Shown: positions 1 to 64,000 of the stretch, one piece after another
How the letters are laid out: each line of letters opens with the position of its first letter
How positions within the stretch are numbered: the first letter of the stretch is position 1
NCBI GenBank assembly: GCA_025358055.1
Contig: JANYKV010000140.1
Location: 1 to 64,000, forward strand
DNA from: Gemmatimonadota bacterium
GTDB taxonomy: Bacteria > Gemmatimonadota > Gemmatimonadetes > Gemmatimonadales > GWC2-71-9
Direction: 5' to 3'
Length of the DNA stretch: 64,000 nucleotides
The notes under the pieces: generated by a model
Told to the model about the DNA's origin: nothing
Database searches by the model: none
Seen by the model: only the letters and a program-made list of their open reading frames with translations
Program-made: the position numbers and the translations under genes

Positions 1-987
1 CTGAGCCACCGCAGCCTGAATCGCACCGAGAGTCAGACGATCTTCCAAGGGGTAGTCCAAGGACAGTATGCCGACGTAGAGGTCGCGGCCCTTCTGGCGG
101 CGCTCAAGACGCGCGGCGAAACCATCGAGGAACTCACCGGGGCCGCCCAGGCGCTCCGCGATACCGCCCTGCCCTTCCCGCGGCCGTCCTATCGCTATGC
201 CGATACGTGCGGAACCGGGGGAGACGGGTCGCGCTCGCTCAACATTTCCACCGCGGCGGCCTTCGTCGCCGCGGAGATGGGCATTCCCATCGCTAAGCAC
301 GGCAACCGTTCGGTCTCTTCCCGCTCGGGGTCCGCGGATGTGTTGGAGGCGCTCGGAGTCCGGCTCGATCCCGCGCCGGATGTCGCCCGGCGATGCTTGG
401 ACGAAGCCGGGGTGTGCTTTCTGTTCGCCCCCCAGTACCACCCCGGCGTTCGCCACGCCATGCCCGTCAGGCGCACGCTGGGCACCCGGACGTTGTTCAA
501 CCTGCTGGGGCCCTTGGCCAACCCCGCCCGCCCCGCATGGCAGGTCATGGGCGTCTACGATGCGCGATGGTGCGAGCCGCTGGCGCGAACTCTTGGCTTG
601 CTCGGTTGCGAACGAGCCTTGGTCGTCCATGGGTCCGGGCTCGACGAATTGGCCCTCCACGGCCCCACCCACGCAGTGGAATGGCGGGATGGGGCTCTGC
701 GCGAGCACACCATTCTCGCCGGCGACGCTGGTGTCGCAGCGGCGCCCATCACCGCCCTCCGGGGAGGAGGTCCGGAAGAAAACGCAGCCTGGTTGCTCGA
801 GACTCTCGAAGGCCGGCGCACCGGACCTCCCGCGGATGCGATCGCCCTGAACGTTGCCGCGCTGGCCTGGCTTGTCGGACACTCGCCGACTCTCGCGGAC
901 GGGGTTCGCGAGGCCCACGAAGCGCTGGCATCAGGCCGGCCAGCCGAGCGGCTCCGACTCCTCGTGAGGCTGTCCCATGGCGCTTGA
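1..987 (+). CDS. trpD: Anthranilate phosphoribosyltransferase (5' truncated by window edge)
   Basis: Transfers phosphoribosyl from PRPP to anthranilate in tryptophan synthesis (cytosolic). Frame 1 is open from the first base; 328 residues are visible and only about ten N-terminal residues seem to be missing compared with the usual ~340. The PRPP-binding glycine loop CGTGGDG lies at visible residues 70-76, followed by the conserved SLNIST segment and the KHGNRSVSSRSGSADVLEALG region. The HPGVRHAMPVRRTLGTRTLFNLLGPLANP stretch is split here only by description: MPVRRTLGTRTLFN and LLGPLANP are both present. The stop overlaps the start of trpCF by 11 nt, so the two are translationally coupled. trpE/trpG are expected just upstream, outside the window. 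Identification is by motif and operon context and is very secure. Confidence 0.97.
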   Translation: MSHRSLNRTESQTIFQGVVQGQYADVEVAALLAALKTRGETIEELTGAAQALRDTALPFPRPSYRYADTCGTGGDGSRSLNISTAAAFVAAEMGIPIAKHGNRSVSSRSGSADVLEALGVRLDPAPDVARRCLDEAGVCFLFAPQYHPGVRHAMPVRRTLGTRTLFNLLGPLANPARPAWQVMGVYDARWCEPLARTLGLLGCERALVVHGSGLDELALHGPTHAVEWRDGALREHTILAGDAGVAAAPITALRGGGPEENAAWLLETLEGRRTGPPADAIALNVAALAWLVGHSPTLADGVREAHEALASGRPAERLRLLVRLSHGA

Positions 988-2368
988 ACAAATTCTCGAA
1001 CACAAACGCCACGCCGTGGCCGAACGACAGGGGCGGCAGCCTCTCGACCGCTGGCGCTCCGGTCTCACCCGGTCCGACCGGAGCTTGGAGGAGGCGCTCC
1101 GGCGACCGCGCACCGGATTCATTCTCGAATGCAAACGGGGGTCGCCCTCCGAAGGAACCATCCGCCCGGACCTCGATCTCGGTGAGGTGGCAGGCGCCTA
1201 CGGCACGTTGGCCGACGCGATTTCGGTTCTCACCGATGACGTCTTTTTCGGAGGCTCGTTTGCCGACCTGCGCGAAATCCGTTCGCGGGTGACTGTCCCG
1301 GTGCTTTGCAAAGACTTCATTCTCGATGACTATCAGGTCTACGAAGCGCGCTCGCATGGAGCCGACGCGATTCTCCTGATGCTGTCGGTCCTGGATGATC
1401 AGACCTACCGCCGCTGCGCCCGGGTGGCCCACGAACTGGCCCTCGATATCCTGACCGAGATCCACACCGCCGCTGAACTGGGCCGAGCCGTGGCCCTCGA
1501 CGCCAAGATCATCGGCATCAACAACCGCGACCTCCGAACTCTGCAGGTGGACTTGAACACCACCCGCCGCCTCGCCCCGGCGGTCCCATCGAATCGGATC
1601 GTCGTGTCTGAGTCGGGAATTCGGACGCACGCAGATGTGGTGTCGCTCCGCCCCATGGTCGACGCGTTCTTGGTGGGTACTTCGCTCATGCGGGAGCCCA
1701 ACCTGTCCCTCGCCGCGCGATCACTGATCTTTGGGCGCACGAAGGTCTGCGGTCTCACGACCCCCGAAGATGCGGCCATCGCGGCAGCCCTCGGCGCCAC
1801 TCATGGCGGCCTCATTTTCGCGCCGGAATCACCCCGCATGGTCCATCCCGCCCGCGTCCCCGAGATTCAAGCCGGCGCGGATCTCGCGTGGGTCGGGGTG
1901 TTCGTCAACGCGCCACCGGACGACATCGCACGCCTCGCGGTGCGCAGCCGCTTCACGGCGGTGCAGCTGCATGGCGAAGAGGACGCCGCGTACTTCGCCG
2001 AACTGAGAACACTGGCGCCCAGCGACTGCGAAATCTGGGAATCTGTTCGCATCGAGAACGCACTCCCCACCCGTAAACGCGTGGGAGCCGATCGGTTTCT
2101 CCTCGATACGTATCGCGCCTCGGCTCGAGGGGGGACGGGCTCGGCCTGGGACTGGCGTTTGTTGGACAATTACCCGGAGCGCGGCGAGGTGGTGGTGTCC
2201 GGCGGGCTCACCCCGGTGAATGTCGCGGCAGCGGACAGACTGGGTGCGTACGCGCTGGACGTCAATAGCGGGGTCGAGTCGTCGCCGGGAAAGAAGGACC
2301 CCACGAAGCTCAAAACATTCTTGAACGTCAGGCGCGGCACTGCGCGTGACCAGGAGCAGGCGCAATGA
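977..2368 (+). CDS. trpCF: Bifunctional indole-3-glycerol-phosphate synthase / phosphoribosylanthranilate isomerase
   Basis: One 463-residue polypeptide carries two successive tryptophan-pathway enzymes. Residues about 1-250 are the indole-glycerol-phosphate synthase barrel: [43 protein letters not shown] and VSESGI are all recognisable. Residues about 255-455 are the PRA isomerase barrel: [11 protein letters not shown] near the junction (catalytic Cys), VQLHGEED, the LLDTY aspartate region, and a terminal [15 protein letters not shown] phosphate-binding segment. The order C then F matches the enterobacterial fusion, but the junction is very short. ATG at 977 overlaps the end of trpD; the stop shares ATGA with trpB. 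A fusion in this phylum may have arisen independently; that is inference. Confidence 0.96.
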
Positions 2369-3534
2369 AGCTCCCCACCAGATTCGGCACGTTCGGCGGC
2401 ATGTACGTTCCGGAAATCCTCGTGCCCGCGCTCGAGGAACTCGAGGCCGGCTTTGTGGCCGCCCGCGAAGATCCGGCCTTCGTGGCTGCCCTGCGCGATC
2501 TTCTGGAACACTATGCCGGACGCCCCACGCCTCTGTATCGCTGCCGCAATTTCGGCGCGGACACCGGCTGCGTCATTTGGCTCAAGCGTGAAGATCTGTT
2601 GCATGGCGGTGCCCACAAGACAAATCAGGCCCTCGGACAAGGATTGCTTGCCCAGCGGTTGGGTAAACGGCGATTGATCGCGGAAACCGGCGCCGGACAG
2701 CACGGCGTGGCGACTGCCATCACGGGTGCGGTCCTTGGTTTCGAGACCCGGATTTACATGGGCGCGAAGGATATGGAGCGGCAAAAGCCCAATGTGTTCC
2801 GCATGCAGCTAATGGGAGCTGAAGTCGTCCCGGTGACGAGCGGCGGGCAAACCCTGAAGGATGCCATCAACGAAGCCATGCGCGATTGGAGCGCCTCCTA
2901 CGAAACGACGCACTACGCCCTCGGGACCGTCGCGGGTCCGCACCCGTTTCCCCTCATGGTGCGTGAGTTCCAGCGCATCATCGGCCAGGAGGCCCGAGCC
3001 CAGTTTCTGTCGCGCCGGCATGTCCTGCCCGATGTCGTCGTGGCCAGTGTCGGCGGCGGCTCCAACGCCATCGGCATGTTCGCGGATTTTCTCACGGATC
3101 CGACCGTGGCCCTGGTCGGAGTGGAGGCGGCCGGCGAAGGCCTGGAAACCGGACGCCATGGGGCCACCATTCAGCTCGGCCGTCGCGGGATCCTCCACGG
3201 CGCGGACACCCTGGTGTTGCAGGACGACGAAGGGCAGGTCAGCGAAACCCATTCGGTCTCGGCGGGACTCGACTATCCCGCCGTGGGCCCCGAACACGCA
3301 CACCTAGCCGAGACCGGCCGGGTGACCTACGTGGTATGCACGGACCACGACGCCCTGGCCGCGTTCGCGGACCTGTCCCGGCAAGAGGGGATCATCCCAG
3401 CGCTCGAATCGGCCCACGCGCTCGCCGAGGCCTTACGGATCGCTCGTCGAAGTGAGCGAGCGACTCACATCCTCGTCAATCTCTCCGGCCGGGGCGACAA
3501 AGACTTGGAAACGGCATCGAGGTTGCTCGCATGA
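2365..3534 (+). CDS. trpB: Tryptophan synthase beta chain
   Basis: PLP-dependent subunit that condenses indole with serine. 389 residues, close to the family norm of ~400. The PLP lysine is K85 in [12 protein letters not shown]; the [12 protein letters not shown] and [10 protein letters not shown] phosphate-binding loop are intact, as is the C-terminal [12 protein letters not shown] segment and the final NLSGRGDKD. Start ATG at 2365 overlaps the trpCF stop by 4 nt (ATGA) and its own stop overlaps trpA by 4 nt, so the tail of the trp operon is fully coupled. Sequence features are those of canonical TrpB1 rather than TrpB2. Confidence 0.98.
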
Positions 3535-4349
3535 ATCGCTATGCATCGATGTTCGACCGGCTCCGCCAGGTGCACGAGGTAGCGTTCATTCCGTTCGTCA
3601 TGCTGGGCGACCCGGACGCCGCCACCGGCCTCGACATTCTCCGCACCCTGATCGCCGCGGGCGCGGATGCGCTGGAGCTGGGATTGCCCTTCTCCGATCC
3701 GATCGCGGACGGACCAGTCATTCAAGCCGCGGGCGTGCGTGCGCTCGCCGCCGGCACCCGGTCCGCCGACTGCTGGTCCATCATCGCCACGATCCGCGCG
3801 GAACATCCGAACCTCCCGATCGGTCTCCTCGTGTATGCGAATCTCGTAGTTCACCACTCTGCTGCAGCTTTCTATCAGGCCGCTGCACGCGCCGGAGTGG
3901 ATTCCGTGTTGGTCGCCGACCTACCGGTGGAGGAGTCCGCCCCGTTCGTCGCCGCCGCGGCAAAGGCAGGTATTGCCCCAGTCTTCATCGCTCCACCCAA
4001 TGCGGACGACCATCGACTGGCCGCGATCGCTCGAGCATCCCAAGGCTACACGTATGTGGTGACGCGCGAAGGGGTGACCGGCGTGGATGAACGGCTTCGG
4101 GGTGACCGCTCCCGGCTGGTCGCTACTCTTCACGACCTCGGTGCTCCGCCGGCAGTCTTGGGATTCGGCATCTCCCAACCCGAGCACGTGCGCGAAGGAA
4201 TTCGGATGGGGGCTGCCGGTGTCATCTCGGGATCAGCCATCGTAGGCCGAATCGCGGAGCACTTAGGTGATCGTCCTCGCTTGTTGGCCGAGATCCGATC
4301 CTTTTGTCGGGAGATGAAAGCCGCCACCAGGATGCCGGAAACCGCCTAG
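3531..4349 (+). CDS. trpA: Tryptophan synthase alpha chain
   Basis: Cleaves indole-3-glycerol phosphate to indole and glyceraldehyde-3-phosphate and channels indole to TrpB. 272 residues. The catalytic pair E49 and D60 sits in [15 protein letters not shown] at the same numbering as the enterobacterial enzyme. [10 protein letters not shown]-like barrel strand, the VADLPVEES loop, TREGVTGV and the C-terminal [11 protein letters not shown] / GVISGSAIV phosphate-binding segments are present. Last gene of the operon: ATGA overlap with trpB upstream and ~175 bp without genes downstream, where the next gene converges from the minus strand. Confidence 0.97.
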
Positions 4350-4525
4350 GGAAGCGCCGCACAAGGTGACTGCAGAGGGGCGAGGCCGCAGGAGTTCCGG
4401 AGGGCGCGTGCGTAGCTGGCCCTCGCTCCGTTTCCACCTACACCACAAAGCCGAGCGCCCGGAGGGACACTGCGGCCGAGCCCCGGCACGCTACAACAGT
4501 TTGTGCCGAGCCTTCCCTGCCTTGG

Positions 4526-6163
4526 TTAGGGCGCTGCGAGCCCAGGCCCGTATATCACCTTCCCTGCTCGCGCCCCCGTATGGGTGCCGTGGTCGACCAC
4601 GATCTGGCCGTTCACAATGACGTAGTCGATGCCCGCCGGATACTCGAATGGCTTCTCGTAGGTCGAAAGATCCTGGATGTGATCGTAGTCGAAAATGGTG
4701 ATATCCGCCCAGTAACCGACCTGAATTGAGCCGCGTTCGGCGATCCGCATCCGCGTCGCCGGCCACGACGTCATCTTCCGAATCGCATCCGTCAGCGTGA
4801 GCACTTTTTCGTCGCGCACGTACTTCGCGATGATTCTCGGGAAGGTTCCGTAACTACGGGGATGCGGCAATCCGGTTTGATCGAGGGCGCCGGCTTGGAG
4901 CGCCGCGCCCGCATCGCTTCCGATGCTCGTCCACGGAAAACGAAGCGCGGTCTTGATGTCACCTTCGCTCATCATGTGATAGATCGCGACCACCCGGCCC
5001 TGACCCTCTAGCACTAGGTCCCAGGCGGCATCTCGTGGATCCTTGTGCAGCGCGCGGGCAATCACGCTCAGCGACTTTCCTTCCCACTTGGCGTTGTCGG
5101 GATTTCGCGCATTCCCGAGGACCACGCCGCGCCAGCCGCCCGCGGCCTCGATGATGTTCCACCAACCCGGAGAACCGGTCTTGGTTTCCCGCTTCAGCCG
5201 AGCCCGAATTTTAGGATCATTCAATCGCGCCCGAAGAGAATCGAGCCCTCCGTCGAAGGCCCAACTCGGGATGGTCGCTTCAAGGCCAGTCCCGCCGGCT
5301 GTGTATGGATACAGATCGGCCGCGACGTCGACACCCCGCGCTCGCGCTGCCTCGATATGAGCTCCCGCCGCCCGCATGAGCGTGCCCCATCCCGGTTGAT
5401 AGGCCGCCTTGAGATGAAAGATCTCCACCGGCATGCCCGCCTGCTCGCCAATCGAGATCGCTTCATCAATCGCCGTCAGCAGCTCTTTGCCTTCGCCCCG
5501 GATGTGGCTCGCGTAGTGTCCCCCGTATCGCGCGGCAACCTTCGCCATTTCGACCAGCTCGTTCGTTGTCGAGTAACTGCTCGGCGGGTAGATGAGTGCC
5601 GTCGTCATCCCCATCGCGCCCGCACGCATCGCGGTGTCGAGGATCGCCTGCATGCGCTCCAGCTCCTCAGCGGTTGGAGCCCGCGCGTCCCGACCGACCA
5701 CCGCCACCCGCGCCTGCGTCTCACTAAAGTAGGTCCCGAAATTGATGCTGATGCCCGTCTGTTCGAGGCCGCGGAAGTACTCGGCCACTTGTCCCGCGGG
5801 CACCGGTGTTCCGCCTTCGCCGCCGATGGCCGAGGTGACGCCCTCCCGCACCTTGTTCTCCGCGAGCCCGTTCTTCGGGAGGACGGCACCGGACTGATCC
5901 ATCATGTCAATCCAGCCGGGCGACACATACCTCCCGGTCGCATCGATTTCGCGCGTCGCCGGACCGGTGATCCGCCCGATCTTCACGATGCGCCCCGCCC
6001 GGACGCCGACGTCGGCCAGAATCCACGGGTTGCCATGGCCGTCCAGCACCCGGCCGTGCCGGATCACCAGATCATAGGCGGGCTCCTGAGCAACCGCCGT
6101 AACCGCGGCCCCCACGACCACGAGGGACACCAAGACAATCGGTCGGACGATGCGCGAGGCCAT
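4526..6163 (-). CDS. Exported D-aminoacylase/N-acyl-amino-acid deacylase-family amidohydrolase with altered metal site
   Basis: 545 residues. N-terminal signal peptide (residues about 1-25, ending AVAQ) suggests export. The amidohydrolase fold is clear: LVIRHGRVLDGHGNPW at the start, GRYVSPGWIDM strand, later YASHIRGEG and EIFHLKA histidines, SIGSDAGA, and the closing GYWADITIFDYDHIQD segment. It is most like the D-aminoacylase/dihydroorotase-type amidohydrolase_3 family. In that family the first strand ends in HxH (IDVHTH); here the same place reads IDMMDQ, so the two histidines are M88 and Q90, and the usual metal-bridging Cys (GNCG) is replaced by E116 in GGEGG. Two later His and the Asp remain. 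Activity on D-amino-acid derivatives is therefore uncertain. Transcribed alone, converging on trpA. Confidence 0.85.
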   Translation of the reverse strand: MASRIVRPIVLVSLVVVGAAVTAVAQEPAYDLVIRHGRVLDGHGNPWILADVGVRAGRIVKIGRITGPATREIDATGRYVSPGWIDMMDQSGAVLPKNGLAENKVREGVTSAIGGEGGTPVPAGQVAEYFRGLEQTGISINFGTYFSETQARVAVVGRDARAPTAEELERMQAILDTAMRAGAMGMTTALIYPPSSYSTTNELVEMAKVAARYGGHYASHIRGEGKELLTAIDEAISIGEQAGMPVEIFHLKAAYQPGWGTLMRAAGAHIEAARARGVDVAADLYPYTAGGTGLEATIPSWAFDGGLDSLRARLNDPKIRARLKRETKTGSPGWWNIIEAAGGWRGVVLGNARNPDNAKWEGKSLSVIARALHKDPRDAAWDLVLEGQGRVVAIYHMMSEGDIKTALRFPWTSIGSDAGAALQAGALDQTGLPHPRSYGTFPRIIAKYVRDEKVLTLTDAIRKMTSWPATRMRIAERGSIQVGYWADITIFDYDHIQDLSTYEKPFEYPAGIDYVIVNGQIVVDHGTHTGARAGKVIYGPGLAAP

Positions 6164-6274
6164 CGGCGGAACTCCCTCAAACCGCAGGTGAGTGGATGAC
6201 GCGAGGACATAAATGTGACCGCGGAGGAGAGTATAGCACTTCGAAGAAGATCGGGTGATGCGGACCTACCTACT

Positions 6275-6736
6275 TCAGCGCGGCCACCCGTCCGGGCGTC
6301 CTTCGGTGAGCAGAATGATCGGGGCTTTGAGATCGCCGGCGAACACGGTCGATTCGAGCGACATGGTCCGGTCCATGTCCTCGCGCGTGGACCCGATACA
6401 CGTCGTGAGCATGATGTGTAGGACGGGTTGATCCATCAGGGCCGCGGGGGTCGCCCGTGGGGGACCGAACGCCATTCCGTCACGAATAGTGGCCGGAACC
6501 CGCCCGGAGATGAATACCGGTATTTCCGCCAGGGATTGTAGCAGACGATATGTCAGTGTTGTGGACTCACCGCCACGGGTGACTACCCCAAAAACCGGGG
6601 CGTCGAACCGCCCGATCCGGGGAAACAGGGCCAGCCCGTGGCTGAAGCCGTGGCCGCTATCTTCGGCCACCGCAAGGGTTTCGGTAAGGAGGTCATGGAC
6701 TGCGATCAGGTTCTTGGGAATGGGATCGACGTTCAT
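6275..6736 (-). CDS. Hypothetical protein, 153 residues
   Basis: I do not recognise this family. ATG at 6736 is preceded by a GGGGGG purine run about 5 nt upstream. No signal peptide, membrane segment or cysteine cluster; one Cys only. The sequence looks like a compact alpha/beta globular protein (strands such as APVFGVVTR, IPVFISGR, VLHIMLTTC, APIILLTEGR alternate with charged helices), and the periodic strand pattern could be a Rossmann-like fold, but that is only an impression. It lies between the exported amidohydrolase and a PilZ protein on the same strand, with a ~110 bp gap to the former. Codon use resembles its neighbours. Confidence 0.65.
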   Translation of the reverse strand: MNVDPIPKNLIAVHDLLTETLAVAEDSGHGFSHGLALFPRIGRFDAPVFGVVTRGGESTTLTYRLLQSLAEIPVFISGRVPATIRDGMAFGPPRATPAALMDQPVLHIMLTTCIGSTREDMDRTMSLESTVFAGDLKAPIILLTEGRPDGWPR

Positions 6737-6810
6737 GGTGACCCCCCAGCCAGGGCGAGACAGCTGTTCAACTCGTGGTCACCAATTCATGTGCAGGAGC
6801 TGGGCCGTTC

Positions 6811-7140
6811 TTACGCCCAACCCTTAAAACGCTGATGCAAAAAACGTTGTTCCTCCAAGATGAGACTTAACGGCACCCCCTGTTCGAGCTTCACCGCAAC
6901 GGCGTGGCCCTCGAGACGGACCACCCGGCCGGCGACCTCCACTGGCCCGCTGGCCCGAAGGTCAACGATCCCCTTCACTTCCTGCTGCAGCGCGAGGACT
7001 ACCCCGTCCGCGGCGAGGAACCGTAACCCCTCCTCGGAGAGGTCAAGCACAACGTGCTCTGTCCCGTCGACGGTGAAGACGGGACGGGCCTTTATCGGAT
7101 ACTGCAGCCGATAGTACGCTCGCTCGTATCGGAATGGCAT
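6811..7140 (-). CDS. PilZ-domain protein (probable cyclic-di-GMP receptor type)
   Basis: 109 residues starting at MPFRYERAYYRLQYP. ATG at 7140 was chosen over the longer frame because an AGGA purine motif precedes it and homology-like sequence starts here. The RxxxR-type entry (ERAYYRLQYPIKARP), the VLDLSEEGLRFLA turn that corresponds to the D/NxSxxG c-di-GMP motif, and the strand-rich remainder fit PilZ. The motif has D-L-S-E-E-G, so ligand binding is plausible. PilZ proteins link c-di-GMP to motility or envelope functions; the neighbouring plus-strand operon holds an HD-GYP-associated-type domain, HDOD and a hybrid kinase, which supports a second-messenger theme. Function beyond that is inference. 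Confidence 0.75.
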   Translation of the reverse strand: MPFRYERAYYRLQYPIKARPVFTVDGTEHVVLDLSEEGLRFLAADGVVLALQQEVKGIVDLRASGPVEVAGRVVRLEGHAVAVKLEQGVPLSLILEEQRFLHQRFKGWA

Positions 7141-7281
7141 CTCGAATTCCTGTTCTCCTCGGGAAGGCCAGTTCCAAAGATACATCGTTCAAGTTCTTGC
7201 CTCATCAGCCGATACGATCCAGGAACATGCACCCGCCCGGCGGCGGGGCCCGACTCAACGACCATACGGCCGAGGATACGC

Positions 7282-7602
7282 ATGCGGGTGAGTCTCGAAG
7301 ATCTGCGTCCCGAAATGATTCTCACGGCTGACCTGACCGATGGTGTCGGCCGCCTCCTCTTGCCGAGCGGCACGGCACTCACGGAAAAGCATCTCCGGTA
7401 CTGCCAGATGTGGGGCGTCGCGGAGGCGGAGATCCAGGGCGACGATCGTGGTGAGGGGGGGGCCGATGTCCTCGATCCTGCCATTCTTCAGGCGGCGGAA
7501 GCCAAGCTCTTACCTCGATTCCGTCACACCACTCTGGCCCACCCCTTCATCGCCACGATCATCCGGCACTGCACACTCGCCGCGGTGCGGAAAGAGAAAT
7601 AG
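7282..7602 (+). CDS. Small stand-alone domain resembling the N-terminal module of HD-GYP proteins
   Basis: 106 residues from ATG 7282 (MRVSLEDLRPEMILTADLTDG). The signature LRPEMILTADLTDGVGRLLLPSGTALTEKHL followed by a WGVAEAEIQ strand is the short beta-rich module seen at the N-terminus of many HD-GYP phosphodiesterases and fused to HDOD domains (family knowledge; described in two parts: LRPEMILTADL and GRLLLPSGTALT). Here it is a separate gene just 6 nt before the HDOD gene, so it is probably its partner. The C-terminal half is helical and ends in a basic tail. No catalytic residues visible. It heads a three-gene operon. Confidence 0.75.
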   Translation: MRVSLEDLRPEMILTADLTDGVGRLLLPSGTALTEKHLRYCQMWGVAEAEIQGDDRGEGGADVLDPAILQAAEAKLLPRFRHTTLAHPFIATIIRHCTLAAVRKEK

Positions 7603-7608
7603 GACATC

Positions 7609-8478
7609 ATGCCCCGTCGCCCGGAAGATCTCGTTCGTGGATCGGTGGATGTCGCCTCCGTCAAGTCGATCTATCAGCGGCTCCGCGAGGTCATGGATCA
7701 CCCGCTGAGCTCCGCGTCGGATGTCGGCAAAGTGATCGGCGAGGATCCCGGCCTAACCGCAAGACTGCTCCGCCTGGTCAATAGTCCGTTGTACGGTTTC
7801 CCGGCTCGGATCGAAACGGTCACCCAGGCGATTAGCATCGTCGGGATGGTGCAACTGCACGACCTCGCGTTGGGCACGTCGTTCCTCCGCCTCTTCGAGA
7901 ACCTGCCGGCCAAACTCGTCGACATGGACTCCTTCTGGCGGCACAGCATTGCCTGCGGGGTGGCGGCCCGTTTGCTCGCGGCGCAGCGGCGCGAGCCCAA
8001 TGTCGAACGATTTTTTGTCGCCGGGATGCTGCATGACATTGGCCGGCCCATCATTTACCTCCGCGTCCCCGAAATCGCGTCGGAAACCCTCGAATCTTGC
8101 CGCAAGACCGGAGAACTACTCTACAAAGCGGAGATTCGGGCTCTTGGGTTCCATCATGGCATGGTCGGCAACGCCTTACTGGACCATTGGAAGTTGCCCC
8201 CGACGTTATCGGAGGCTGTGGCATGGCACCACTCCCCCAAGCTCGCCTCCCGCGGCCGCGTCGAAACGGCTGTCGTCCACGTCGCGGATGTCATTGTCAA
8301 TGCGCTGGAACTCGGCTCGAGCGGCGAGCATCTCGTCCCGGACTTCGAACCAGATACTTGGGAGCTCCTGGGCATCTCGCTGACCGCCCTTCCCACCCTG
8401 CTCAAGCAGGTCGAGCGCCAGACCAACGACGCGATCGAGGCGGTGCTCGGCAGCCGACGGGAGCAGGACGCGGCGTGA
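7609..8478 (+). CDS. HDOD-domain protein
   Basis: 289 residues. HDOD domains are HD-related but lack phosphohydrolase catalysis and act in signalling. Residues about 15-215 give the domain: [19 protein letters not shown], the [15 protein letters not shown] helix, a later [12 protein letters not shown] where an HD-like pair does survive, and [29 protein letters not shown]. The survival of HD and HH residues is more than many HDOD proteins keep. Start ATG at 7609, 6 nt after the small domain gene; its stop overlaps the hybrid kinase start (GTGA at 8475-8478). Probably feeds a signal to the kinase; the direction of control is unknown. Confidence 0.88.
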
Positions 8479-10268
8479 CCTCGATTCCGACGGCAGCCCC
8501 CCCTAGCCCCCCTCGCCCCGGCGACCCGCCGGGCGACACCGTCAAGGCCATGAACCGCTGGCTCCTCGACGCATTGGACGTTGTGGCCACGGTGGGAGCG
8601 GCCCAGCCGGGGCTTAAACAGGACGATGGCAATGCGTCCGTCCTCGGCGCCGCGAAGTCCGCGCTCGCCCGGCTCTATAACTTCGAGGCGATGGCCTTCT
8701 TCCTACTCGACCGGAGCGGGCTCGATTTTCCATTGGAGGATTGTCAGCCGCCGACGGTGGCCGGGGCGATCTCGCGGGAACTCGACCTCCAAATCTCGGA
8801 CGGCGTGTTCGCGTGGGCGTTGCAGCGGAACCACCCGGTCATCGTCCCGGCCGCGCACTTCCCTGGGAGCATTCTGCTCCATGGGCTCACCACGCGCTCC
8901 GGAACTGTGGGGATGTTTCTCGGTATCATCGCGGAGCGGCGCCCGTTCGTGCCGGATGGCTGCCAGAAGCTGATCTCCATCGTGCTCACGAACAGCGCGA
9001 ATGCGATTCAGACGGCGGGACTGTGGCGCGAACTGCAGGCCTACAACGCAAACCTCGAAGCAGCCATCGAAGAACGGACCAACGAGCTCCGGCAAGCCAA
9101 GGAAGCGGCCCACGCCGCCAACGCGGCGAAGAGCGAGTTTCTCGCCAACATGAGCCACGAAATCCGCACCCCGATGAACGGCGTGCTCGGGACCACCGCG
9201 ATGTTGTTGGATACCGACCTCCACGGCGAGCAGCGAGACTTCGCGGAGACCATCGAGAGTTCCGGCCGCGAACTACTCACGATCATCAATGATATCCTCG
9301 ACTTCTCGAAACTGGAGGCGGGAAAGCTGCGCATCGAGTCCATTCCGTTCGATCTCCATCACACTCTCTCGGACGTAGTGGACCTGCTCGCAGCCAAGGC
9401 CAAGTCGCGCGGCATTTCACTCAGTCTGCGCGGGAGCCCGACCGTGCCGGGGCGGCTGGTGGGCGACCCCAGCCGCGTGCGGCAGGTCGTCACCAACCTG
9501 GTCGACAACGCCATCAAATTCACGCATGAGGGATATGTGTTGGTGGGCCTCACGGCCGCGACCGACCCGGGGCACCCAACCATGGCACAGGTCACCATCG
9601 CAGTGAAGGATTCCGGTATCGGGATCCCCGAATCGAAGCAGCAGCACGTGTTTGAGAAATTCACCCAAGCCGACGCCTCCACCACCCGCAAGTATGGCGG
9701 CACCGGATTGGGGCTCGCCATTTGTCGGCAACTGACGGAGCTCATGGGCGGGAAGATCGGTGTGGAGAGCAAGCCGGAGCACGGGAGCACCTTCCGGGTG
9801 ACGATCCCGTTCCCGATCGCCGTTGAAGCGGGCGCGCCCGCACCCGCGCCCCGCCCCGCCGCGGAGGTAACCAGCAACCGGGGCCGAGTGCTCTTGGCGG
9901 AAGATCATCCGGCGAATCAGAAAATTGCCGTTTGGATGCTCAAGAAGATTGGGTACGATGTCGATGTCGCCGCGACCGGGCGAGAGGTGCTCGCGTGCCT
10001 CGAGCGCACCGCCTATGCGGCCATTCTCATGGATTGTCAAATGCCGGACTTGGATGGTTACGAAGCCACGGCCCAGATTCGCGCGCGGACCGACGCGCGG
10101 CAAAGCATCCCGATCATCGCCATGACGGCGAGCGCGTTGCCCGCCGATCGGGACCGTTGCCTTGCCGCGAAGATGAACGACTACCTCAGCAAGCCGTTCC
10201 AACGCGAAGATCTTGAAAAAGTCCTCAGTCGCTGGGTCCCTCTGGCTGGGAACGCGGCCGACCTCTAA
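8475..10268 (+). CDS. Hybrid sensor histidine kinase with C-terminal receiver
   Basis: 597 residues from GTG 8475 (4-nt overlap with the HDOD gene); ATG 8550 is an alternative shorter start. No membrane segment, so cytosolic. Order: GAF-like sensor (about 45-175), a coiled linker, HisKA with phospho-acceptor H228 in [15 protein letters not shown], HATPase_c with [10 protein letters not shown] (N box), DSGIGIPE (G1) and GGTGLGLAI (G2), then a receiver domain from about residue 475 with [14 protein letters not shown] and phospho-acceptor D520 in [11 protein letters not shown], and [10 protein letters not shown] near the end. It has no HPt or output domain, so phosphotransfer must go to something encoded elsewhere. 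Its stop overlaps the stop region of the convergent kinase at 10265. Confidence 0.95.
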
Positions 10269-13200
10269 GGTCCGTCGCGCGGGGACGCTGGGCCCGGCGC
10301 GAAACGCTCGAGCTGGACCCGCACGCGAGTGCCGAACCCCTCCTTACTCTCCACAGTCACCGTGCCTCCCCAGCTCTCCACCAACCTCCGCACGATGGGA
10401 AGCCCCAGCCCCGAGCCACTCGTCGTGGTCGAAAAGCGCGGCTCGAAGATGCGCGGGAGCAGATCGGCTGGAATCCCCAACCCGTCGTCCCGGACTTCGA
10501 ATCCTGCGCCTTCACAGCGAATCGTCACATGCGAGGCATGGGCCCCGCGTGAATTCTCCAGCAGGTTGAGCAACACCTCCTTCACCTCATCCTTCCGGGC
10601 CGCCACCCGAATTGGGTTCATCACCTCGACGCCGACCCAGGCATTCTCCGAGGATAACCCATAGAGCTGCGCCACCTCTTCCGCTTCTCGAGAAAGATCC
10701 ACGCCTTCCAGCGGCTGCGTTTCCGCGGCGGGAGCGCCGTAGCGGCTGAAGGCCCGGGCGATGGTGTCCAGTCGATCGATCTCCCCTAACATTCGTTGCG
10801 AGGTCTCCTCCAACGCGCCCGCAAATCGCTCCGGTCGGTCCCGGTACACTCGTAACAAATGCTGAAGCCCCAGTCGAATCGGCGTCAGCGGGTTCTTGAC
10901 CTCATGCGCGACTTGACTCGCCATCTCCCCCCACGCGAGCACCCGCGCCGCACGCTCGGTCGCGGCCCGACTGGCGCGAATGTCGTCGGCCATCTTACGA
11001 AAGGCCGCGAACATCGGTTCGAATTCCACCGGCGGCAGCGCTTTCGGCGGAACCAACTGCTGATCCTGACCGAACGCGAGTGCGGCGTCGCGCAGATCGG
11101 ACACCGGGCGAGAGAGCGCCCGGGCGGCCGCTCGGGCGCCCACTAGGGCCGCCACCATACCCACAATCGCGGTGAGCAAAAGGGCGAAGGCCAGGTCGAG
11201 TTCCTGCCCCGCCAACGTGACATCCCGGGCCGCCTGCGGTGAAGCCAACACCGCCTCGCCATCGTCGGTGGCGGAGCGGAACGCCCGGAAGCCGATCCGT
11301 TCCGCCAACACCGGAGAAGGTCCGGGTGTGGTCGCTCCCGGGTCGAGGTCGATGACAATTTTATGGTAAGCCACCGGATCCATGACGGGGCTCAAGAACC
11401 CGAGATCCTCGAGCGCGCTGGAGCCACTCCCGAGGAGAATCCCGCGGCGATACACCGCAAGGTCTGCGTCGAGGCCTCGGCTCAGCGCCCGAAGCTCTTC
11501 GATCAGTTGTGGCGAGTCGGTGTGAAGGGAAGCGCCAGGCGGCAATGCGTCCCGCAGCGTCTGTGCGATCAGCAGGTCCCGTCCACGTTGCGCCTCGGCG
11601 GCCAACCGATTGAACTCCCAGGCGGCATACCCAGCGGTCGGCACAATGAAGAACACGCCGAGGGTGAGCGAAAGCTGCACCTGATAGGATCGAGCGAAGG
11701 CACTACCGGGCGGAAGCCGGAAGGGTTCCCCAGCCGCGAACTCGGCCAGCGCCCACAACAGCGCCAGAATGGCCAGGTCCAGAATCAGCAGAAGCGCCCC
11801 CCGAATGAAAAGACTCTCGCGGGCACCGAGATCGATGATACCATGCACTAACCGCGGCCCTTCGGTCAACTCGATCCGCTGGTACACCGAAAGCGACCGG
11901 CCTTCCCGGCGCCACAAGGCGGGCCCGGAAGGGGCATCCGGGGTGGTGGAGGACAATGAGAGTCGGTATTGGGTGGTCGCCGCGTCGTTGTTGTCGAGCA
12001 AACGGCCGAGGCGGGCGGGAGCGACCAATGTCGAGCGCGGCCCCACCGCCACGGACACCACCTTCGGCGTTCCCGCGCCCGCGACCCGCTGCAAGAGGAG
12101 GTAGTGTAGGCCGGGACTTCGATGCAAGGGAATGATGGTGCGGTCGGAGGTGGAATCCATGTCCTTCACCAAACGAGCAACAAGTACAGGCCGGAGGTCG
12201 AGTTCGTCGAGGGCAAGGTCAGCCAGTGGTTCTCCTTTGGAAGTCCACAATCCCAATTGCACGGGATAGTCCTGATCGCGGATGGCGGAGAACTTCCAGG
12301 CGGAATAGAGGTCCGCGCTGGTCTCCGGAGCATTCCCTGCAATCTGTTGCCCCAGGTGTTCGAGCAGGGGGGTCGCCAACGGGTTCGGTTCCGCGCCGAG
12401 CGTTGCCAGGTCCGCTCGGGCGATTTCGATCCGCCCCAAAAGTTCGGCCCGCCAGGTGAGCAGGGATGCGGCGCTCCCCGCGACAATAGCGATCCCCAAA
12501 ATCGTGGCTCGTCGAGGAGCGCTCAGCGTAACCAGCACGAGGGATGGAGTCCACAAGAAGGTGTACCACCACGGCCACCCCGATCGACCGGTCCAGACTT
12601 CGATGCCGATCACCGCGACAAGGACCCCGAGAAGCGCGCCCGTTGCGACGCGCCAGCGCCCCGGTGCGGGGCGGCCAAAGCCACGAAGTAACGCAGCGGC
12701 CCCCACGAGAATGGCGGAAGTGCAAAGGAAAAGAGCCACGTTCCAGACAATCCAAAGTCCGATCGACGCCCCGGTGGAGGGAAGCGTGATGCCCCGCCCG
12801 AGGACCCCCATGACGTACGGCGCAGCGAGAACCAGAGCGATGCCACCGATGAGGCAGTACCATCGTCGCGGCAGGAGGAGGCGCCAGACTGCGACCGAGA
12901 CCACAATCGCGGCCACGCTATAGAGGGCCAGCAATCCGGCCGAACTCGATGGCGGACCCAGGAATGTTTGGAAAAAGACGGCATTCGAGAATAGAGGGGC
13001 GAGACCCAGTGACTCCGCGGCGGGACCTCGACTGACCAACCAGATGACCATGGCCACGAGAGTGTACCGCTGGATCGGTCGAGTTGTGCACAAGAGCGCC
13101 AGCCCAATGGTCGCAAGGACGAGCCACCCTACGCGGCGGATGCCCACGGCCAGCGCTGACGCCATCGCCTCCCCTTGGGATGGTGGTCGAGGCAGGACGC

Positions 13201-13963
13201 TGAAAATGAGACGGGGCCCGGAAGTTGTCGGCTCGATATAGTCGAAGATGTCTTTATTGTTCGGTGCGGTGCCCGCCGTGAAGACCTGCAGGTCGACGGT
13301 CGTGCGAGCGCGGAAGAGATTGGCGAGACTCCGATCGGCATCCACCACGGCGGGATGCGCCCAGAGCAAAGTCATCGCCACGAGCACGCGACCGCTCGCG
13401 AGATGGCGGCGGGTGAGAAGAACGGTAGCATGCCGGCTGGCCCAGACCGCAATGGAGTCGCCCTCCGCGTCAATTTCCGGCCGGAATCGGAGGCGGCCGG
13501 CCCATGCCCGGAGGGCTCCATCCGCCTCGAGGACGGCGATACCGGTCTCGAGCCCGTTTGAATGCACTCGGGACGCCAGATGAGCAAAAAGCTCCTCCGG
13601 CAGGAGGTCGGCGGCCTCGGCCCCACTGCGAGCCAACGCAACGATGTTTTGGAGGGCGTCGTGGAGGTCGCCGGCCAGGCGCCCGTAGGCCGCCGCAACC
13701 AAGTCCTCCCGGTCGGCATCCCAGTGACGTCCGATACGATCGATTCGGTATTCGGCGCGCAGCAACGCGGCCATGAGCAACACGAGGCTGGCCGCCAGAA
13801 GGTGCGTCGTTGGCGAGCGTTTCCGCCAGAGGGTCACCGCGGCAATCGCGCCGAAAAGCAAGGCGATGAGCGCGGCGGTCCAGCTGGGCTGGAGCAGCCA
13901 TTCCACCACAGCAGCCATCGTGGCGAGCAGCGCGAAAAGCCACCAAGACCGAACGGTTATCAC
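10265..13963 (-). CDS. Very large multi-membrane NtrY-like sensor histidine kinase
   Basis: 1232 residues, far longer than typical NtrY (~750). Three N-terminal membrane helices (within the first ~75 residues), an extracytoplasmic stretch, a second group of about eight helices (roughly 275-520), another extracytoplasmic region, then three more helices and a HAMP-like linker ([19 protein letters not shown], about 935-965). HisKA follows with H1020 in [21 protein letters not shown], the HEVKNPLTP form typical of NtrY/AtoS kinases. HATPase_c shows [15 protein letters not shown] and [15 protein letters not shown] at 13963 is the start. No response regulator is adjacent; it converges on the hybrid kinase, overlapping by 4 nt. 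Signal sensed is unknown. Confidence 0.93.
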
Positions 13964-14113
13964 CCTTCGAAGGTATCCTAGACCAGGGTCGGACCGCCAC
14001 CCAGAACCGATTGCGCCGCAATGTGTTAAAATACGGGTGTCCCAAGCTGAAACCTTCTCGGGGTTCGCTCCGTAGAACCCTCTGTCGCACTATACAAATA
14101 AGGAAAATGTCAC

Positions 14114-15661
14114 ATGACCCGTTGGTTCGCCGTACTCTTTGCTTCGCTCGCGCCCCTACCCGCCGCGGCGCAGCAACCGACCCCGATGCCGCGGCCCGCG
14201 CCGACGGTCACGCTCAGCTTCAACGAAGCGCTCGAGCAGGCCAAGAAGAACAGTCCGACGTATCGTCAGGCTCTGAACGCCGCTGATCCCGCCCATTGGT
14301 CCGTCCGTAATGCCAACGGGGCGTTGATTCCGCAACTAAGCGTCGGCGGAGGTGTCGGGTATACTGGTTCCGGCTCGAATCAGTTCAACGGGACCCGATT
14401 CACGGCGACCTCTCCGTCGTATTCGTCGAGCTACCAGGTCAATCTGTCGTGGGCGTTGAGTGGGGCGACGCTCGCAAACATCAGCCAGCAAAAGTCCGCT
14501 CTTGAAGCTGCGCAGGGCGACATCACCGGGGCGACCAACCTCCTCCGCTTCGATGTGTCTACGCAGTTCCTCACCGTACTGCAGGCCGTGGCGCAATCGG
14601 ACGTGCAGCGCCAGAACGTGATTCGGAACACCGACAACCTCTCGCTCGCGCAAGCCCGGTATCAGGTCGGTTCGGCCACCCTGCTGGACGTGCGGCAATC
14701 CGAAGTCACCCGAGATCAGGCGGAGGTTGCTCTCCTCCGTGCCATTCAAACAGAGAACGAGGCCAAACTCGAGCTCTTCCGTCGGATCGGCATTCAGCTC
14801 CCGGCCCCCGTCGACCAGATCCAGGTCGCCGATTCCTTTCCGGTCACGGAGCCCACGTATCAGCTGGAGCAGCTGCTCGCCCAGGCCTCGGACCTGAACC
14901 CAGCATTGCGGGCGGTTCGCGCGCGCGAGCAGGGGGCAAGCGCCGGAGTGCGGAGCGCGAAGTCACACTATTTCCCCAGCCTGCAATTCAACGCCAACTG
15001 GTTCGGTTTCACGCAGCAGTTCACCAACTCGGACCTCCTACTGGCCTCGGCCCTGGGGGGCGCACAGGGCAGCGCGGCCCGGTGCGGTTTCCAGAACTCG
15101 ATCATTCGGGGGCTTCCGGCTGGCCAGCTCCCGGACCAACCCAATGGGGGGTTGGTCGCGGACTGCAACGCCACTTCGGGGCTCACGTCGGCCGGGACGG
15201 CCCTCGCTCCGGCGGTGCGTCAATCGATTCTCGATCAGAACAACGTGTTTCCGTTCAGCTTCACCAAGCAACCGTTTCAGGCCCAACTGAGCATTTCGCT
15301 TCCGATCTTTGATGGCTTTAACCGAGAACTCCGGGTCTCGCAGGCGCATCAGTTAGAAGACAATGCCTCCGAGGACGTTCGGCGCCAGGGGCTTCAAGTG
15401 CGAACCGATGTCCAGTCCCGCTGGTTGGGCATCCAAACCGCCTTCAAGGCCATTGCGGTCCAGCTGAGAGCCCGGGAGGCGGCGCGCGGGGCCCTCCGGC
15501 TGGCGCAGGATCGTTACCGTTTGGGGAGTGGCAACGCGTTGGAGCTTTCTGACGCCCAGGCCAAACTCGCCCAAGCCGAAGGCGATTACGTGAACGCGAT
15601 CTACGACTATCACAAGACCCTCGCCGCACTGGAAGCGGTTGTCGGCCGTACTCTCCGTTAG
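14114..15661 (+). CDS. TolC-family outer-membrane efflux protein
   Basis: 515 residues with a signal peptide (MTRWFAVLFASLAPLPAAAQQ). Two TolC-type repeats rich in long amphipathic helices (VTLSFNEALEQAKKNSPTYRQAL, then ALEAAQGDITGATNLLRFDVSTQFL, and a second copy from about residue 270). The C-terminal helices (GALRLAQDRYRLGSGNALELSDAQAKLAQAEGDYVNAIYDYHKTLAALE, in parts RYRLGSGNALELSDAQ) are typical. A Cys-containing insertion of about 60 residues near 320-380 (AARCGFQNSI, LVADCNATSG) interrupts the second repeat and is unusual. SD-like AAGGA precedes ATG 14114. First gene of the efflux operon. Confidence 0.9.
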   Translation: MTRWFAVLFASLAPLPAAAQQPTPMPRPAPTVTLSFNEALEQAKKNSPTYRQALNAADPAHWSVRNANGALIPQLSVGGGVGYTGSGSNQFNGTRFTATSPSYSSSYQVNLSWALSGATLANISQQKSALEAAQGDITGATNLLRFDVSTQFLTVLQAVAQSDVQRQNVIRNTDNLSLAQARYQVGSATLLDVRQSEVTRDQAEVALLRAIQTENEAKLELFRRIGIQLPAPVDQIQVADSFPVTEPTYQLEQLLAQASDLNPALRAVRAREQGASAGVRSAKSHYFPSLQFNANWFGFTQQFTNSDLLLASALGGAQGSAARCGFQNSIIRGLPAGQLPDQPNGGLVADCNATSGLTSAGTALAPAVRQSILDQNNVFPFSFTKQPFQAQLSISLPIFDGFNRELRVSQAHQLEDNASEDVRRQGLQVRTDVQSRWLGIQTAFKAIAVQLRAREAARGALRLAQDRYRLGSGNALELSDAQAKLAQAEGDYVNAIYDYHKTLAALEAVVGRTLR

Positions 15662-15678
15662 GAAGAAAAGGACCGTCC

Positions 15679-16968
15679 ATGTCGCGCCGAACCAAGCTCA
15701 GTCTCGCAGCAATTCTCATCGTGGGTGTTGCGGGGGTCGTTTTCGCCCTTTCGGCCGCCAAACGCGGGGGCCGCGCTGTCGAAGTGCGACTCGAGACGGT
15801 CGGGACCAGAAGCCTCGTCTCCGCGGTCACCGCGAGCGGAAAGATCGAGGCCAAAACCAAGGTCGACATCAGCGCCGACATCACCGGCCGGATCACGCAC
15901 ATCGCGGTGAAGGAAGGCGATATCGTGAAGAAGGGTCAGTTCCTCATCCAGATTGACCCCGCCCAGTACCAATCGGTGGTGGCGCGAACGGACGCGTTGG
16001 TCGCATCGAGCCAGGCCTCTCTCCTTCAGGCCAAAGCGAATCGAGATCAGGCGCGTCGCTCCCTCGACCGCGCGCTCGAACTCAGTCGCTCCGGTTCCTC
16101 CCTCATTTCGAAAGAGGCGGTGGAGCAATCGCAGCAGGCATACGACGTGGCGGTCGCGAACTACACGTCGGCCGCGGCCCAAGTGGAGCAATCCAAATCG
16201 TCGCTGCAGGAAGCCAAAGACAACCTCAGCAAAACCCGTTTGGTTTCTCCGATCGACGGCCGCGTAGTCCGGCTGAGTGTTGAACAAGGCGAGGTCGCGG
16301 TGCCCGGCACGTTCTCGCGTGAGACCGGACGATTGATGACCATCGCCGACCTGTCGGTCATCCTCGCCAAGGTGCAGGTCAACGAAACCGACGTGGTCCG
16401 CTTGGGGATCGGGGACTCCGTGGCCACATCGATCGATGCGTTTCCTGATTCGACCTTCGTCGGCCGCGTGACGAAGATCAGTAACTCCGCGAAACTCGCC
16501 TCCGGTCAGACCACAACCGGCTCGAACGACCGCGCGGTGGATTTCGAGGTGGAAATCACCCTCCAGAACCCGCCCGCGGAAATCCGGCCCGACCTCAGCA
16601 CCACCGCGCGGATCGTCACGGCGACCCGAAAGGACGCCTTGAGCATCCCCATCATTTCGCTGACCGTGCGGGAGCATGAGGTACTGCCGAACGAGCTCAA
16701 ACCGGGCACCACCGCAACCGCCAAGGATTCGGCCAGTGCGAGGAAGGGTCGCGAAGGAGTGTTCGTCGTCAACAACGGGATCGCGATGTTCCGTCCCGTG
16801 AAGGTCGGTATCGCGGGCGATGAGTATTTCGAATTGCTCGACGGCCTCAAGAAAGGCGATAGCATCGTCGCCGGCCCCTACCAGGCGATCCGCGACTTGA
16901 AGGACAGCACCCGCGTACGCCCGTCGCAAAGCGACAAAGCAAAGTCGGGAGCGACGAAAACCCCATGA
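15679..16968 (+). CDS. HlyD/MacA-like periplasmic adaptor
   Basis: 429 residues. N-terminal membrane anchor (residues about 7-26), then the biotinyl-lipoyl-like half motif [23 protein letters not shown], a long coiled-coil hairpin (about 95-185, rich in Q, A, R and S), the second lipoyl half with [21 protein letters not shown], and beta-barrel domains. It bridges the inner-membrane ABC complex and the TolC-type channel. 17 nt after the tolC-like gene; the stop shares ATGA with the ATPase gene. Adaptor of a MacA-type ABC pump rather than RND, judged from the next genes. Confidence 0.92.
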
Positions 16969-17669
16969 GCGACCTCGTCATCCAAATCCGGGAGCTGACC
17001 CGTGAGTACGTGATGGGTGCGGACCGCGTCCACGCGCTCCGGGGTGTGACGCTCCAGATTCAGCGCAATGAGTATGTCGCGATTATGGGGCCTTCCGGTT
17101 CGGGCAAGTCAACCATGATGAACATCCTCGGGTGCCTCGATACACCGAGCGCTGGCGAGTATTGGCTCAATGGGCAGGAAGTGTCGCGGATGGTGGATGA
17201 CGCTCTGGCCCGGGTGCGGAACCGAGAAATTGGATTCGTTTTCCAAACGTTCAATTTGCTGCCCCGCGCCACTGCCCTGGAGAACGTCGAGCTTCCGCTC
17301 ATCTACGCGGGCGTCAGTTCCAAAGCGCGGCGGGAGCGCGCCGTGAGCGCGCTTCAGCGAGTGGGGTTGGGAGACCGGATCGGCCATCGTCCGAACGAGC
17401 TGTCCGGCGGTCAGCGCCAACGGGTGGCGATCGCCCGCGCATTGGTAAACCGTCCCTCGATTCTCCTGGCCGACGAACCGACCGGCAATCTGGACAGTGC
17501 AACCAGTGAAGAGATCATGCGCGTCTTTGGCGAGCTGCATCGACAGGGACAGACCGTCATCCTGGTCACCCATGAAGCGGACATCGCTGCGCGGGCCAAT
17601 CGGGTTGTGGTACTCCGCGACGGACAGCTCGCGAGTGATCGACTCCAGCCGGACCGCGCGGCCGCGTAG
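16965..17669 (+). CDS. ABC transporter ATP-binding protein, MacB/LolD type
   Basis: 234 residues, a free-standing nucleotide-binding subunit. Walker [11 protein letters not shown]-loop [10 protein letters not shown], signature [15 protein letters not shown], Walker [14 protein letters not shown] and the switch H in VTHEAD are all intact. This class pairs with FtsX-type permeases in MacB, LolCDE and lipid or peptide extruders. Only one ATPase gene serves four permease genes downstream, so it must form alternative complexes or the second pair must be ATP-driven by the same subunit. ATGA overlap with the adaptor gene. Confidence 0.96.
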
Positions 17670-17671
17670 CC

Positions 17672-18913
17672 ATGCATTTCTTCGAGGCGGTGCGGATGGC
17701 CCTCCGCACGATTGTGACTCAGAAGCTCAAGAGCTTCTTTTCACTGCTAGGCGTCCTCGTCGGAGTGACGTTCCTGATCGCGGTGGTTTCGATCGTGCAG
17801 GGCATGAACGTCTACATGGAGGACAAGTTCGCCAACCGCCTCATCGGTCTGAATACCTTCCAGCTTCGCCGCATGCCGAACATCCAAACGGGCGACACCC
17901 CGGAGGAAACGTGGCGCGAATGGCAACGGCGGCCTCGCGTGACCTACGCCGACGCGGACTACATCGAAACCCGCCTCCACACCCCGGCGCTGTTCTCTCG
18001 GTTTTGCTCGGAACGGTTGCGGGTGGCCTACGGCAGCAAATCGGCGAAAGGCATTGACATCGCCGGCGCGGACGCGGCGTATTTCCAAATCAAGAATTAC
18101 GACCTCGCCTCCGGACGCCCGTTCACCCCCCAAGAGGTGCAGGCCGGCACCCCCGTCGTCGTGATCGGTGATCTCCTGGCCGAAAAACTCTTCGAAGGAG
18201 TGGACCCGATCGGGAAGCCTCTCCTGATCGAGGGACTGCCCTACCGCGTGGTCGGGGTGGTTGAGAAGCAGGGCACCCTCTTCGGCATCTCGATGGATAA
18301 ATTTGCCGTGACGCCGTTCAACGCGCCGGTCCGGTCACGCATTTGCGCTTGGAACACGCTCGACGAATTTCACGTTCAGGCCGCCAACCCCGCCAGCATG
18401 GTCGCCGCGATGGACGAGGTCGAGGCGATGATGCGGATTCGTCGTCAACTCAAGCCCGGGCAACGCAGCAACTTTTACCTCCAAACCGCGGAGGCCGCCC
18501 TGGAAGGCTGGCACAAGATCGCCGCCATCCTGTTCATGGCGTTGCCGGGCCTCGTCGCCATCTCCTTGGTGGTCGGCGGCATCGTGATCATGAACATCAT
18601 GTTGATGGCTGTTGCCGAACGGACCAGAGAGATCGGTATTCGCAAAGCGCTGGGCGCAAAGCGCCGGGATATCCTGGCGCAATTCGTCGTGGAGTCCGCG
18701 ACCTTGTCGACCGTCGGCGCCGCCCTTGGCATCGGGCTCGGGATCCTTCTCGCGTTCGCAGTTAAGGCCGCCACACCGCTCCCCGCCGCGGTGGCCCCGT
18801 GGTCCGTCGGCGTGGGAGTGGTTTTGGGTATTGCCGTCGGGATGGGCGCGGGCATCTACCCGGCGAGCCGAGCGTCTCGACTTGACCCTATCACTGCCCT
18901 GCGGGCCGAATGA
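17672..18913 (+). CDS. FtsX/MacB-type ABC permease (copy A1)
   Basis: 413 residues. One N-terminal helix (KLKSFFSLLGVLVGVTFLIAVVSI), a MacB periplasmic core (about 50-280) and three C-terminal helices with the conserved cytoplasmic loop TREIGIRKALGAKRRDIL and the closing SRASRLDPITALRAE. It lacks a fused ATPase and therefore uses the one at 16965. Closely related to the gene at 20262 (same starting motif KLKSFFSL, VVSIVQGMNVYM, and same loop), so the two are paralogues. Two nucleotides after the ATPase gene; its end overlaps the next permease (ATGA). Confidence 0.94.
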   Translation: MHFFEAVRMALRTIVTQKLKSFFSLLGVLVGVTFLIAVVSIVQGMNVYMEDKFANRLIGLNTFQLRRMPNIQTGDTPEETWREWQRRPRVTYADADYIETRLHTPALFSRFCSERLRVAYGSKSAKGIDIAGADAAYFQIKNYDLASGRPFTPQEVQAGTPVVVIGDLLAEKLFEGVDPIGKPLLIEGLPYRVVGVVEKQGTLFGISMDKFAVTPFNAPVRSRICAWNTLDEFHVQAANPASMVAAMDEVEAMMRIRRQLKPGQRSNFYLQTAEAALEGWHKIAAILFMALPGLVAISLVVGGIVIMNIMLMAVAERTREIGIRKALGAKRRDILAQFVVESATLSTVGAALGIGLGILLAFAVKAATPLPAAVAPWSVGVGVVLGIAVGMGAGIYPASRASRLDPITALRAE

Positions 18914-20172
18914 AACGGGCGCTGCCAGGGATGACCGTCGCCCGATTGTTCGAGGGCGTAGGAATCGCGTTGGAGTCTGTCCGAGCCAACAAAATCCGCG
19001 CCGCACTCACCATCCTCGGCGTGGCGATCGGTGTCATGGTCGTGATCGCGATGGCATCGATGATCACCGGCATCAATCGAAGCGTGGAGCAGGAGCTATC
19101 GAGCCTCGGCCCCAAGACGTTCATGGTAATGCGGTTTTTCCGCGGCGGCCTCAACATCAGCGATGGATCCGACGAAACGTCTCCGTGGCGCAAGAATCCC
19201 AAGCTCACGACCACGGAAGTGGAACGTCTGGGGAAGCTCCCGGCGGTGGATGAGATTGGGTATCGCGAAGAGACCGGCGGGCCGGTCTCCTTCGAAGGAC
19301 GCGAGATCAAAGGATGCGCGGTGGTCGGCCTCACACCAAACTGGATCAAGGTGGCCGGCGGCACCCTGATCGGTGGTCGCAGCTTCACCCAAGTCGAATT
19401 CTCCGCGGGCGACAACGTCGCCATCATCAACGACGTCCTGGCCGACGACCTATTCCCCGGTCGAGAGGCGGTCGGGAAACACATCAAAATCTTTGGAGCC
19501 CACTTCACCGTCCTTGGCGTCTATATGGAGGCGGCTCGGCTTTTCGGCGCCGGCAAGACTCCCGTCGTCATCATGCCCCACACCACATTCGCCAAAACCG
19601 CGGACTACGAGAAGGGCTGGCTGACCGCGATCGTCCGGCCGACCGATTCTGCCACCGTTGCGGAGGCGCAAGACCAGGTCATCACTGCCCTCCGGATTCA
19701 GCGGGGGCTCAAGCCCACTCAAGAGAACAATTTCTCGGTGGTGACTCAGGACAAGATGATGGACACGTTCAACAGCGTCACGAGCGGATTCTTTGTCGTC
19801 ATGCTGGCCCTGTCGAGCGTCGGTCTCATGGTGGGCGGAATTGGGGTCATCGCCATCATGATGATCTCGGTGACCGAGCGCACCCGGGAAATCGGTGTCC
19901 GCAAAGCGCTGGGGGCAACCCGGAGGGAGATCCTGTTCCAGTTCCTCGTCGAGGCGGCCACTCTGACCCTGCTGGGCGGGGTGGTCGGAATGATCCTCGG
20001 TGGGCTCATCGCCTGGGCGGTTCGAAGCTTCACTCCGGTGCCCGCCGCGGTTCCGCTTTGGTCCGTGGTGGTCGCCCTCATCGCCTCAACCGTCACGGGA
20101 GTCTTCTTCGGGCTCTACCCGGCGGGAAAAGCGTCCCGGCTCGATCCGGTGGAAGCCCTCCGCTTCGAATAG
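18910..20172 (+). CDS. FtsX/MacB-type ABC permease (copy B1)
   Basis: 420 residues with the same topology as its neighbour: NKIRAALTILGVAIGVMVVI first helix, a periplasmic core, and C-terminal helices with TREIGVRKALGATRREIL and GKASRLDPVEALRFE at the end. Its first helix and periplasmic part differ from A1 (ITGINRSVEQELSSLGPKTFMV), but match the gene at 21517, so B1 and B2 form a second paralogous pair. Start ATG 18910 lies in a 4-nt overlap with A1, which couples A and B and suggests an A/B heterodimer. Followed by an 89-bp gap before A2. Confidence 0.94.
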   Translation: MKRALPGMTVARLFEGVGIALESVRANKIRAALTILGVAIGVMVVIAMASMITGINRSVEQELSSLGPKTFMVMRFFRGGLNISDGSDETSPWRKNPKLTTTEVERLGKLPAVDEIGYREETGGPVSFEGREIKGCAVVGLTPNWIKVAGGTLIGGRSFTQVEFSAGDNVAIINDVLADDLFPGREAVGKHIKIFGAHFTVLGVYMEAARLFGAGKTPVVIMPHTTFAKTADYEKGWLTAIVRPTDSATVAEAQDQVITALRIQRGLKPTQENNFSVVTQDKMMDTFNSVTSGFFVVMLALSSVGLMVGGIGVIAIMMISVTERTREIGVRKALGATRREILFQFLVEAATLTLLGGVVGMILGGLIAWAVRSFTPVPAAVPLWSVVVALIASTVTGVFFGLYPAGKASRLDPVEALRFE

Positions 20173-20261
20173 GAGGCTGACGCAGATCGCCCGTCCATGA
20201 CTCCCCGGTCCCGGGCCCCCGGTCCTTCCCGCCTTCCCGCCCTCCCCCCTACATTCCCTCC

Positions 20262-21500
20262 ATGCCGCTCCTCGATGCCATCCGCATGGCGCTGACGACC
20301 TTATGGTCCCAAAAGCTCAAGAGCTTTTTTTCCTTGATTGGGGTCCTCATCGGCGTCACTTTTCTCATCGCGGTCGTGTCCATCGTCCAAGGCATGAACG
20401 TCTATATGCGTAACAGCTTCGCCAATGCCATCGTCGGGGTGAACAGTTTCAATCTCGTCAAGCATCAGGATGGGTCGTTCTCCACGCCGCGTTCCGTGCG
20501 TCTTAAATGGGAAAGGCGCGCCCCCATCCGATCCGAAGATGCCGATTTTCTCCAAACCAGGGTCAAGACCCCGGCGCTGTTCGCGAAAGCGTGCGATGGT
20601 GGCATTTCTCTCCGGTTTGGGGGAAAACTGGCCACCTCCATTGGCCTCGTGGGCACGGAAGAACCCTATTTCCAGATCAAGCGATATGCCTTGCTGCACG
20701 GCAGGCCGTTCAGCACCCAGGAGGTGCGCGCGGGGGCGCCCGTCGTGGTCATCGGGGCTGAAATCGCCAACAAACTCCTCCAGGGATTGGATCCGCTCGG
20801 CCAGCAGATCCGCATCGCCGACTTGCCGTTTCGGGTGGTCGGGGTAGTGGAACCCCAAGGGACGCTGTTCGGAATGTCGCTGGACAAATTTGCCATTGTC
20901 CCGATCAGCTCCGCCGCCAAGCGGCTGATGTGCCCCACGAACGAGCTCGCGCGATTCATGATTCAGCCCATAGACCCCAACTCCCTCAAGCCGGCGATCG
21001 ACGAGGTCGAGGCGCTCATGCGGAGCCACCGCGGTCTCCGGCCGGCCGTCGAGGATGATTTTTACATCGAAACCGCCGAAGGGGCACTCGAGACCTGGGA
21101 GAAGATCTCGCAAATCCTTTTTCTCGCACTCCCCGGGCTGGTCGCGATCTCCCTGGTGGTGGGCGGCATTGTAATCATGAACATCATGCTGATGGCCGTG
21201 AGCGAGCGCACGAGAGAAATCGGCGTCCGGAAGGCGTTGGGCGCCAAGCGCCGAGACATCCTCGCTCAGTTCGTCGTGGAGGCCGCGACCCTCTCGTCCG
21301 TGGGAGCCCTGTTTGGCATTCTCACCGGCATCGGCCTCGCTTTTGTCATCAAAGCGGTCAGCCCCCTGCCCGCCGCGGTGGCCCCTTGGTCAATCATCGT
21401 CGCCGTGGTGCTCGGCATCAGCGTGGGCATGGTGGCCGGGATCTACCCCGCGAGTCGTGCCTCACGATTGGACCCGATCGACGCCCTGAGGGCCGAGTGA
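20262..21500 (+). CDS. FtsX/MacB-type ABC permease (copy A2)
   Basis: 412 residues. Opening MPLLDAIRMALTTLWSQKLKSFFSL and IAVVSIVQGMNVYM parallel copy A1 closely; the C-terminal loop TREIGVRKALGAKRRDIL and SRASRLDPIDALRAE are nearly the same as A1. The periplasmic core diverges (for example no Cys pairs are shared), which suggests a different substrate. ATG 20262 follows an 89-bp spacer with a long C/T-rich run instead of a purine Shine-Dalgarno, so translation may depend on coupling or be leaderless. Together with B2 it repeats the A1-B1 unit. Confidence 0.93.
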   Translation: MPLLDAIRMALTTLWSQKLKSFFSLIGVLIGVTFLIAVVSIVQGMNVYMRNSFANAIVGVNSFNLVKHQDGSFSTPRSVRLKWERRAPIRSEDADFLQTRVKTPALFAKACDGGISLRFGGKLATSIGLVGTEEPYFQIKRYALLHGRPFSTQEVRAGAPVVVIGAEIANKLLQGLDPLGQQIRIADLPFRVVGVVEPQGTLFGMSLDKFAIVPISSAAKRLMCPTNELARFMIQPIDPNSLKPAIDEVEALMRSHRGLRPAVEDDFYIETAEGALETWEKISQILFLALPGLVAISLVVGGIVIMNIMLMAVSERTREIGVRKALGAKRRDILAQFVVEAATLSSVGALFGILTGIGLAFVIKAVSPLPAAVAPWSIIVAVVLGISVGMVAGIYPASRASRLDPIDALRAE

Positions 21501-21516
21501 CCAGCGGGAGCGCCCG

Positions 21517-22758
21517 ATGAACGCCGCTCGATTTCTCGAGGGAGCCGTGATCGCGCTGGACTCCGTGCGCACCAACAAGGTCCGTGCCGGCCTCACAATC
21601 TTGGGCGTCGCAATCGGCGTCATGGTTGTGATCTCGATGGCGGCGGTCATCACCGGGATCAACCGCAGTGTGTCGAAGATCATCGAGCAGGCCGGACCCA
21701 AGACCTTTTTCGTGTTCCGCTATTTCCGGGAGGGTGTAGAGGTCGAAGAGAGCGGATCGGAGGCACCCTGGTGGCAGCGCAATCCCAGACTCACGATCGC
21801 CGATGCCGATGTGATTCGCCGCCTACCCACCGTCAAGGACGTCATGGTTCGCGAGGACGCTACCGGGAAGGTCAGCTTCGAAACGACCACGCTCGAAGAC
21901 GTCCCGTTCCTCGGGTTGAGCGGCAGCTGGATGGACGTCACCGGCGGCGAGCTCCTGGCGGGTCGAAACTTCAGCCATGTCGAATACGCCGCCAGCTCAC
22001 GGGTGGTCGTGCTTAACCGAAAATCGCGTGAGACCCTCTTCGGCGGACGCGATCCCATCGGGGCGACCATTCGCATCAACGGGCAACCGTTCGTCGTCGT
22101 GGGCGTCTACCAGGACCCCTCCGCGGCATTCGGCTCCGCCGGACCTCCGGTCCTCTTCATGCCCCACACCGCATTCGTGAAGGTGGCCGAGTTCTCGCGC
22201 GGCTGGATGCGGATCGGGGTCATTCCCACGGAGGCGGCCACGATGGGTGAGGCGATGGATCAGGTCACCGTCGCGATGCGGACCGCTCGAGGGCTCAAGC
22301 CCACCCAGCGCAATAACTTCTCCCTTATCGCGGGCGACAAGCTCATCGATGTGTTCAACAGCGTCACGGCGGGCTTTTTCGGCGTCATGTTGGCGCTGTC
22401 AAGCGTCGGCCTCTTGGTCGGTGGAATCGGGGTGGTGGCCATCATGATGATCTCCGTGACCGAGCGGACCCGGGAGATCGGCGTACGCAAAGCCCTCGGC
22501 GCCACCCGACGCGAAATCATGTTCCAGTTCCTGGTCGAGGCCGCGACCCTCACCCTGCTCGGCGGACTGGTCGGGATGGCGATGGGCTGGATCATTGCCT
22601 TCGCCGTCGACCGATTCACCCCCCTGCCGGCAAGTATTCCACTCTGGTCCATCGTCACCGCGATCGTTGCGTCCACGGTGACCGGTATTTTCTTCGGGCT
22701 TTACCCGGCGAGCCGAGCTTCTAAGTTGGACCCGGTGGAAGCCCTGCGCTTCGAGTAG
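21517..22758 (+). CDS. FtsX/MacB-type ABC permease (copy B2)
   Basis: 413 residues, paralogue of the gene at 18910: NKVRAGLTILGVAIGVMVVI first helix, VITGINRSV, and C-terminal TREIGVRKALGATRREIM with SRASKLDPVEALRFE. Its periplasmic core is more divergent than its membrane parts. It begins 16 nt after A2 with GGGAG-like purines (GCGGGAGCGCCCG) ahead of ATG 21517. Last gene of the efflux operon, ending 35 nt before the deacetylase gene, so read-through into the next genes is possible. Confidence 0.93.
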   Translation: MNAARFLEGAVIALDSVRTNKVRAGLTILGVAIGVMVVISMAAVITGINRSVSKIIEQAGPKTFFVFRYFREGVEVEESGSEAPWWQRNPRLTIADADVIRRLPTVKDVMVREDATGKVSFETTTLEDVPFLGLSGSWMDVTGGELLAGRNFSHVEYAASSRVVVLNRKSRETLFGGRDPIGATIRINGQPFVVVGVYQDPSAAFGSAGPPVLFMPHTAFVKVAEFSRGWMRIGVIPTEAATMGEAMDQVTVAMRTARGLKPTQRNNFSLIAGDKLIDVFNSVTAGFFGVMLALSSVGLLVGGIGVVAIMMISVTERTREIGVRKALGATRREIMFQFLVEAATLTLLGGLVGMAMGWIIAFAVDRFTPLPASIPLWSIVTAIVASTVTGIFFGLYPASRASKLDPVEALRFE

Positions 22759-22793
22759 CACGCGACCTCCACCCTTCATAGTCCCGGCGGACC

Positions 22794-23510
22794 ATGCCTA
22801 TCGATCTCCTCGCCATCGCTGCTCACCGAGACGACGCGGAGCTGACCTGTGCCGGAGCACTGCTCCGAGCCGCCGATGGGGGTTACCGCACCGGCGTTCT
22901 CGATCTCACGGCTGGAGAAACGGGGACCCGCGGGAGCGCCAACCTTCGGGCGGCGGAAGCGAGCAACGCCGCCCAGGTGCTTGGCCTCACCGAACGGCGG
23001 AACGCCGGCTTGGCGGACGCCCACATTCAGAATGACGAGAGCAGTCGACGGATCGTCGTGGAGCATATTCGGCACCTCGCCCCGCGAGTGGTCATCCTCC
23101 CTTACCCGGTTGGCCGACATCCCGATCACCGGATCGCGTCCGAACTCGGGCGAGATGCCTGTTTCCTCGCGGGTCTTGCGAAATACCCCGCGGAAGGCGC
23201 ACCCCACCGACCCTTCAAGATTCTCTATGCCCTGGCCTACCGGGAGGACGCCATCAAGCCGACCTTCGTCCTCGATATCAGCGAACAGTTCGCTCGCAAA
23301 ATGGCGGCCATTCGCTGCTACGCCAGTCAGTTCGACGGAGCCGAGAGCGCCGGAGAGATCTTCCCCACCGGGCAGGATCTTTATGCATTGGTCGAGACCC
23401 AAAATTCGCACTACGGGTCCCTCATCCGCCGCCGCTATGGTGAGCCCTTCTTCACCCACGAAACCGTGATGGTCGACGACGTGGTCACCCTGGGAGTGCA
23501 AAGTATGTAA
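22794..23510 (+). CDS. bshB1: Bacillithiol-type N-acetylglucosaminyl-malate deacetylase (PIG-L/LmbE family)
   Basis: 238 residues. The PIG-L zinc deacetylase fold is clear: LLAIAAHRDDAELTCAGAL at the N-terminus, DLTAGETGTRGS, and VILPYPVGRHPDHR with the second metal HxxH-like site. Length and the TGTRGSANLRAAEASNAAQVLGL segment match the BshB1 group that deacetylates GlcNAc-malate in bacillithiol synthesis. The first motif normally reads AHPDDxE; here it is AHRDDAEL with R12 in place of proline, while H11, D13, D14 and E16 remain. No bshA or bshC is in the window. The next genes use sulfur, which fits a thiol context, but the product could instead be a related sugar deacetylase. Confidence 0.8.
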   Translation: MPIDLLAIAAHRDDAELTCAGALLRAADGGYRTGVLDLTAGETGTRGSANLRAAEASNAAQVLGLTERRNAGLADAHIQNDESSRRIVVEHIRHLAPRVVILPYPVGRHPDHRIASELGRDACFLAGLAKYPAEGAPHRPFKILYALAYREDAIKPTFVLDISEQFARKMAAIRCYASQFDGAESAGEIFPTGQDLYALVETQNSHYGSLIRRRYGEPFFTHETVMVDDVVTLGVQSM

Positions 23511-23553
23511 GGCTGATCTCCCGCCTCCCCGGTTCCACGGCTATTTTCTGAGC

Positions 23554-24729
23554 ATGGCAAACCCGATCTACCTCGATCATGCCGCCACCACTCCGGTCCG
23601 ACCGGAAGTCCTGGAGGCCATGCTCCCCTATCTGAGCATGACCGCCTTCGGCAATCCGTCGAGTGCCCACCGGTTCGGGCGGACCGCCCGCGCCGGATTG
23701 GAGCAGGCCCGGCGGGAGGTGGCGGCGGCGCTCGGAACCGAGCCCAACCAGGTGATTTTCACGTCCGGCGGGACCGAGGCCGATAACCACGCCGTCATCG
23801 GTGCGGCGCTCGCCGCCCGGGTCCGCGGAGGTGCCATGTGCGCGGTGGTCTCCGCCATCGAGCACAAAGCGATCCTTGCCGCCGCGCACGCGGTCAAACA
23901 TCTCGGCGGTGAGGAGATCATTCTTCCCGTCAACCACGCCGGCCGCCTCGAGCTGGACGCACTCGATGAGGCCCTCATGAAGCGCCCGGCGATCGTGTCG
24001 GTCATGTGGGTGAACAACGAGGTCGGTGTCGTCCAGCCAATCCCAGAGATTGCCCGGCGCTGTGCCGACGCCAAAGTCCCCCTTCACACGGATGCGGTGC
24101 AGGCATTCGGCAAAATCCCCTTCGTGCTCCGGGACCATCCCTGCGCGTTGGTGACCATCTCCGGCCACAAACTCGGAGCGCCGAAAGGCATCGGTGCACT
24201 CATCGTCCGGGACCGTCACATCGTCGAGGCCATGATTCACGGCGGCGGACAACAGTTCGGCATCCGGCCGGGAACGGAGAACGTCGCGGGGGCGGTGGCC
24301 TTCGGCCGAGCGGCAACGATCGCGGTGCAACATCTCGAAGCGGAAGCGGCCCGCCTCACCACGCTGCGCGACCGTTTGGCTGCGCTCATCCTGGGAAGCG
24401 TTCCGGACATCGTCGTGCACGGCGCGGACGCACCGCGAGCACCCCATGTACTGAGCCTCGGAGTCCCCGGCGCTGATAGCGAGACCCTGCTCATGCACCT
24501 GGACCTCGCGGACATCGCGGCGTCCGGTGGCTCCGCCTGTTCCACCGGCGCCGTGGAGCCCTCGCACGTGCTGACGGCCATGGGCGTCCCGCGCGACCTC
24601 GCCCTCGGGAGCCTTCGCTTCAGCCTGGGCCACGAAACCACTGCCGAGGAAATCGACCGGGTGGGAGTTGCGTTCCCGGGCATCGTCACCAAGGTTCGCA
24701 AACTCTCCACCGCTTTGGGCCGTGCGTAA
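23554..24729 (+). CDS. Cysteine desulfurase (NifS/IscS family)
   Basis: 391 residues. PLP lysine K206 in [10 protein letters not shown]; the persulfide-forming C329 in [17 protein letters not shown]; also [18 protein letters not shown] at the start and [12 protein letters not shown]. It removes sulfur from cysteine as a protein-bound persulfide. The C-terminal Cys loop is short, which is characteristic of IscS-like (group I) enzymes. It overlaps mnmA by 8 nt, so the immediate sulfur acceptor is probably MnmA, as in the YrvO-MnmA pair of Bacillus (family knowledge). No iscU or isc regulator is adjacent. Confidence 0.94.
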
Positions 24730-25792
24730 GAAGATCCTGGTCGCTATGTCCGGTGGCGTCGACAGCTCCGTCGCGGCGGCGCTGTTGGTCGAACAAGGCC
24801 ACGAAGTGGTCGGTGCCACGATGAAGTTGTTTTGCTACGGCGACTCAGTACCAGATCGGCCCTGCTGCTCGCTCGACTCGATCAACGACGCCCGGGATGT
24901 CGCCCACAAATTAGGCATCCCGCACTACGTTCTGAACTTGGAAGATCGGTTCAGTCTTCACGTCATCCAGAATTTCGTGAGCGAGTACAGCCGGGGCCGC
25001 ACTCCAATTCCCTGCGTGCGGTGCAACTCGTTCACCAAATTTCGCGACCTCCTGGCCCACGCCGACGCTCTTGGCTGCGACAATATCGCCACGGGCCACT
25101 ATGCCGTTGCACGCGACGGCGCGCTCTACCGGGGACGGGACCGGAACAAGGATCAAAGTTATTTTCTTTGGGGCATCGATCGCGCGGTGGTTGCTCGAAT
25201 GCTGACGCCGGTCGGGGAGCTCTCCAAGCAGGCGACCCGGAACTATGCCCGCGGGCTCGGGCTCAGCACTGCCGACAAACCAGAATCGGTAGAGATCTGC
25301 TTCGTTCCCAACGATGACTACGTGTCGGTGCTGGAACAACACCTCCCGGCGAACGCCCCAGCGCTCTCCCCCGGCCCCTTAGTGACGACCACCGGCGAAA
25401 TCATCGGCGAGCATCAAGGGTATGCCCGGTTCACGATCGGTCAACGAAGAGGATTGCCGGGTGGCCGGGCGGAGCCGCTCTTTGTGGTGGCCATTCGGCC
25501 CGAGCATCGCCAGGTGGTGGTGGGCTCGCTCGAGGACCTGAAAGGCCACGTCGTGCACTTGAACGAGGTGAACTGGCTTGCCGCGCCCCTCGCGGTCGGC
25601 GACCGGTGTGAGGTGCAAATTCGCTATCGGGCTCCGAGCGTGTCCGCGACCGTCGTGGCCAGTTCGGGAGAGTCCATCCGCCTGGCGCTCGCGGAACCGG
25701 TGCGCGCCATCTCCCCCGGGCAATCCGGCGTGCTCTATCATTCTGATGGCCGCGTGCTGGGCGGGGGCGTCATTGAAGAAGGCGCGTCATGA
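24722..25792 (+). CDS. mnmA: tRNA-uridine 2-sulfurtransferase
   Basis: Thiolates U34 of tRNAs for Lys, Glu and Gln using ATP and a persulfide donor. 356 residues from GTG 24722, which reads [22 protein letters not shown]; this start gives the normal family length and an 8-nt overlap with the desulfurase gene. The PP-loop SGGVDSS, the catalytic C101 in [11 protein letters not shown], second Cys C193 in [15 protein letters not shown] and [10 protein letters not shown] are present. The C-terminal beta-barrel ends with [18 protein letters not shown]. Stop overlaps the next gene by 4 nt. Confidence 0.96.
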
Positions 25793-26160
25793 GGCGGCTC
25801 ATTCTCCGGTGGCTTATAACAACCGGCGCATTGTATCTCGCCGTCACAATCGTCCCTGGGCTTCACTTCACAAGGGACCTACCCCAACTGTTCCTCGTCG
25901 GAGCGGTGCTCGGGCTCGTCAATGGCTTGCTGCGGCCATTGCTGACGGTTCTAACGTGCCCTCTGATCGTGCTTACGCTCGGCCTCTGGCTGTTCGCGAT
26001 CAGCGGACTATTGCTCCTCATCACTGGTTGGCTGTCGCAGCAATGGGGATTGGGCTTTCGGGTTGACGGATTCTGGCCGGCCTTTTGGGGCGGACTGCTG
26101 ATCGGAGTTGTGAACGCAGTGCTGTCCGTACCACGTCAAGACGGGGCGAGACGCGCCTAG
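25789..26160 (+). CDS. Small integral membrane protein, phage-holin 4 / YvlD superfamily
   Basis: 123 residues with four predicted membrane helices: [61 protein letters not shown] and [16 protein letters not shown]. The [10 protein letters not shown] and [10 protein letters not shown] motifs define the family of small membrane proteins found in most phyla; function is poorly known and holin activity is only a name. ATGA overlap with mnmA suggests cotranscription. Followed by a strong inverted repeat at 26190-26219. Confidence 0.85.
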
Positions 26161-26189
26161 TCTGCTACCTCCCCTCCACTAAACGAGAA

Positions 26190-26219
26190 ATGGCCGGTCC
26201 ACCTTGGTGAACCGGCCAT
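26190..26219 (-). terminator. Inverted repeat between membrane protein gene and csp
   Basis: TGGCCGGT at 26191-26198 pairs with ACCGGCCA at 26211-26218, and CACC/GGTG extend the stem to an almost perfect hairpin of about 13 bp with one mismatch. On the minus strand it is followed by an ATTTCTCGTTT stretch, so it fits a rho-independent terminator for the cold shock gene; it may also stop plus-strand transcripts. The two genes converge here. Confidence 0.65.
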
Positions 26220-26264
26220 CGATTGCCAGCGCCTATGTGCTAGCGCGCCTGACTACCCACTCGG

Positions 26265-26474
26265 TTAGCTGATCTTGACGACGTTTTCGGCCGCCGGACC
26301 CTTGGCGCCCTGAACGATGTCGAACTCCACCTTCTCGCCTTCGGCCAGGGACTTGAAGCCCTGAGCCTGGATCGCCGAGTGATGAACGAAGCAATCCTTC
26401 TGCCCGTCAGCGGGGGTGATGAAGCCGAAGCCCTTGGCGTCGTTGAACCATTTAACCGTGCCGGTTGTACGCAT
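26265..26474 (-). CDS. csp: Cold shock protein, CspA family
   Basis: 69 residues. Canonical CSD with RNP1 KGFGFI and RNP2 DCFVHHSAI, preceded by [10 protein letters not shown]. Single-stranded nucleic acid-binding protein and RNA chaperone. A strong Shine-Dalgarno, AAGGAG, lies about 7 nt before ATG 26474. Monocistronic: convergent with the upstream operon and separated from polyphosphate kinase by 531 bp that include its leader. Whether it is cold-induced cannot be read from the sequence. Confidence 0.96.
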
Positions 26475-27005
26475 TACCTACTCCTTGTTGTTGTGTGTAA
26501 TCGGAGTGCGGCATGCCGTACGTCCCGACTACGCCTGGTTCGTGAGCTATGCCTCACGATGCATCCTGCCTAATCATGGTGTGATCCAAATGCGGATCAA
26601 CAAAAAAGAGGTTGGCATGAAGGCCAATCCCCTTGGTCTTCCGACGTGTTCGTGTATCAAGCTTACCACATTATGGCATCTGCCGCAACTCGGCATTTCC
26701 GCTTACGAACCGGAATCCTCCACAAGGCCGTTCCCGAACCTTGGCCAGGCCGATGCTTTTCCGAGGCTCGAGCTCAGCCAAAGCGTCACCGCTGCGTGCC
26801 CCTAGGTCCGATCGTGGGGGGAAGCCGGTTGGAATTCGGAGTATTCGCTAGCGTAAGTAAATGGCTGTAAACTATTGCACCATAATAATTTAGATATTTC
26901 CTTAACACCGGGACACGCCTTCGGGAAACAGCGGCACATACCGCTCGCGTAACAACCCGGCGACAGTGGCCCCCAACTCGGCTTTCGGAGCTAAATTCAG
27001 GGCCT
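26475..27005. other. 531-bp gene-free region upstream of csp and ppk
   Basis: Divergent promoter region between csp (minus) and polyphosphate kinase (plus). The csp side holds a weak -35/-10 candidate (TTGATC, 16 bp, CATGAT, about 26575-26605 on the minus strand) and a small hairpin (26602-26628). The part around 26860-26905 is AT-rich (for example CACCATAATAATTTAGATA) and could hold the ppk promoter, but no good -35/-10 pair with 16-18 bp spacing was found. Open frames in this stretch look random. Confidence 0.6.
26602..26628 (-). promoter_or_regulatory. Hairpin plus T-run in the csp upstream region
   Basis: On the minus strand a TTGGC/GCCAA stem (plus coordinates 26612-26616 and 26623-26627, 6-nt loop) is followed 4 nt later by six T (26602-26607). 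It looks like a weak intrinsic terminator or attenuator about 130 nt before the csp start. No minus-strand gene lies upstream for it to terminate, so a leader role is possible. Stem is only 5-6 bp. Confidence 0.3.
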
Positions 27006-29108
27006 ATGGCCGACCCTACGACGATAGTCCAGAAATACGACCTCAGGCATCCCTCGTTGTACATCAATCGAGAGATCTCCTGGCTGCAGTTCAACCGCCG
27101 GGTGCTCCACGAGGCGCAGGACCCCCGAACTCCCCTGCTGGAGCGGGTCAAATTCCTCGCGATCTTCAGCAGCAACTTGGACGAGTTTTTCCAAGTCAGG
27201 GTCGCGGGGCTCAAACAGCAGGTCGCCGCACGGTATGGGGAGCGAACTGCCGACGGTATGACCCCGGAAGATCAACTCCACGCGATCACCGTCGTCGTAC
27301 GCGATCTCCAAGAGCAGCATGGCCGGTGTCTCGTGGAAGATGTGATTCCGGCGTTGGCCTCGCGCGATGTGCAACTCCTGACCTCGTACCAGGATCTGTC
27401 GGATTCCGACCGGGAACATCTGGAACGGCATTTCACCGCTAACGTCTTTCCGGTGCTCACTCCGCTCGCGGTCGACCCGGCGCATCCGTTCCCCTACATC
27501 TCCAATCTGAGTCTCTCGCTCGCGGTCGTGCTTCGAGGCCACGGAGGGGACGAACGGTTCGCGCGAGTCAAGGTGCCGAAGATTCTGCCCCGTTGGGTCC
27601 CGCTGCCTGGGGTGAATCGCTACATGGCGCTTGAGCGTGTCATCGGAGCCCATCTCGAAGCGCTCTTTCCCGGCGTGGAAATCCTTGGCTGCTACGCGTT
27701 CCGAATCACTCGCAACACGGACCTTGAGATCGACCCCGAAGAAGCCGATGACTTGCTGGACCTCATCCAGGAGGAAGTACGCAACCGCCGATTCGCTGAG
27801 GTCGTGCGGCTCGAGGTGGAACCTTCGACCCCAGAGACCCTGCGGCAATTGCTCCTGGCGGAGCTGAACGAGGATCAGCGCGCCGAAGGCATCCTCCTCA
27901 GCGACGAGGACATCTTCGAAGTTCCGGGGCTCCTCGACGCCGCAGACCTTTTTGTGATCGCCGCGATCGACCAGTCGAGCCTCAAGGATCCGGCATTCTC
28001 GCCGGTGACCCCGCCCCGGCTTCAGGGCAGCCGGAGCATGTTCGAGGTGATCCGTGAAGGAGATATCCTCGTTCACCATCCCTACGAAAGCTTCTCCGGT
28101 TCGGTCGAGCGCTTCATTCAAACGGCAACCGAAGACCCCGATGTACTCGCCATCAAAATCACCCTGTACCGCACCGGGAGCGATTCCAACATCGCGCGCC
28201 TGCTCACCCAAGCCGCCGAACGAGGGAAGCAGGTGGCGGTGTTGATCGAACTGCAAGCGCGCTTTGACGAGGAAAGCAACATCCGATGGGCGCAACGCTT
28301 CGAAGATGCCGGCGTCCACGTGAGCTATGGGGTGAGCGGGCTCAAAACCCACACGAAGGTGATCCTGGTGGTCCGGCGAGAGGGCGATTCCATGCGGCGC
28401 TATGTCCATATCGGAACCGGCAACTACGCGCCAAAGACCGCCCGACTCTATACCGACTTTGGGCTCTTTACCGATGACCCGGACTTAGGGGCCGACCTCT
28501 CAGATTTGTTCAACGTCCTGACTGGCTTCGCCGCGCCGACCGGATACCGGAAATTGATCGTGGCGCCGGGTGAGATGCGCGGCCGCATCGTCGCGATGAT
28601 CCGGCGCGAAATCGGGCATGCCCAGGCGGGGCGCCCAGCCTGGATTCTGGCCAAGATGAACGCGATTGTCGATGCCGAAATCATGGCACTGCTTTATGAG
28701 GCTTCCCAAGCCGGCGTCGACATCGACCTGATCGTACGGGGTATCTGTTGTCTGCGTCCCGGGATCACCGGCGTCAGCGAACGGATTCGCGTCATCAGCA
28801 TCGTCGGGCGATTCCTCGAGCATTCGCGCGCATGGTACTTCAAGAACGATGGGCAGGAAGAGGTCTTCATCGGATCGGCCGACTGGATGCCACGCAATCT
28901 TGACCGACGGATCGAAGCGGCGACTCCGATCTTGGAGCCGGCCCACCGTCAAGAGATTCTCCATACGTTGGAGCAGATGTGGCGCGATGACCGCCAGGCC
29001 TGGGAGCTGCGACCAGACGGAGACTATGTCCAGCGCCAGCCGGGGCCGGAGGGCGAACGCGCCACCCACCACGATTTAGTCGAGCGGTACCGGGAGAAGG
29101 CCAAGTAG
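27006..29108 (+). CDS. ppk1: Polyphosphate kinase 1
   Basis: 700 residues, the normal PPK1 size. Makes inorganic polyphosphate from ATP. N-terminal domain YINREISWLQFNRRVLHEA, head domain, and the two phospholipase-D-like C-domains: catalytic H468 in YVHIGTGNYAPKTARLYTD and a second histidine in EHSRAWYFKNDGQEEVFIGSADWM. Also DVLAIKITLYRTGSDSNIA and QVAVLIELQARFDEE. ATG 27006 gives MADPTTIVQKYD. Monocistronic, convergent with dnaJ. No ppx or ppk2 nearby. Confidence 0.97.
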   Translation: MADPTTIVQKYDLRHPSLYINREISWLQFNRRVLHEAQDPRTPLLERVKFLAIFSSNLDEFFQVRVAGLKQQVAARYGERTADGMTPEDQLHAITVVVRDLQEQHGRCLVEDVIPALASRDVQLLTSYQDLSDSDREHLERHFTANVFPVLTPLAVDPAHPFPYISNLSLSLAVVLRGHGGDERFARVKVPKILPRWVPLPGVNRYMALERVIGAHLEALFPGVEILGCYAFRITRNTDLEIDPEEADDLLDLIQEEVRNRRFAEVVRLEVEPSTPETLRQLLLAELNEDQRAEGILLSDEDIFEVPGLLDAADLFVIAAIDQSSLKDPAFSPVTPPRLQGSRSMFEVIREGDILVHHPYESFSGSVERFIQTATEDPDVLAIKITLYRTGSDSNIARLLTQAAERGKQVAVLIELQARFDEESNIRWAQRFEDAGVHVSYGVSGLKTHTKVILVVRREGDSMRRYVHIGTGNYAPKTARLYTDFGLFTDDPDLGADLSDLFNVLTGFAAPTGYRKLIVAPGEMRGRIVAMIRREIGHAQAGRPAWILAKMNAIVDAEIMALLYEASQAGVDIDLIVRGICCLRPGITGVSERIRVISIVGRFLEHSRAWYFKNDGQEEVFIGSADWMPRNLDRRIEAATPILEPAHRQEILHTLEQMWRDDRQAWELRPDGDYVQRQPGPEGERATHHDLVERYREKAK

Positions 29109-29133
29109 GGGAGGTGGAGCGTCAAGCGCATCG

Positions 29134-29146
29134 CGCCCTTCGGGCG
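29134..29146. terminator. Short hairpin between convergent ppk1 and dnaJ
   Basis: CGCCC (29134-29138), TTC loop, GGGCG (29142-29146). It sits in the 40-bp gap where the two genes converge and may help to end either transcript, but the stem is only 5 bp and there is no convincing T-run. Confidence 0.3.
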
Positions 29147-29148
29147 GA

Positions 29149-30258
29149 TTAAGACTCCGTCGGGGTGGTTTCGGCGAACTTCCGAATCAGCGCCTCCTGC
29201 TCTGGAGTGAGTTTCTCTGGAACCGTGACCTTGACCGCGACGATTTGATCGCCCTTCCGCCCGTTCTTTTCCACACCTTCGCCCTTGATTCGAAATCTCT
29301 GTCCCGGCTGCGTGCCGGGAGGTACTTTCAGAACCACTTTTTTCCCATCGATCGTCCGAACGCTCATGCGGGTGCCTAAGATTGCCTGAGCGACGTTGAG
29401 CGGAATCTCACACATCAGATCGAGCCCGTCACGGCGGAAGAAGCGTTCCGGCGTGACTTGGAACGTGACCAGGAGATCTCCGGCTGGAGCCCCGGGCCGG
29501 CCCGCAGCGCCCTGACCCTTCAAACGAAGCTTCGTGCCGTTGTCGCTGCCGGCGGGTACCGAAATCATCACCCGACGCTCGGTCTGCACCTCGCCAACAC
29601 CATCACATGTGTGACACTTGGTCGCCGGAACCTTGCCGCGACCTCGACATTGGGGGCAGGGGCGGTTCACCGCAAAACCACCTTGTCCAAATGAAATTGT
29701 CCCACGCCCCTTGCATTCGGGACAGGTGCTTATGGTGGAGCCGGGTTCGCCTCCGGTCCCACCGCAGGTCGGGCAGGAGTCGGTGATCGGCAACGTGATC
29801 GGAACCTTCCCACCCAGGACCGCCGTTCGAAACGGCACCTCGAGATTGATCTCGACGGACTCGCCTCTCGGCTCCTCCCGCCGACCCCGGCCGAAGATCG
29901 ACGAGAAGATATCCCCGAGGCCGAGCCCGCCGAAGTCGCCAAAATCCGCTCCCTCAGCCGAAAACCCTCCGCCGTCCTCCGTCGACCGTGGTTGCCCCGT
30001 TCCTCCCCCTCCGCGCCGACCTGGTGAGGTATCGAACGCGCCCAGCTTGCGCATCCGGTCGTATTTCTTCCGTTTGTCGGCATCGGACAAAACTGAGTGC
30101 GCCTCGGAGATCTGCTTGAACTTGTCCGATGAGGCCGGGTTGTTCGGATTGGCATCGGGATGATGTTTCTTGGCCAGTCGCCGATAGGCCTTCTTGATCT
30201 CCTCCGGCGTGGCGCTCTCCGTCACACCCAGCACTTGATAAAAATCCTGTGCTGGCAC
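29149..30258 (-). CDS. dnaJ: Molecular chaperone DnaJ
   Basis: 369 residues. J-domain (1-70) with the HPD motif in [13 protein letters not shown]-rich linker (about 75-125, RRGGGGTG), and four zinc-binding repeats [32 protein letters not shown], then the C-terminal peptide-binding domain with GDLLVTFQV. Co-chaperone that stimulates DnaK. GTG start at 30258 directly follows the grpE stop (TAA, zero gap), so the pair is one transcriptional unit. dnaK is not in the window, and no CIRCE element was found. Confidence 0.97.
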
Positions 30259-30846
30259 TTAGGCGTGCCCTTGAGTGGAGTAGACTTGTACCCGTGCCGG
30301 ACGGACCAGGTTCCCCTTGAAGCGGTACCCCGCTTGGAACGTGGCGCTCACGAAATGATCCTGAGCCGGGTCGTCCGTGGGAAGGACCGACACTGCTTCG
30401 TGAAGGCTGGGGTCGAAGGAGGACCCCGCCGGATCGAGACGCTCGAGTCCCAGGGTCTCGAGTTCCTTCCGGAGCTTTTTGTCGACCAAAACCATGCCTT
30501 CGTGTAGCACCTGACCGCTCGTTTCAGGAGTGGTCGCCACCAACCGGTCCAAGTCATCCATGACATCGACCAGACGCATCACGACGTTTGCTTGGGCACG
30601 GTCCGCCAGTTCCACCCGCTCGCGAGCGATCCGTTTCCTGAAATTGTCGTACTCGGCCGCCAATCTGAGGTACTTCTCCTGGGAATCGCGCAGCTGCCCT
30701 TCGGCCCGGCGAACGGCCTCCTGAACCGGCTCCATCGGGAGCCCAATGGTCCCCGCCATACCGATCGAATCGTCGGCGTTCACACCCTCGGGGTCCGGCG
30801 CGGACTCGAGCGGAGAATTCTCGTCAAACTCCTTTTCACCAATCAC
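30259..30846 (-). CDS. grpE: Nucleotide exchange factor GrpE
   Basis: 195 residues. Acidic N-terminus, a long coiled coil (about 50-110, RDSQEKYLRLAAEYDNFRKR) and the beta domain with GSSFDPSLHEAVSVLP, AQDHFVSATFQAGYRFKGNLVRPARVQV (in parts FDPSLHEAVSVLP, GYRFKGNLVRPARV). Releases ADP from DnaK. GTG at 30846 has a GGGAGA Shine-Dalgarno about 9 nt upstream. First gene of grpE-dnaJ, 64 nt after cinA, which may be cotranscribed. Confidence 0.95.
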   Translation of the reverse strand: MIGEKEFDENSPLESAPDPEGVNADDSIGMAGTIGLPMEPVQEAVRRAEGQLRDSQEKYLRLAAEYDNFRKRIARERVELADRAQANVVMRLVDVMDDLDRLVATTPETSGQVLHEGMVLVDKKLRKELETLGLERLDPAGSSFDPSLHEAVSVLPTDDPAQDHFVSATFQAGYRFKGNLVRPARVQVYSTQGHA

Positions 30847-30910
30847 TTACTGTGTCTCCCTGAGGCGGTGGATAGGAGAAAATTAGCAACGTTTGTGCCC
30901 GCATGCTGGG

Positions 30911-32146
30911 TCACTTTGGCAGGCGAAGCCAGAGGCCGTATAACGCATACTGAGCGGCACGCTCCCGAATCTCTTCCCGGGTTCCGGGAAGGATGGCTCG
31001 AACGGTCTCGATTTGCGCTCCGATCGCGAAGGCGAACCAGACGGTGCCGACCGGCTTCTCCTCCGTACCCCCGTCCGGGCCCGCAATCCCCGTCACCGAC
31101 ACGGCCGCCTCGACGTGAAACCGATCGATTGCCCCTCGTGCCATCGCTTCGGCAACCTCGGCGCTCACGGCGCCGTGGCGCGCGAGCAGCTCAGTCGACA
31201 CGCCAAGGAGGTCGCGTTTGAGCTCGTTGCTATAGGCAATGACTCCGCCGACAAATACCGCGGAGCAACCCGGAACCGCGGTGATCCGCTGGCCAACGAT
31301 CCCTCCGGTGCACGACTCCGCGACCGCGACCCGAATGCCCGCTTTCCGGCACCGATCGAGGAGCAGAGCCGCCAGATCGTCATTCTGTTCCCCATAGACG
31401 TTATCCCCGATCAGCAGTTTCAACCGCATCGCCGCGGTGGCCAACCGGGTTTCGGCTTCCGGGCGGGAGAGGTTCCATGCCGTCAGTCGCAAGTCGACGC
31501 CCTCAAGTCCTGGCAAGTAGGCCAAGGTGAGAGGGGCAATCTCATCCTCCGCCACTTTCACGCGTTCTGCGACGTTCGACTCCGCCACGGCCGTGGTGCG
31601 CACCACGCTCGACATGATCACGGTTTCGCCGGCCCGGGCCGCGAGGCGAGGCACGACCTCATGATCGAGGAGTTTCTGCATCTCGAGAGGGACGCCGGGT
31701 AGCATGATCACCAAGCCTGCCTGGCCCTCCAGCCAGAGTCCGGGCGCGGTGCCCCAGCGGTTCGGCAGCACAGTTGCGTTTCGGGGTACTTCCGCTTGGG
31801 ATCGATTGGACTCCGATGGCGTGCGTTTGAATCGGGCATAGCGCTCGAGGAGCGCATTCCAGATGGACTCGTCGAAGTCCAATGGCGCCCCGAACAATTT
31901 CGCAATGACCTTCTTGGTCATGTCATCGCGGGTGGGGCCCAGGCCGCCGGTGGTCAACACAGCACGGGTGCGCGCGAGGGCGCCCCGCACCGCGTCCGCA
32001 ATCGCGGCCGGTTCATCTCCAACGGACGTTCGCCGGACCACTCGAACCCCGGCCCGCGCGAGCGCCTTTCCGGCGAAGGCGCCGTTCGTGTCCACAGTGA
32101 ATCCCAGCAGAAGCTCGGTGCCGATGGTGACCAGTTCGAGATTCAC
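30911..32146 (-). CDS. cinA: CinA-family protein (COG1058 domain plus NMN amidohydrolase-type domain)
   Basis: 411 residues from GTG 32146. N-terminal MoaB/MogA-like domain (MNLELVTIGTELLLGFTVDTNG; TTGGLGPTRDDMTKK) and a C-terminal domain with VAVAESCTGGIVGQRITAVPG, SVTGIAGPDGGTEEKPVGTVWFA. Family members act on damaged pyridine nucleotides (NMN deamidase, ADP-ribose pyrophosphatase). The two-domain architecture and length are standard. Lies 3 nt downstream of pgsA on the same strand. Confidence 0.94.
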   Translation of the reverse strand: MNLELVTIGTELLLGFTVDTNGAFAGKALARAGVRVVRRTSVGDEPAAIADAVRGALARTRAVLTTGGLGPTRDDMTKKVIAKLFGAPLDFDESIWNALLERYARFKRTPSESNRSQAEVPRNATVLPNRWGTAPGLWLEGQAGLVIMLPGVPLEMQKLLDHEVVPRLAARAGETVIMSSVVRTTAVAESNVAERVKVAEDEIAPLTLAYLPGLEGVDLRLTAWNLSRPEAETRLATAAMRLKLLIGDNVYGEQNDDLAALLLDRCRKAGIRVAVAESCTGGIVGQRITAVPGCSAVFVGGVIAYSNELKRDLLGVSTELLARHGAVSAEVAEAMARGAIDRFHVEAAVSVTGIAGPDGGTEEKPVGTVWFAFAIGAQIETVRAILPGTREEIRERAAQYALYGLWLRLPK

Positions 32147-32149
32147 GGA

Positions 32150-32788
32150 TCAGCGCGAGGGGTGGGAGAACAGCGACCGGTAGCGATAGAGGTAGATCAC
32201 GAACGAATAGATGGTGAGGAACAGCGCGATGAGCAGGGTGACCGCGACAAAGCCGCCATGAAACTGATTCCAGAACTTTCCGAATGGGCTGGAGTACCAC
32301 CCGAGCGGCTTCCACGCATTCCGAAACGCGAACCAGGCAATCGTGGCGCCGATGAAAATATTCTGGAGCACCGTCTTCAGCTTTCCCGGTCCGGCCGCCG
32401 GAATGATGACACCTTGGCGTTTCGCCCACTGCCGGAGCGCGGTCATCGCGACCTCTCGGCCCACGAGCAGAACGCAGACCCATAGGGGAATGCTGCCCCA
32501 GACGGGGATGTCATACAAATCGTGTCGCTGTTGAGAGATCCAGTAGATCGGTCCCAGGGTGGCGAGCAACAAGAGTTTGTCGGCAATAGGGTCGAGGACC
32601 TTGCCGAAGTCCGAGACCTCATTCCGGCTCCGGGCCAAGTGGCCGTCAATCACATCGGTGACGGCCGCGGCGACGAAGATCACGAGGGTGAGAACCTTGG
32701 GCCAGTATCCGCCGATGAAGGGGAGCAGCGCCACCACCGGGGTGATGGCGATCCGCGCGAACGTCAGGATATTGGGAAGGGTCCACAT
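32150..32788 (-). CDS. pgsA: CDP-diacylglycerol-glycerol-3-phosphate 3-phosphatidyltransferase
   Basis: 212 residues. Committed step of phosphatidylglycerol synthesis at the inner membrane. The CDP-alcohol phosphotransferase motif D-x2-DG-x2-AR-x8-G-x3-D-x3-D is complete in DVIDGHLARSRNEVSDFGKV followed by LDPIAD. Several hydrophobic helices. The C-terminal tail has an extra pair of helices (FVAVTLLIALFLTIYSFVIYLY). Located 9 nt after mglA and 3 nt before cinA. Confidence 0.95.
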   Translation of the reverse strand: MWTLPNILTFARIAITPVVALLPFIGGYWPKVLTLVIFVAAAVTDVIDGHLARSRNEVSDFGKVLDPIADKLLLLATLGPIYWISQQRHDLYDIPVWGSIPLWVCVLLVGREVAMTALRQWAKRQGVIIPAAGPGKLKTVLQNIFIGATIAWFAFRNAWKPLGWYSSPFGKFWNQFHGGFVAVTLLIALFLTIYSFVIYLYRYRSLFSHPSR

Positions 32789-32797
32789 ACCGCTGGG

Positions 32798-33472
32798 TTA
32801 TCCCAGCGTCTTGAGAACGAGCTTGCTGATGGCCCGTAAGGTGTCGAACACCCCATCGCCGCGGAGTGCCACCGCCTCGAAATGGGGCACGCGTTCGACC
32901 CAGATGTCATCCACCTGGTGAATGAGAAACTGGCCCGGGCGGTCGGGGTCCGGCACGGTTCGCTGCTTGAGAGGATCCTCGACCTGCCAGCCCGGATTGA
33001 GGCTCTCCTGCAGCTCTTTAATCGGGGCGGCATTCGGCAGATCGCGTTTGTTGTATTGGATGACGAAGGGGAGACGGGTGAGATCGTACCCGTGCTGCAA
33101 CATATTGTCGTACAGGTTCTGCATCGCCTCGAGATTCGCTTCCATCCGCTCGATTTGGCTATCGCCCACAAAGACGACACCATCGACCCCTTTGAGAATT
33201 AGCTTGCGGGACGCATTGTAGTACACTTGTCCGGGCACGGTGTAGAGATGGAACCGCGTCTTGAACCCTCGAATGGTCCCCAGATCGACGGGAAGGAAAT
33301 CGAAGAAAAGGGTCCGCTCGGTTTCAGTGGCGAGCGAAATCATCTTGCCCTTGGACGCGGGAGCGACCTTCTCGTAGATGTATTCGAGGTTGGTCGTTTT
33401 CCCGCCCAAGCCGGGTCCGTAATAGACCAGCTTACAGTTGATCTCGCGTGATGCGTAATTGATCAGCGACAT
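32798..33472 (-). CDS. mglA: MglA-like small Ras-type GTPase
   Basis: 224 residues. Polarity GTPase of the MglA group. G1 loop GPGLGGKTT (residues 19-27, K25), switch [13 protein letters not shown]3-region [16 protein letters not shown], and G4 NKRD (with Q just before). The TVPGQ form (no catalytic Gln of the DxxGQ type shifted) is characteristic of MglA. In Myxococcus it sets front-rear polarity for gliding, and in Thermus it pairs with MglB; the roadblock protein upstream (33485) is the likely GAP. Role here unproven. Confidence 0.94.
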
Positions 33473-33484
33473 CCGCGCCCGCCT

Positions 33485-33982
33485 TCATGGACCAAAGAGT
33501 TTGTCGATCTCATCTTCTGCCTCGCCAATGAACCCCGATTCCACTTTTGGTGTGACGCCCGGTTCCCGGGCGAACATCGCATGGAATACTGACGACAGAT
33601 CGTGCACCGTGGCGCGGACTCGCAATTTCACGAGGCCCAGCGTCGTCCGGTTGTCGAACAGCACCACCAAAATTACCCGGCGCGCGATATCGGCGAGGTA
33701 GAGGGACTCCTTTTCGCCTTGATGGAACAGCGCACCGAATTCCGATTCGCCGAGCAAACGGGCGAGTTGGTCGTTCGCTGAAAAATCGGCGGCCGTCAAC
33801 GACGCAAAGGCCACCGGATCGAACGTGGGCGGGTCGCCCACTGTCGCGAGCATCTGCCCGGTTCGATCCACGAGAAGCGCCGTCCGCGAATTCGACTCGC
33901 GAAGAAAGCCGGCCAAAATGACCTCGATCCGAGAAGCATCCTCTTCTCGGAAAGACCAACTGGACGCCCCGCCACCAGTCAC
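33485..33982 (-). CDS. Roadblock/LC7-domain protein (MglB-like)
   Basis: 165 residues from GTG 33982, chosen for the upstream GAGG; TTG at 34015 would extend it by 11 residues and overlap the preceding gene by 20 nt. The roadblock fold appears as alternating strands and helices: VILAGFLRESNSRTALLVDRTGQMLATVGD, FGALFHQGEKESLYLADIARRVILVVLFDNRTTLGLVKLRV (in parts RTALLVDRTGQMLATVGD and LFDNRTTLGLVKL). Positioned 12 nt before mglA, so it is presumably its cognate MglB-type GTPase-activating partner, longer than classic MglB (~160 versus ~150). Confidence 0.82.
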   Translation of the reverse strand: MTGGGASSWSFREEDASRIEVILAGFLRESNSRTALLVDRTGQMLATVGDPPTFDPVAFASLTAADFSANDQLARLLGESEFGALFHQGEKESLYLADIARRVILVVLFDNRTTLGLVKLRVRATVHDLSSVFHAMFAREPGVTPKVESGFIGEAEDEIDKLFGP

Positions 33983-33995
33983 CGCGCGCCGCGCC

Positions 33996-34265
33996 TCATC
34001 CGAACTGTACCTCAAGTCGACGCATCATCACGCGCGCCCAGCGTCGGAGCAGAGGTTGCGGCTCCCAGGCAAGGTAGTCGCGGAGGAGGCGGATCGAGTC
34101 GAGCGAAGGATGTTGCGCAAGGTAGGTGAGGGCGGACAACCGACGAAGCGGCCGACGGCTGAAGAGGTCGGCGCGATGACGTGCCACATGCCGTCGCGCC
34201 AGCACCCACCCGAGCGCCAGTCCCGCGGCTGTGGCGCCTCCGAGAAACAGCGTGCGGCCTCGCAT
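33996..34265 (-). CDS. Small single-helix membrane protein, 89 residues
   Basis: I do not recognise a family. It opens with one hydrophobic helix (LFLGGATAAGLALGWVLA) and is then strikingly basic: HVARHRADLFSRRPLRRLSAL and RRWARVMMRRLEVQFG. The arrangement, one anchor followed by an Arg-rich amphipathic cytoplasmic tail, suggests a peripheral or anchored adaptor. The gene precedes the roadblock gene, ending at 33996, within a recR-ybaB-dnaX-mgl array. It may help tether the GTPase module, but nothing in the sequence proves it. Confidence 0.6.
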   Translation of the reverse strand: MRGRTLFLGGATAAGLALGWVLARRHVARHRADLFSRRPLRRLSALTYLAQHPSLDSIRLLRDYLAWEPQPLLRRWARVMMRRLEVQFG

Positions 34266-34305
34266 CAGAGGAGCCCCACTCGCATGGGTATGTCAAACAG
34301 ATCCG

Positions 34306-34899
34306 TCACGAAACCTCCTGCCGCGCTTGCAACGCGTGGCTTAGGGTTACCCCATCGACGTATTCCAGATCGCCTCCGACCGGAAGCCCCCGAGCCAGCC
34401 GAGTCACCCGGATTCCCTTTCCCGCCAGCAACTGTTGGATATAGGTGCTAGTCGCCTCACCCTCGAGCGAGGGATTGGTTGCGAGGATGACCTCTCGCAG
34501 ACCGCCCGCTTCGATCCGTCTCCGGAGGAGGCCCATCCTCAGCTGCTCGGGCCCAATTCCATCGATCGGAGAGAGTCGGCCTCCGAGGACCAGGTAGCGG
34601 CCTCGAAACGACGTGGCCTTCTCAACCACGCTCACGGTCGAGGGCTCCTCGACGATACATAGCAGGGCGCCATCTCGGGTCGGATCGGAGCAGATGCCGC
34701 ACTGCTCGACCTCGGAGAGATTGCCACACTCCCCGCACGGCCGCACCCGCTCGACGACACCGGTCAACGCCGCGGCCAACCGTGACACCTGGTCCGACGG
34801 CTGCTGCAACAAGTGAAACGTGAGGCGCTGCGCCGTCTTCCGACCGATGCCCGGAAGGCGGGCCAGTTCCGTGATCAACTCGTCGATGGCCCCCACCAC
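34306..34899 (-). CDS. recR: Recombination protein RecR
   Basis: 197 residues, standard length. N-terminal helix-hairpin-helix (GAIDELITELARLPGIGRKTAQRLTFHLL, in parts LPGIGRKTAQRL), C4 zinc finger CGECGNLSEVEQCGICSD, and Toprim domain with SVVEKATSFRGRYLVLGG and IREVILATNPSLEGEATS. Loads RecA with RecFO at gaps. GTG start at 34899; the ybaB stop is at 34901, 1 nt away. The dnaX-ybaB-recR order is a widespread conserved unit. Confidence 0.96.
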   Translation of the reverse strand: MVGAIDELITELARLPGIGRKTAQRLTFHLLQQPSDQVSRLAAALTGVVERVRPCGECGNLSEVEQCGICSDPTRDGALLCIVEEPSTVSVVEKATSFRGRYLVLGGRLSPIDGIGPEQLRMGLLRRRIEAGGLREVILATNPSLEGEATSTYIQQLLAGKGIRVTRLARGLPVGGDLEYVDGVTLSHALQARQEVS

Positions 34900-34900
34900 G

Positions 34901-35209
34901 CTAGAGTATCTGCGGGAAGGAAAGGGGCTGGACCTTCTTCATCTCGGCCTGCACGAGGTCGGCAGCCTGACGTTGGGCCTCTGCGACCGCCCCGATGACG
35001 AGATCCGAAAGTAGCTCGGCGTCTCGTCCGGCAAACGCCTCCGGATCGATCGTGAGGCTGCGCAGCATACCACGCCCATCCACGCTCACCTTCACGAGGC
35101 CGCCGCCCGCGGAGGCCTCGACCAGCCGGCCAGCGAGCTCAGATTGAAGCTGCTGCAGCCGGCCTTGCATTTGCTGGCCCAGTTGGAAAAGCTGTTGAAT
35201 ATCCGCCAT
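34901..35209 (-). CDS. ybaB: YbaB/EbfC-family nucleoid-associated protein
   Basis: 102 residues. Q-rich helical start QLFQLGQQMQGRLQQLQSEL, then a glycine turn GGGLVKVSVDGRGMLRSLTIDP and helix DLVIGAVAEAQRQAADLVQAEMKK. Dimeric DNA-binding protein. Conserved neighbour of dnaX and recR; gap to dnaX 23 nt, 1 nt to recR. ATG start at 35209. Confidence 0.94.
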   Translation of the reverse strand: MADIQQLFQLGQQMQGRLQQLQSELAGRLVEASAGGGLVKVSVDGRGMLRSLTIDPEAFAGRDAELLSDLVIGAVAEAQRQAADLVQAEMKKVQPLSFPQIL

Positions 35210-35232
35210 ACCCTGCGCCCCGCTCTCGATTC

Positions 35233-36918
35233 CTACTTCCCGCGTGGTGGCTCGTCCACAATCTCCAAATCTAACTCATCGGCCGCCAAATCGAGGGCCG
35301 CGTCCTTCTCGCGCAGTCGCCTGAGGCGGTCTGCTTTCAGTCCAACTTCCGAGAGTCGTTCCGGCCGACCTTGACTGGGCGTGCCCATCGCCGCTCCGAC
35401 CACTTTGAGCTCGACCGGTCCTCCCAGTCGGGCCGCGAGGAGCCCTTCGATGGCGCTCCGCCGCTGCAGAAGCCCCTCTTGCATGACGGCATGCTCCGCG
35501 TCGAGGGAGAGGGTTACAACCGGTGCCGCTACGCTAGCGGGCCGGGCGACGGCAAGTACCTCACCCAGGAGAGGGCTCTGAGCCCTCGCCGCGGCCACGA
35601 GATCACCCCAAACCCCCAACAGCCCGCTGAGGGTGAATGCCACCGGCTCCGCAGCCCCGAGCGTGACGGTGGAAGTAGGAGCCGGGCGGGCGGGAACCTT
35701 CGTGGATGCGACCGGAGCCGGTCCGGAGGGACTCGACGCTGGCTCTCGCGCCACGGCCGGCCGGGCCGGCGAATTCCCCACCCCGCCCGCAAGCACCTGC
35801 TCCAGATCCACGACCCGATCCATCATGGCCCAGCGCAAGAGCAAGGTCTCCACCGTCAGGCGCGCATTCCCGCTCCGGCGAATTCCCCCCTCACTATCGG
35901 CCAGGAGCTTTAGCATTCTGAGCACGTCTTCCGAACGGAACTGATTCGCGGCGCCGACAATCGTTTGCCGCATGGCCTCGGTGAGCCCAGCCGCGGTCCC
36001 GCCCAATTGTTCGATCAAAAGCGCGCGGAGCATTTCCGCGATTCCATTCATGAACTCGACGAGGTCCACCCCCTGCTCCATCAGCTCGTCGATCAAGGGA
36101 AAGACGGCCCGTGGATCCCGTTCCAGAACGATCCGAAGGACGCGCGCGAATACTTCGTCAGGCACGAGGCCGAGCGTCTCCCGGACCCGGGCGGCGGTGA
36201 TCGGTCCCTCCCCGAAACTCAGACACTGATCGAGGACGGAGAGCGCGTCGCGCATGCCGCCATCGGCGCAGCGGGCGATGAGCGTCAGCGCGTCGTCTTC
36301 GGCCGAAAGCTTTTCGAGATCGAGCACCTGACGGAGGCGGGTGCGGATTGCGGCTGGCCCGATCCGCCGAAAATCGAATCGTTGCAGTCGCGAAAGAACC
36401 GGAGCGGCGGTGGCGGCAATTTTTTGCGGCTCCGTGGTGGCGAAGACGAAGACGACGCCGGGAGGGGGCTCCTCAAGAATCTTCAGGAGAGCGTTCCACG
36501 CCTCCCGAGTGAGCATGTGGGCTTCGTCGACGATGTAGACCTTATGATGCCCAGCCTGGGACGCGGCGTACATCGCCCGCTCACGAAGGTCGCGCGCGTC
36601 ATCTACTCCTCGATTGCTGGCCGCGTCGATCTCAACCACGTCGAGATTCGCTGACCCACTCCAGACCCGCTCGCAACTCTGGCACTCGCCACACGGCTCG
36701 CCGGGTGGATCGGTGTGCTCCCGCCGCTCACAGTTGAGTGCCATGGCGAGAATCCGCGCGGCGGTGGTCTTCCCGACCCCGCGCGGGCCGGTCAGGAGGT
36801 AGCCATGCGCAACGCGCCCGCGCGCCACCGCTCCACGAAGCGCCGCCGCGACGTGATCCTGAACCAAAAGGTCCGCGAACCGCCGGGGACGATATCGTCG
36901 CGCGAGAGCAATGGCCAT
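35233..36918 (-). CDS. dnaX: DNA polymerase III gamma/tau subunit
   Basis: 561 residues from ATG 36918 (MAIALARRYRPRRFADL). The open frame continues 124 codons further upstream, but that part is low in homology-like features and would run over the SRP RNA gene. Clamp-loader ATPase: Walker A GPRGVGKTT (44-52), zinc ligands at C63, C76, C79, C82, VDEAHML DEAH-like box, LLKILEEPPPGVVFVFATTEP, sensor KIAATAAPVLSRLQRFDF. The tail (about 390-561) is divergent and rich in A, P and S. No purine Shine-Dalgarno precedes the ATG (CCTTCCCCCC), so initiation may be leaderless or otherwise unusual. Programmed frameshift sites for gamma were not seen. Confidence 0.96.
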   Translation of the reverse strand: MAIALARRYRPRRFADLLVQDHVAAALRGAVARGRVAHGYLLTGPRGVGKTTAARILAMALNCERREHTDPPGEPCGECQSCERVWSGSANLDVVEIDAASNRGVDDARDLRERAMYAASQAGHHKVYIVDEAHMLTREAWNALLKILEEPPPGVVFVFATTEPQKIAATAAPVLSRLQRFDFRRIGPAAIRTRLRQVLDLEKLSAEDDALTLIARCADGGMRDALSVLDQCLSFGEGPITAARVRETLGLVPDEVFARVLRIVLERDPRAVFPLIDELMEQGVDLVEFMNGIAEMLRALLIEQLGGTAAGLTEAMRQTIVGAANQFRSEDVLRMLKLLADSEGGIRRSGNARLTVETLLLRWAMMDRVVDLEQVLAGGVGNSPARPAVAREPASSPSGPAPVASTKVPARPAPTSTVTLGAAEPVAFTLSGLLGVWGDLVAAARAQSPLLGEVLAVARPASVAAPVVTLSLDAEHAVMQEGLLQRRSAIEGLLAARLGGPVELKVVGAAMGTPSQGRPERLSEVGLKADRLRRLREKDAALDLAADELDLEIVDEPPRGK

Positions 36919-36999
36919 GGGGGGAAGGTAGGTGGAAAGGGGGATGGGGAAAAGGGACCGACGAAGGGGACGGCTGGCACGCAAAAGCAGACGAAGAAA

Positions 37000-37106
37000 G
37001 GGAGTACCCCAGGCGACCCGAAGCGATACCAGACATCGCTTAGCGCTGCTACCGGCAAGGTCCTGACGCGGTTCACGCGCCGATACCCTTCGGACCTGGG
37101 GCGACG
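37000..37106 (-). ncRNA. ffs: Signal recognition particle RNA (small bacterial type)
   Basis: Between brkB-like gene and dnaX, on the minus strand, a ~100-nt hairpin RNA. Outer helix: GCCCCAGG (plus 37095-37102) against CCTGGGGT, then CCGAAG against CTTCGG. The diagnostic helix-8 region reads CGCGTCAGGACC, TTGCC loop, GGTAGCAGCG: this is the CAGG / AGCAG internal loop pair of SRP RNA flanked by GCG/CGC. Position directly upstream of dnaX is common in several phyla. The apical loop is not the usual GGAA. Boundaries are approximate. An ffh gene is not in the window. Confident from the helix-8 pattern, not from a covariance search. Confidence 0.83.
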
Positions 37107-37174
37107 CAAATGTAGCCGGACAGGGCGACGGCAGGAAGGCGGGAAGGTAAATCACATCGGGATGCGCCCCACCT

Positions 37175-38083
37175 CTATGCTCCGACCGCCCCCTCTTCCC
37201 AAATCCGCGCCACGACTCCCCCGAGGAGAAAGACCAACGCCGTGTAATACATCCAGACGCCAAGGAGGAGGATGGCCGCGAGATTCGCATCGACCGAGAT
37301 CTGTTCGCTGGAGCCGAGGTACACGAGATAGAGTCCGAAGAGTCGCTTGGCGATCTCGAAGGAAACAGCGGAAAAGAGGGCGGCGATCTGGGCCGCGCGG
37401 GTGGAAAGGCGTCGCATGGACGCGAACCGATAGACGAGGAAATACAACGTCCAGATGAAGCCCAATGCGAGGATTTCGCCGAGCCACCAGCCCACTCGCG
37501 ACACGAAGAACCCGAATTCTGGAACCGCCTCTTTGCCCGCAGCTTGAATGACGGCCAAGGCGGCCGAGAGCACGGTATTGCCCATGAAGAGCGTCAGGAC
37601 CAGAAGCACCATGCCGAGGTCGCGCAGCTTGCCCAAGAGATAATGCACCACGGCGTGCCGTTCGGGCGGCCGCACCGAGGAGTCGAACACAACATTGAGG
37701 GCGGTTCGGGTCCCCGCGAAGAGACGGGTGCTGAACCAGAGGAAGGCGGGCACCGCGACCAAAGACAACCGACCCTGATAGGACGCGAATTGGCCTACCA
37801 CCCGCTCCACGAAGGCAAACGGATCCTTTCCCCCGACGGTCACATGGGGCGGAAGGAATTGGTCGAGCAGGACAGCGGCATCAACCGGATCGGTACCACC
37901 GTAGGTCTGCAGCAGGTGCCCGATACCCGCAACGAGGAGCAACGCGAAAGGGACCAAAGCAACGAGCGCGTCAAACGTGAGCGCGCTCGAGAGGAAAACG
38001 ACGTTGTGTTGGTCAGCCGCGATGATGGTGCGCCGGATGAACCTGAGGAGTTGAGCCGGCCGGTCGCGAATTCGCGAGCTCAG
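37175..38083 (-). CDS. YihY/BrkB-family inner membrane protein with a probable CTG start
   Basis: 302 residues if started at CTG 38083. Membrane protein of the YihY/virulence factor BrkB (UPF0761) family: SSALTFDALVALVPFALLLVAGIG first helix, then several helices (MVLLVLTLFMGNTVLSAAL, WWLGEILALGFIWTLYFLVYRF, LAAILLLGVWMYYTALVFLLGGVVARIWEE). No ATG, GTG or TTG exists between the in-frame TGA at 38219 and TTG 37957, and starting at 37957 would delete half of the first helix. CTG 38083 lies in a CTGA overlap with the previous stop and has GAGGAAGAGGAG 8 nt upstream. Length then matches the family. Confidence 0.82.
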   Translation of the reverse strand: MSSRIRDRPAQLLRFIRRTIIAADQHNVVFLSSALTFDALVALVPFALLLVAGIGHLLQTYGGTDPVDAAVLLDQFLPPHVTVGGKDPFAFVERVVGQFASYQGRLSLVAVPAFLWFSTRLFAGTRTALNVVFDSSVRPPERHAVVHYLLGKLRDLGMVLLVLTLFMGNTVLSAALAVIQAAGKEAVPEFGFFVSRVGWWLGEILALGFIWTLYFLVYRFASMRRLSTRAAQIAALFSAVSFEIAKRLFGLYLVYLGSSEQISVDANLAAILLLGVWMYYTALVFLLGGVVARIWEEGAVGA

Positions 38084-38499
38084 GCGACCGGCTCCTCTTC
38101 CTCGGTCGGAATCTGGCGGCGCCGCGCTCGGGCATCCGCCAACCGCCGCTCCAATTCTTGCCGCGGAGATGGGGCCGTCCCGCGGTCCTTTCCGCTCGGC
38201 CGCGGCGTGTCCTCGTCTTCATCCTCCTCCGGTTCACCCCCAAAGGCCGTCTCGGCCATCTCACGGAGCTTCTGTTCTTTGGTGGTGAGAGCATCCCCGA
38301 GGTCATTGAAGCGGTCCTCCGCCGCACGCCGGAGCCCCCGGAGTCGCCGCGACAGGTCTCGCCGAGTGGCTTCGCCCGACTGAGGGGCGAACAGCAAAGC
38401 CAGGACGCCGCCCACCGCAGCACCCACCACAACCCACTTGAGCGCGGAACCACCCTCTCGGATGACCACGACCTTTCTGCCTTCGTCACGATTCGACAC
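38080..38499 (-). CDS. YtxH-type small membrane-anchored protein
   Basis: 139 residues from GTG 38499, with AGGGGG a few nt upstream. Near the N-terminus lies one helix, ALKWVVVGAAVGGVLALLFAPQSGEATRRDL, matching the YtxH (DUF948-like/Gas vesicle-like) pattern of a glycine-rich helix followed by the APxSGxxTR motif (in parts VVGAAVGGVLALLFAP, QSGEATRRDL). The rest is a charged coiled-coil-like helix and a Glu-rich acidic tail (EPEEDEDEDTP; TEEEEPVA) whose codons double as the Shine-Dalgarno of the next gene. Function in the cell envelope stress response is only assumed. Confidence 0.7.
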   Translation of the reverse strand: MSNRDEGRKVVVIREGGSALKWVVVGAAVGGVLALLFAPQSGEATRRDLSRRLRGLRRAAEDRFNDLGDALTTKEQKLREMAETAFGGEPEEDEDEDTPRPSGKDRGTAPSPRQELERRLADARARRRQIPTEEEEPVA

Positions 38500-38509
38500 G
38501 ATTCGCCCC

Positions 38510-39916
38510 CTATTCACCCGCGTCTGCGTCGTCCAGCGCAATCGCGGCCACTGTGCGATGATGTTGGACCGGAGCCTCAATATACTTGCGGACCAGGGCC
38601 GCCGTGCCATTCACCTTGAGCTGGTCGAACAGGAACCCAAACGTCTTCTCGAGATCACCGGCGATCGCCGCTCGCGTCGGCTCCGGCAGCGACCACATTT
38701 CCCGCTTGAACGGACCGATCGCCTTTTTCCGCGCCCGATAGTAAAACTGCTCCGGCGTGTCGCCAGCCTTCTTCTCGCTCGAAGCATTGGTGTCCAACCA
38801 CGCACGAATCCGAGCCTTGAGGTCCTCAGGGAGGGCCGGGTGGTCCATGACGATATTCTGGAAATTGGTGGCCAAGTGAATCTCCGCCGTCTCGATTCGG
38901 GCAAAATTCCCGAACGCGTTCGACGGCAGTGTGCTCGCTCCGTGTTGAACGGCGCCCGCTAGCCCATACGCTGTGCGCGCTGCTTTCGAAAGCGCGTCGA
39001 GCGCGTTGAGGTCGAGAGCCACATCCGCGATCGACCCGTCCGGCAACACCACTCCGCCGTGCGAAGTTCCGGTCTGCACCGAAATCTTGCTGATCCCCGC
39101 GAGCCGGCCTTGTTGCGCCAGAGAGGCATTGAATCCCACCATGAAGGCGTGCAGCTCTTCGACAGTACTGTTCTTCATCCCGACCTCACCGATCTCGGCC
39201 CCAACGGAGACCGTGATCCCGGCGGGCTCGAGGCTTCTGATAAATGCGGTGATTTCGGCGGCCCGCGCGTAGTTGAGCCCCTGCTGCTCGAGGAGGGTCG
39301 GTTTGGAGAGGTCCACAAGAGTGGAGGTGTCGACATCGATGTTGTAGAACCCCGCCGCGATTTCCTCGGCAATGAGCTTTTTCACTTCACCCACTTCTCC
39401 CTCGGGATCCGTGGCGTACTTCTTGTGGTTGACTTGGCAATGATCACCTTGGATGAAGAGCGGAAGCGCATACCCCTCGCGCAGCGCCGCCCCGATCATC
39501 ACCGAAACGTACTCTGCGGGACGCTGTTCGGTGTAGGCAATTTCGGAGCGCGCGATTTCGAGGAGAATCGCGCCAGCATCCCGCACCATCGCCGCACGGA
39601 AGACCGCCCGGGCGGTATCGTATGCCAGCATTCGCACATTGATGGCGGGGACAGTGAACCCGGCACATTCCCCTCTCCCGCGAGCCAGGTACAGATCATG
39701 GATCGAAGCCGGGCGCACGCCGGTCGCTTGCCCCAACTCCCAGAGGACCCATCGCGCCGCTTCGGCTTCCGCCGGAATGCCCATCACCGCCAAACGGACC
39801 AATTGGTCCATCACCGAGCTCTTGAGCTCTTCCGGTTGGTGGATGGCCAAACCGCTGGTACCTCGAGTCACCGACCCGCGAAAAAGGTCGAGAACCTGCT
39901 GAATTGCGTCGGCCAT
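38510..39916 (-). CDS. fba: Class II fructose-bisphosphate-type aldolase (long form)
   Basis: 468 residues, 110-150 longer than common class II aldolases. Metal-dependent aldol cleavage of fructose-1,6-bisphosphate or a related sugar. Motifs: FTVPAINVR, zinc and active-site histidine in IQGDHCQVN, ISVGAEIGEVG-like segment (SVGAEIGEVGMKNST), QTGTSHGGVV and QHGASTL. The N-terminal 95 residues and the C-terminal ~90 residues (RARKKAIGPFKREMW) are extra. Possibly a tagatose-type or other variant, but four metal/phosphate segments are intact. ATG at 39916. First gene of the minus-strand array and the left border of the origin-like region. Confidence 0.88.
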   Translation of the reverse strand: MADAIQQVLDLFRGSVTRGTSGLAIHQPEELKSSVMDQLVRLAVMGIPAEAEAARWVLWELGQATGVRPASIHDLYLARGRGECAGFTVPAINVRMLAYDTARAVFRAAMVRDAGAILLEIARSEIAYTEQRPAEYVSVMIGAALREGYALPLFIQGDHCQVNHKKYATDPEGEVGEVKKLIAEEIAAGFYNIDVDTSTLVDLSKPTLLEQQGLNYARAAEITAFIRSLEPAGITVSVGAEIGEVGMKNSTVEELHAFMVGFNASLAQQGRLAGISKISVQTGTSHGGVVLPDGSIADVALDLNALDALSKAARTAYGLAGAVQHGASTLPSNAFGNFARIETAEIHLATNFQNIVMDHPALPEDLKARIRAWLDTNASSEKKAGDTPEQFYYRARKKAIGPFKREMWSLPEPTRAAIAGDLEKTFGFLFDQLKVNGTAALVRKYIEAPVQHHRTVAAIALDDADAGE

Positions 39917-40609
39917 GGCCAGAGGACCTTTACGTTACTGGTGACCAGCGGAGACGGTGCCAATCTAGACCGAGCACCGATGAGCGTCAAACGGCCTCGT
40001 GTGGCGCTGGAGTCTGGTCATTCCAATGTAAAGGACTTGTCACCACGAGGGCAGAAATGGTGTCTTTTCAACCGGGAACCAGCGCAATTCTGAGCCCCAC
40101 TGGCACCCGTACTTTTCCACACGCAGATCGATTGTTTATCCATTGTTGAATAATGACTTAGAGTTTGCCTTCAGTGTGGAGATCATTGCCAAGGACTAGG
40201 TCATTCTCTGACAAGACCCTGCGCGCCCGATTCAGGAGATATCCAGGAATCCACTTGTGGATAACCCCGAGATTCCACAGAAATGTGCAGTCCTTCTTGC
40301 GGCCTAGAATCGCGGTTTTTTGCACCAGCAGAACCATTCCCCAATGTGGAAAACATGTTGGAGCCCGGAGACTATCGACAGGAAACCCGCAAGGGCACGC
40401 TGCTCCGGCGTGGAAACACGCTTGTCCACATTTTCCCGGGGAATTGCGGATCAAGTTCGGACGGGAGACATCGAACGAAGATCCGCCAAATACCGATCCG
40501 AATCACGAACTGTCCAAAGTCCGCTGTCGGCGACATTGATGCGGAAAATCATTGTGCGATCGCCCAACGACTTGGTTACCATTCTGACCAACCTGATCTG
40601 GATTCCGAT
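39917..40609. other. oriC: 693-bp gene-free region with a DnaA-box cluster (candidate oriC)
   Basis: Strand switch between fba and pyk. Box candidates: TTTTCCACA 40113-40121, perfect TTATCCACA on the minus strand at 40256-40264, TTTTCCACA on the minus strand at 40345-40353, TTGTCCACA 40422-40430; weaker ones TTATCCATT 40136-40144 and ATCTCCACA on minus near 40175-40183. A relatively AT-rich stretch lies at 40130-40170. ORFs in this interval look random. Genes on the left run minus and on the right plus for several kb, as expected around a bidirectional origin. dnaA itself is not in the window, so this stays a candidate. Confidence 0.6.
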
Positions 40610-42025
40610 TTGCCGAATGAGGTACGCCGCACCAAGATCGTTGCGACGCTCGGGCCTGCGTGGGATCGGCCCGACCAAATGCGAGCCATGTTTGATGCCG
40701 GTGTCAACGTCGTGCGCATCAACGCATCGCACGGGACACCCGAGATTCGTACGCGATGGATCCGCGATCTTCAATCCGTGCAGCGCGGGCGCCTCCTCTC
40801 CTCTGCGATCCTCGTCGATCTTCAGGGCCCCCGGATTCGGGTCGGGACCCTGAGCACACCCCTCGACCTCGTGCCGGGTCAGGCCGTCACTTTCGCGCCT
40901 GAAGCCGAAGCCGGAGCAGGTGAAATCCCGACCACCTACGACGATCTCGCCTCCGACGTGCGCCCTGGAGCGGTTATCCTCCTCGATGACGGCCTGCTCG
41001 CAGTGGATGTGATCGGAGTCAACGGTCGCCGGGTGCAAGGAAAGGTCCGCTACGGCGGACAACTCAAGTCGAACAAGGGAATGAACCTTCCCGGCATCGA
41101 CGTCTCCGCGCCGGCCGTCACCGAACGCGATCGCGAGGAAGCGATCCGGGCCGTGGAGCTGGGAGTCGATTACGTGGCGCTGTCGTTCGTCCGGCGGCCG
41201 GAGGATCTCAGGGCCCTCCGAGCACTGGTCCCGGTGCCAATCAAGATCATCGCCAAGATTGAGAAGGATACCGCGCTCACGAACTTGGAGGGGATCCTCG
41301 ATGCCTGTGACGGAATCATGGTCGCGCGCGGCGACTTGGGGGTGGAGCTGCCGTTCGAACGCGTACCGCTCGAACAGAAGCGTCTCATCCACGAAGCCAA
41401 CCGGCACGGGAAACCGGTCATCACGGCCACGCAGATGCTGGAATCGATGATCCATGCACCCCGCCCCACCCGCGCCGAGGTGTCTGACGTGGCGAATGCC
41501 ATTCTCGACGGGACCGATGCCCTGATGCTTTCCGCCGAAACCGCCGTCGGGAGCTACGCTCAGGAGTCGGTGTTGGCCATGGACCGCATCGCGTGCGAAG
41601 TCGAAGCCCATCGAAGCGATGCAGCATTCGCGCACTCCGCCGTGGCCCAAACGCACGCGACCATCAATACCGAAGATGCGATTTCCGTCGGCGTTGCCTC
41701 AGCGGCGCGCATGCTCAAGACGCCGGTCATTGTCTGCTTCACCGCGAGCGGGTTCACGGCCAGGACCGTGGCCTCGTATCGCCCCGGGGTGCCGATTTTC
41801 GCGATGACGCCGGAACCCGAGACCTTTCGTCAGCTCGCTTTGGTATGGGGAGTGATCCCGGCACTCTCCGACCATCTCCCGAACTACGAATCGATGTTCC
41901 CGGTTGCGCGAGACCGGCTGCTTCAAATGGGGCTCGCCAAACGCGGAGATCGCGTGGTGGTGACTGCCGGAGTGCCGTTCGATCTTGCGGGCACCACGAA
42001 TTTGCTCAAAATCGAGACGCTCTGA
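40610..42025 (+). CDS. pyk: Pyruvate kinase
   Basis: 471 residues from TTG 40610, reading MPNEVRRTKIVATLGPAWDRPDQM, which gives the family's normal N-terminus and length; the open frame continues upstream into the DnaA-box region but that is implausible. Converts PEP and ADP to pyruvate and ATP. Motifs: INASHGTPE, KTGPEIR-like QGPRIRVG, LPFERVPLEQK with VARGDLGVEL, VITATQMLESM, SAETAVG, and the C-terminal domain with VCFTASGFTARTVASYRPG. Shine-Dalgarno is weak. Gap to the next gene 4 nt. Confidence 0.95.
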   Translation: MPNEVRRTKIVATLGPAWDRPDQMRAMFDAGVNVVRINASHGTPEIRTRWIRDLQSVQRGRLLSSAILVDLQGPRIRVGTLSTPLDLVPGQAVTFAPEAEAGAGEIPTTYDDLASDVRPGAVILLDDGLLAVDVIGVNGRRVQGKVRYGGQLKSNKGMNLPGIDVSAPAVTERDREEAIRAVELGVDYVALSFVRRPEDLRALRALVPVPIKIIAKIEKDTALTNLEGILDACDGIMVARGDLGVELPFERVPLEQKRLIHEANRHGKPVITATQMLESMIHAPRPTRAEVSDVANAILDGTDALMLSAETAVGSYAQESVLAMDRIACEVEAHRSDAAFAHSAVAQTHATINTEDAISVGVASAARMLKTPVIVCFTASGFTARTVASYRPGVPIFAMTPEPETFRQLALVWGVIPALSDHLPNYESMFPVARDRLLQMGLAKRGDRVVVTAGVPFDLAGTTNLLKIETL

Positions 42026-42029
42026 CCGA

Positions 42030-42803
42030 ATGCGGCTCACACTGCTCGGCACGGGCACGTCGTTCGGGGTGCCGCAAATCGGGTGCTCGTGCGACGTGTG
42101 CCAGTCGAGCGACCCCCGTGACCGCCGAACTCGCACCGGCGCCCTGCTCGAGGCCGACGGCAGCACCCTCCTGATCGATACACCGCCGGAACTTCGGTTG
42201 CAGTTGCTCGCGGCGAAGGTGGACCACCTGGACGCTGTGCTATACACCCACGAGCATGCCGATCATACCCATGGGATCGACGATCTCCGCATGTTCTCGC
42301 TCCGGCGCCGCGCGGCCCTCCCACTCTACGGGCCCGAACGAACTCTCGAGTATCTGCGGGGCGCATTCCGGTACATTTTCGACGACGCCGTTCAACCGCC
42401 CGTGGGAACATCGAAGCCGGTCCTCTCGTTGTATCCGCTCGAAGCGAACCGAGCGACCACGATCGCCGGGGTCTCGGTCCTTCCCCTCGCGTTCGAACAC
42501 GGGTTCGCAACGGTCTTCGGCTACCGCTTTGGGAACATCGCATATCTCACGGATGTCAAACGGATTCCTGACACCTCGCTCCACGCGCTCCGCGGCGTCA
42601 AAACCATGGTGATCAACGCGCTCTGGTGGCGCCCCCACCCCACCCACCTGAGTATTGATGAGGCCATCGCCACCGCGCGAGCGGTCGGCGCGACGCGCAC
42701 TCTGCTTACGCACCTCACCCACGAGACGGGACACGCCGACCTCGCGGGACGGTTGCCCGCGGGTATCGAGCCGGCCTATGACGGTTTGGTTTTGGAGGAT
42801 TGA
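42030..42803 (+). CDS. Metallo-beta-lactamase-fold hydrolase, PhnP-like
   Basis: 257 residues from ATG 42030, 4 nt after pyk. N-terminal LLGTGTSFGVPQIGCSCDVC holds the C19/C21/C24 structural zinc motif of the PhnP (cyclic ribose phosphodiesterase) group; the metal motif HEHADHTHGIDD occupies residues 74-79 (H74, H76, D78, H79), and LPLAFEHG and TLLTHLTHETGHAD provide later metal histidines. Probably a cyclic nucleotide or phosphonate-related phosphodiesterase, but the substrate cannot be read. Ends overlapping the G6P isomerase leader (GGAGG at 42794-42798). Confidence 0.88.
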   Translation: MRLTLLGTGTSFGVPQIGCSCDVCQSSDPRDRRTRTGALLEADGSTLLIDTPPELRLQLLAAKVDHLDAVLYTHEHADHTHGIDDLRMFSLRRRAALPLYGPERTLEYLRGAFRYIFDDAVQPPVGTSKPVLSLYPLEANRATTIAGVSVLPLAFEHGFATVFGYRFGNIAYLTDVKRIPDTSLHALRGVKTMVINALWWRPHPTHLSIDEAIATARAVGATRTLLTHLTHETGHADLAGRLPAGIEPAYDGLVLED

Positions 42804-42805
42804 CG

Positions 42806-44182
42806 ATGAAGCTCCATTACGGACGCATGCTCACTGAAAACCTCGATGGCCAACATGGTCTGACCCGGGAGCGGATGCATGCGCTCACCTCTCGGTTTCC
42901 GAGTGTCCACGCCGAGGTGAAGACGAGGCGGAACGCCGGCGAATACGGATTCTATGCCTTGGGACAACAGGAAAACACGGTCCGCTGGATTCGCCGTTTT
43001 GCCGAGGGCGTTGGCCAAGCCTATGATCATGTGGTCGTCCTCGGTATCGGTGGCTCATCGCTCGGTGTCAAAGCCGTCATCAATGCGCTCAAAGCTCCCG
43101 CATGGAACGAGCTCGACGATGAGGGCCGGGATTTCTTCCCCAAGATCACGGTGCTCGAAAACGTCGATCCGTCCTCGATACAAGCCGCGCTCAAACGGAT
43201 CGATCCGCGCCGGGCGCTCGTGAACGTGATCAGCAAATCGGGCGGGACGACCGAGACGCTGGCCCAGTATCTCGTCGTCCGGGCGTGGCTCGACGCCGCA
43301 CTCGGTGCGGACGTCGCCGTGCGGCACTTGGTGTTCACCACGGATCCGGTGAGTGGTCCGCTCCGCGCATTGGCCGGACGGGAAGGAATTCCGTGTCTTG
43401 AGGTTCCGCCCGATGTAGGAGGGCGCTTTAGTGTCCTCTCCCCGGTGGGCCTATTCCCCGCCGCACTCATCGGCGTCGACATCGACGCCCTCTTGTCCGG
43501 TGCCCGTCATGCCATTGCCCGCGCCGAGCAGGCCGACCTGCTCCAGAATCCAGCGGCGCTCTATGCCGGACTTCTCTGGACCGCGGATACCTCCCTCGGC
43601 GCACGCATTCATTTCGTGATGCCATACAGCGACCGCCTACGGGACTTCGCCGACTGGTATCGCCAGCTCTGGGCCGAAAGTCTCGCCAAGCGGCTCGACC
43701 GGCGAGGGGAGCCGGTCTTTGCCGGCCCGACACCCGTGGGCTCGATCGGCGCGACCGATCAACACAGCCAAGTGCAGCTGTTTATGGAAGGCCCATACGA
43801 CAAAGTGATCTCCTTTATTCGGCTGGAGGATCCCGGCCCCGATATCATGATTCCAACCCGACCGAACCTGCCGCCGGAGCTCTCATTTTTGCCGGGCCAT
43901 TCGCTGGGAGAACTCCTCCGCGTGGAGCAACAGGCAACGGCGGCTGCATTGGCGCGGATGGGACGAATGCACTGCACGCTGGAGCTGCCGGACCTCACAA
44001 CGGAGACCTTTGGCGAACTGATCATGTTCTACCAACTCGCGGCCGGATTCGCCGGAGTGTGGTATGGTGTCGATCCGTTCGATCAACCGGGGGTCGAGCT
44101 CGGCAAGAAACTCATTTATGCCGCCATGGGACGGCCGGGATATCCGGCCGAGGCTGCGAGTCCAGAGGCGCCGACGGCGTAA
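42806..44182 (+). CDS. pgi: Glucose-6-phosphate isomerase
   Basis: 458 residues from ATG 42806, with GGAGG 7 nt upstream (inside the preceding gene). Interconverts glucose- and fructose-6-phosphate. GIGGSSLGVKAVINAL, VNVISKSGGTTETLAQYLV, FSVLSPVGLFPAALIG, DQHSQVQLFMEG and the C-terminal FGELIMFYQLAAGFAG and VWYGVDPFDQPGVELGKK are diagnostic. It is a shorter (bacterial) GPI. Forms a pyk-PhnP-like-pgi unit and ends at the RAYT-associated palindrome. Confidence 0.96.
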   Translation: MKLHYGRMLTENLDGQHGLTRERMHALTSRFPSVHAEVKTRRNAGEYGFYALGQQENTVRWIRRFAEGVGQAYDHVVVLGIGGSSLGVKAVINALKAPAWNELDDEGRDFFPKITVLENVDPSSIQAALKRIDPRRALVNVISKSGGTTETLAQYLVVRAWLDAALGADVAVRHLVFTTDPVSGPLRALAGREGIPCLEVPPDVGGRFSVLSPVGLFPAALIGVDIDALLSGARHAIARAEQADLLQNPAALYAGLLWTADTSLGARIHFVMPYSDRLRDFADWYRQLWAESLAKRLDRRGEPVFAGPTPVGSIGATDQHSQVQLFMEGPYDKVISFIRLEDPGPDIMIPTRPNLPPELSFLPGHSLGELLRVEQQATAAALARMGRMHCTLELPDLTTETFGELIMFYQLAAGFAGVWYGVDPFDQPGVELGKKLIYAAMGRPGYPAEAASPEAPTA

Positions 44183-44238
44183 GGCCCCGATCTTCCGTTC
44201 GCCATCACTCCGCATCATGAGCGAATTCCGTCGGGGCC
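44183..44238. repeat. Long imperfect palindrome between pgi and RAYT gene
   Basis: GGCCCCGA (44183-44190) pairs with TCGGGGCC (44231-44238), and inside it TTCGC pairs with GCGAA. Total span 56 bp. It abuts the pgi stop and covers the 3' end of the RAYT gene, so it could be a REP-like element acted on by the transposase or a bidirectional terminator. The TCGGGGCCGGA core occurs again at 54638-54666. Confidence 0.5.
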
Positions 44239-44705
44239 GGATACATTCGACCCCTACCCTGGGATCGACTTGAACGGCCAGCTTGGTGAACGAGCCAGCG
44301 CGAAGGATTCCAGGCAAGGTACTCTCGAAACGCGTGGAGGTCGCGTGGGGATCGGACCACGCGGTCATAGAAACTCCGCTGCCATAGCGGACCATTTCCG
44401 ATCAAACGCTTCCCTCGCGCCTCCCGGGTCGCAGCGGCCTTGAATCTTCCGATCACGTCTGAAAGCCTCGTCCGTTCGCTGGCCGGAAGCCACAAAATGC
44501 CGTGGATATGATCGGGCATCACGACGGATGAATCAATTCGGGTTCCGACAACAAATTCCGGGATCGATGACCAACACCGAGAGACGATCGCGCCAACAGA
44601 GGTCAAAACAAGCCGCCCATTCGCCCAGCGAGACAGGACTTTACTCCGATCTTTAGTGCAGATCGTGATGAAGTAATGGCGCGCGGAACGACAATCGAAG
44701 CCCAC
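44205..44705 (-). CDS. REP-associated tyrosine transposase (RAYT, Y1 family)
   Basis: 166 residues from GTG 44705. Y1 transposase/HUH enzyme: HUH pair H66 and H68 in VMPDHIHGILWLP, catalytic Y113 in RSFYDRVVRSPRDL, and the opening ARHYFITICTKDR. RAYTs cut single-stranded DNA at REP hairpins and are thought to spread them; they are domesticated and usually single-copy. GTG start is uncertain; upstream frame includes RPVGFDCRSARHYF, so a few residues may be missing. Ends inside the 44183-44238 palindrome; the flanking region has more palindromes. Confidence 0.88.
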   Translation of the reverse strand: MGFDCRSARHYFITICTKDRSKVLSRWANGRLVLTSVGAIVSRCWSSIPEFVVGTRIDSSVVMPDHIHGILWLPASERTRLSDVIGRFKAAATREARGKRLIGNGPLWQRSFYDRVVRSPRDLHAFREYLAWNPSRWLVHQAGRSSRSQGRGRMYPAPTEFAHDAE

Positions 44706-44842
44706 CGGTCGTGGTGTCGACCGATGCCCAATCCCGGAGCGCTCACTTACCCTCTCACAGTGATAGGCCTCCGCAGCCCGCGCAGTTGCACCGGCGGAAC
44801 GCGGGCCGAGTCATTTCTACCCCTACGTGTCCGCCGGATGCA

Positions 44843-44928
44843 TTCGGGCCGGAAGGATCCCACCCGCACGTTTCGGCCCCGAAGTTGCCATTTCTGCCAC
44901 CACGCGCTGGATACAATTTTCGGCCGAA
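44843..44928. repeat. Cluster of TTCGG..CC..CCGAA palindromes upstream of RAYT
   Basis: Within 86 bp: TCGGGCCGGA at 44843-44852, TTCGGCCCCGAA at 44872-44883 (5-bp arms around CC), and the perfect palindrome TTCGGCCGAA at 44919-44928. All share the GGCC/GGCCCC centre also found in the palindrome at the other end of the RAYT gene. The start of the orphan gene (44958) is 30 bp further on. Probably REP-like remnants; GC-rich background makes chance short palindromes possible. Confidence 0.4.
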
Positions 44929-44957
44929 CAAGGCCTAACACCATGTGGAGAAATGAC

Positions 44958-45725
44958 ATGGACATCAGAACCAGGCTGCAATCCATTCTCTTTCCGACCC
45001 GGTTGGAGGCAAATCATTCCGTCCCCAAGGGGTCGAAAACTCCGAACCCGGCAAATCTTGGAACGTTCCGAGAGCGATTCGATCAAGCGCTCGCGGGCCA
45101 TTCCAGCGGCATGGTGAATTCCGCGGCCCCGACTCGAATCGCAGTCGAGCGACCGATTTCGATTCCCGTGCCGCTGACGGCCGACACCGGAGCCACCTCG
45201 ACCCCGGTCGATCGTCCACCGACGTTCGTCCCTTTCGACCCTCCGGCAGCCGTGGAGGTGACCGTGAATCAGCCGATCTTGGTGCAGACTCCGGTTGATC
45301 CTTCGCTGGCATTGCCGACACCAACGATCGCACGGATGCAAGCCACTCTGGTCTCGAGCTCAACGACTTCGGCCTCCCCCTCCTACGCGGCCGATCTCAC
45401 ACCCGCTGGCTTCCTTCCACCTCTTTCGCCGACCGCGAGCGGCGGAGCGGGCCTCGGCATTGCGACCAACGACAGCGAAGTGCAGGGCGAGATCACCCTC
45501 AAGTACGAGCAGTACACGCATCCAACGCAGCAAGGAATCAGCGACATTGGCAGCGAAGGGCGGATGTTCCGCTCCGCAGTCGCTCAGGGGCTCGTTCCAG
45601 ACTCCCCTGAGGGTCTTGGTACCCTCCTCGCAAACTTGTCTCCAGCGCGCCCCCAGCAGAATCCAGCGGCCCGCGCGTTCTTCGACAAGTGGTTTGGCTA
45701 TCCCACCTCGAGCGTAAACGTATAG
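44958..45725 (+). CDS. Pro/Ser/Thr-rich orphan protein, 255 residues
   Basis: Not recognised. ATG 44958 has GGAG 7 nt upstream; an ATG at 44943 is an alternative. The middle (about 55-155) is a low-complexity stretch rich in P, T, V, S and A (PVPLTADTGATSTPVDRP; STTSASPSYAAD), no signal peptide. The C-terminal ~95 residues look folded: GSEGRMFRSAVAQGLVPDSPEGLGTL, QQNPAARAFFDKWFGYPTS (in parts MFRSAVAQGLVPDSPEG and FFDKWFGYP). No transmembrane helix. It sits alone between RAYT palindromes and a stable hairpin; possibly an accessory or horizontally acquired gene. Confidence 0.55.
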   Translation: MDIRTRLQSILFPTRLEANHSVPKGSKTPNPANLGTFRERFDQALAGHSSGMVNSAAPTRIAVERPISIPVPLTADTGATSTPVDRPPTFVPFDPPAAVEVTVNQPILVQTPVDPSLALPTPTIARMQATLVSSSTTSASPSYAADLTPAGFLPPLSPTASGGAGLGIATNDSEVQGEITLKYEQYTHPTQQGISDIGSEGRMFRSAVAQGLVPDSPEGLGTLLANLSPARPQQNPAARAFFDKWFGYPTSSVNV

Positions 45726-45759
45726 CACTTGGACCCCGCAGCTCCTCGAGATTGATCCA

Positions 45760-45800
45760 CTCACGCGGGGAGAGATCACACCCCTCCCTCTCCGCGTGAG
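45760..45800 (+). terminator. Stable hairpin after the orphan gene
   Basis: CTCACGCGGGGAGAG (from 45760) pairs with CTCTCCGCGTGAG (to 45800), a 13-bp stem with a single bulged G and an ~11-nt loop. It begins 35 nt after the stop. No T-run follows, so it is a terminator-like or transcript-stabilising structure rather than a clear intrinsic terminator. Confidence 0.4.
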
Positions 45801-46078
45801 AATCGCGCCAGCGGAACCCTCAGCGACTCCACCTGTTCGTTCCTTCCCAATACTTGTGAACGAATTCCAATAACAATTGATGCGGACACGAGGCGAACCC
45901 GGAAGGGTCCGAATGGAGGGCGGTTGTAAGGCACACCCGCCCACCGGGAGGCGCAAGCACTCTGGAACAGGAGGAAAGCCTCGTCAGTCGGCGAAGACCA
46001 GCCAGCAGGCTTTCTGGGCAACTTCTCCCGCCGGAAGGGCACTGGTTGAGAGCGATTCTGACTGGCTCCACCGCAAAC

Positions 46079-46103
46079 AAAAAGCCCCGCCACATGGCGG
46101 GGC
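46079..46103 (-). terminator. Rho-independent terminator of the BIG2 lipoprotein gene
   Basis: On the minus strand: GCCCCGCC stem, ATGT loop, GGCGGGGC, followed by TTTTT (plus-strand AAAAA at 46079-46083). Perfect 8-bp GC stem plus T-run, ~60 nt after the lipoprotein stop. Classical intrinsic terminator. Confidence 0.88.
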
Positions 46104-46164
46104 TTCCTGCTTTACCGTTGTGTTGCACCAAAGGGCCGGCCGAAACCGACCCCTTCTGCTTCGA

Positions 46165-49100
46165 CTAGAAGTCGGGTGTGAACAACCCAGCTCCACTTAC
46201 CACACCCATGATTCGGTAACTACCACCAGCAGCGCCCAGCCTGACGTCAGCGCAGGTGTTGGTCACTGGCACTGGCGACGGAGCAGTCCACCGCCAGAAG
46301 CGCAATCCACCGTTGTCGACGCTCTGAGGACCCGCAAGGTTGAGGCAGAACGTCCACTGGTTCGTCACGGTGTTCAGGCGCCAGAGTGAGGCACTGGCAA
46401 ACGCGTTGGTACCGATCGAGCTGTTGGTTCCCTGCTCACCGACGAACGTACTGGCGATGAGGGTCCCGTTGGTACCGGTCCACGTAACCAGGTAAGAAAG
46501 CCCGCTCCATGGTGCGGCCTGCGACGTGAACTGCGTCGACAGAACCGGTGCGGCAATACCACCGCCCTCACGGCCGGTAATATCGGCCACGTTGGCGAGG
46601 ACCGCGTTCGGACCCTTCTGAGCATCCGTCAACGCGCCGCCACCTTGGAGATTGGTATCGTAGTCAGACGCGCTGGTCGGCTTGCTGCCGTCGCCGACCG
46701 TCGCCGAGGCGCAGCTCGCGTACGGGTTGCCCACAGCGTAGCAGCTCTCGTCGATACGGACGAGCAGCCTCGGCACGGTGAGCGGCGCGCCATTGAGCGG
46801 TGTGCTCAGGACGCTATCCCACGCGGTGCCAAGGCCACCCAACGAGCCTTCGGGGTACAGGATGCCCACAGGGCTGTTGGCCTGGGTGGCATTCGGGCTC
46901 TTGCCCAATCCGGTGAAGTTGATGCCGAGCGAGCCGGAAATGATTTCGACGTCATCGTTGGCCGAGACGCTGAAGGTCGCCGGATTACCGCCCGTGTACA
47001 ACGCGGAGGCGAACCCGAGGCCAGTGATGTTCGGCGCGCCGAAGTCGATCGCCCAGTTACGGTGAAGGGTCGCGCTCTGGTTGCCCGCGCGGTCGATCAC
47101 GAATGCGTTGTAGATGTAGTACCCGCCACCGAAGCCGGCACCGAAAGGCGGCAAGCAATCGTCGCCCAACAGCACGGTGCTACGGACCCAGTGATCGGAC
47201 ATGACGGTGCCTAAGCCGCCAGTCTGGACGACGCAACCCGCGTTCGCCCCGGGGTTGAGCAGGATCGCGGCGGCTTCTAAGTAGCCCGACTGCGTCAACC
47301 GTTGGATGACCTGCTGATCGGGGCCAATTGGCGCGCCCGCGGAGAGGTTCTGGTTGAATCCCGCGGCATTGTCGATGGCCTCGACGCCGAACCGCTCCGC
47401 ACCGTACGTGGCGGCCGGGAAGATGGTGGTGTTGGCATTGATACTGACGGTGGTCGGGATCACAAGGGCCGGCGTGGCTGCCGTACTACCAGCCAACCGA
47501 ATCGAGGGAGCCGTCTTGTCAACGCCGAAGTAGTTGGAAATGTCGCCCGAAGTGACCGGGCTGGTCACCGGCGCCGCATTGCCCAGCGCATCTTGCGCGT
47601 AGGCGCAGACCCGATAGCCGTCGGTGGCGTTGCTGGTGATGGTTTCGTTCAGATCCGCACCGGTGTGGACGATGGTGGAGGAGCACACAGTGAACGCGGG
47701 ACCCGGAACCACCGTCACCAGGCGAGCCTGGGGATATCCAGCGGCAACACCGGAGCCGTTATCGACGGCGGCCAGCCGGCCACCGAGCGAAGTATCGGCA
47801 AACACATACCCGGCCTTGATCCAGGGCTGATCAAAGCGCGTATTGAACGCAATCTCGATGCCATCGTCGTCGATGTCGACGACCGAGACCGTGGGCGCCA
47901 GGTTGTCGATATTAGAGGTCAAGTTGGTGAAGAGACCCGGAAGCGGGGCTCCACCGGGCGAGGTGAAAGTGGCGCCCAAACCGAGCACCGGGCCAAAGGG
48001 CAACAACGTATTACCCAAGGCATCCACCGAACCCGTCGGATAGGTCGCTACGAAGAAGTTGTTCTCATTGTAAACGCCCTCGGCGCTGGCGCAGGCCCAG
48101 GTGTTCGTCGCGGTGAGACCAGCGGTCGGAGAACCCGCGAAGGTCGCCGCACCAGATCCACCGCAAAGCACAGAGCCGACCCCGAAGGTCGCGGGCTGCA
48201 CCTGGGTGTAGCTGATGATGATCGAAGTGATCGTCACGCTGCCGCTGTTCCAGGTGGTGCCACCGACCGTCACCGGGCCGGTGATACCATTGTTCGTCGC
48301 GTTGTTATTGGTCAACGTGCCGACCAACGCACCGTCCGCGTTTAGCAGGACGATGTTGATGGTGTTGCTGGCGAGACCACCGCCGGCCCCAACGTTCTTT
48401 TGGAAGGCGCTGGCGGCAATGACTTTCTTGCCATTGAAGAAGGAAGGTACGCCGGTCGTCCGATTGAACCGGGCGGTGTTGATGCTGAGCACAACCGGCG
48501 ACGGCGCACTGCCCTTCGGCTTAGCCGGAGCGGACGCGCGCGAGGCACCGTTCGGGAACACCTGTGAGGCGGCTTCAACCCCATCGATGTACACGACGAC
48601 GGAATCAAGGGCGAAGCTGCCGCGATCCACGTTCAACGTCACGTCGATCTGGCCCGCGACTCCGTTGAGGTTCACCGGGAGCGTGGTGCCACCCTTGGTG
48701 ATCGATTGAATGGAGATGCTGACCGGATCCTGATGCAGGACGGTCACGGCCAACGTGCCGGCCTTGCTGGCATCGGCGGTCGAGGTCGCCTTGATGACGG
48801 CGCTGCCGACCGCAACTGCGGTCACTTTGCCGTTTCCATCCACGGTGGCGACGGTCTGATCGAGCGACTGCCACGTCACGCCCTGGCTTGGATTGTTGGT
48901 CCCCGACACAGTGGCGACGGCCGTGATTGATTGGCCGATCGTCATGGCGGCGGTGGCCGGAGTGATGGTCACGCTGCTCACGGTCGCGGTGTTCGCGTTC
49001 ACCGTTACCGACGCGGAACCGGTGGCGGCGGAGTTCACGGTGGAGGTCGCATGAACGACCGCGCTGCCCGGCGCCACGGCGGTCACTTTGCCGTTGGCGT

Positions 49101-49350
49101 CAACCGAGGCAATCGTCGCATCGCTCGATGACCAAGTCACCGTGGTCGCCACGCCCGGATCACCGGCCACGGTCGCCGCGAGAGCCACGCTCTGGCCGAC
49201 GTTGAGGGCTACGGAACCAGGAGTCACCGTAACCGAGTGCACCGTTGGCGCTGGCGGCGCCGGCGGTGTTGGGATGGTGACCTTGTCACCGCAGCCGGCC
49301 AGGCCTGCGACAACAAGTCCACCCAAGGCGAGACGGAAAAGCTTGTGCAT
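46165..49350 (-). CDS. Large BIG2-domain surface lipoprotein
   Basis: 1061 residues. Lipoprotein signal with lipobox LAGC (C20), then a P/T-rich spacer (PTPPAPPAPT). Two bacterial Ig-like (BIG2) repeats at roughly 38-120 and 123-210: VTVTPGSVALNVGQSVALAATV with SSSDATIASVDANGKVTAVAPGSAVV, and the second with VTITPATAAMTIGQSITAVATV and VDGNGKVTAVAVGSAVI. The remaining ~850 residues are aperiodic, rich in N, G, T, S, V and aromatic residues, with few Cys, and contain no family I recognise. Probably an outer-membrane or extracellular adhesin-like protein. SD GGGGGAG before ATG 49350; intrinsic terminator after. Confidence 0.85.
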   Translation of the reverse strand: MHKLFRLALGGLVVAGLAGCGDKVTIPTPPAPPAPTVHSVTVTPGSVALNVGQSVALAATVAGDPGVATTVTWSSSDATIASVDANGKVTAVAPGSAVVHATSTVNSAATGSASVTVNANTATVSSVTITPATAAMTIGQSITAVATVSGTNNPSQGVTWQSLDQTVATVDGNGKVTAVAVGSAVIKATSTADASKAGTLAVTVLHQDPVSISIQSITKGGTTLPVNLNGVAGQIDVTLNVDRGSFALDSVVVYIDGVEAASQVFPNGASRASAPAKPKGSAPSPVVLSINTARFNRTTGVPSFFNGKKVIAASAFQKNVGAGGGLASNTINIVLLNADGALVGTLTNNNATNNGITGPVTVGGTTWNSGSVTITSIIISYTQVQPATFGVGSVLCGGSGAATFAGSPTAGLTATNTWACASAEGVYNENNFFVATYPTGSVDALGNTLLPFGPVLGLGATFTSPGGAPLPGLFTNLTSNIDNLAPTVSVVDIDDDGIEIAFNTRFDQPWIKAGYVFADTSLGGRLAAVDNGSGVAAGYPQARLVTVVPGPAFTVCSSTIVHTGADLNETITSNATDGYRVCAYAQDALGNAAPVTSPVTSGDISNYFGVDKTAPSIRLAGSTAATPALVIPTTVSINANTTIFPAATYGAERFGVEAIDNAAGFNQNLSAGAPIGPDQQVIQRLTQSGYLEAAAILLNPGANAGCVVQTGGLGTVMSDHWVRSTVLLGDDCLPPFGAGFGGGYYIYNAFVIDRAGNQSATLHRNWAIDFGAPNITGLGFASALYTGGNPATFSVSANDDVEIISGSLGINFTGLGKSPNATQANSPVGILYPEGSLGGLGTAWDSVLSTPLNGAPLTVPRLLVRIDESCYAVGNPYASCASATVGDGSKPTSASDYDTNLQGGGALTDAQKGPNAVLANVADITGREGGGIAAPVLSTQFTSQAAPWSGLSYLVTWTGTNGTLIASTFVGEQGTNSSIGTNAFASASLWRLNTVTNQWTFCLNLAGPQSVDNGGLRFWRWTAPSPVPVTNTCADVRLGAAGGSYRIMGVVSGAGLFTPDF

Positions 49351-50035
49351 TCACTCCCCCTATTGACGTGAGATCCTACGGTTGACTCCAAACTCCGCAC
49401 CATCTTCAACTCAGTTGCACCTGCCGGATTTCTACGAACGTGTATACGTGAAGCGCGGCACGGTGGTCGCATCAGAATGCTGATGATGGAATGTCACCGA
49501 GAGGACAAATCCTGCAGAGCTCTCGCTGACACCACATCCACCAGGCATCGCCTGACTACGACTCCACTGACCGAGAAACATGCCAAGATAACCAGCGATC
49601 CCCCCAGGGTCAAGTAAGGCAAACCCAACCAGGACCACACCTTGGCTTCTTTTTCGACCAGGCCCCTGCGGCCCGGCCACCCACTGGAAACGCTTGCGGT
49701 TGCAAACCCGATGATTTCTAGGGGCCCCCTACGCGCATCGCCAAGTCCCACAAGACGATGGCTACACCGCAACATTATTACAGGGCTGAATCTACGTCAA
49801 GGACCCGAGCCGCGCGGTGACCGGCGTCACTAGTTTGCGAATCCGCCTTCGCGGCCCATTCTGCCGGAGCCCAACCTCGTACAAACTGCCAGTGGCCGCG
49901 CCTTAGGACAATCGATCATCCGATGGAATTCTGGCCTCGATCGGAGGAGGGAACGCTCATTTCATCACCATCGGCCCAGAGCAAGTCGTGAGCACAATCA
50001 TAGCATTGCAAGTTAAGTGTTTGTCATTAAATACT
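49351..50035. other. 685-bp gene-free region upstream of lipoprotein gene
   Basis: Contains a sigma70-like promoter on the minus strand (49772-49800) aimed at the lipoprotein gene, implying a leader of about 400 nt. A 93-codon ORF (49494-49775, minus) with one hydrophobic helix (LTLGGSLVILACFSVSGVVV) lies in this leader, but its ATG is inside the -10 element, so it would need a later start and is doubtful. The stretch next to 50036 is AT-rich. Confidence 0.5.
49772..49800 (-). promoter_or_regulatory. Sigma70-type promoter
   Basis: -35 TTGACG (plus 49795-49800), 17-bp spacer, -10 TAATGT (plus 49772-49777), on the minus strand. Best match to a -35/-10 pair noticed in the window. It points to the lipoprotein gene at 49350, more than 400 nt downstream, with no intervening convincing gene. 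Confidence 0.5.
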
Positions 50036-50620
50036 TTACATGTTTCTGTCCAGATTGAGCCTCGCCCAGAACCTCGCGAGCGACGTGGCATCACGCGCAG
50101 AAAATTGCAGGTCGCGATATCGGATGACACCTTCCTGGTCAACCAGGAAGATCGCCCATCCCGAATCACCGGAAAGCCCGAAGCGAAGCCGGTGCAGCCG
50201 ATTGGAATCCGAAAGCAGCTTCCCGGAGAAGCCCGTCTGGGAGGCGAACGCCACCTGGTTTTCGGGGCGGTCCGGCCCGACCGCAGCCATCACCACTCCT
50301 CGAGCGAGAAGACTATCGGTCAGCCGCGTGACCGCACCCCACTCCCCACTATCAGCCTCCGTCCCGGCTGGTCGAGGGTAGAAGAGCAGCACGACGGTCC
50401 TCCCCAACTCGGCCGAAAGCCGGAAATCCTGGTCCGCTGGCCCCGGCCCCCCTTTCGTGACGTATGGCATCTTCAGGTCTGGTACCCGCCGGCCCGGCCG
50501 AGTGTCCTGGATCAGAACCGCCTTGGTAGCGGGAGCCTGTGCTCCTAGAGGGCGGGTTGGCGCGAACCAGAGCAAGGTGAGAGCCAAGGCCCACAACCCC
50601 ACCCGGAAGGCAGGACCCAT
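50036..50620 (-). CDS. Exported thioredoxin-fold (AhpC/TSA-like) protein without cysteines
   Basis: 194 residues from ATG 50620, with GGGGAG 8 nt upstream. Signal peptide or anchor (MGPAFRVGLWALALTLLWFAPTRPLGAQ). The core has peroxiredoxin/TlpA-like features: FRLSAELGRTVVLLFYPRPAGTEADSGEWGAV, then DSNRLHRLRFGLSG and SGWAIFLVDQEGVIRYRDLQFSARD (in parts VVLLFYPRPAGTEADSG and AIFLVDQEGVIRY). The FYPRPAGTEADSG segment is where FYPxxFTPGCT of peroxiredoxins normally carries the peroxidatic Cys; the whole protein has no Cys. It cannot be a thiol peroxidase. Last gene of ispG-ccdA-tlpA unit; 4 nt after tlpA. Confidence 0.75.
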   Translation of the reverse strand: MGPAFRVGLWALALTLLWFAPTRPLGAQAPATKAVLIQDTRPGRRVPDLKMPYVTKGGPGPADQDFRLSAELGRTVVLLFYPRPAGTEADSGEWGAVTRLTDSLLARGVVMAAVGPDRPENQVAFASQTGFSGKLLSDSNRLHRLRFGLSGDSGWAIFLVDQEGVIRYRDLQFSARDATSLARFWARLNLDRNM

Positions 50621-50624
50621 CACA

Positions 50625-51233
50625 TCATCTCCCCGATCCACCCAAGGCCTTCTTGAGAGCGCCATCGAGGTCCTGGTCTTCCCCGCTGCCGGTGTACGCT
50701 ACGCGACCCGAGGGATCTACGATAACGATAAACGAGGTTTCCGCCGCCTGATACGCTCGCACCGCAACGCCCTTTTCGTCATACAACGTCCGGAACGGTG
50801 GCTTGTGTTCAGCGAGATACCGCCGCACCCGGGCCGGCGTCTGGTTCACGGTCACATTGACCCCAAGAAACTCCACCCGCGAACCGTATTTTGCCGCGGC
50901 CGCTTTCACTTTGGGGAGGAGCGATTCGCATTTGGGGCACCAGGTCGCCCAAAACTCCAGGAGCATTGCCTTCTTCCCGATAACAGTGCCCAAGTCGACG
51001 GGCCTGCCGTCGAGGTCGTTGACCGAAATGACCGGGGCCTTGCTACCAATCGGAATGCCTTCTTGATAGTGAAGGCGGGAAGACGGAACGGTAGCAAGGT
51101 TGGAAGGCGGGAAGGCTGGAAGGAGAAAAGCGAGGAATCCAGCCACCAGCAGTGCCGGAGTCCGTTTCTGCCCTCGTGACTTCCCGGGCCCCTGCCGCTC
51201 ATTCGTGCGTCGGTAATTCCGTGCGTCCCTCAT
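50625..51233 (-). CDS. TlpA-like thiol-disulfide oxidoreductase
   Basis: 202 residues from ATG 51233. N-terminal basic region then membrane anchor (ALLVAGFLAFLLPAF), thioredoxin fold with FWATWCPKCESLLP (C99 and C102), TVNQTPARVRRYLAEHKPPFRTLYDEKGVAV and SFIVIVDPSGRVAYTGSGEDQD. TlpA/ResA family, periplasmic disulfide reductase. ATGA overlap with ccdA, which would supply electrons across the membrane, so the two form a CcdA-TlpA pathway. Partner of the Cys-less protein downstream is unclear. Confidence 0.9.
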   Translation of the reverse strand: MRDARNYRRTNERQGPGKSRGQKRTPALLVAGFLAFLLPAFPPSNLATVPSSRLHYQEGIPIGSKAPVISVNDLDGRPVDLGTVIGKKAMLLEFWATWCPKCESLLPKVKAAAAKYGSRVEFLGVNVTVNQTPARVRRYLAEHKPPFRTLYDEKGVAVRAYQAAETSFIVIVDPSGRVAYTGSGEDQDLDGALKKALGGSGR

Positions 51234-51940
51234 GAGACTTGCCCCATTTTCACAAAGTAGTACTCCGCCATGCCCAGCATCAGAATCCCCGAGCCCTTCT
51301 TGACCCAAACCATCCACCGGCCTGATTTCGGAAGTGCCGTCAAGAACCCGGAGGAGAGCCCGATCGCCACGAGAAAGGCCGTCATGCCAAGACTAAAGAC
51401 GAACAAATAGATGAACCCCCACACCGCGCTCTGCGTGGTGCTGACGAAGGTCAGAACAGCGCCGAAAGCGGGGGCACCGCAAGGCGCGGCGACCAAGCCG
51501 GAGGTCGCTCCCATCAAGAATACACCACCGGCCGAACGACCCCCCAATTGCGAAGCCCAATTCAAAAGCCGAGTCGGCGCGGCTATGGGTAAGACGTCCA
51601 GCATCGTAAGCGCGAATAGCAACAGGATATTGCCGAAAAGAAAATAGGCCCAGGGGTTCGAACTGATGGATCCGAAGAGGGAGCCGCTCAACCCGGCGAT
51701 CAGGCCAAGGCTGGCGTACACCAGGGCTAGCCCAAGAATGTAGGTCCCGGTGAGCAGTACGGTCCGGCGTCGCGAGCGGCCCACCGCTCCAGCCCCACCG
51801 AGGATCCCGGCGGTAATCGGAATCATGGGATAGATGCACGGGGTCAGGCTCGTCAGGAGGCCCGCACCAAAAAGCAAAGGAAGAGCGGCCCAAGGCCGGT
51901 CGAGGATCGATTGGTCGACGCCCGATCCAAAAAGCAACAT
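51230..51940 (-). CDS. ccdA: CcdA/DsbD-type transmembrane thiol-disulfide transporter
   Basis: 236 residues, six hydrophobic helices. The two redox cysteines lie in LTSLTPCIYPMIPI and GLVAAPCGAPAFGA, the TPC...P and APC...P motifs of the DsbD beta/CcdA domain. Moves reducing power from cytosolic thioredoxin to periplasmic TlpA-like proteins, used in cytochrome c maturation and disulfide reduction. ATGA overlap with tlpA and 9 nt after ispG. Reading begins MLLFGSGVDQSILD; periplasmic side unverified. Confidence 0.92.
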   Translation of the reverse strand: MLLFGSGVDQSILDRPWAALPLLFGAGLLTSLTPCIYPMIPITAGILGGAGAVGRSRRRTVLLTGTYILGLALVYASLGLIAGLSGSLFGSISSNPWAYFLFGNILLLFALTMLDVLPIAAPTRLLNWASQLGGRSAGGVFLMGATSGLVAAPCGAPAFGAVLTFVSTTQSAVWGFIYLFVFSLGMTAFLVAIGLSSGFLTALPKSGRWMVWVKKGSGILMLGMAEYYFVKMGQVS

Positions 51941-51949
51941 CAGACCTCG

Positions 51950-53182
51950 CTATGGTGTCGAGACTGCGGCGGATGGATAATGCGAATCAACGTACTCATC
52001 CAGCAACAAAAGAAACTCGTCGACCAGTCGTTCTCCTCTAAGGGTCACACGCAACTTGCCGTCCACATACACCGGAGCCACCGGCTCTTCGAAAGTGCCG
52101 GGTAGGGAGATTCCGATGTGGGCGTGTTTCGATTCACCGGGACCGTTCACGACACACCCCATGACGGCGACTCGCAACTCCTCAACCCCCGGGTGCCGCT
52201 CACGCCACACCGGCATTTGGTCCCGCAGATAGCGTTCGATCTGTTGGGCCATCTCCTGGAAAAAGGTGCTCGTGGTCCGGCCGCACCCAGGACAGCTGGA
52301 CACTTGCGGCGTGAAGCTGCGCAGTCCGAGGGATTGGAGCACCTGCTGGGCTACGCGCACTTCTTCGGCCCGATCGCCGCCCGGCTCCGGCGTGAGAGAC
52401 ACTCGTATGGTGTCTCCGATGCCTTCTTGCACCAGAATCGAAAGCGCCGCGGTGCTAGCCACGATTCCTTTCATGCCCAACCCGGCCTCGGTGAGGCCGA
52501 GGTGCAATGGATAGTCGCAGCACGCAGCGAGCCTCCGGTACACTTCCACCAGGTCCTGCACGCCGGACACCTTCGCGCTGAGCACCATGCAGTCGTGGCC
52601 CAGCCCGATCGATTCAGCGAATGCCGCCGAGCGGAGGGCGCTCTCCACCATAGCGCTCAACGTGACGTCGCGCGCATCCAGTGGCTGCGCGAGCGCGGCG
52701 TTGTCGTCCATCATCTGAGTGAGCAGCGCCTGATCGAGGGAGCCCCAATTGACTCCGATGCGAACCGGCTTCTGGTTCGCGAGGGCGATTTCAATGATGG
52801 CCCGGAAATTTGCATCGTGACGCTTACCGCCGACGTTCCCCGGATTGATTCGATACTTGGCCAACGCGCGGGCGCAGGCGGGATGCTTGGCGAGGAGCAG
52901 GTGTCCGTTATAATGGAAATCCCCCACGAGGGGCACCTGAACGTTCGCTCGCTCGAGACCATCGACGATGTGGGGAACCGCCGCTGCCGCCTCCTCGGTA
53001 TTCACCGTCACCCGGACCAATTCGCTTCCCGCGCGAGCCAGCGCCGCCACCTGGCGGATGGTGGAGACCACATCGGCCGTGTCGGTGTTGGTCATCGACT
53101 GGACGACGACCGGATGGCAGGATCCAATTGGGATTCCGCCAACGCGGGTGGTTACGGTGGAGCGTCGAGCCGCAGTAGTCAT
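51950..53182 (-). CDS. ispG: 4-hydroxy-3-methylbut-2-enyl-diphosphate synthase
   Basis: 410 residues. Penultimate step of the MEP isoprenoid pathway, [4Fe-4S]-dependent. Cluster cysteines lie in [12 protein letters not shown] and [12 protein letters not shown]. Opening [27 protein letters not shown] is family-typical (in parts [14 protein letters not shown]), as are RINPGNVGG and [11 protein letters not shown]. Start ATG 53182. First gene of the ispG-ccdA-tlpA-thioredoxin-fold operon. Confidence 0.96.
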
Positions 53183-53260
53183 GACGAGAATCTAACCGGT
53201 CCATCGGGGGGACTCGGGCCCGGGATCGGCAGCAGGGGGCCAGTTTGAAATCTCACTGCA

Positions 53261-54136
53261 CTAGGCCCGGGAGAACTCGGCGACATCGATAGCGGCAAGG
53301 GCCTCGGGCGAAAGAACCAGATTGCCGGCACTTGCGGCATCCACCGCATGCGCGACCGTACGCGAGCCTGGAATCGCGAGGACGGTCGGCCCCTGGGCGA
53401 GCACCCAGGCCGTCACGAGCGCGTGCGGAGTCATCCGCAATTCCGTCGAGAGGGCGCGCACGACTGGATGGGACGGAAGCTTTTTGTTGAGTCGGCCACC
53501 ACCGAGGGGGCTATACGCGAGAAAACCAATCCCCTGCTCGCCACAATATCCGACAACACCTTCGCTCATCGCTTCCCGAAAGAATGGATTGAGCCGGTTT
53601 TGGACCGTGACGACAGGAAGGATGGCCTGGGCGGATTGGATCTGGGCAACCCTCGCATTGGAGAGTCCAAACCAGCGGATCTTTCCTTCGCGTTGCAATT
53701 GGCCGAACGCCCCGACGCTCTCCTCGAATCGGACCACCGGGTCGGGCGCGTGGAACTGATATAGATCAATCCGATCGACGCCCAACGCGCGAAGCGATCG
53801 TTCGCACGCCGTACGAAGCTGCACCGGGTGTCCGGCGCGCTCCCACGCCCCGTTCGGACGGGTGAGTCCCCCCTTTGTGGCCACGACGACCCGATCTCGC
53901 TCCCCGGACCAAGTCCGGAGCGCCTTGGCCATCAGGCGTTCGTTGTGACCGATGTCGGTGTGATCGAGACAATACACGTCGGCCGTGTCGATCAACGTGA
54001 CGCCCGCGTCTAGCGAGGCGTGGACGACACGGATGGCGGTGGATTCGTCGGGTCGCCCCTGAATCGAAAGGGGCATGCCACCGAGTCCGATGACTGAGAC
54101 GGAAGGAGCCCCAGGTCCGAGCGGAAGTACGCGCAT
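53261..54136 (-). CDS. Aldo/keto reductase
   Basis: 291 residues. NAD(P)H-dependent TIM-barrel reductase. Catalytic tetrad is visible: D in FIDTADVY-like LIDTADVYCLDHTD, Y in the same loop, K in VVVATKGGL, H in YQFHAPDP. NADPH-binding tail is AIPGSRTVAHAVDAASAGNL. Substrate unknown; resembles the L-glyceraldehyde-3-phosphate reductase or YajO groups. No Shine-Dalgarno purines before ATG 54136. Transcribed alone, 24 nt after the small orphan gene on the same strand. Confidence 0.9.
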   Translation of the reverse strand: MRVLPLGPGAPSVSVIGLGGMPLSIQGRPDESTAIRVVHASLDAGVTLIDTADVYCLDHTDIGHNERLMAKALRTWSGERDRVVVATKGGLTRPNGAWERAGHPVQLRTACERSLRALGVDRIDLYQFHAPDPVVRFEESVGAFGQLQREGKIRWFGLSNARVAQIQSAQAILPVVTVQNRLNPFFREAMSEGVVGYCGEQGIGFLAYSPLGGGRLNKKLPSHPVVRALSTELRMTPHALVTAWVLAQGPTVLAIPGSRTVAHAVDAASAGNLVLSPEALAAIDVAEFSRA

Positions 54137-54160
54137 TGGGGGGTCCAGCCCCCGGGGGGT

Positions 54161-54418
54161 CTAGGCTAATCCGAGTTGCTTGGTGAGCCGGACCCAGTCG
54201 GGAAGGGTGATGACCCCGGAATCCTTGAGAGGGGTCAGGGCTCCGAGGATCTCCTCACGCGAACCCCCGATCCGGCGATCGCGCAATTCGCTGATCATCC
54301 GAGAAAAGCGGTGCTCGTACTCGTCCGCCTTAAAATCCGGGCTCTTCCGAAAATCAGCCAACTTTTGGAGCTCGGCCGCGACCCGACTCGGCAGGATCGG
54401 CTTCTCAGGAGACGTCAT
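54161..54418 (-). CDS. Small conserved-looking orphan, 85 residues
   Basis: No recognised domain. TGAGG lies about 5 nt before ATG 54418. Sequence is helical and charged: AELQKLADFRKSPDFKADEYEHRF and MISELRDRRIGGSREEILGAL, closing with VITLPDWVRLTKQLGLA. No Cys, no membrane helix. Probably a small cytosolic helical protein. It precedes the aldo/keto reductase by 24 nt and may be cotranscribed. Confidence 0.6.
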   Translation of the reverse strand: MTSPEKPILPSRVAAELQKLADFRKSPDFKADEYEHRFSRMISELRDRRIGGSREEILGALTPLKDSGVITLPDWVRLTKQLGLA

Positions 54419-54520
54419 GAAACCTCACGTAGGTGATGCGGTGATCGGTGGACCTGCCATGCTGCGAGTAATATGGACTCGAAGGCCAGACTCCGCGAGA
54501 GGGGGCGCGCCGCCCAACAC

Positions 54521-54680
54521 CCGGCCCCGAGGACGACGAGGGGACCGTAGTAGTTCGGTGGGGTTCAAGGATTGCGCCGGCGATCGCTGCTGATCTAGCG
54601 GTTCATCGCGAACCAAAGACCCCGGCCGCAGCGCGCGTCGGGGCCGGAAATGTGTTCGGGGCCGGAGAATCCGGCCCCGA
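54521..54680. repeat. Repeated CGGGGCCGGA palindromes 3' of the ribonucleotide reductase gene
   Basis: CCGGCCCCGA at 54521-54530, TCGGGGCCGGA at 54638-54648, and a perfect hairpin TCGGGGCCGGA (54656-54666), GAA loop, TCCGGCCCCGA (54670-54680), an 11-bp stem. The same TCGGGGCC core closes the palindrome at the RAYT gene 10 kb away. The hairpin also lies 33 nt after the nrdJ stop on the minus strand and could be its terminator, though no T-run follows. It is the densest structure in the 295-bp gap 54419-54713. Confidence 0.5.
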
Positions 54681-54713
54681 TATCGATCGAACGCCATCTC
54701 CCCCGAGATCCGC

Positions 54714-57260
54714 TCAGCCGCACTCACTGTAGCCACACACATGGCACTTCGCGCATCCCTCGGCATATTCGAGCTGAGATCCACAATCGGGGCACGCACC
54801 CGCGAGGGTCTCCGCCATTCCGCCGAGCAGCATCTGCTCGCTGCCGCGGGCCACGACCTGCACGATGGGTGGGGCGTCTTCGGTCGAGGGAGAACCGCCA
54901 CCAAGCAGTTCCTGTTGCACACCCTGCTTGTCCTGAAGCCATTTTTCAATGGCGATGCCGACGGCATCGGGCACCGAGAGGACCTTGTTGGGACCGAGGC
55001 CGGTGGCACGATCCGAGGAGATTCCGCGCAGCTGACGGTGGATCTCTTTCATCGGTACCCCGGAGCGAAGCGACAGCGACACCAGCCGGCCCAGGGCTTC
55101 GACATCGGCCATGAGGGCGCCACCGGCTTTTCCGAGGCTCATGAAGACCTCGAAGGGTTGCCCCTTTTCATCCTCCGTGATGGTGACGTACAAGGTGCCG
55201 AGTGGAGTATCGATGCGCCGGGTAGTGCCGCGAAGCAGTTCGGGCCGGGACCGTTTCTGGCGGCGTTGCAAGTTCTCCGACTCGAGTTCATGTACGAGTT
55301 TCCTGAGCCGGTCATTTTCGGCGCGAATCTCAGCGAGTTCGCCATGGAGGTCGGCCGTGACGGCTCCGGCGGTGGCTGGTTCCACGGATTCGGCCGTCGT
55401 TTCGCCGTCGGTCACCACGGTGCCGAGATCGGCGCGAGCTTCCGCCTTCCCGCTGGCCCGCGCTTGCTCCTGGACCTTCTTCGCGGTGGTTCCGGTGGAG
55501 AGAACCTGCATGTCGCGACTGCCATCGCGGTACACCGTGACGCCCTTGCATCCGAGGCGGTAGGCCACGCGATAAATCTGTTCGACATCCTCCTCCGTCG
55601 CCTCGTTCGCGAAGTTCACCGTCTTGGAAATCGCGCTGTCGTTCTCTTCTTGGAAGGCGGCCTGCATGCGCACATGCCATTCCGGCTTGATGTGGTTCGC
55701 CGTGACAAAGACCTGCCGCCACTTCGACGGCACGTCCGGGAAGGTCACGTGCCCCGCTTCCGCGATCCGCCGCATCAGATCGTCGGAATACCACCCTTCC
55801 CGCTTGGCGATGGCGACGAAATCCTCGTTGACGTCGGGCATGAGGACGCCGGCCTGGTTCCGCATGAAGGCGACGGCAAATAGGGGTTCGATTCCGGAAC
55901 TACAGCCCGCGATGATCGAGATGGTACCGGTCGGCGCCACCGTCGTGACGTTACAGTTCCGAAGGCGGCGCATCGGGCGAATCCGGCTGCCCTTGGCGTC
56001 CCGAGCGCACGTGGCATCGGGGCCCCAGATGCTCCGCTCCCACTCGGGAAAGGGGCCGCGGATACTGGCCAGGCGCTCGGATTCGGTCTTGGCCTCTTCA
56101 TCGACGACATGCTGAATCTTGCGCCCCAGTTCCACCGCTTCCGCCGAGTCATAGGAAATCCCGAGCCGTACAAAAAGATCGGCGAGTCCCATGACGCCGA
56201 GTCCGATCCGGCGAATCCGCTGGGCGAGGTCGGTGATCTCGGGTAAGGGATAGTGGTTCGCGTCGATGACATTTTCGAGAAAGTGGGTCGTGAGGTGCAC
56301 GACCTGGCGTAGGTGCTCCCAATCGATGGCACCGTCCTCGACGAAAGCGCCGAGGTTGATGGAGCCGAGATTGCAGACATCGTACGGGAGGAGCGGTTGT
56401 TCCCCGCAGGGATTGGTCGCCTCGTAGCGACCGAGGTGAGGCACCGGATTGAAATGATTGGCCCGATCGATGAAGAACACGCCCGGCTCGCCGGTCTTCC
56501 AGGCGCCGTGAATGATTTTCTCCCAGACATCCCGAGCGCGGAGCTGCCCGACCACCCGGTGCGTGTTCGGGTGCAGAAGGTCGTACAGGCCGTCCTTTTC
56601 CACGGCGTCCATGAACGCGTCCGTGACCGCAACTGAGATGTTGAAGTTGGTGATCTTGGTCGTATCGTTCTTACACTCGATGAAATCGAGCACGTCCGGA
56701 TGATCGACCCGGAGTATGCCCATGTTGGCGCCTCGCCGCGTGCCACCCTGCTTCACCACGTCGGTGGACGCATCGAACAGGCTCATAAAGGAGACCGGAC
56801 CGGAGGCCACCCCCATGGTGGAACGAACGATATCGTTCTTGGGTCGGAGGGCCGAAAAGCTGAAGCCGGTGCCGCCACCGGACTGATGCACGAGGGCCAT
56901 GGCGCGCAGAGTGTCGTAAATCCCACTCTTGCCGTTGGAGAGCGCGTCATCCACCGGAAGAACGAAACAGGCCGAGAGCTGTCCGAGGGGCCGGCCCGCA
57001 TTCATCAGGGTTGGCGAGTTCGGCATGAAGAGCCGGGTCGCCATGACATTGTAGAAGGCCTCCGCCAACGCTTCAACCGCGCCCTCCGAAGCGCCGTACG
57101 CGCGATCGGGCTCGGCCACGGTACGGGAGACACGCCAGAAGAGATCCTCCGATGCCTCAATCGGTTTTCCCGCGTCGTCTTTGATGAGGTATCGCTTTTC
57201 GAGAACCGTCATGGCGTTCGGAGACAACCGCACCGCGTCCCGTGGCGTGGCAGATCCCAT
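54714..57260 (-). CDS. nrdJ: Adenosylcobalamin-dependent ribonucleoside-diphosphate reductase (class II)
   Basis: 848 residues from ATG 57260 (GAGGAG 6 nt upstream). Makes deoxyribonucleotides with a B12 radical. Catalytic Cys in [16 protein letters not shown], loop [24 protein letters not shown] with the active-site Cys and Glu (in parts [18 protein letters not shown]), [17 protein letters not shown], and the redox-active C-terminal cysteines CPDCG and [10 protein letters not shown]. Residues about 635-680 hold an inserted coiled coil ([24 protein letters not shown]) not seen in short class II enzymes. No nrdAB or nrdR in the window, so this may be the sole or aerobic/microaerobic RNR. Leader is about 210 bp. 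Confidence 0.95.
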
Positions 57261-57313
57261 TGGGACTCCTCTACCTGCTGGTTGGTAAATGAGACGGAGA
57301 CGACACCACCGCA

Positions 57314-57331
57314 CAGTGGGAGGGCCCACTG
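57314..57331 (-). promoter_or_regulatory. Hairpin in the nrdJ leader
   Basis: CAGTGGG (57314-57320) and CCCACTG (57325-57331), 7-bp stem with an AGGG loop, about 53 nt upstream of the nrdJ start. Class II RNR genes are often under cobalamin riboswitches or NrdR boxes; neither the conserved B12 box nor an NrdR palindrome was recognised in this leader, so only a stem-loop can be stated. Confidence 0.35.
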
Positions 57332-57471
57332 GAATACGGCAACCCACTCGTGTGTGGTGGTGAGGGCTCAAAGTAGGGGTACGAACGACATCACACAATA
57401 GAGGAGAAATTGAGACAACCACGCGACGCACCGGTCTTCACATCACAAAACTGTCATCGTTCCAGTAGCGA

Positions 57472-59715
57472 TCACTGACCCACCACCTCGATCGACTGCA
57501 CCCGCTGGATCTGAGCTCCCGATCCATCCACTACCGCCAGTACCACATCGAATGAGCCGGGCTTTACCCGCTTGAGTTCGATCATCTGCCGAACGCTCGT
57601 CACCCCGCGCTCGGGCATCCCATCGAATTTCTGCGTGAGCACCGCGTCGCCTCCGCCCCGTTTCTGTAACCGGATCGTGCCGCGATACTTTCGGCCGGGG
57701 ACCATCCCGGCCACCTGAGTGAACACTTCCAAGCGATCACTCTTCCGAAACGTTGCGAGCGCGCTGAAGAACACGGTATCGGCGGCTTGTGTCACCGGAA
57801 CCCAAAAGAGTTTCGGGTTCCGCGCCCCGACAACCAAATCACTCATCGTCAGCCCCTCCGCGGTCGGTGAGGACACGATCAACGTGTCGAGACCGGACAC
57901 GGTGCCAGCTCCCCCAATGCCATTCCGTAGGGGGTCGCCGGTCTCCACCGAGAGACGATAGACGAGCTGCCCCGCCGGGACATGGACCGTGGCCCGTCCA
58001 AGCAGATAACGGTCGCCGGCGAGAATCTCGGGAGTGCGTTCGAGGTGCAGCGTGTCGAGCCCTGCGGCCACCGTGCCATCGGGACGAAGCGCAGTGAACC
58101 GCAGGTGCACGGCATAGGAGGCGCTCACGCTGTCGATGGTTGGGGAAAGGGCGACGGCGGGGAGGGCGTACACCAAATGCACGATCGAACCCGCTGAATC
58201 GCGCCCTGCCACCAACACCTGCAACCGCGCGCCCGCCTCTTTGGCAAACCGAGGTTCGAAGCTATCCGTGTGGATGCCGAGCGAAATACTCGCATGACCG
58301 ACGGCCCGCTCACGAGTTTCGAAATTCCTACCTCTCGCCGTCTCGCCCAAGCGCGCCCCGCGATAGAACGCCGAGAGGCTTTCACGAGATCGAAGCAGTT
58401 GGTCCGGAAATCCGCCCGAACTGCCTGGACCCTTCGTGGTGGAGAGGGTGGCCGCGGTGCGACTCGACGCGACATCGAACACGCTCTCGATCAGCGAGTA
58501 CCCGGGGCGATCCACGCGAGCCACGAAATGGAATACCAAGTCTCCCGCGGCGCGGGCGTAGCGCCAGGACTCATTTGGTTCGACGCCGGCGGCCGATAAA
58601 GTCGCGCGGGTGTCCGGCTCCCCATGGCGGAGGTAAATGCGCCCCCGTTCATCGACCGCAGTGGTCTCTTCCGTCGCGGTGGGATCATACGGCGAACCGG
58701 TCTCCGGAATCGAGAAATTCCTGCGCACATAATAAAGTCGCCGGTAGTGCTCCCGAAGCCGCTCGCCCTCCGTCCGAAGATCCGCATGATCGCGCTGGGT
58801 CCAAAAGGCTTCTAGAAATCGGGACCGGTCCGCTCCCCGCGCCGTGTCGAAAACAGCGAGGAGGGAATCGCTCAGGAGGGAATTGAGGTCGGCGTGGTAG
58901 CCTGTGCTCGTCACCGAATCGTCCGAGGCGGCCCCTTGGTAGTAAAGGGGGTTTCCTTCGAGCTGGCCCAGGAGAAACCGCGTGCGGGCGAGCTCGAGGA
59001 GAGCGAGCGAGCGATTGTCGCCCGTGCGGCGATAGTTTTCAAAGGAGGCCAAGGCCGGAGTGGACTCATCCAGGATTCGCTCCAGCCTCCCCCGGGCCAG
59101 CCAAAACCGCGCGGATTTGACCGTCGGACCAACGGTCAGGCGCCGGAGTCCTTCAAGCACCACCGTGGCCCTAACATTGGCGTGTTGCCGAACCGAGAGC
59201 ATCGCCAAGGCCACCAGACGATCGGTCTCCCGGGGATCGACTTTCGCCGTCTGGGCGAACGCGGCGACGGCTCGACTCCGAGCATCGCGCCCCAAGAGCG
59301 ACGGCCGGGTCGCAGCGTTCGCGGGCTGGAGTTCCGATAGGGCGCACTCGGCGAGCGCGAGCCCATACCACGCGTAGGACCAGTTGGGGGCAAGCTCGGT
59401 AGTCCATTTGAATTCCGAGGCCGCATCGTCATAGCGACGCGCATCCCCGAGATCGGCGAGGCGCAGAGACACGAAGCCAAGCTCGGCGTGCAGCAGGGCA
59501 TTCGATCGTTCCCGCTTGGCGGACAGGATTAACCGCGAGTTGAGTTCCCGCAGCACCGTCGAATCGCTGGTGGTGGTCACCGAGTCGCGGAAAGCATCGA
59601 ACGTCGCCCGGGCGCGCGCTGATTGCGCCGCGACGCTCAGCCCCGGAAGCAGAACGAGCGCGAGCGTTGCGATATGTCGTGCGAGGGCAGCCGACAAGGG
59701 AATCCTTAGTTTCAC
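57472..59715 (-). CDS. GWxTD-like domain protein (exported, degenerate motif)
   Basis: 747 residues if the start is GTG 59715 (VKLRIPLSAALARHIATLALVLLPGLSVAAQ, a signal peptide); the frame is open about 54 codons further and the start is uncertain. An N-terminal tetratricopeptide-like helical region (about 35-245; WYGLALAECALSEL) precedes a GWxTD-type core: RSRFLEAFWTQRDHADLRTEGERLREHYRRLYYVRRNFSIPETGS, then AVDERGRIYLRHGEPDTRATL (in parts FWTQRDHADLRTEGERL and DERGRIYLRHGEPD). The usual GW..TD tetrad is not strictly present (TTAVDERG). C-terminal beta-sandwich-like half. Unknown function; the family is common in Gemmatimonadota and Acidobacteriota. Confidence 0.7.
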   Translation of the reverse strand: MKLRIPLSAALARHIATLALVLLPGLSVAAQSARARATFDAFRDSVTTTSDSTVLRELNSRLILSAKRERSNALLHAELGFVSLRLADLGDARRYDDAASEFKWTTELAPNWSYAWYGLALAECALSELQPANAATRPSLLGRDARSRAVAAFAQTAKVDPRETDRLVALAMLSVRQHANVRATVVLEGLRRLTVGPTVKSARFWLARGRLERILDESTPALASFENYRRTGDNRSLALLELARTRFLLGQLEGNPLYYQGAASDDSVTSTGYHADLNSLLSDSLLAVFDTARGADRSRFLEAFWTQRDHADLRTEGERLREHYRRLYYVRRNFSIPETGSPYDPTATEETTAVDERGRIYLRHGEPDTRATLSAAGVEPNESWRYARAAGDLVFHFVARVDRPGYSLIESVFDVASSRTAATLSTTKGPGSSGGFPDQLLRSRESLSAFYRGARLGETARGRNFETRERAVGHASISLGIHTDSFEPRFAKEAGARLQVLVAGRDSAGSIVHLVYALPAVALSPTIDSVSASYAVHLRFTALRPDGTVAAGLDTLHLERTPEILAGDRYLLGRATVHVPAGQLVYRLSVETGDPLRNGIGGAGTVSGLDTLIVSSPTAEGLTMSDLVVGARNPKLFWVPVTQAADTVFFSALATFRKSDRLEVFTQVAGMVPGRKYRGTIRLQKRGGGDAVLTQKFDGMPERGVTSVRQMIELKRVKPGSFDVVLAVVDGSGAQIQRVQSIEVVGQ

Positions 59716-59785
59716 CGGTACACGCTGGTCCAGTAACAGACGGGAGACGAAGGACGCCCACCTTCGCCACACTCTGACGGCCGAC

Positions 59786-61771
59786 TTACCGGCCGGCACG
59801 GTGTTGGAAATCAGCCAGATACTCGCGTAAGCCGTCAACCACGGCCTCCGCGTACAACCGTCGGCCCCCCTCTGCACGCAATGCGGCTTCTTGATCCGGC
59901 ATGATCAAATACAACCCTTCGGTGAGAATGGCGGGCATCCACGTCGGTCGGGCCATGGCGAGGTCGCCCCGGGTCACCCCCAAGTCCCGCAGACCGAGTC
60001 GGCGAATCAGTTGCCGCTGCACGAACCGAGCGAGCGGCAAGCTTTTCGGGTGGTTGTAGAACACGCTCGACCCGTTGTTGGTGAACGGATTCACTCCGTC
60101 GGGGAGGGCATTGTTGTGAATCGACACGAGGATCTCCGCGTCCAAGCTGTCCGCCATCCGGATTCGGGGCCACAGCTCGATCGGCCGGTCGGTCGACCGC
60201 GTCATGATCACCCGAGCCCCCGCGGCGCGGAGGAGGTCTCGTACGATGGTAGCGACACCAAGATTCGCTTCAGCTTCCGACAGCCCCGTCGGACCCGTCG
60301 CGCCAATCGGGGGATGTCCGGGGTCAATGGCGATCAGTCGACCGCGAAGCGGATGCTGCCCGTCGATCAGCGGAGGGCGGCGGATCTCGAGCACTAGGTC
60401 TCCGTTATCCCATCGCGATCGATACCCCCAAACAGGCGCGTCGAGGTCGAAGGTGAATTCGACGACATCGCTCTGCGCCTGACGCCACGCGATGGTGCGT
60501 ACGAAGGGGTCGGTGCCGCCATACCGGATCCAATTCACGTCTCCCACCGCACCGTATAGCGTGAGGACCAGGCCATGTTCGGTTTCTTCGACCTGCACTG
60601 GGATCGGTCGCGACACCGGAATCCGAAACAATGAGCGATCACTCTGGGGAGAAAGGGTCGCGGAGCCGACCACCGCAGGGCGCATGATGCCGACCGAGTG
60701 GACTGTGGCCTCGGACGCCGCGACCCATACGAGGTGGTTCTGCGCGAGTTCCACCCGAAGGTCCCCGTTCATCCGGCCTCGAACCACCGCCTGGGTGCCG
60801 GTGGGGAAAAACCAATGATAGGTCCCCGCGGGAAGCGCACGGCCGACAGTGATCCGATCCGTTTCTCCGGTGCGACTCGGGTCGTCGTCGAGCGCCGCCA
60901 TCATAGGCAGCGTATCCATCATCGCTAGCCCCAAGGGCCACCGGACGTGAATCGTGTCACCAGCCAAGACCGCTTCGAGGATCGGCGACAGGCCGTCCGG
61001 CAACGACACGGGATCCGGCCCGAGGATCGCGCCCGGGTGTTGGCCCAAACCAACACCGCGGATGACGCCACGATACCGGTCTGCCAGCACCGGACGAACG
61101 AGATTGAGCGGATCGCGATCGAACGCGCGAATTCCCGCCGGCACCTCCTGGCGCGTGGGCTCGGCCTCGAGGGGAATGCTAGTCCCATCGGACAAGCGCA
61201 AAGTCAAACGCGCACCTTCTTTCGCCCGAACCGACAGCGGAAGGTATTCGGCGGCGGGCCACCAGACCTTGCCCCGCGGAAAGAAGGATGCCGTGTCGAC
61301 CCACAGGCCCTCGTGGGGAGGGGTGAAATGCGCCCGTCGAACCCGATAGACCAAGGTCGCCGAATCCCCCAGGGCGGTTGCGTGAAGGGTGAAGCTCATC
61401 ACCGAGTCGCGGGGGAACGGAATCCAGGCCAACCACGCTCCGTTGGGCCAGACCGGAACCCGTTGACCATTGATCGATAGATGTGCCGATCCCTCACCGA
61501 CAGATCCATAGAGGTAACTCGAATCTCCCGCCTCCACGACATCGGATGGTCCGGGGTACGTCACTCGCACTCTGATTGAGCCGTGGACCCGCTGCATCGG
61601 CGGGAGCCGATCCGATGATCCGACGCCGGAACGGTCTTTGCTTTCTGGCTCCTGCAGTGGGGGAGCGACCGGTAGGAGGACGCTCGGCGAACTCGCGTGA
61701 AGATACGAGGACCAAACACAGGCACCGGTGATAAGGGAACTGAGCACACGCCGATTGGTGGACAAATCCAT
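59786..61771 (-). CDS. N-acetylmuramoyl-L-alanine amidase (amidase_3/AmiC type)
   Basis: 661 residues from ATG 61771. Catalytic domain is C-terminal (about 475-655): LIAIDPGHPPIGATGPTGLSEA (zinc His), VIMTRSTDRPIELWPRIRMADSLDAEILVSIHNNALPDG (second zinc His in SIHNNA) and AILTEGLYLIMPDQE (catalytic Glu). The N-terminal 470 residues (signal peptide up to about residue 25, then strand-rich sequence with RIRVTYPGPSDVVEAGDSSYLYG, an SH3- or AMIN-like region) are a large extra part, about three times the usual one. Cleaves septal peptidoglycan in the periplasm. The next gene on the same strand starts about 70 nt on. Confidence 0.88.
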   Translation of the reverse strand: MDLSTNRRVLSSLITGACVWSSYLHASSPSVLLPVAPPLQEPESKDRSGVGSSDRLPPMQRVHGSIRVRVTYPGPSDVVEAGDSSYLYGSVGEGSAHLSINGQRVPVWPNGAWLAWIPFPRDSVMSFTLHATALGDSATLVYRVRRAHFTPPHEGLWVDTASFFPRGKVWWPAAEYLPLSVRAKEGARLTLRLSDGTSIPLEAEPTRQEVPAGIRAFDRDPLNLVRPVLADRYRGVIRGVGLGQHPGAILGPDPVSLPDGLSPILEAVLAGDTIHVRWPLGLAMMDTLPMMAALDDDPSRTGETDRITVGRALPAGTYHWFFPTGTQAVVRGRMNGDLRVELAQNHLVWVAASEATVHSVGIMRPAVVGSATLSPQSDRSLFRIPVSRPIPVQVEETEHGLVLTLYGAVGDVNWIRYGGTDPFVRTIAWRQAQSDVVEFTFDLDAPVWGYRSRWDNGDLVLEIRRPPLIDGQHPLRGRLIAIDPGHPPIGATGPTGLSEAEANLGVATIVRDLLRAAGARVIMTRSTDRPIELWPRIRMADSLDAEILVSIHNNALPDGVNPFTNNGSSVFYNHPKSLPLARFVQRQLIRRLGLRDLGVTRGDLAMARPTWMPAILTEGLYLIMPDQEAALRAEGGRRLYAEAVVDGLREYLADFQHRAGR

Positions 61772-61892
61772 GACTGCAAGGTACACAGCGACTAGGACTT
61801 ACAGCAATTCTCCGGTTGACGCTCCGGAAGCCCGGTCCTAGATTGCCAGTGCTCCCGACCGCCCATCGCTCGCCACTCGAGGATTGCCAGGC

Positions 61893-63467
61893 GTGAAGAT
61901 CTGTCCGGCCTGCGGCACTGAATACGACGATCACGCGGCATTTTGCTCGCGTGACCGCAGTGCGCTTCGGCCCAAAGAGGGCGGCGGGGGACTGACCGGC
62001 CAAGTCCTCGGCGAGCGATACCGCATCGACCGAAAGCTGGGCGAGGGTGGTATGAGCGAGGTCTACCTGGCTCATCACGTGTTGATGGGTCGGCCCAGCG
62101 CAGTCAAAATTCTTGGTGGACAGCTCACACGGGACCCGGACGCGGTCGGCCGGTTCAATCGAGAAGCCACCAACGCGAGCCGCATCAACCACCCCAACGT
62201 CTGCGCGATTTACGACTTCGGGCTCACGCCGGACGGACTCATCTACCTGGCAATGGAGTACGTAGAGGGGGGAACGCTGACGGCGCTTCTCGACCGCACC
62301 GGACCCTTGCCCGTCAGCCGTGCGATCGAGATCATCAAACAATGCGCCGCAGGACTGCAAGCGGCCCACGATCTCGGGATCATCCACCGCGATCTCAAAC
62401 CGGACAACATCATGGCGAACCAGGGCCGCTCGGGTGACCTGGTGAAACTCGTGGATTTCGGAATCGCGAAAGCGATCGACGCCGAGCGAGAACAACAGGT
62501 GACGCGGACGGGGTTGGTGGTGGGAACACCGGAGTACATGAGTCCTGAACAACTGTCGGGCGATGCGATCGATGCGCGCAGCGACGTATACTCCCTCGCC
62601 CTCGTCTTTTATCGCATGGTGACTGGCACGCTGCCCTTCCAAGCGACGACGGCCCAGGAGACCATGGCGAAGCGGCTGACCGAGGACCCCCTGCCCCTCG
62701 CCCAGGCCCTGCCCACTGGCATCTTTCCCCCAGGCCTTCAGCAGGTACTCGACCGCGGACTTGCCCGCTACCCGAGGGATCGCTGCCCCAGTGCGCCTGA
62801 GTTTGCGACCGGCCTCGAGCAAGCAACCATTCGATCGGAAACACGCGACCACACCATCCCCAAGACCCTGGTCACGCCGATGCGACCGTCTCGTCGGAAG
62901 TTGTGGCCTCTCGTGGGCGTGGGGGTTCTGGCGACCATCGGGGCCGGATATTTTTTGTGGCCATCTCACCCGCGTATTGCCGGTATTGCGAAACCCGACT
63001 CTGGGGTGGTCCAGTATTCCAAGACCGACACAACCACACGCTCAGCGGACCCAACCCATGTGGCCTTGAAGGACTTGGCGCTTCGGGAACGGTCGCCCGG
63101 CCCAAGGGTGCCTCCCGTCTCGACCAGTGCGCCCACAGCCGCGCCGATAATCAAGGAGAACCACAGTTCCGACTCTGCCCTTGCGCAAAGCACGACGGAC
63201 CCTTCGATTCCCTCCGATGAATTGCCTCACGACAGCCTCATTTCCTCTTCGGACCCCGCAAAGCGGGAGCACGCGCGTTTGAGGGCAAACGCATTTTTTC
63301 AGCGCGGCGGCAACCCCGCCAAGCGGCGGGCCGAAGCGGCATATATGCTGGCCATGGCCGCCCTCGACCGGAACGAACTCCGGAAAGCCCGGAACTGGCT
63401 GGAGCGCTGTCTCGGGCTGGCCGAACTGCCGCGGTGCCGCAAACTCTTGAACGAGATGTCCAAGTGA
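61893..63467 (+). CDS. Zinc-ribbon transmembrane Ser/Thr protein kinase
   Basis: 524 residues from GTG 61893 (reads MKICPACGTEY). N-terminal zinc ribbon (CPAC, then CSRD, about residues 4-20). Kinase domain about 40-295: glycine loop GEGGMSEVY, K72 in AVKILG, D167 in IIHRDLKPDN, D188 in VKLVDFGIAK, SPEQL APE-type motif. Then a membrane helix (LWPLVGVGVLATIGAGYFLW, residues 337-356) and a ~165-residue extracytoplasmic C-terminal part with a helical tail (AYMLAMAALDRNELRKARNWLERCLGL). GTG is 9 nt after GAGGA. Its stop overlaps the phosphatase start (GTGA). Confidence 0.94.
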   Translation: MKICPACGTEYDDHAAFCSRDRSALRPKEGGGGLTGQVLGERYRIDRKLGEGGMSEVYLAHHVLMGRPSAVKILGGQLTRDPDAVGRFNREATNASRINHPNVCAIYDFGLTPDGLIYLAMEYVEGGTLTALLDRTGPLPVSRAIEIIKQCAAGLQAAHDLGIIHRDLKPDNIMANQGRSGDLVKLVDFGIAKAIDAEREQQVTRTGLVVGTPEYMSPEQLSGDAIDARSDVYSLALVFYRMVTGTLPFQATTAQETMAKRLTEDPLPLAQALPTGIFPPGLQQVLDRGLARYPRDRCPSAPEFATGLEQATIRSETRDHTIPKTLVTPMRPSRRKLWPLVGVGVLATIGAGYFLWPSHPRIAGIAKPDSGVVQYSKTDTTTRSADPTHVALKDLALRERSPGPRVPPVSTSAPTAAPIIKENHSSDSALAQSTTDPSIPSDELPHDSLISSSDPAKREHARLRANAFFQRGGNPAKRRAEAAYMLAMAALDRNELRKARNWLERCLGLAELPRCRKLLNEMSK

Positions 63468-64000
63468 CCGCGCCCGAGATCAAGGTCTCCGCGGTGGGCA
63501 AGAGCGACCTCGGCCGCACCCGGGACCATAACGAAGACACCTTCCTCGTCGCGGACCTCGCCACCAATACCGTATCGTTCGAGAGCAGTCTCACGGACCA
63601 TGACATCAGCACGCGCGGAGTGCTGTTTCTGGTCGCGGACGGCATGGGGGGCGCCGCGGCCGGTGAGCTCGCGAGCGAGATGGCCGCAAATCTCATTTTC
63701 GATCACCTCACGAAATCGTGGGCCGCGGAAGACGACCCCACGCCGGAGCGGTTCACTTTTCGGCTCCGCGAGGCGGTGGAGCTCGCCAATGACCAGATCT
63801 ATGCCTACGCCCGTCAGCATCCGGAAGTCCGCGGCATGGGCACTACGGCGACGGTGGCCGGTGTACTCGGCCAACACCTTTATCTTGCCCAAGTCGGAGA
63901 CAGTCGGGGCTACCTGGTGCGGGACGGGGTGGCCGTGCAGCTCACCAAGGACCAGTCGCTGACCCAGCGGCTCGTCGATGCGGGGGAGATGACCGAAGAA
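63464..64000 (+). CDS. PP2C-family Ser/Thr phosphatase (3' truncated by window edge)
   Basis: Open frame from GTG 63464 runs off the end; about 179 residues are visible. Metal-dependent PPM phosphatase: VGKSDLGRTRDHNEDTFLVAD, LFLVADGMGGAAAGELAS, RGMGTTATVAGVLGQHLYLAQVGDSRGYLVRDG and LTKDQSLTQRLVDAG. The two Asp pairs (RDHNED and VADGMGG) are present. Reverses the neighbouring kinase; GTGA overlap indicates one operon. Missing its last ~60-90 residues. Confidence 0.94.
   Translation, partial: MTAPEIKVSAVGKSDLGRTRDHNEDTFLVADLATNTVSFESSLTDHDISTRGVLFLVADGMGGAAAGELASEMAANLIFDHLTKSWAAEDDPTPERFTFRLREAVELANDQIYAYARQHPEVRGMGTTATVAGVLGQHLYLAQVGDSRGYLVRDGVAVQLTKDQSLTQRLVDAGEMTEE

Follow-up and report, generated by a model that had tools for sequence, protein, structure and literature searches.

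The window, by which we mean the whole stretch of 64,000 nucleotides that was analysed (contig JANYKV010000140.1 of the Gemmatimonadota assembly GCA_025358055.1), carries on its reverse strand a gene whose product, by sequence similarity and barrel fold, belongs by descent to the D-aminoacylase family of the amidohydrolase superfamily. The Pfam match of the product is Amidohydro_3 (PF07969), its similarity to PF07969 and to the D-aminoacylases of the PDB extends over the full length (E 4.6e-69; 1.2e-115 in a profile search), and the solved structures that resemble it most are those of D-aminoacylase (1rjp/1m7j), N-acyl-D-glutamate deacylase (3gip), the Klebsiella D-acylase (9g5m), and PpOngB. 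Against NCBIfam NF006560 (PRK09061) the protein scores 215.2 bits, under the curated cut-off of 340 bits, which places it outside that subfamily, and no NagA entry appears for it among the sequence and structure matches listed. The gene is convergent with trp genes; a scan returned no promoter-like site for it, and no operon function was found from its surroundings. The features of the locus are listed below, the individual residues having been placed by alignment.

977–4349, (+) strand: consecutive genes for a fused indole-glycerol-phosphate synthase/PRA isomerase, for a trpB-like PALP enzyme, and for trpA
4526–6163, (-) strand: D-aminoacylase-like amidohydrolase gene of the Glu class (see below), 545 amino acids plus stop
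6275–6736, (-) strand: open reading frame of 153 amino acids without a Pfam match, just upstream of the studied gene and on the same strand
6086–6163, (-) strand: putative Sec-type signal peptide, residues 1–26 (leader heuristic and low pLDDT of residues 1–25)
5894–5902, (-) strand: M88-D89-Q90 where H-x-H is expected, the ligands of the alpha site being lost (M88 codon 5900–5902, Q90 codon 5894–5896)
5816–5818, (-) strand: E116, putative ligand of the beta metal, standing where the bridging Cys/Asp would be
5588–5590, (-) strand: Y192, counterpart of PpOngB Tyr194, which holds the amide oxygen
5504–5506, (-) strand: H220, predicted beta-metal ligand, counterpart of PpOngB His222
5414–5416, (-) strand: H250, predicted beta-metal ligand, counterpart of PpOngB His252
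5408–5410, (-) strand: K252, counterpart of PpOngB Lys254 (substrate carboxylate)
5309–5311, (-) strand: Y285, counterpart of PpOngB Tyr285 (substrate carboxylate)
4913–4915, (-) strand: D417, predicted catalytic base/acid, counterpart of PpOngB Asp368
4856–4858, (-) strand: R436, counterpart of PpOngB Arg379 (substrate carboxylate)

The metal site of the encoded protein departs from that of the solved D-aminoacylases at two places. The translation of the reading frame contains SPGWIDMMDQSG and AIGGEGG, and where the solved enzymes have GFIDSHTH or GFIDVHGH followed by GNCG, the aligned positions read GWIDMMDQ and GGEGG. A preliminary description of this DNA had proposed that IDMMDQ stands in place of IDxHxH and that the Cys of the GNCG motif has given way to E116; translation and alignment bear out both points, with E116 aligned one position off the Cys, and the span given there (5885–5925) contains the codons of M88 and Q90 and leaves that of E116 outside. 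A scan of all 545 residues found no H-x-H anywhere, so the motif has not been displaced within the protein, and found no cysteine either. In the alignment, E116 lies opposite the Asn that precedes the Cys in 19 of 19 rows of the Cys class, and the segment between GVT and the next P has one residue fewer in the Glu class than in the Cys class; the glutamate appears not to be a strict one-for-one substitute for the cysteine and may occupy the Cys position or the one before it. Compared with the metal site of subtype V amidohydrolases, the protein lacks the HxH of strand 1 (M88, Q90) and the Cys of the Cys/His/His beta site, of which both His are present, and keeps the catalytic Asp after strand 8 (D417).

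Relatives were gathered from 79 loci found with the pattern GWIDMMDQ, from further genome loci, and from plasmid records; a script collected 200 distinct near-full-length sequences after duplicates and short frames were dropped, and all except one (L196) could be classed by their metal-site residues. The 199 classed relatives comprise 19 with HxH and Cys, 49 with HxH and Asp, 5 with HxH and Glu, and 126 with Glu and without HxH (the Glu class), counts that are not prevalences, as the sample consists of the best matches to chosen queries. Glu is present in every one of the 126 relatives without HxH, 104 of which have neither His and 22 the second His only; residue 88 can be M, Q, or L and residue 90 any of Q, H, W, or G (126 of 182 rows). 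The distinct group anticipated by the preliminary description under the signature MMDQSG exists and is broader than that signature, with DIQSH, DIQGQ, NMLSW, and DMMGQ forms as well. Within the MMDQ group, 10 of 83 members carry DVMDQ, DAMDQ, DIMDQ, or DVMDH, and because these members deviate from the search pattern and searches with the whole protein gave the same classes, the bias introduced by the pattern is lowered. The same site is found in a paralogue of the same genome (L081, 73% identity) and in each of the 15 classed orthologues that came from other genomes of the phylum (22 loci were fetched, 7 of which were not kept as distinct full rows). Of 150 genomes of the phylum, 140 yielded relatives of the family; the genome under study has many (24 match rows, some being fragments of a single gene), with paralogues on contigs C2, C5, C39, C61, C83, C92, C101, C114, C128, and C153. 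The HxH and Asp class, which has Asp at the Cys position and includes L085, L086, and L087 of the same genome among others, has no solved structure among the matches, and no member of the Glu class was found among the solved structures matched.

In the five distant members with HxH and Glu (L039, L040, L045, L049, and L057, in each case the second family member of the locus), the Glu lies in a GVTTxLELE motif, and N or V takes the place of the Lys that follows the second metal His. Because these five keep HxH together with Glu, the glutamate alone does not imply the loss of HxH.

The remainder of the active site is strictly conserved. As the preliminary description held, two other His and an Asp persist, namely H220 (ASHIRGEG), H250 (FHLK), and D417 (IGSDAG). 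Tyr194, His222, Glu226, His252, Lys254, Tyr285, Asp368, and Arg379 of PpOngB bind the zinc, the amide, and the substrate carboxylate, according to the covered parts of PMC12017989. Their counterparts in the window protein, paired through the present alignment and not through the PpOngB paper, include E224 (Glu226) in addition to the residues listed above. Y192, H220, R222, E224, H250, K252, Y285, and D417 are each invariant in the Glu class (126 of 126), and R436 is kept in 125 of 126 members, the remaining one having a gap. Relative to 51 HxH members (Cys and Asp classes), the residues specific to the Glu class are E116, A189, E247, and A418: A189 is Gly in 51 of 51 HxH members, E247 occurs in none of the 51, and A418, which stands beside the catalytic Asp, is Gly in 49 of 51.

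The structure predicted by AlphaFold2 on a 38-sequence alignment (pLDDT 93.0, pTM 0.89) matches the D-aminoacylases at a Z of about 56. Nine entries of the D-aminoacylase family lead the comparison with solved structures (Z 55.1–56.2), the next row having a Z of 35.4, and the model superposes on the D-aminoacylase fold, a beta/alpha-barrel, over 452–457 residues with an rmsd of 1.6–2.2. In the model, M88 resides within strand 84–89 and Q90 directly after it, E116 is two residues past strand 109–114, just after barrel strand 2, H220 is at the end of strand 216–220, H250 lies within strand 246–251, and D417 is three residues past strand 412–414.

A maximum-likelihood tree of 57 representatives, built after removal of the trait columns, places 20 of 20 Glu-class sequences in one clade (bootstrap 98, SH-aLRT 99; recovered in 98% of 200 bootstrap trees), outside of which the HxH and Asp relatives fall, and a faster tree of 73 representatives likewise holds 38 of 38 Glu-class sequences together (SH-aLRT 99). 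On these trees the loss of the first His and the gain of Glu map to one branch, which suggests that the metal site was rebuilt once.

The protein had been described as exported, and a Sec-like leader is indeed recognized heuristically at its N-terminus, with a cleavage site near AVA-QE as judged by eye. By the same heuristic, which misses some leaders that look real by eye, a signal-like start is found in 106 of 126 Glu-class, 40 of 49 Asp-class, and 4 of 5 HxH and Glu members and in 0 of 19 Cys-class members, whereas the same test applied 200 residues inside the protein scores 2 of 199 as signal-like. The mean number of cysteines per 480-residue core is 0.7 in the Glu class and 0.82 in the Asp class versus 5.84 in the Cys class. 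Loci L093–L097 and L198–L206 were compared with those of the Glu and Asp classes, most of which have a signal-like start. The pattern is suggestive of a thiol ligand confined to the cytoplasm. We do not claim that export drives the change from thiol to carboxylate, as only one or two independent contrasts can be drawn from the tree, and some members with Glu or Asp lack a leader (L090, L092, L205).

The gene neighbourhoods of the relatives were counted within about 4 kb in the 79 loci, with frames taken from stop to stop, some of which overrun, and with several loci ending at contig ends. Named from one or two representatives per cluster, the neighbours are a serine hydrolase (PF00144, 30 loci), a DgcA-like protein (14), an M19 dipeptidase (12), a DgcN-like protein (11), and an S13 carboxypeptidase (11). 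A DgcN- or DgcA-like neighbour is found in 17 of the 79 loci and both in 8, as raw counts without control loci, and the DgcA and DgcN representatives score under their curated cut-offs (372.8 of 400 and 457.9 of 480, respectively). The loci with these neighbours (Kordiimonas, Sphingomonadales, Steroidobacter, and similar) are 50–60% identical to the query and are not its nearest relatives. Through the DgcN-DgcA pathway, D-Glu is turned into N-acetyl-L-Glu (PMC11747546; PMC10845958). On plasmids of the haloarchaea Haladaptatus (L207) and Natrinema (L208), the family gene lies in a cluster with genes for a DUF1611 protein and a dipeptide epimerase; one of these loci has a Cys-class and the other an Asp-class gene, and L207 also has a serine hydrolase. 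As members of all three main metal-site classes share neighbours, a shared substrate theme of D-Glu or N-acyl-D-amino acids can be argued. The window gene itself has no D-Glu-catabolism neighbours, and the DgcN- and DgcA-like genes of its genome lie elsewhere and score under the curated cut-offs. In 14 scored loci (L012, L033, L039, L040, L042, L044, L045, L049, L055, L056, L057, L058, L071, and L073), another frame belonging to this family cluster lies close by, and some of the pairs mix metal-site classes.

Several studied enzymes show how a site of this kind may function. Canonical members of the family already work with a single beta-site metal: PpOngB reaches full activity with about one zinc per enzyme, bound at the beta site, and a metal at the alpha site attenuates AfDam (PMC12017989; for AfDam also the title of 1v4y). 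E. coli NagA, which has QxN in place of HxH, carries a single metal, at the beta site (PMC3880350, PMC6016474), and for Klebsiella NagA the metal residues named are Glu131, His195, and His216, along with His143 (PMC12409433). The HxH is nevertheless required in two enzymes that have it natively, as the H68A or H70A substitution inactivates PpOngB (PMC12017989) and the exchange of HxH for QxN does the same to a mycobacterial NagA (PMC6016474); its loss in the Glu class must therefore be compensated, and the class-specific A189, E247, and A418 may, as a guess, contribute to this.

It is probable that the window protein is an exported, active hydrolase of the D-aminoacylase fold in a monophyletic Glu class, one that holds a lone metal at its beta site and uses Asp417 as the base. 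A single divalent metal, probably Zn, would be held at the beta site by Glu116, His220, and His250, the alpha site would no longer exist, and Asp417 would activate the metal-bound water, while Tyr192 would hold the amide oxygen and Lys252, Tyr285, and Arg436 the substrate carboxylate. By analogy, the one-metal state would be like that of E. coli NagA. The substrate, proposed with less assurance, may be an N-acyl-D-amino acid, or else a peptide fragment containing D-Glu, encountered outside the cytoplasm. The suggestion of the preliminary description that the enzyme uses a single metal or a carboxylate ligand fits the coupled replacement seen throughout the clade and the retention of the beta-site His, the Asp, and the substrate residues.

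An improbable alternative is that Glu116 bridges two metals, with an alpha site built from Q90, D89, or D417. Carboxylate bridges exist elsewhere in the amidohydrolase superfamily. D89 and Q90 are nearly invariant within the MMDQ group, and Glu sites are known from CE9/NagA in the literature covered; across the class as a whole, however, positions 88 and 90 vary, so that D417 is the only alpha-site ligand that all members would share. Slightly less probable still is an active enzyme that is no deacylase, such as a metal-dependent lyase, isomerase, or esterase acting on a carboxylated substrate. The family name has been transferred purely by similarity, and no class member was found among the solved structures, but the counterparts of the PpOngB residues for the amide oxygen, the base, and the carboxylate are all kept, and the neighbouring genes resemble those of the Cys- and Asp-class relatives. 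We consider it unlikely that the protein is a pseudoenzyme, which the preliminary description had also entertained and in which the fold would be kept and hydrolysis lost, the protein binding or scaffolding something. Both alpha-site His and the Cys are indeed missing, and the equivalent His are essential in PpOngB, but the catalytic Asp, both beta-site His, the substrate residues, and the new potential ligand are invariant over 126 diverse members; this strict conservation leaves the pseudoenzyme unsupported, and decay would not yield one coupled, conserved replacement. A sequencing or alignment error, the refuting explanation that the preliminary description had named, has nothing found in its favour and is ruled out for practical purposes, as is chance: the protein has no H-x-H, and the site recurs in the L081 paralogue, in all 15 classed orthologues, and, as Glu, in all 126 relatives without HxH.

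Several known systems stand close to the Glu class. The D-aminoacylase of Alcaligenes faecalis (1m7j/1rjp) and the Bordetella (3gip) and Klebsiella (9g5m) enzymes, which are subtype V amidohydrolases, share its fold (Z 55–56), the beta-site His pair, the catalytic Asp, and the carboxylate-binding Lys, Tyr, and Arg; they have the HxH and the Cys ligand, whereas the Glu class lacks both and has Glu116 instead. The GlcNAc1A deacetylase PpOngB (9kb1, PMC12017989) has the same fold and a proposed beta-mononuclear chemistry, and its substrate residues can be matched singly, but it has Cys97 and needs His68 and His70. The HxH and Asp relatives belong to the same family, have a carboxylate at the Cys position, and mostly carry a leader, and differ in the kept HxH and in having Asp rather than Glu. 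MlrF of the microcystin-degradation cluster is encoded by a D-aminoacylase-like gene beside mlrB (serine hydrolase) and mlrE (dipeptidase) (PMC4520899, PMC6256522), a setting shared by several of the loci here, the likeness being one of gene neighbourhood. E. coli NagA (CE9) also lacks HxH and has a catalytic Asp and a Glu/His/His beta site, the latter a feature that the Glu class would probably share, but it belongs to another family with another substrate. The Glu ligand of NagA follows strand 3, whereas the Glu in the D-aminoacylase fold stands after strand 2, at the place of the Cys.

The amidohydrolase literature speaks of nine metal-site subtypes, and Glu after strand 2 without HxH is absent from the subtypes described in the portions of it covered. 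A description of the Glu class was likewise not found in the literature searched, a weak result since most subscription papers lie outside that scope. It is possible, though we put it forward tentatively, that the Glu class represents a metal-centre subtype beyond those named in the literature covered, in which the beta site, built from the Glu after strand 2 and two His, is obligately mononuclear and the alpha site has been erased. Such a site would have arisen once by coupled ligand exchange. Gemmatimonadota, Acidobacteriota, and Proteobacteria would employ it outside the cytoplasm to free D-amino acids, chiefly D-glutamate, from peptides or N-acyl derivatives, a setting in which a thiol ligand and a second, inhibitory metal would be disadvantageous.

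Glu-class records carry the name D-aminoacylase (for example, in Deinococcus and Rhodococcus), with no solved structure found for the class, and if the site is mononuclear with Glu, this annotation needs caution. If the proposal is true, the family would offer a natural series of Cys, Asp, and Glu, with and without HxH, for testing the gain and loss of a second metal, and common soil bacteria may use the exported enzymes to supply their D-glutamate catabolism.
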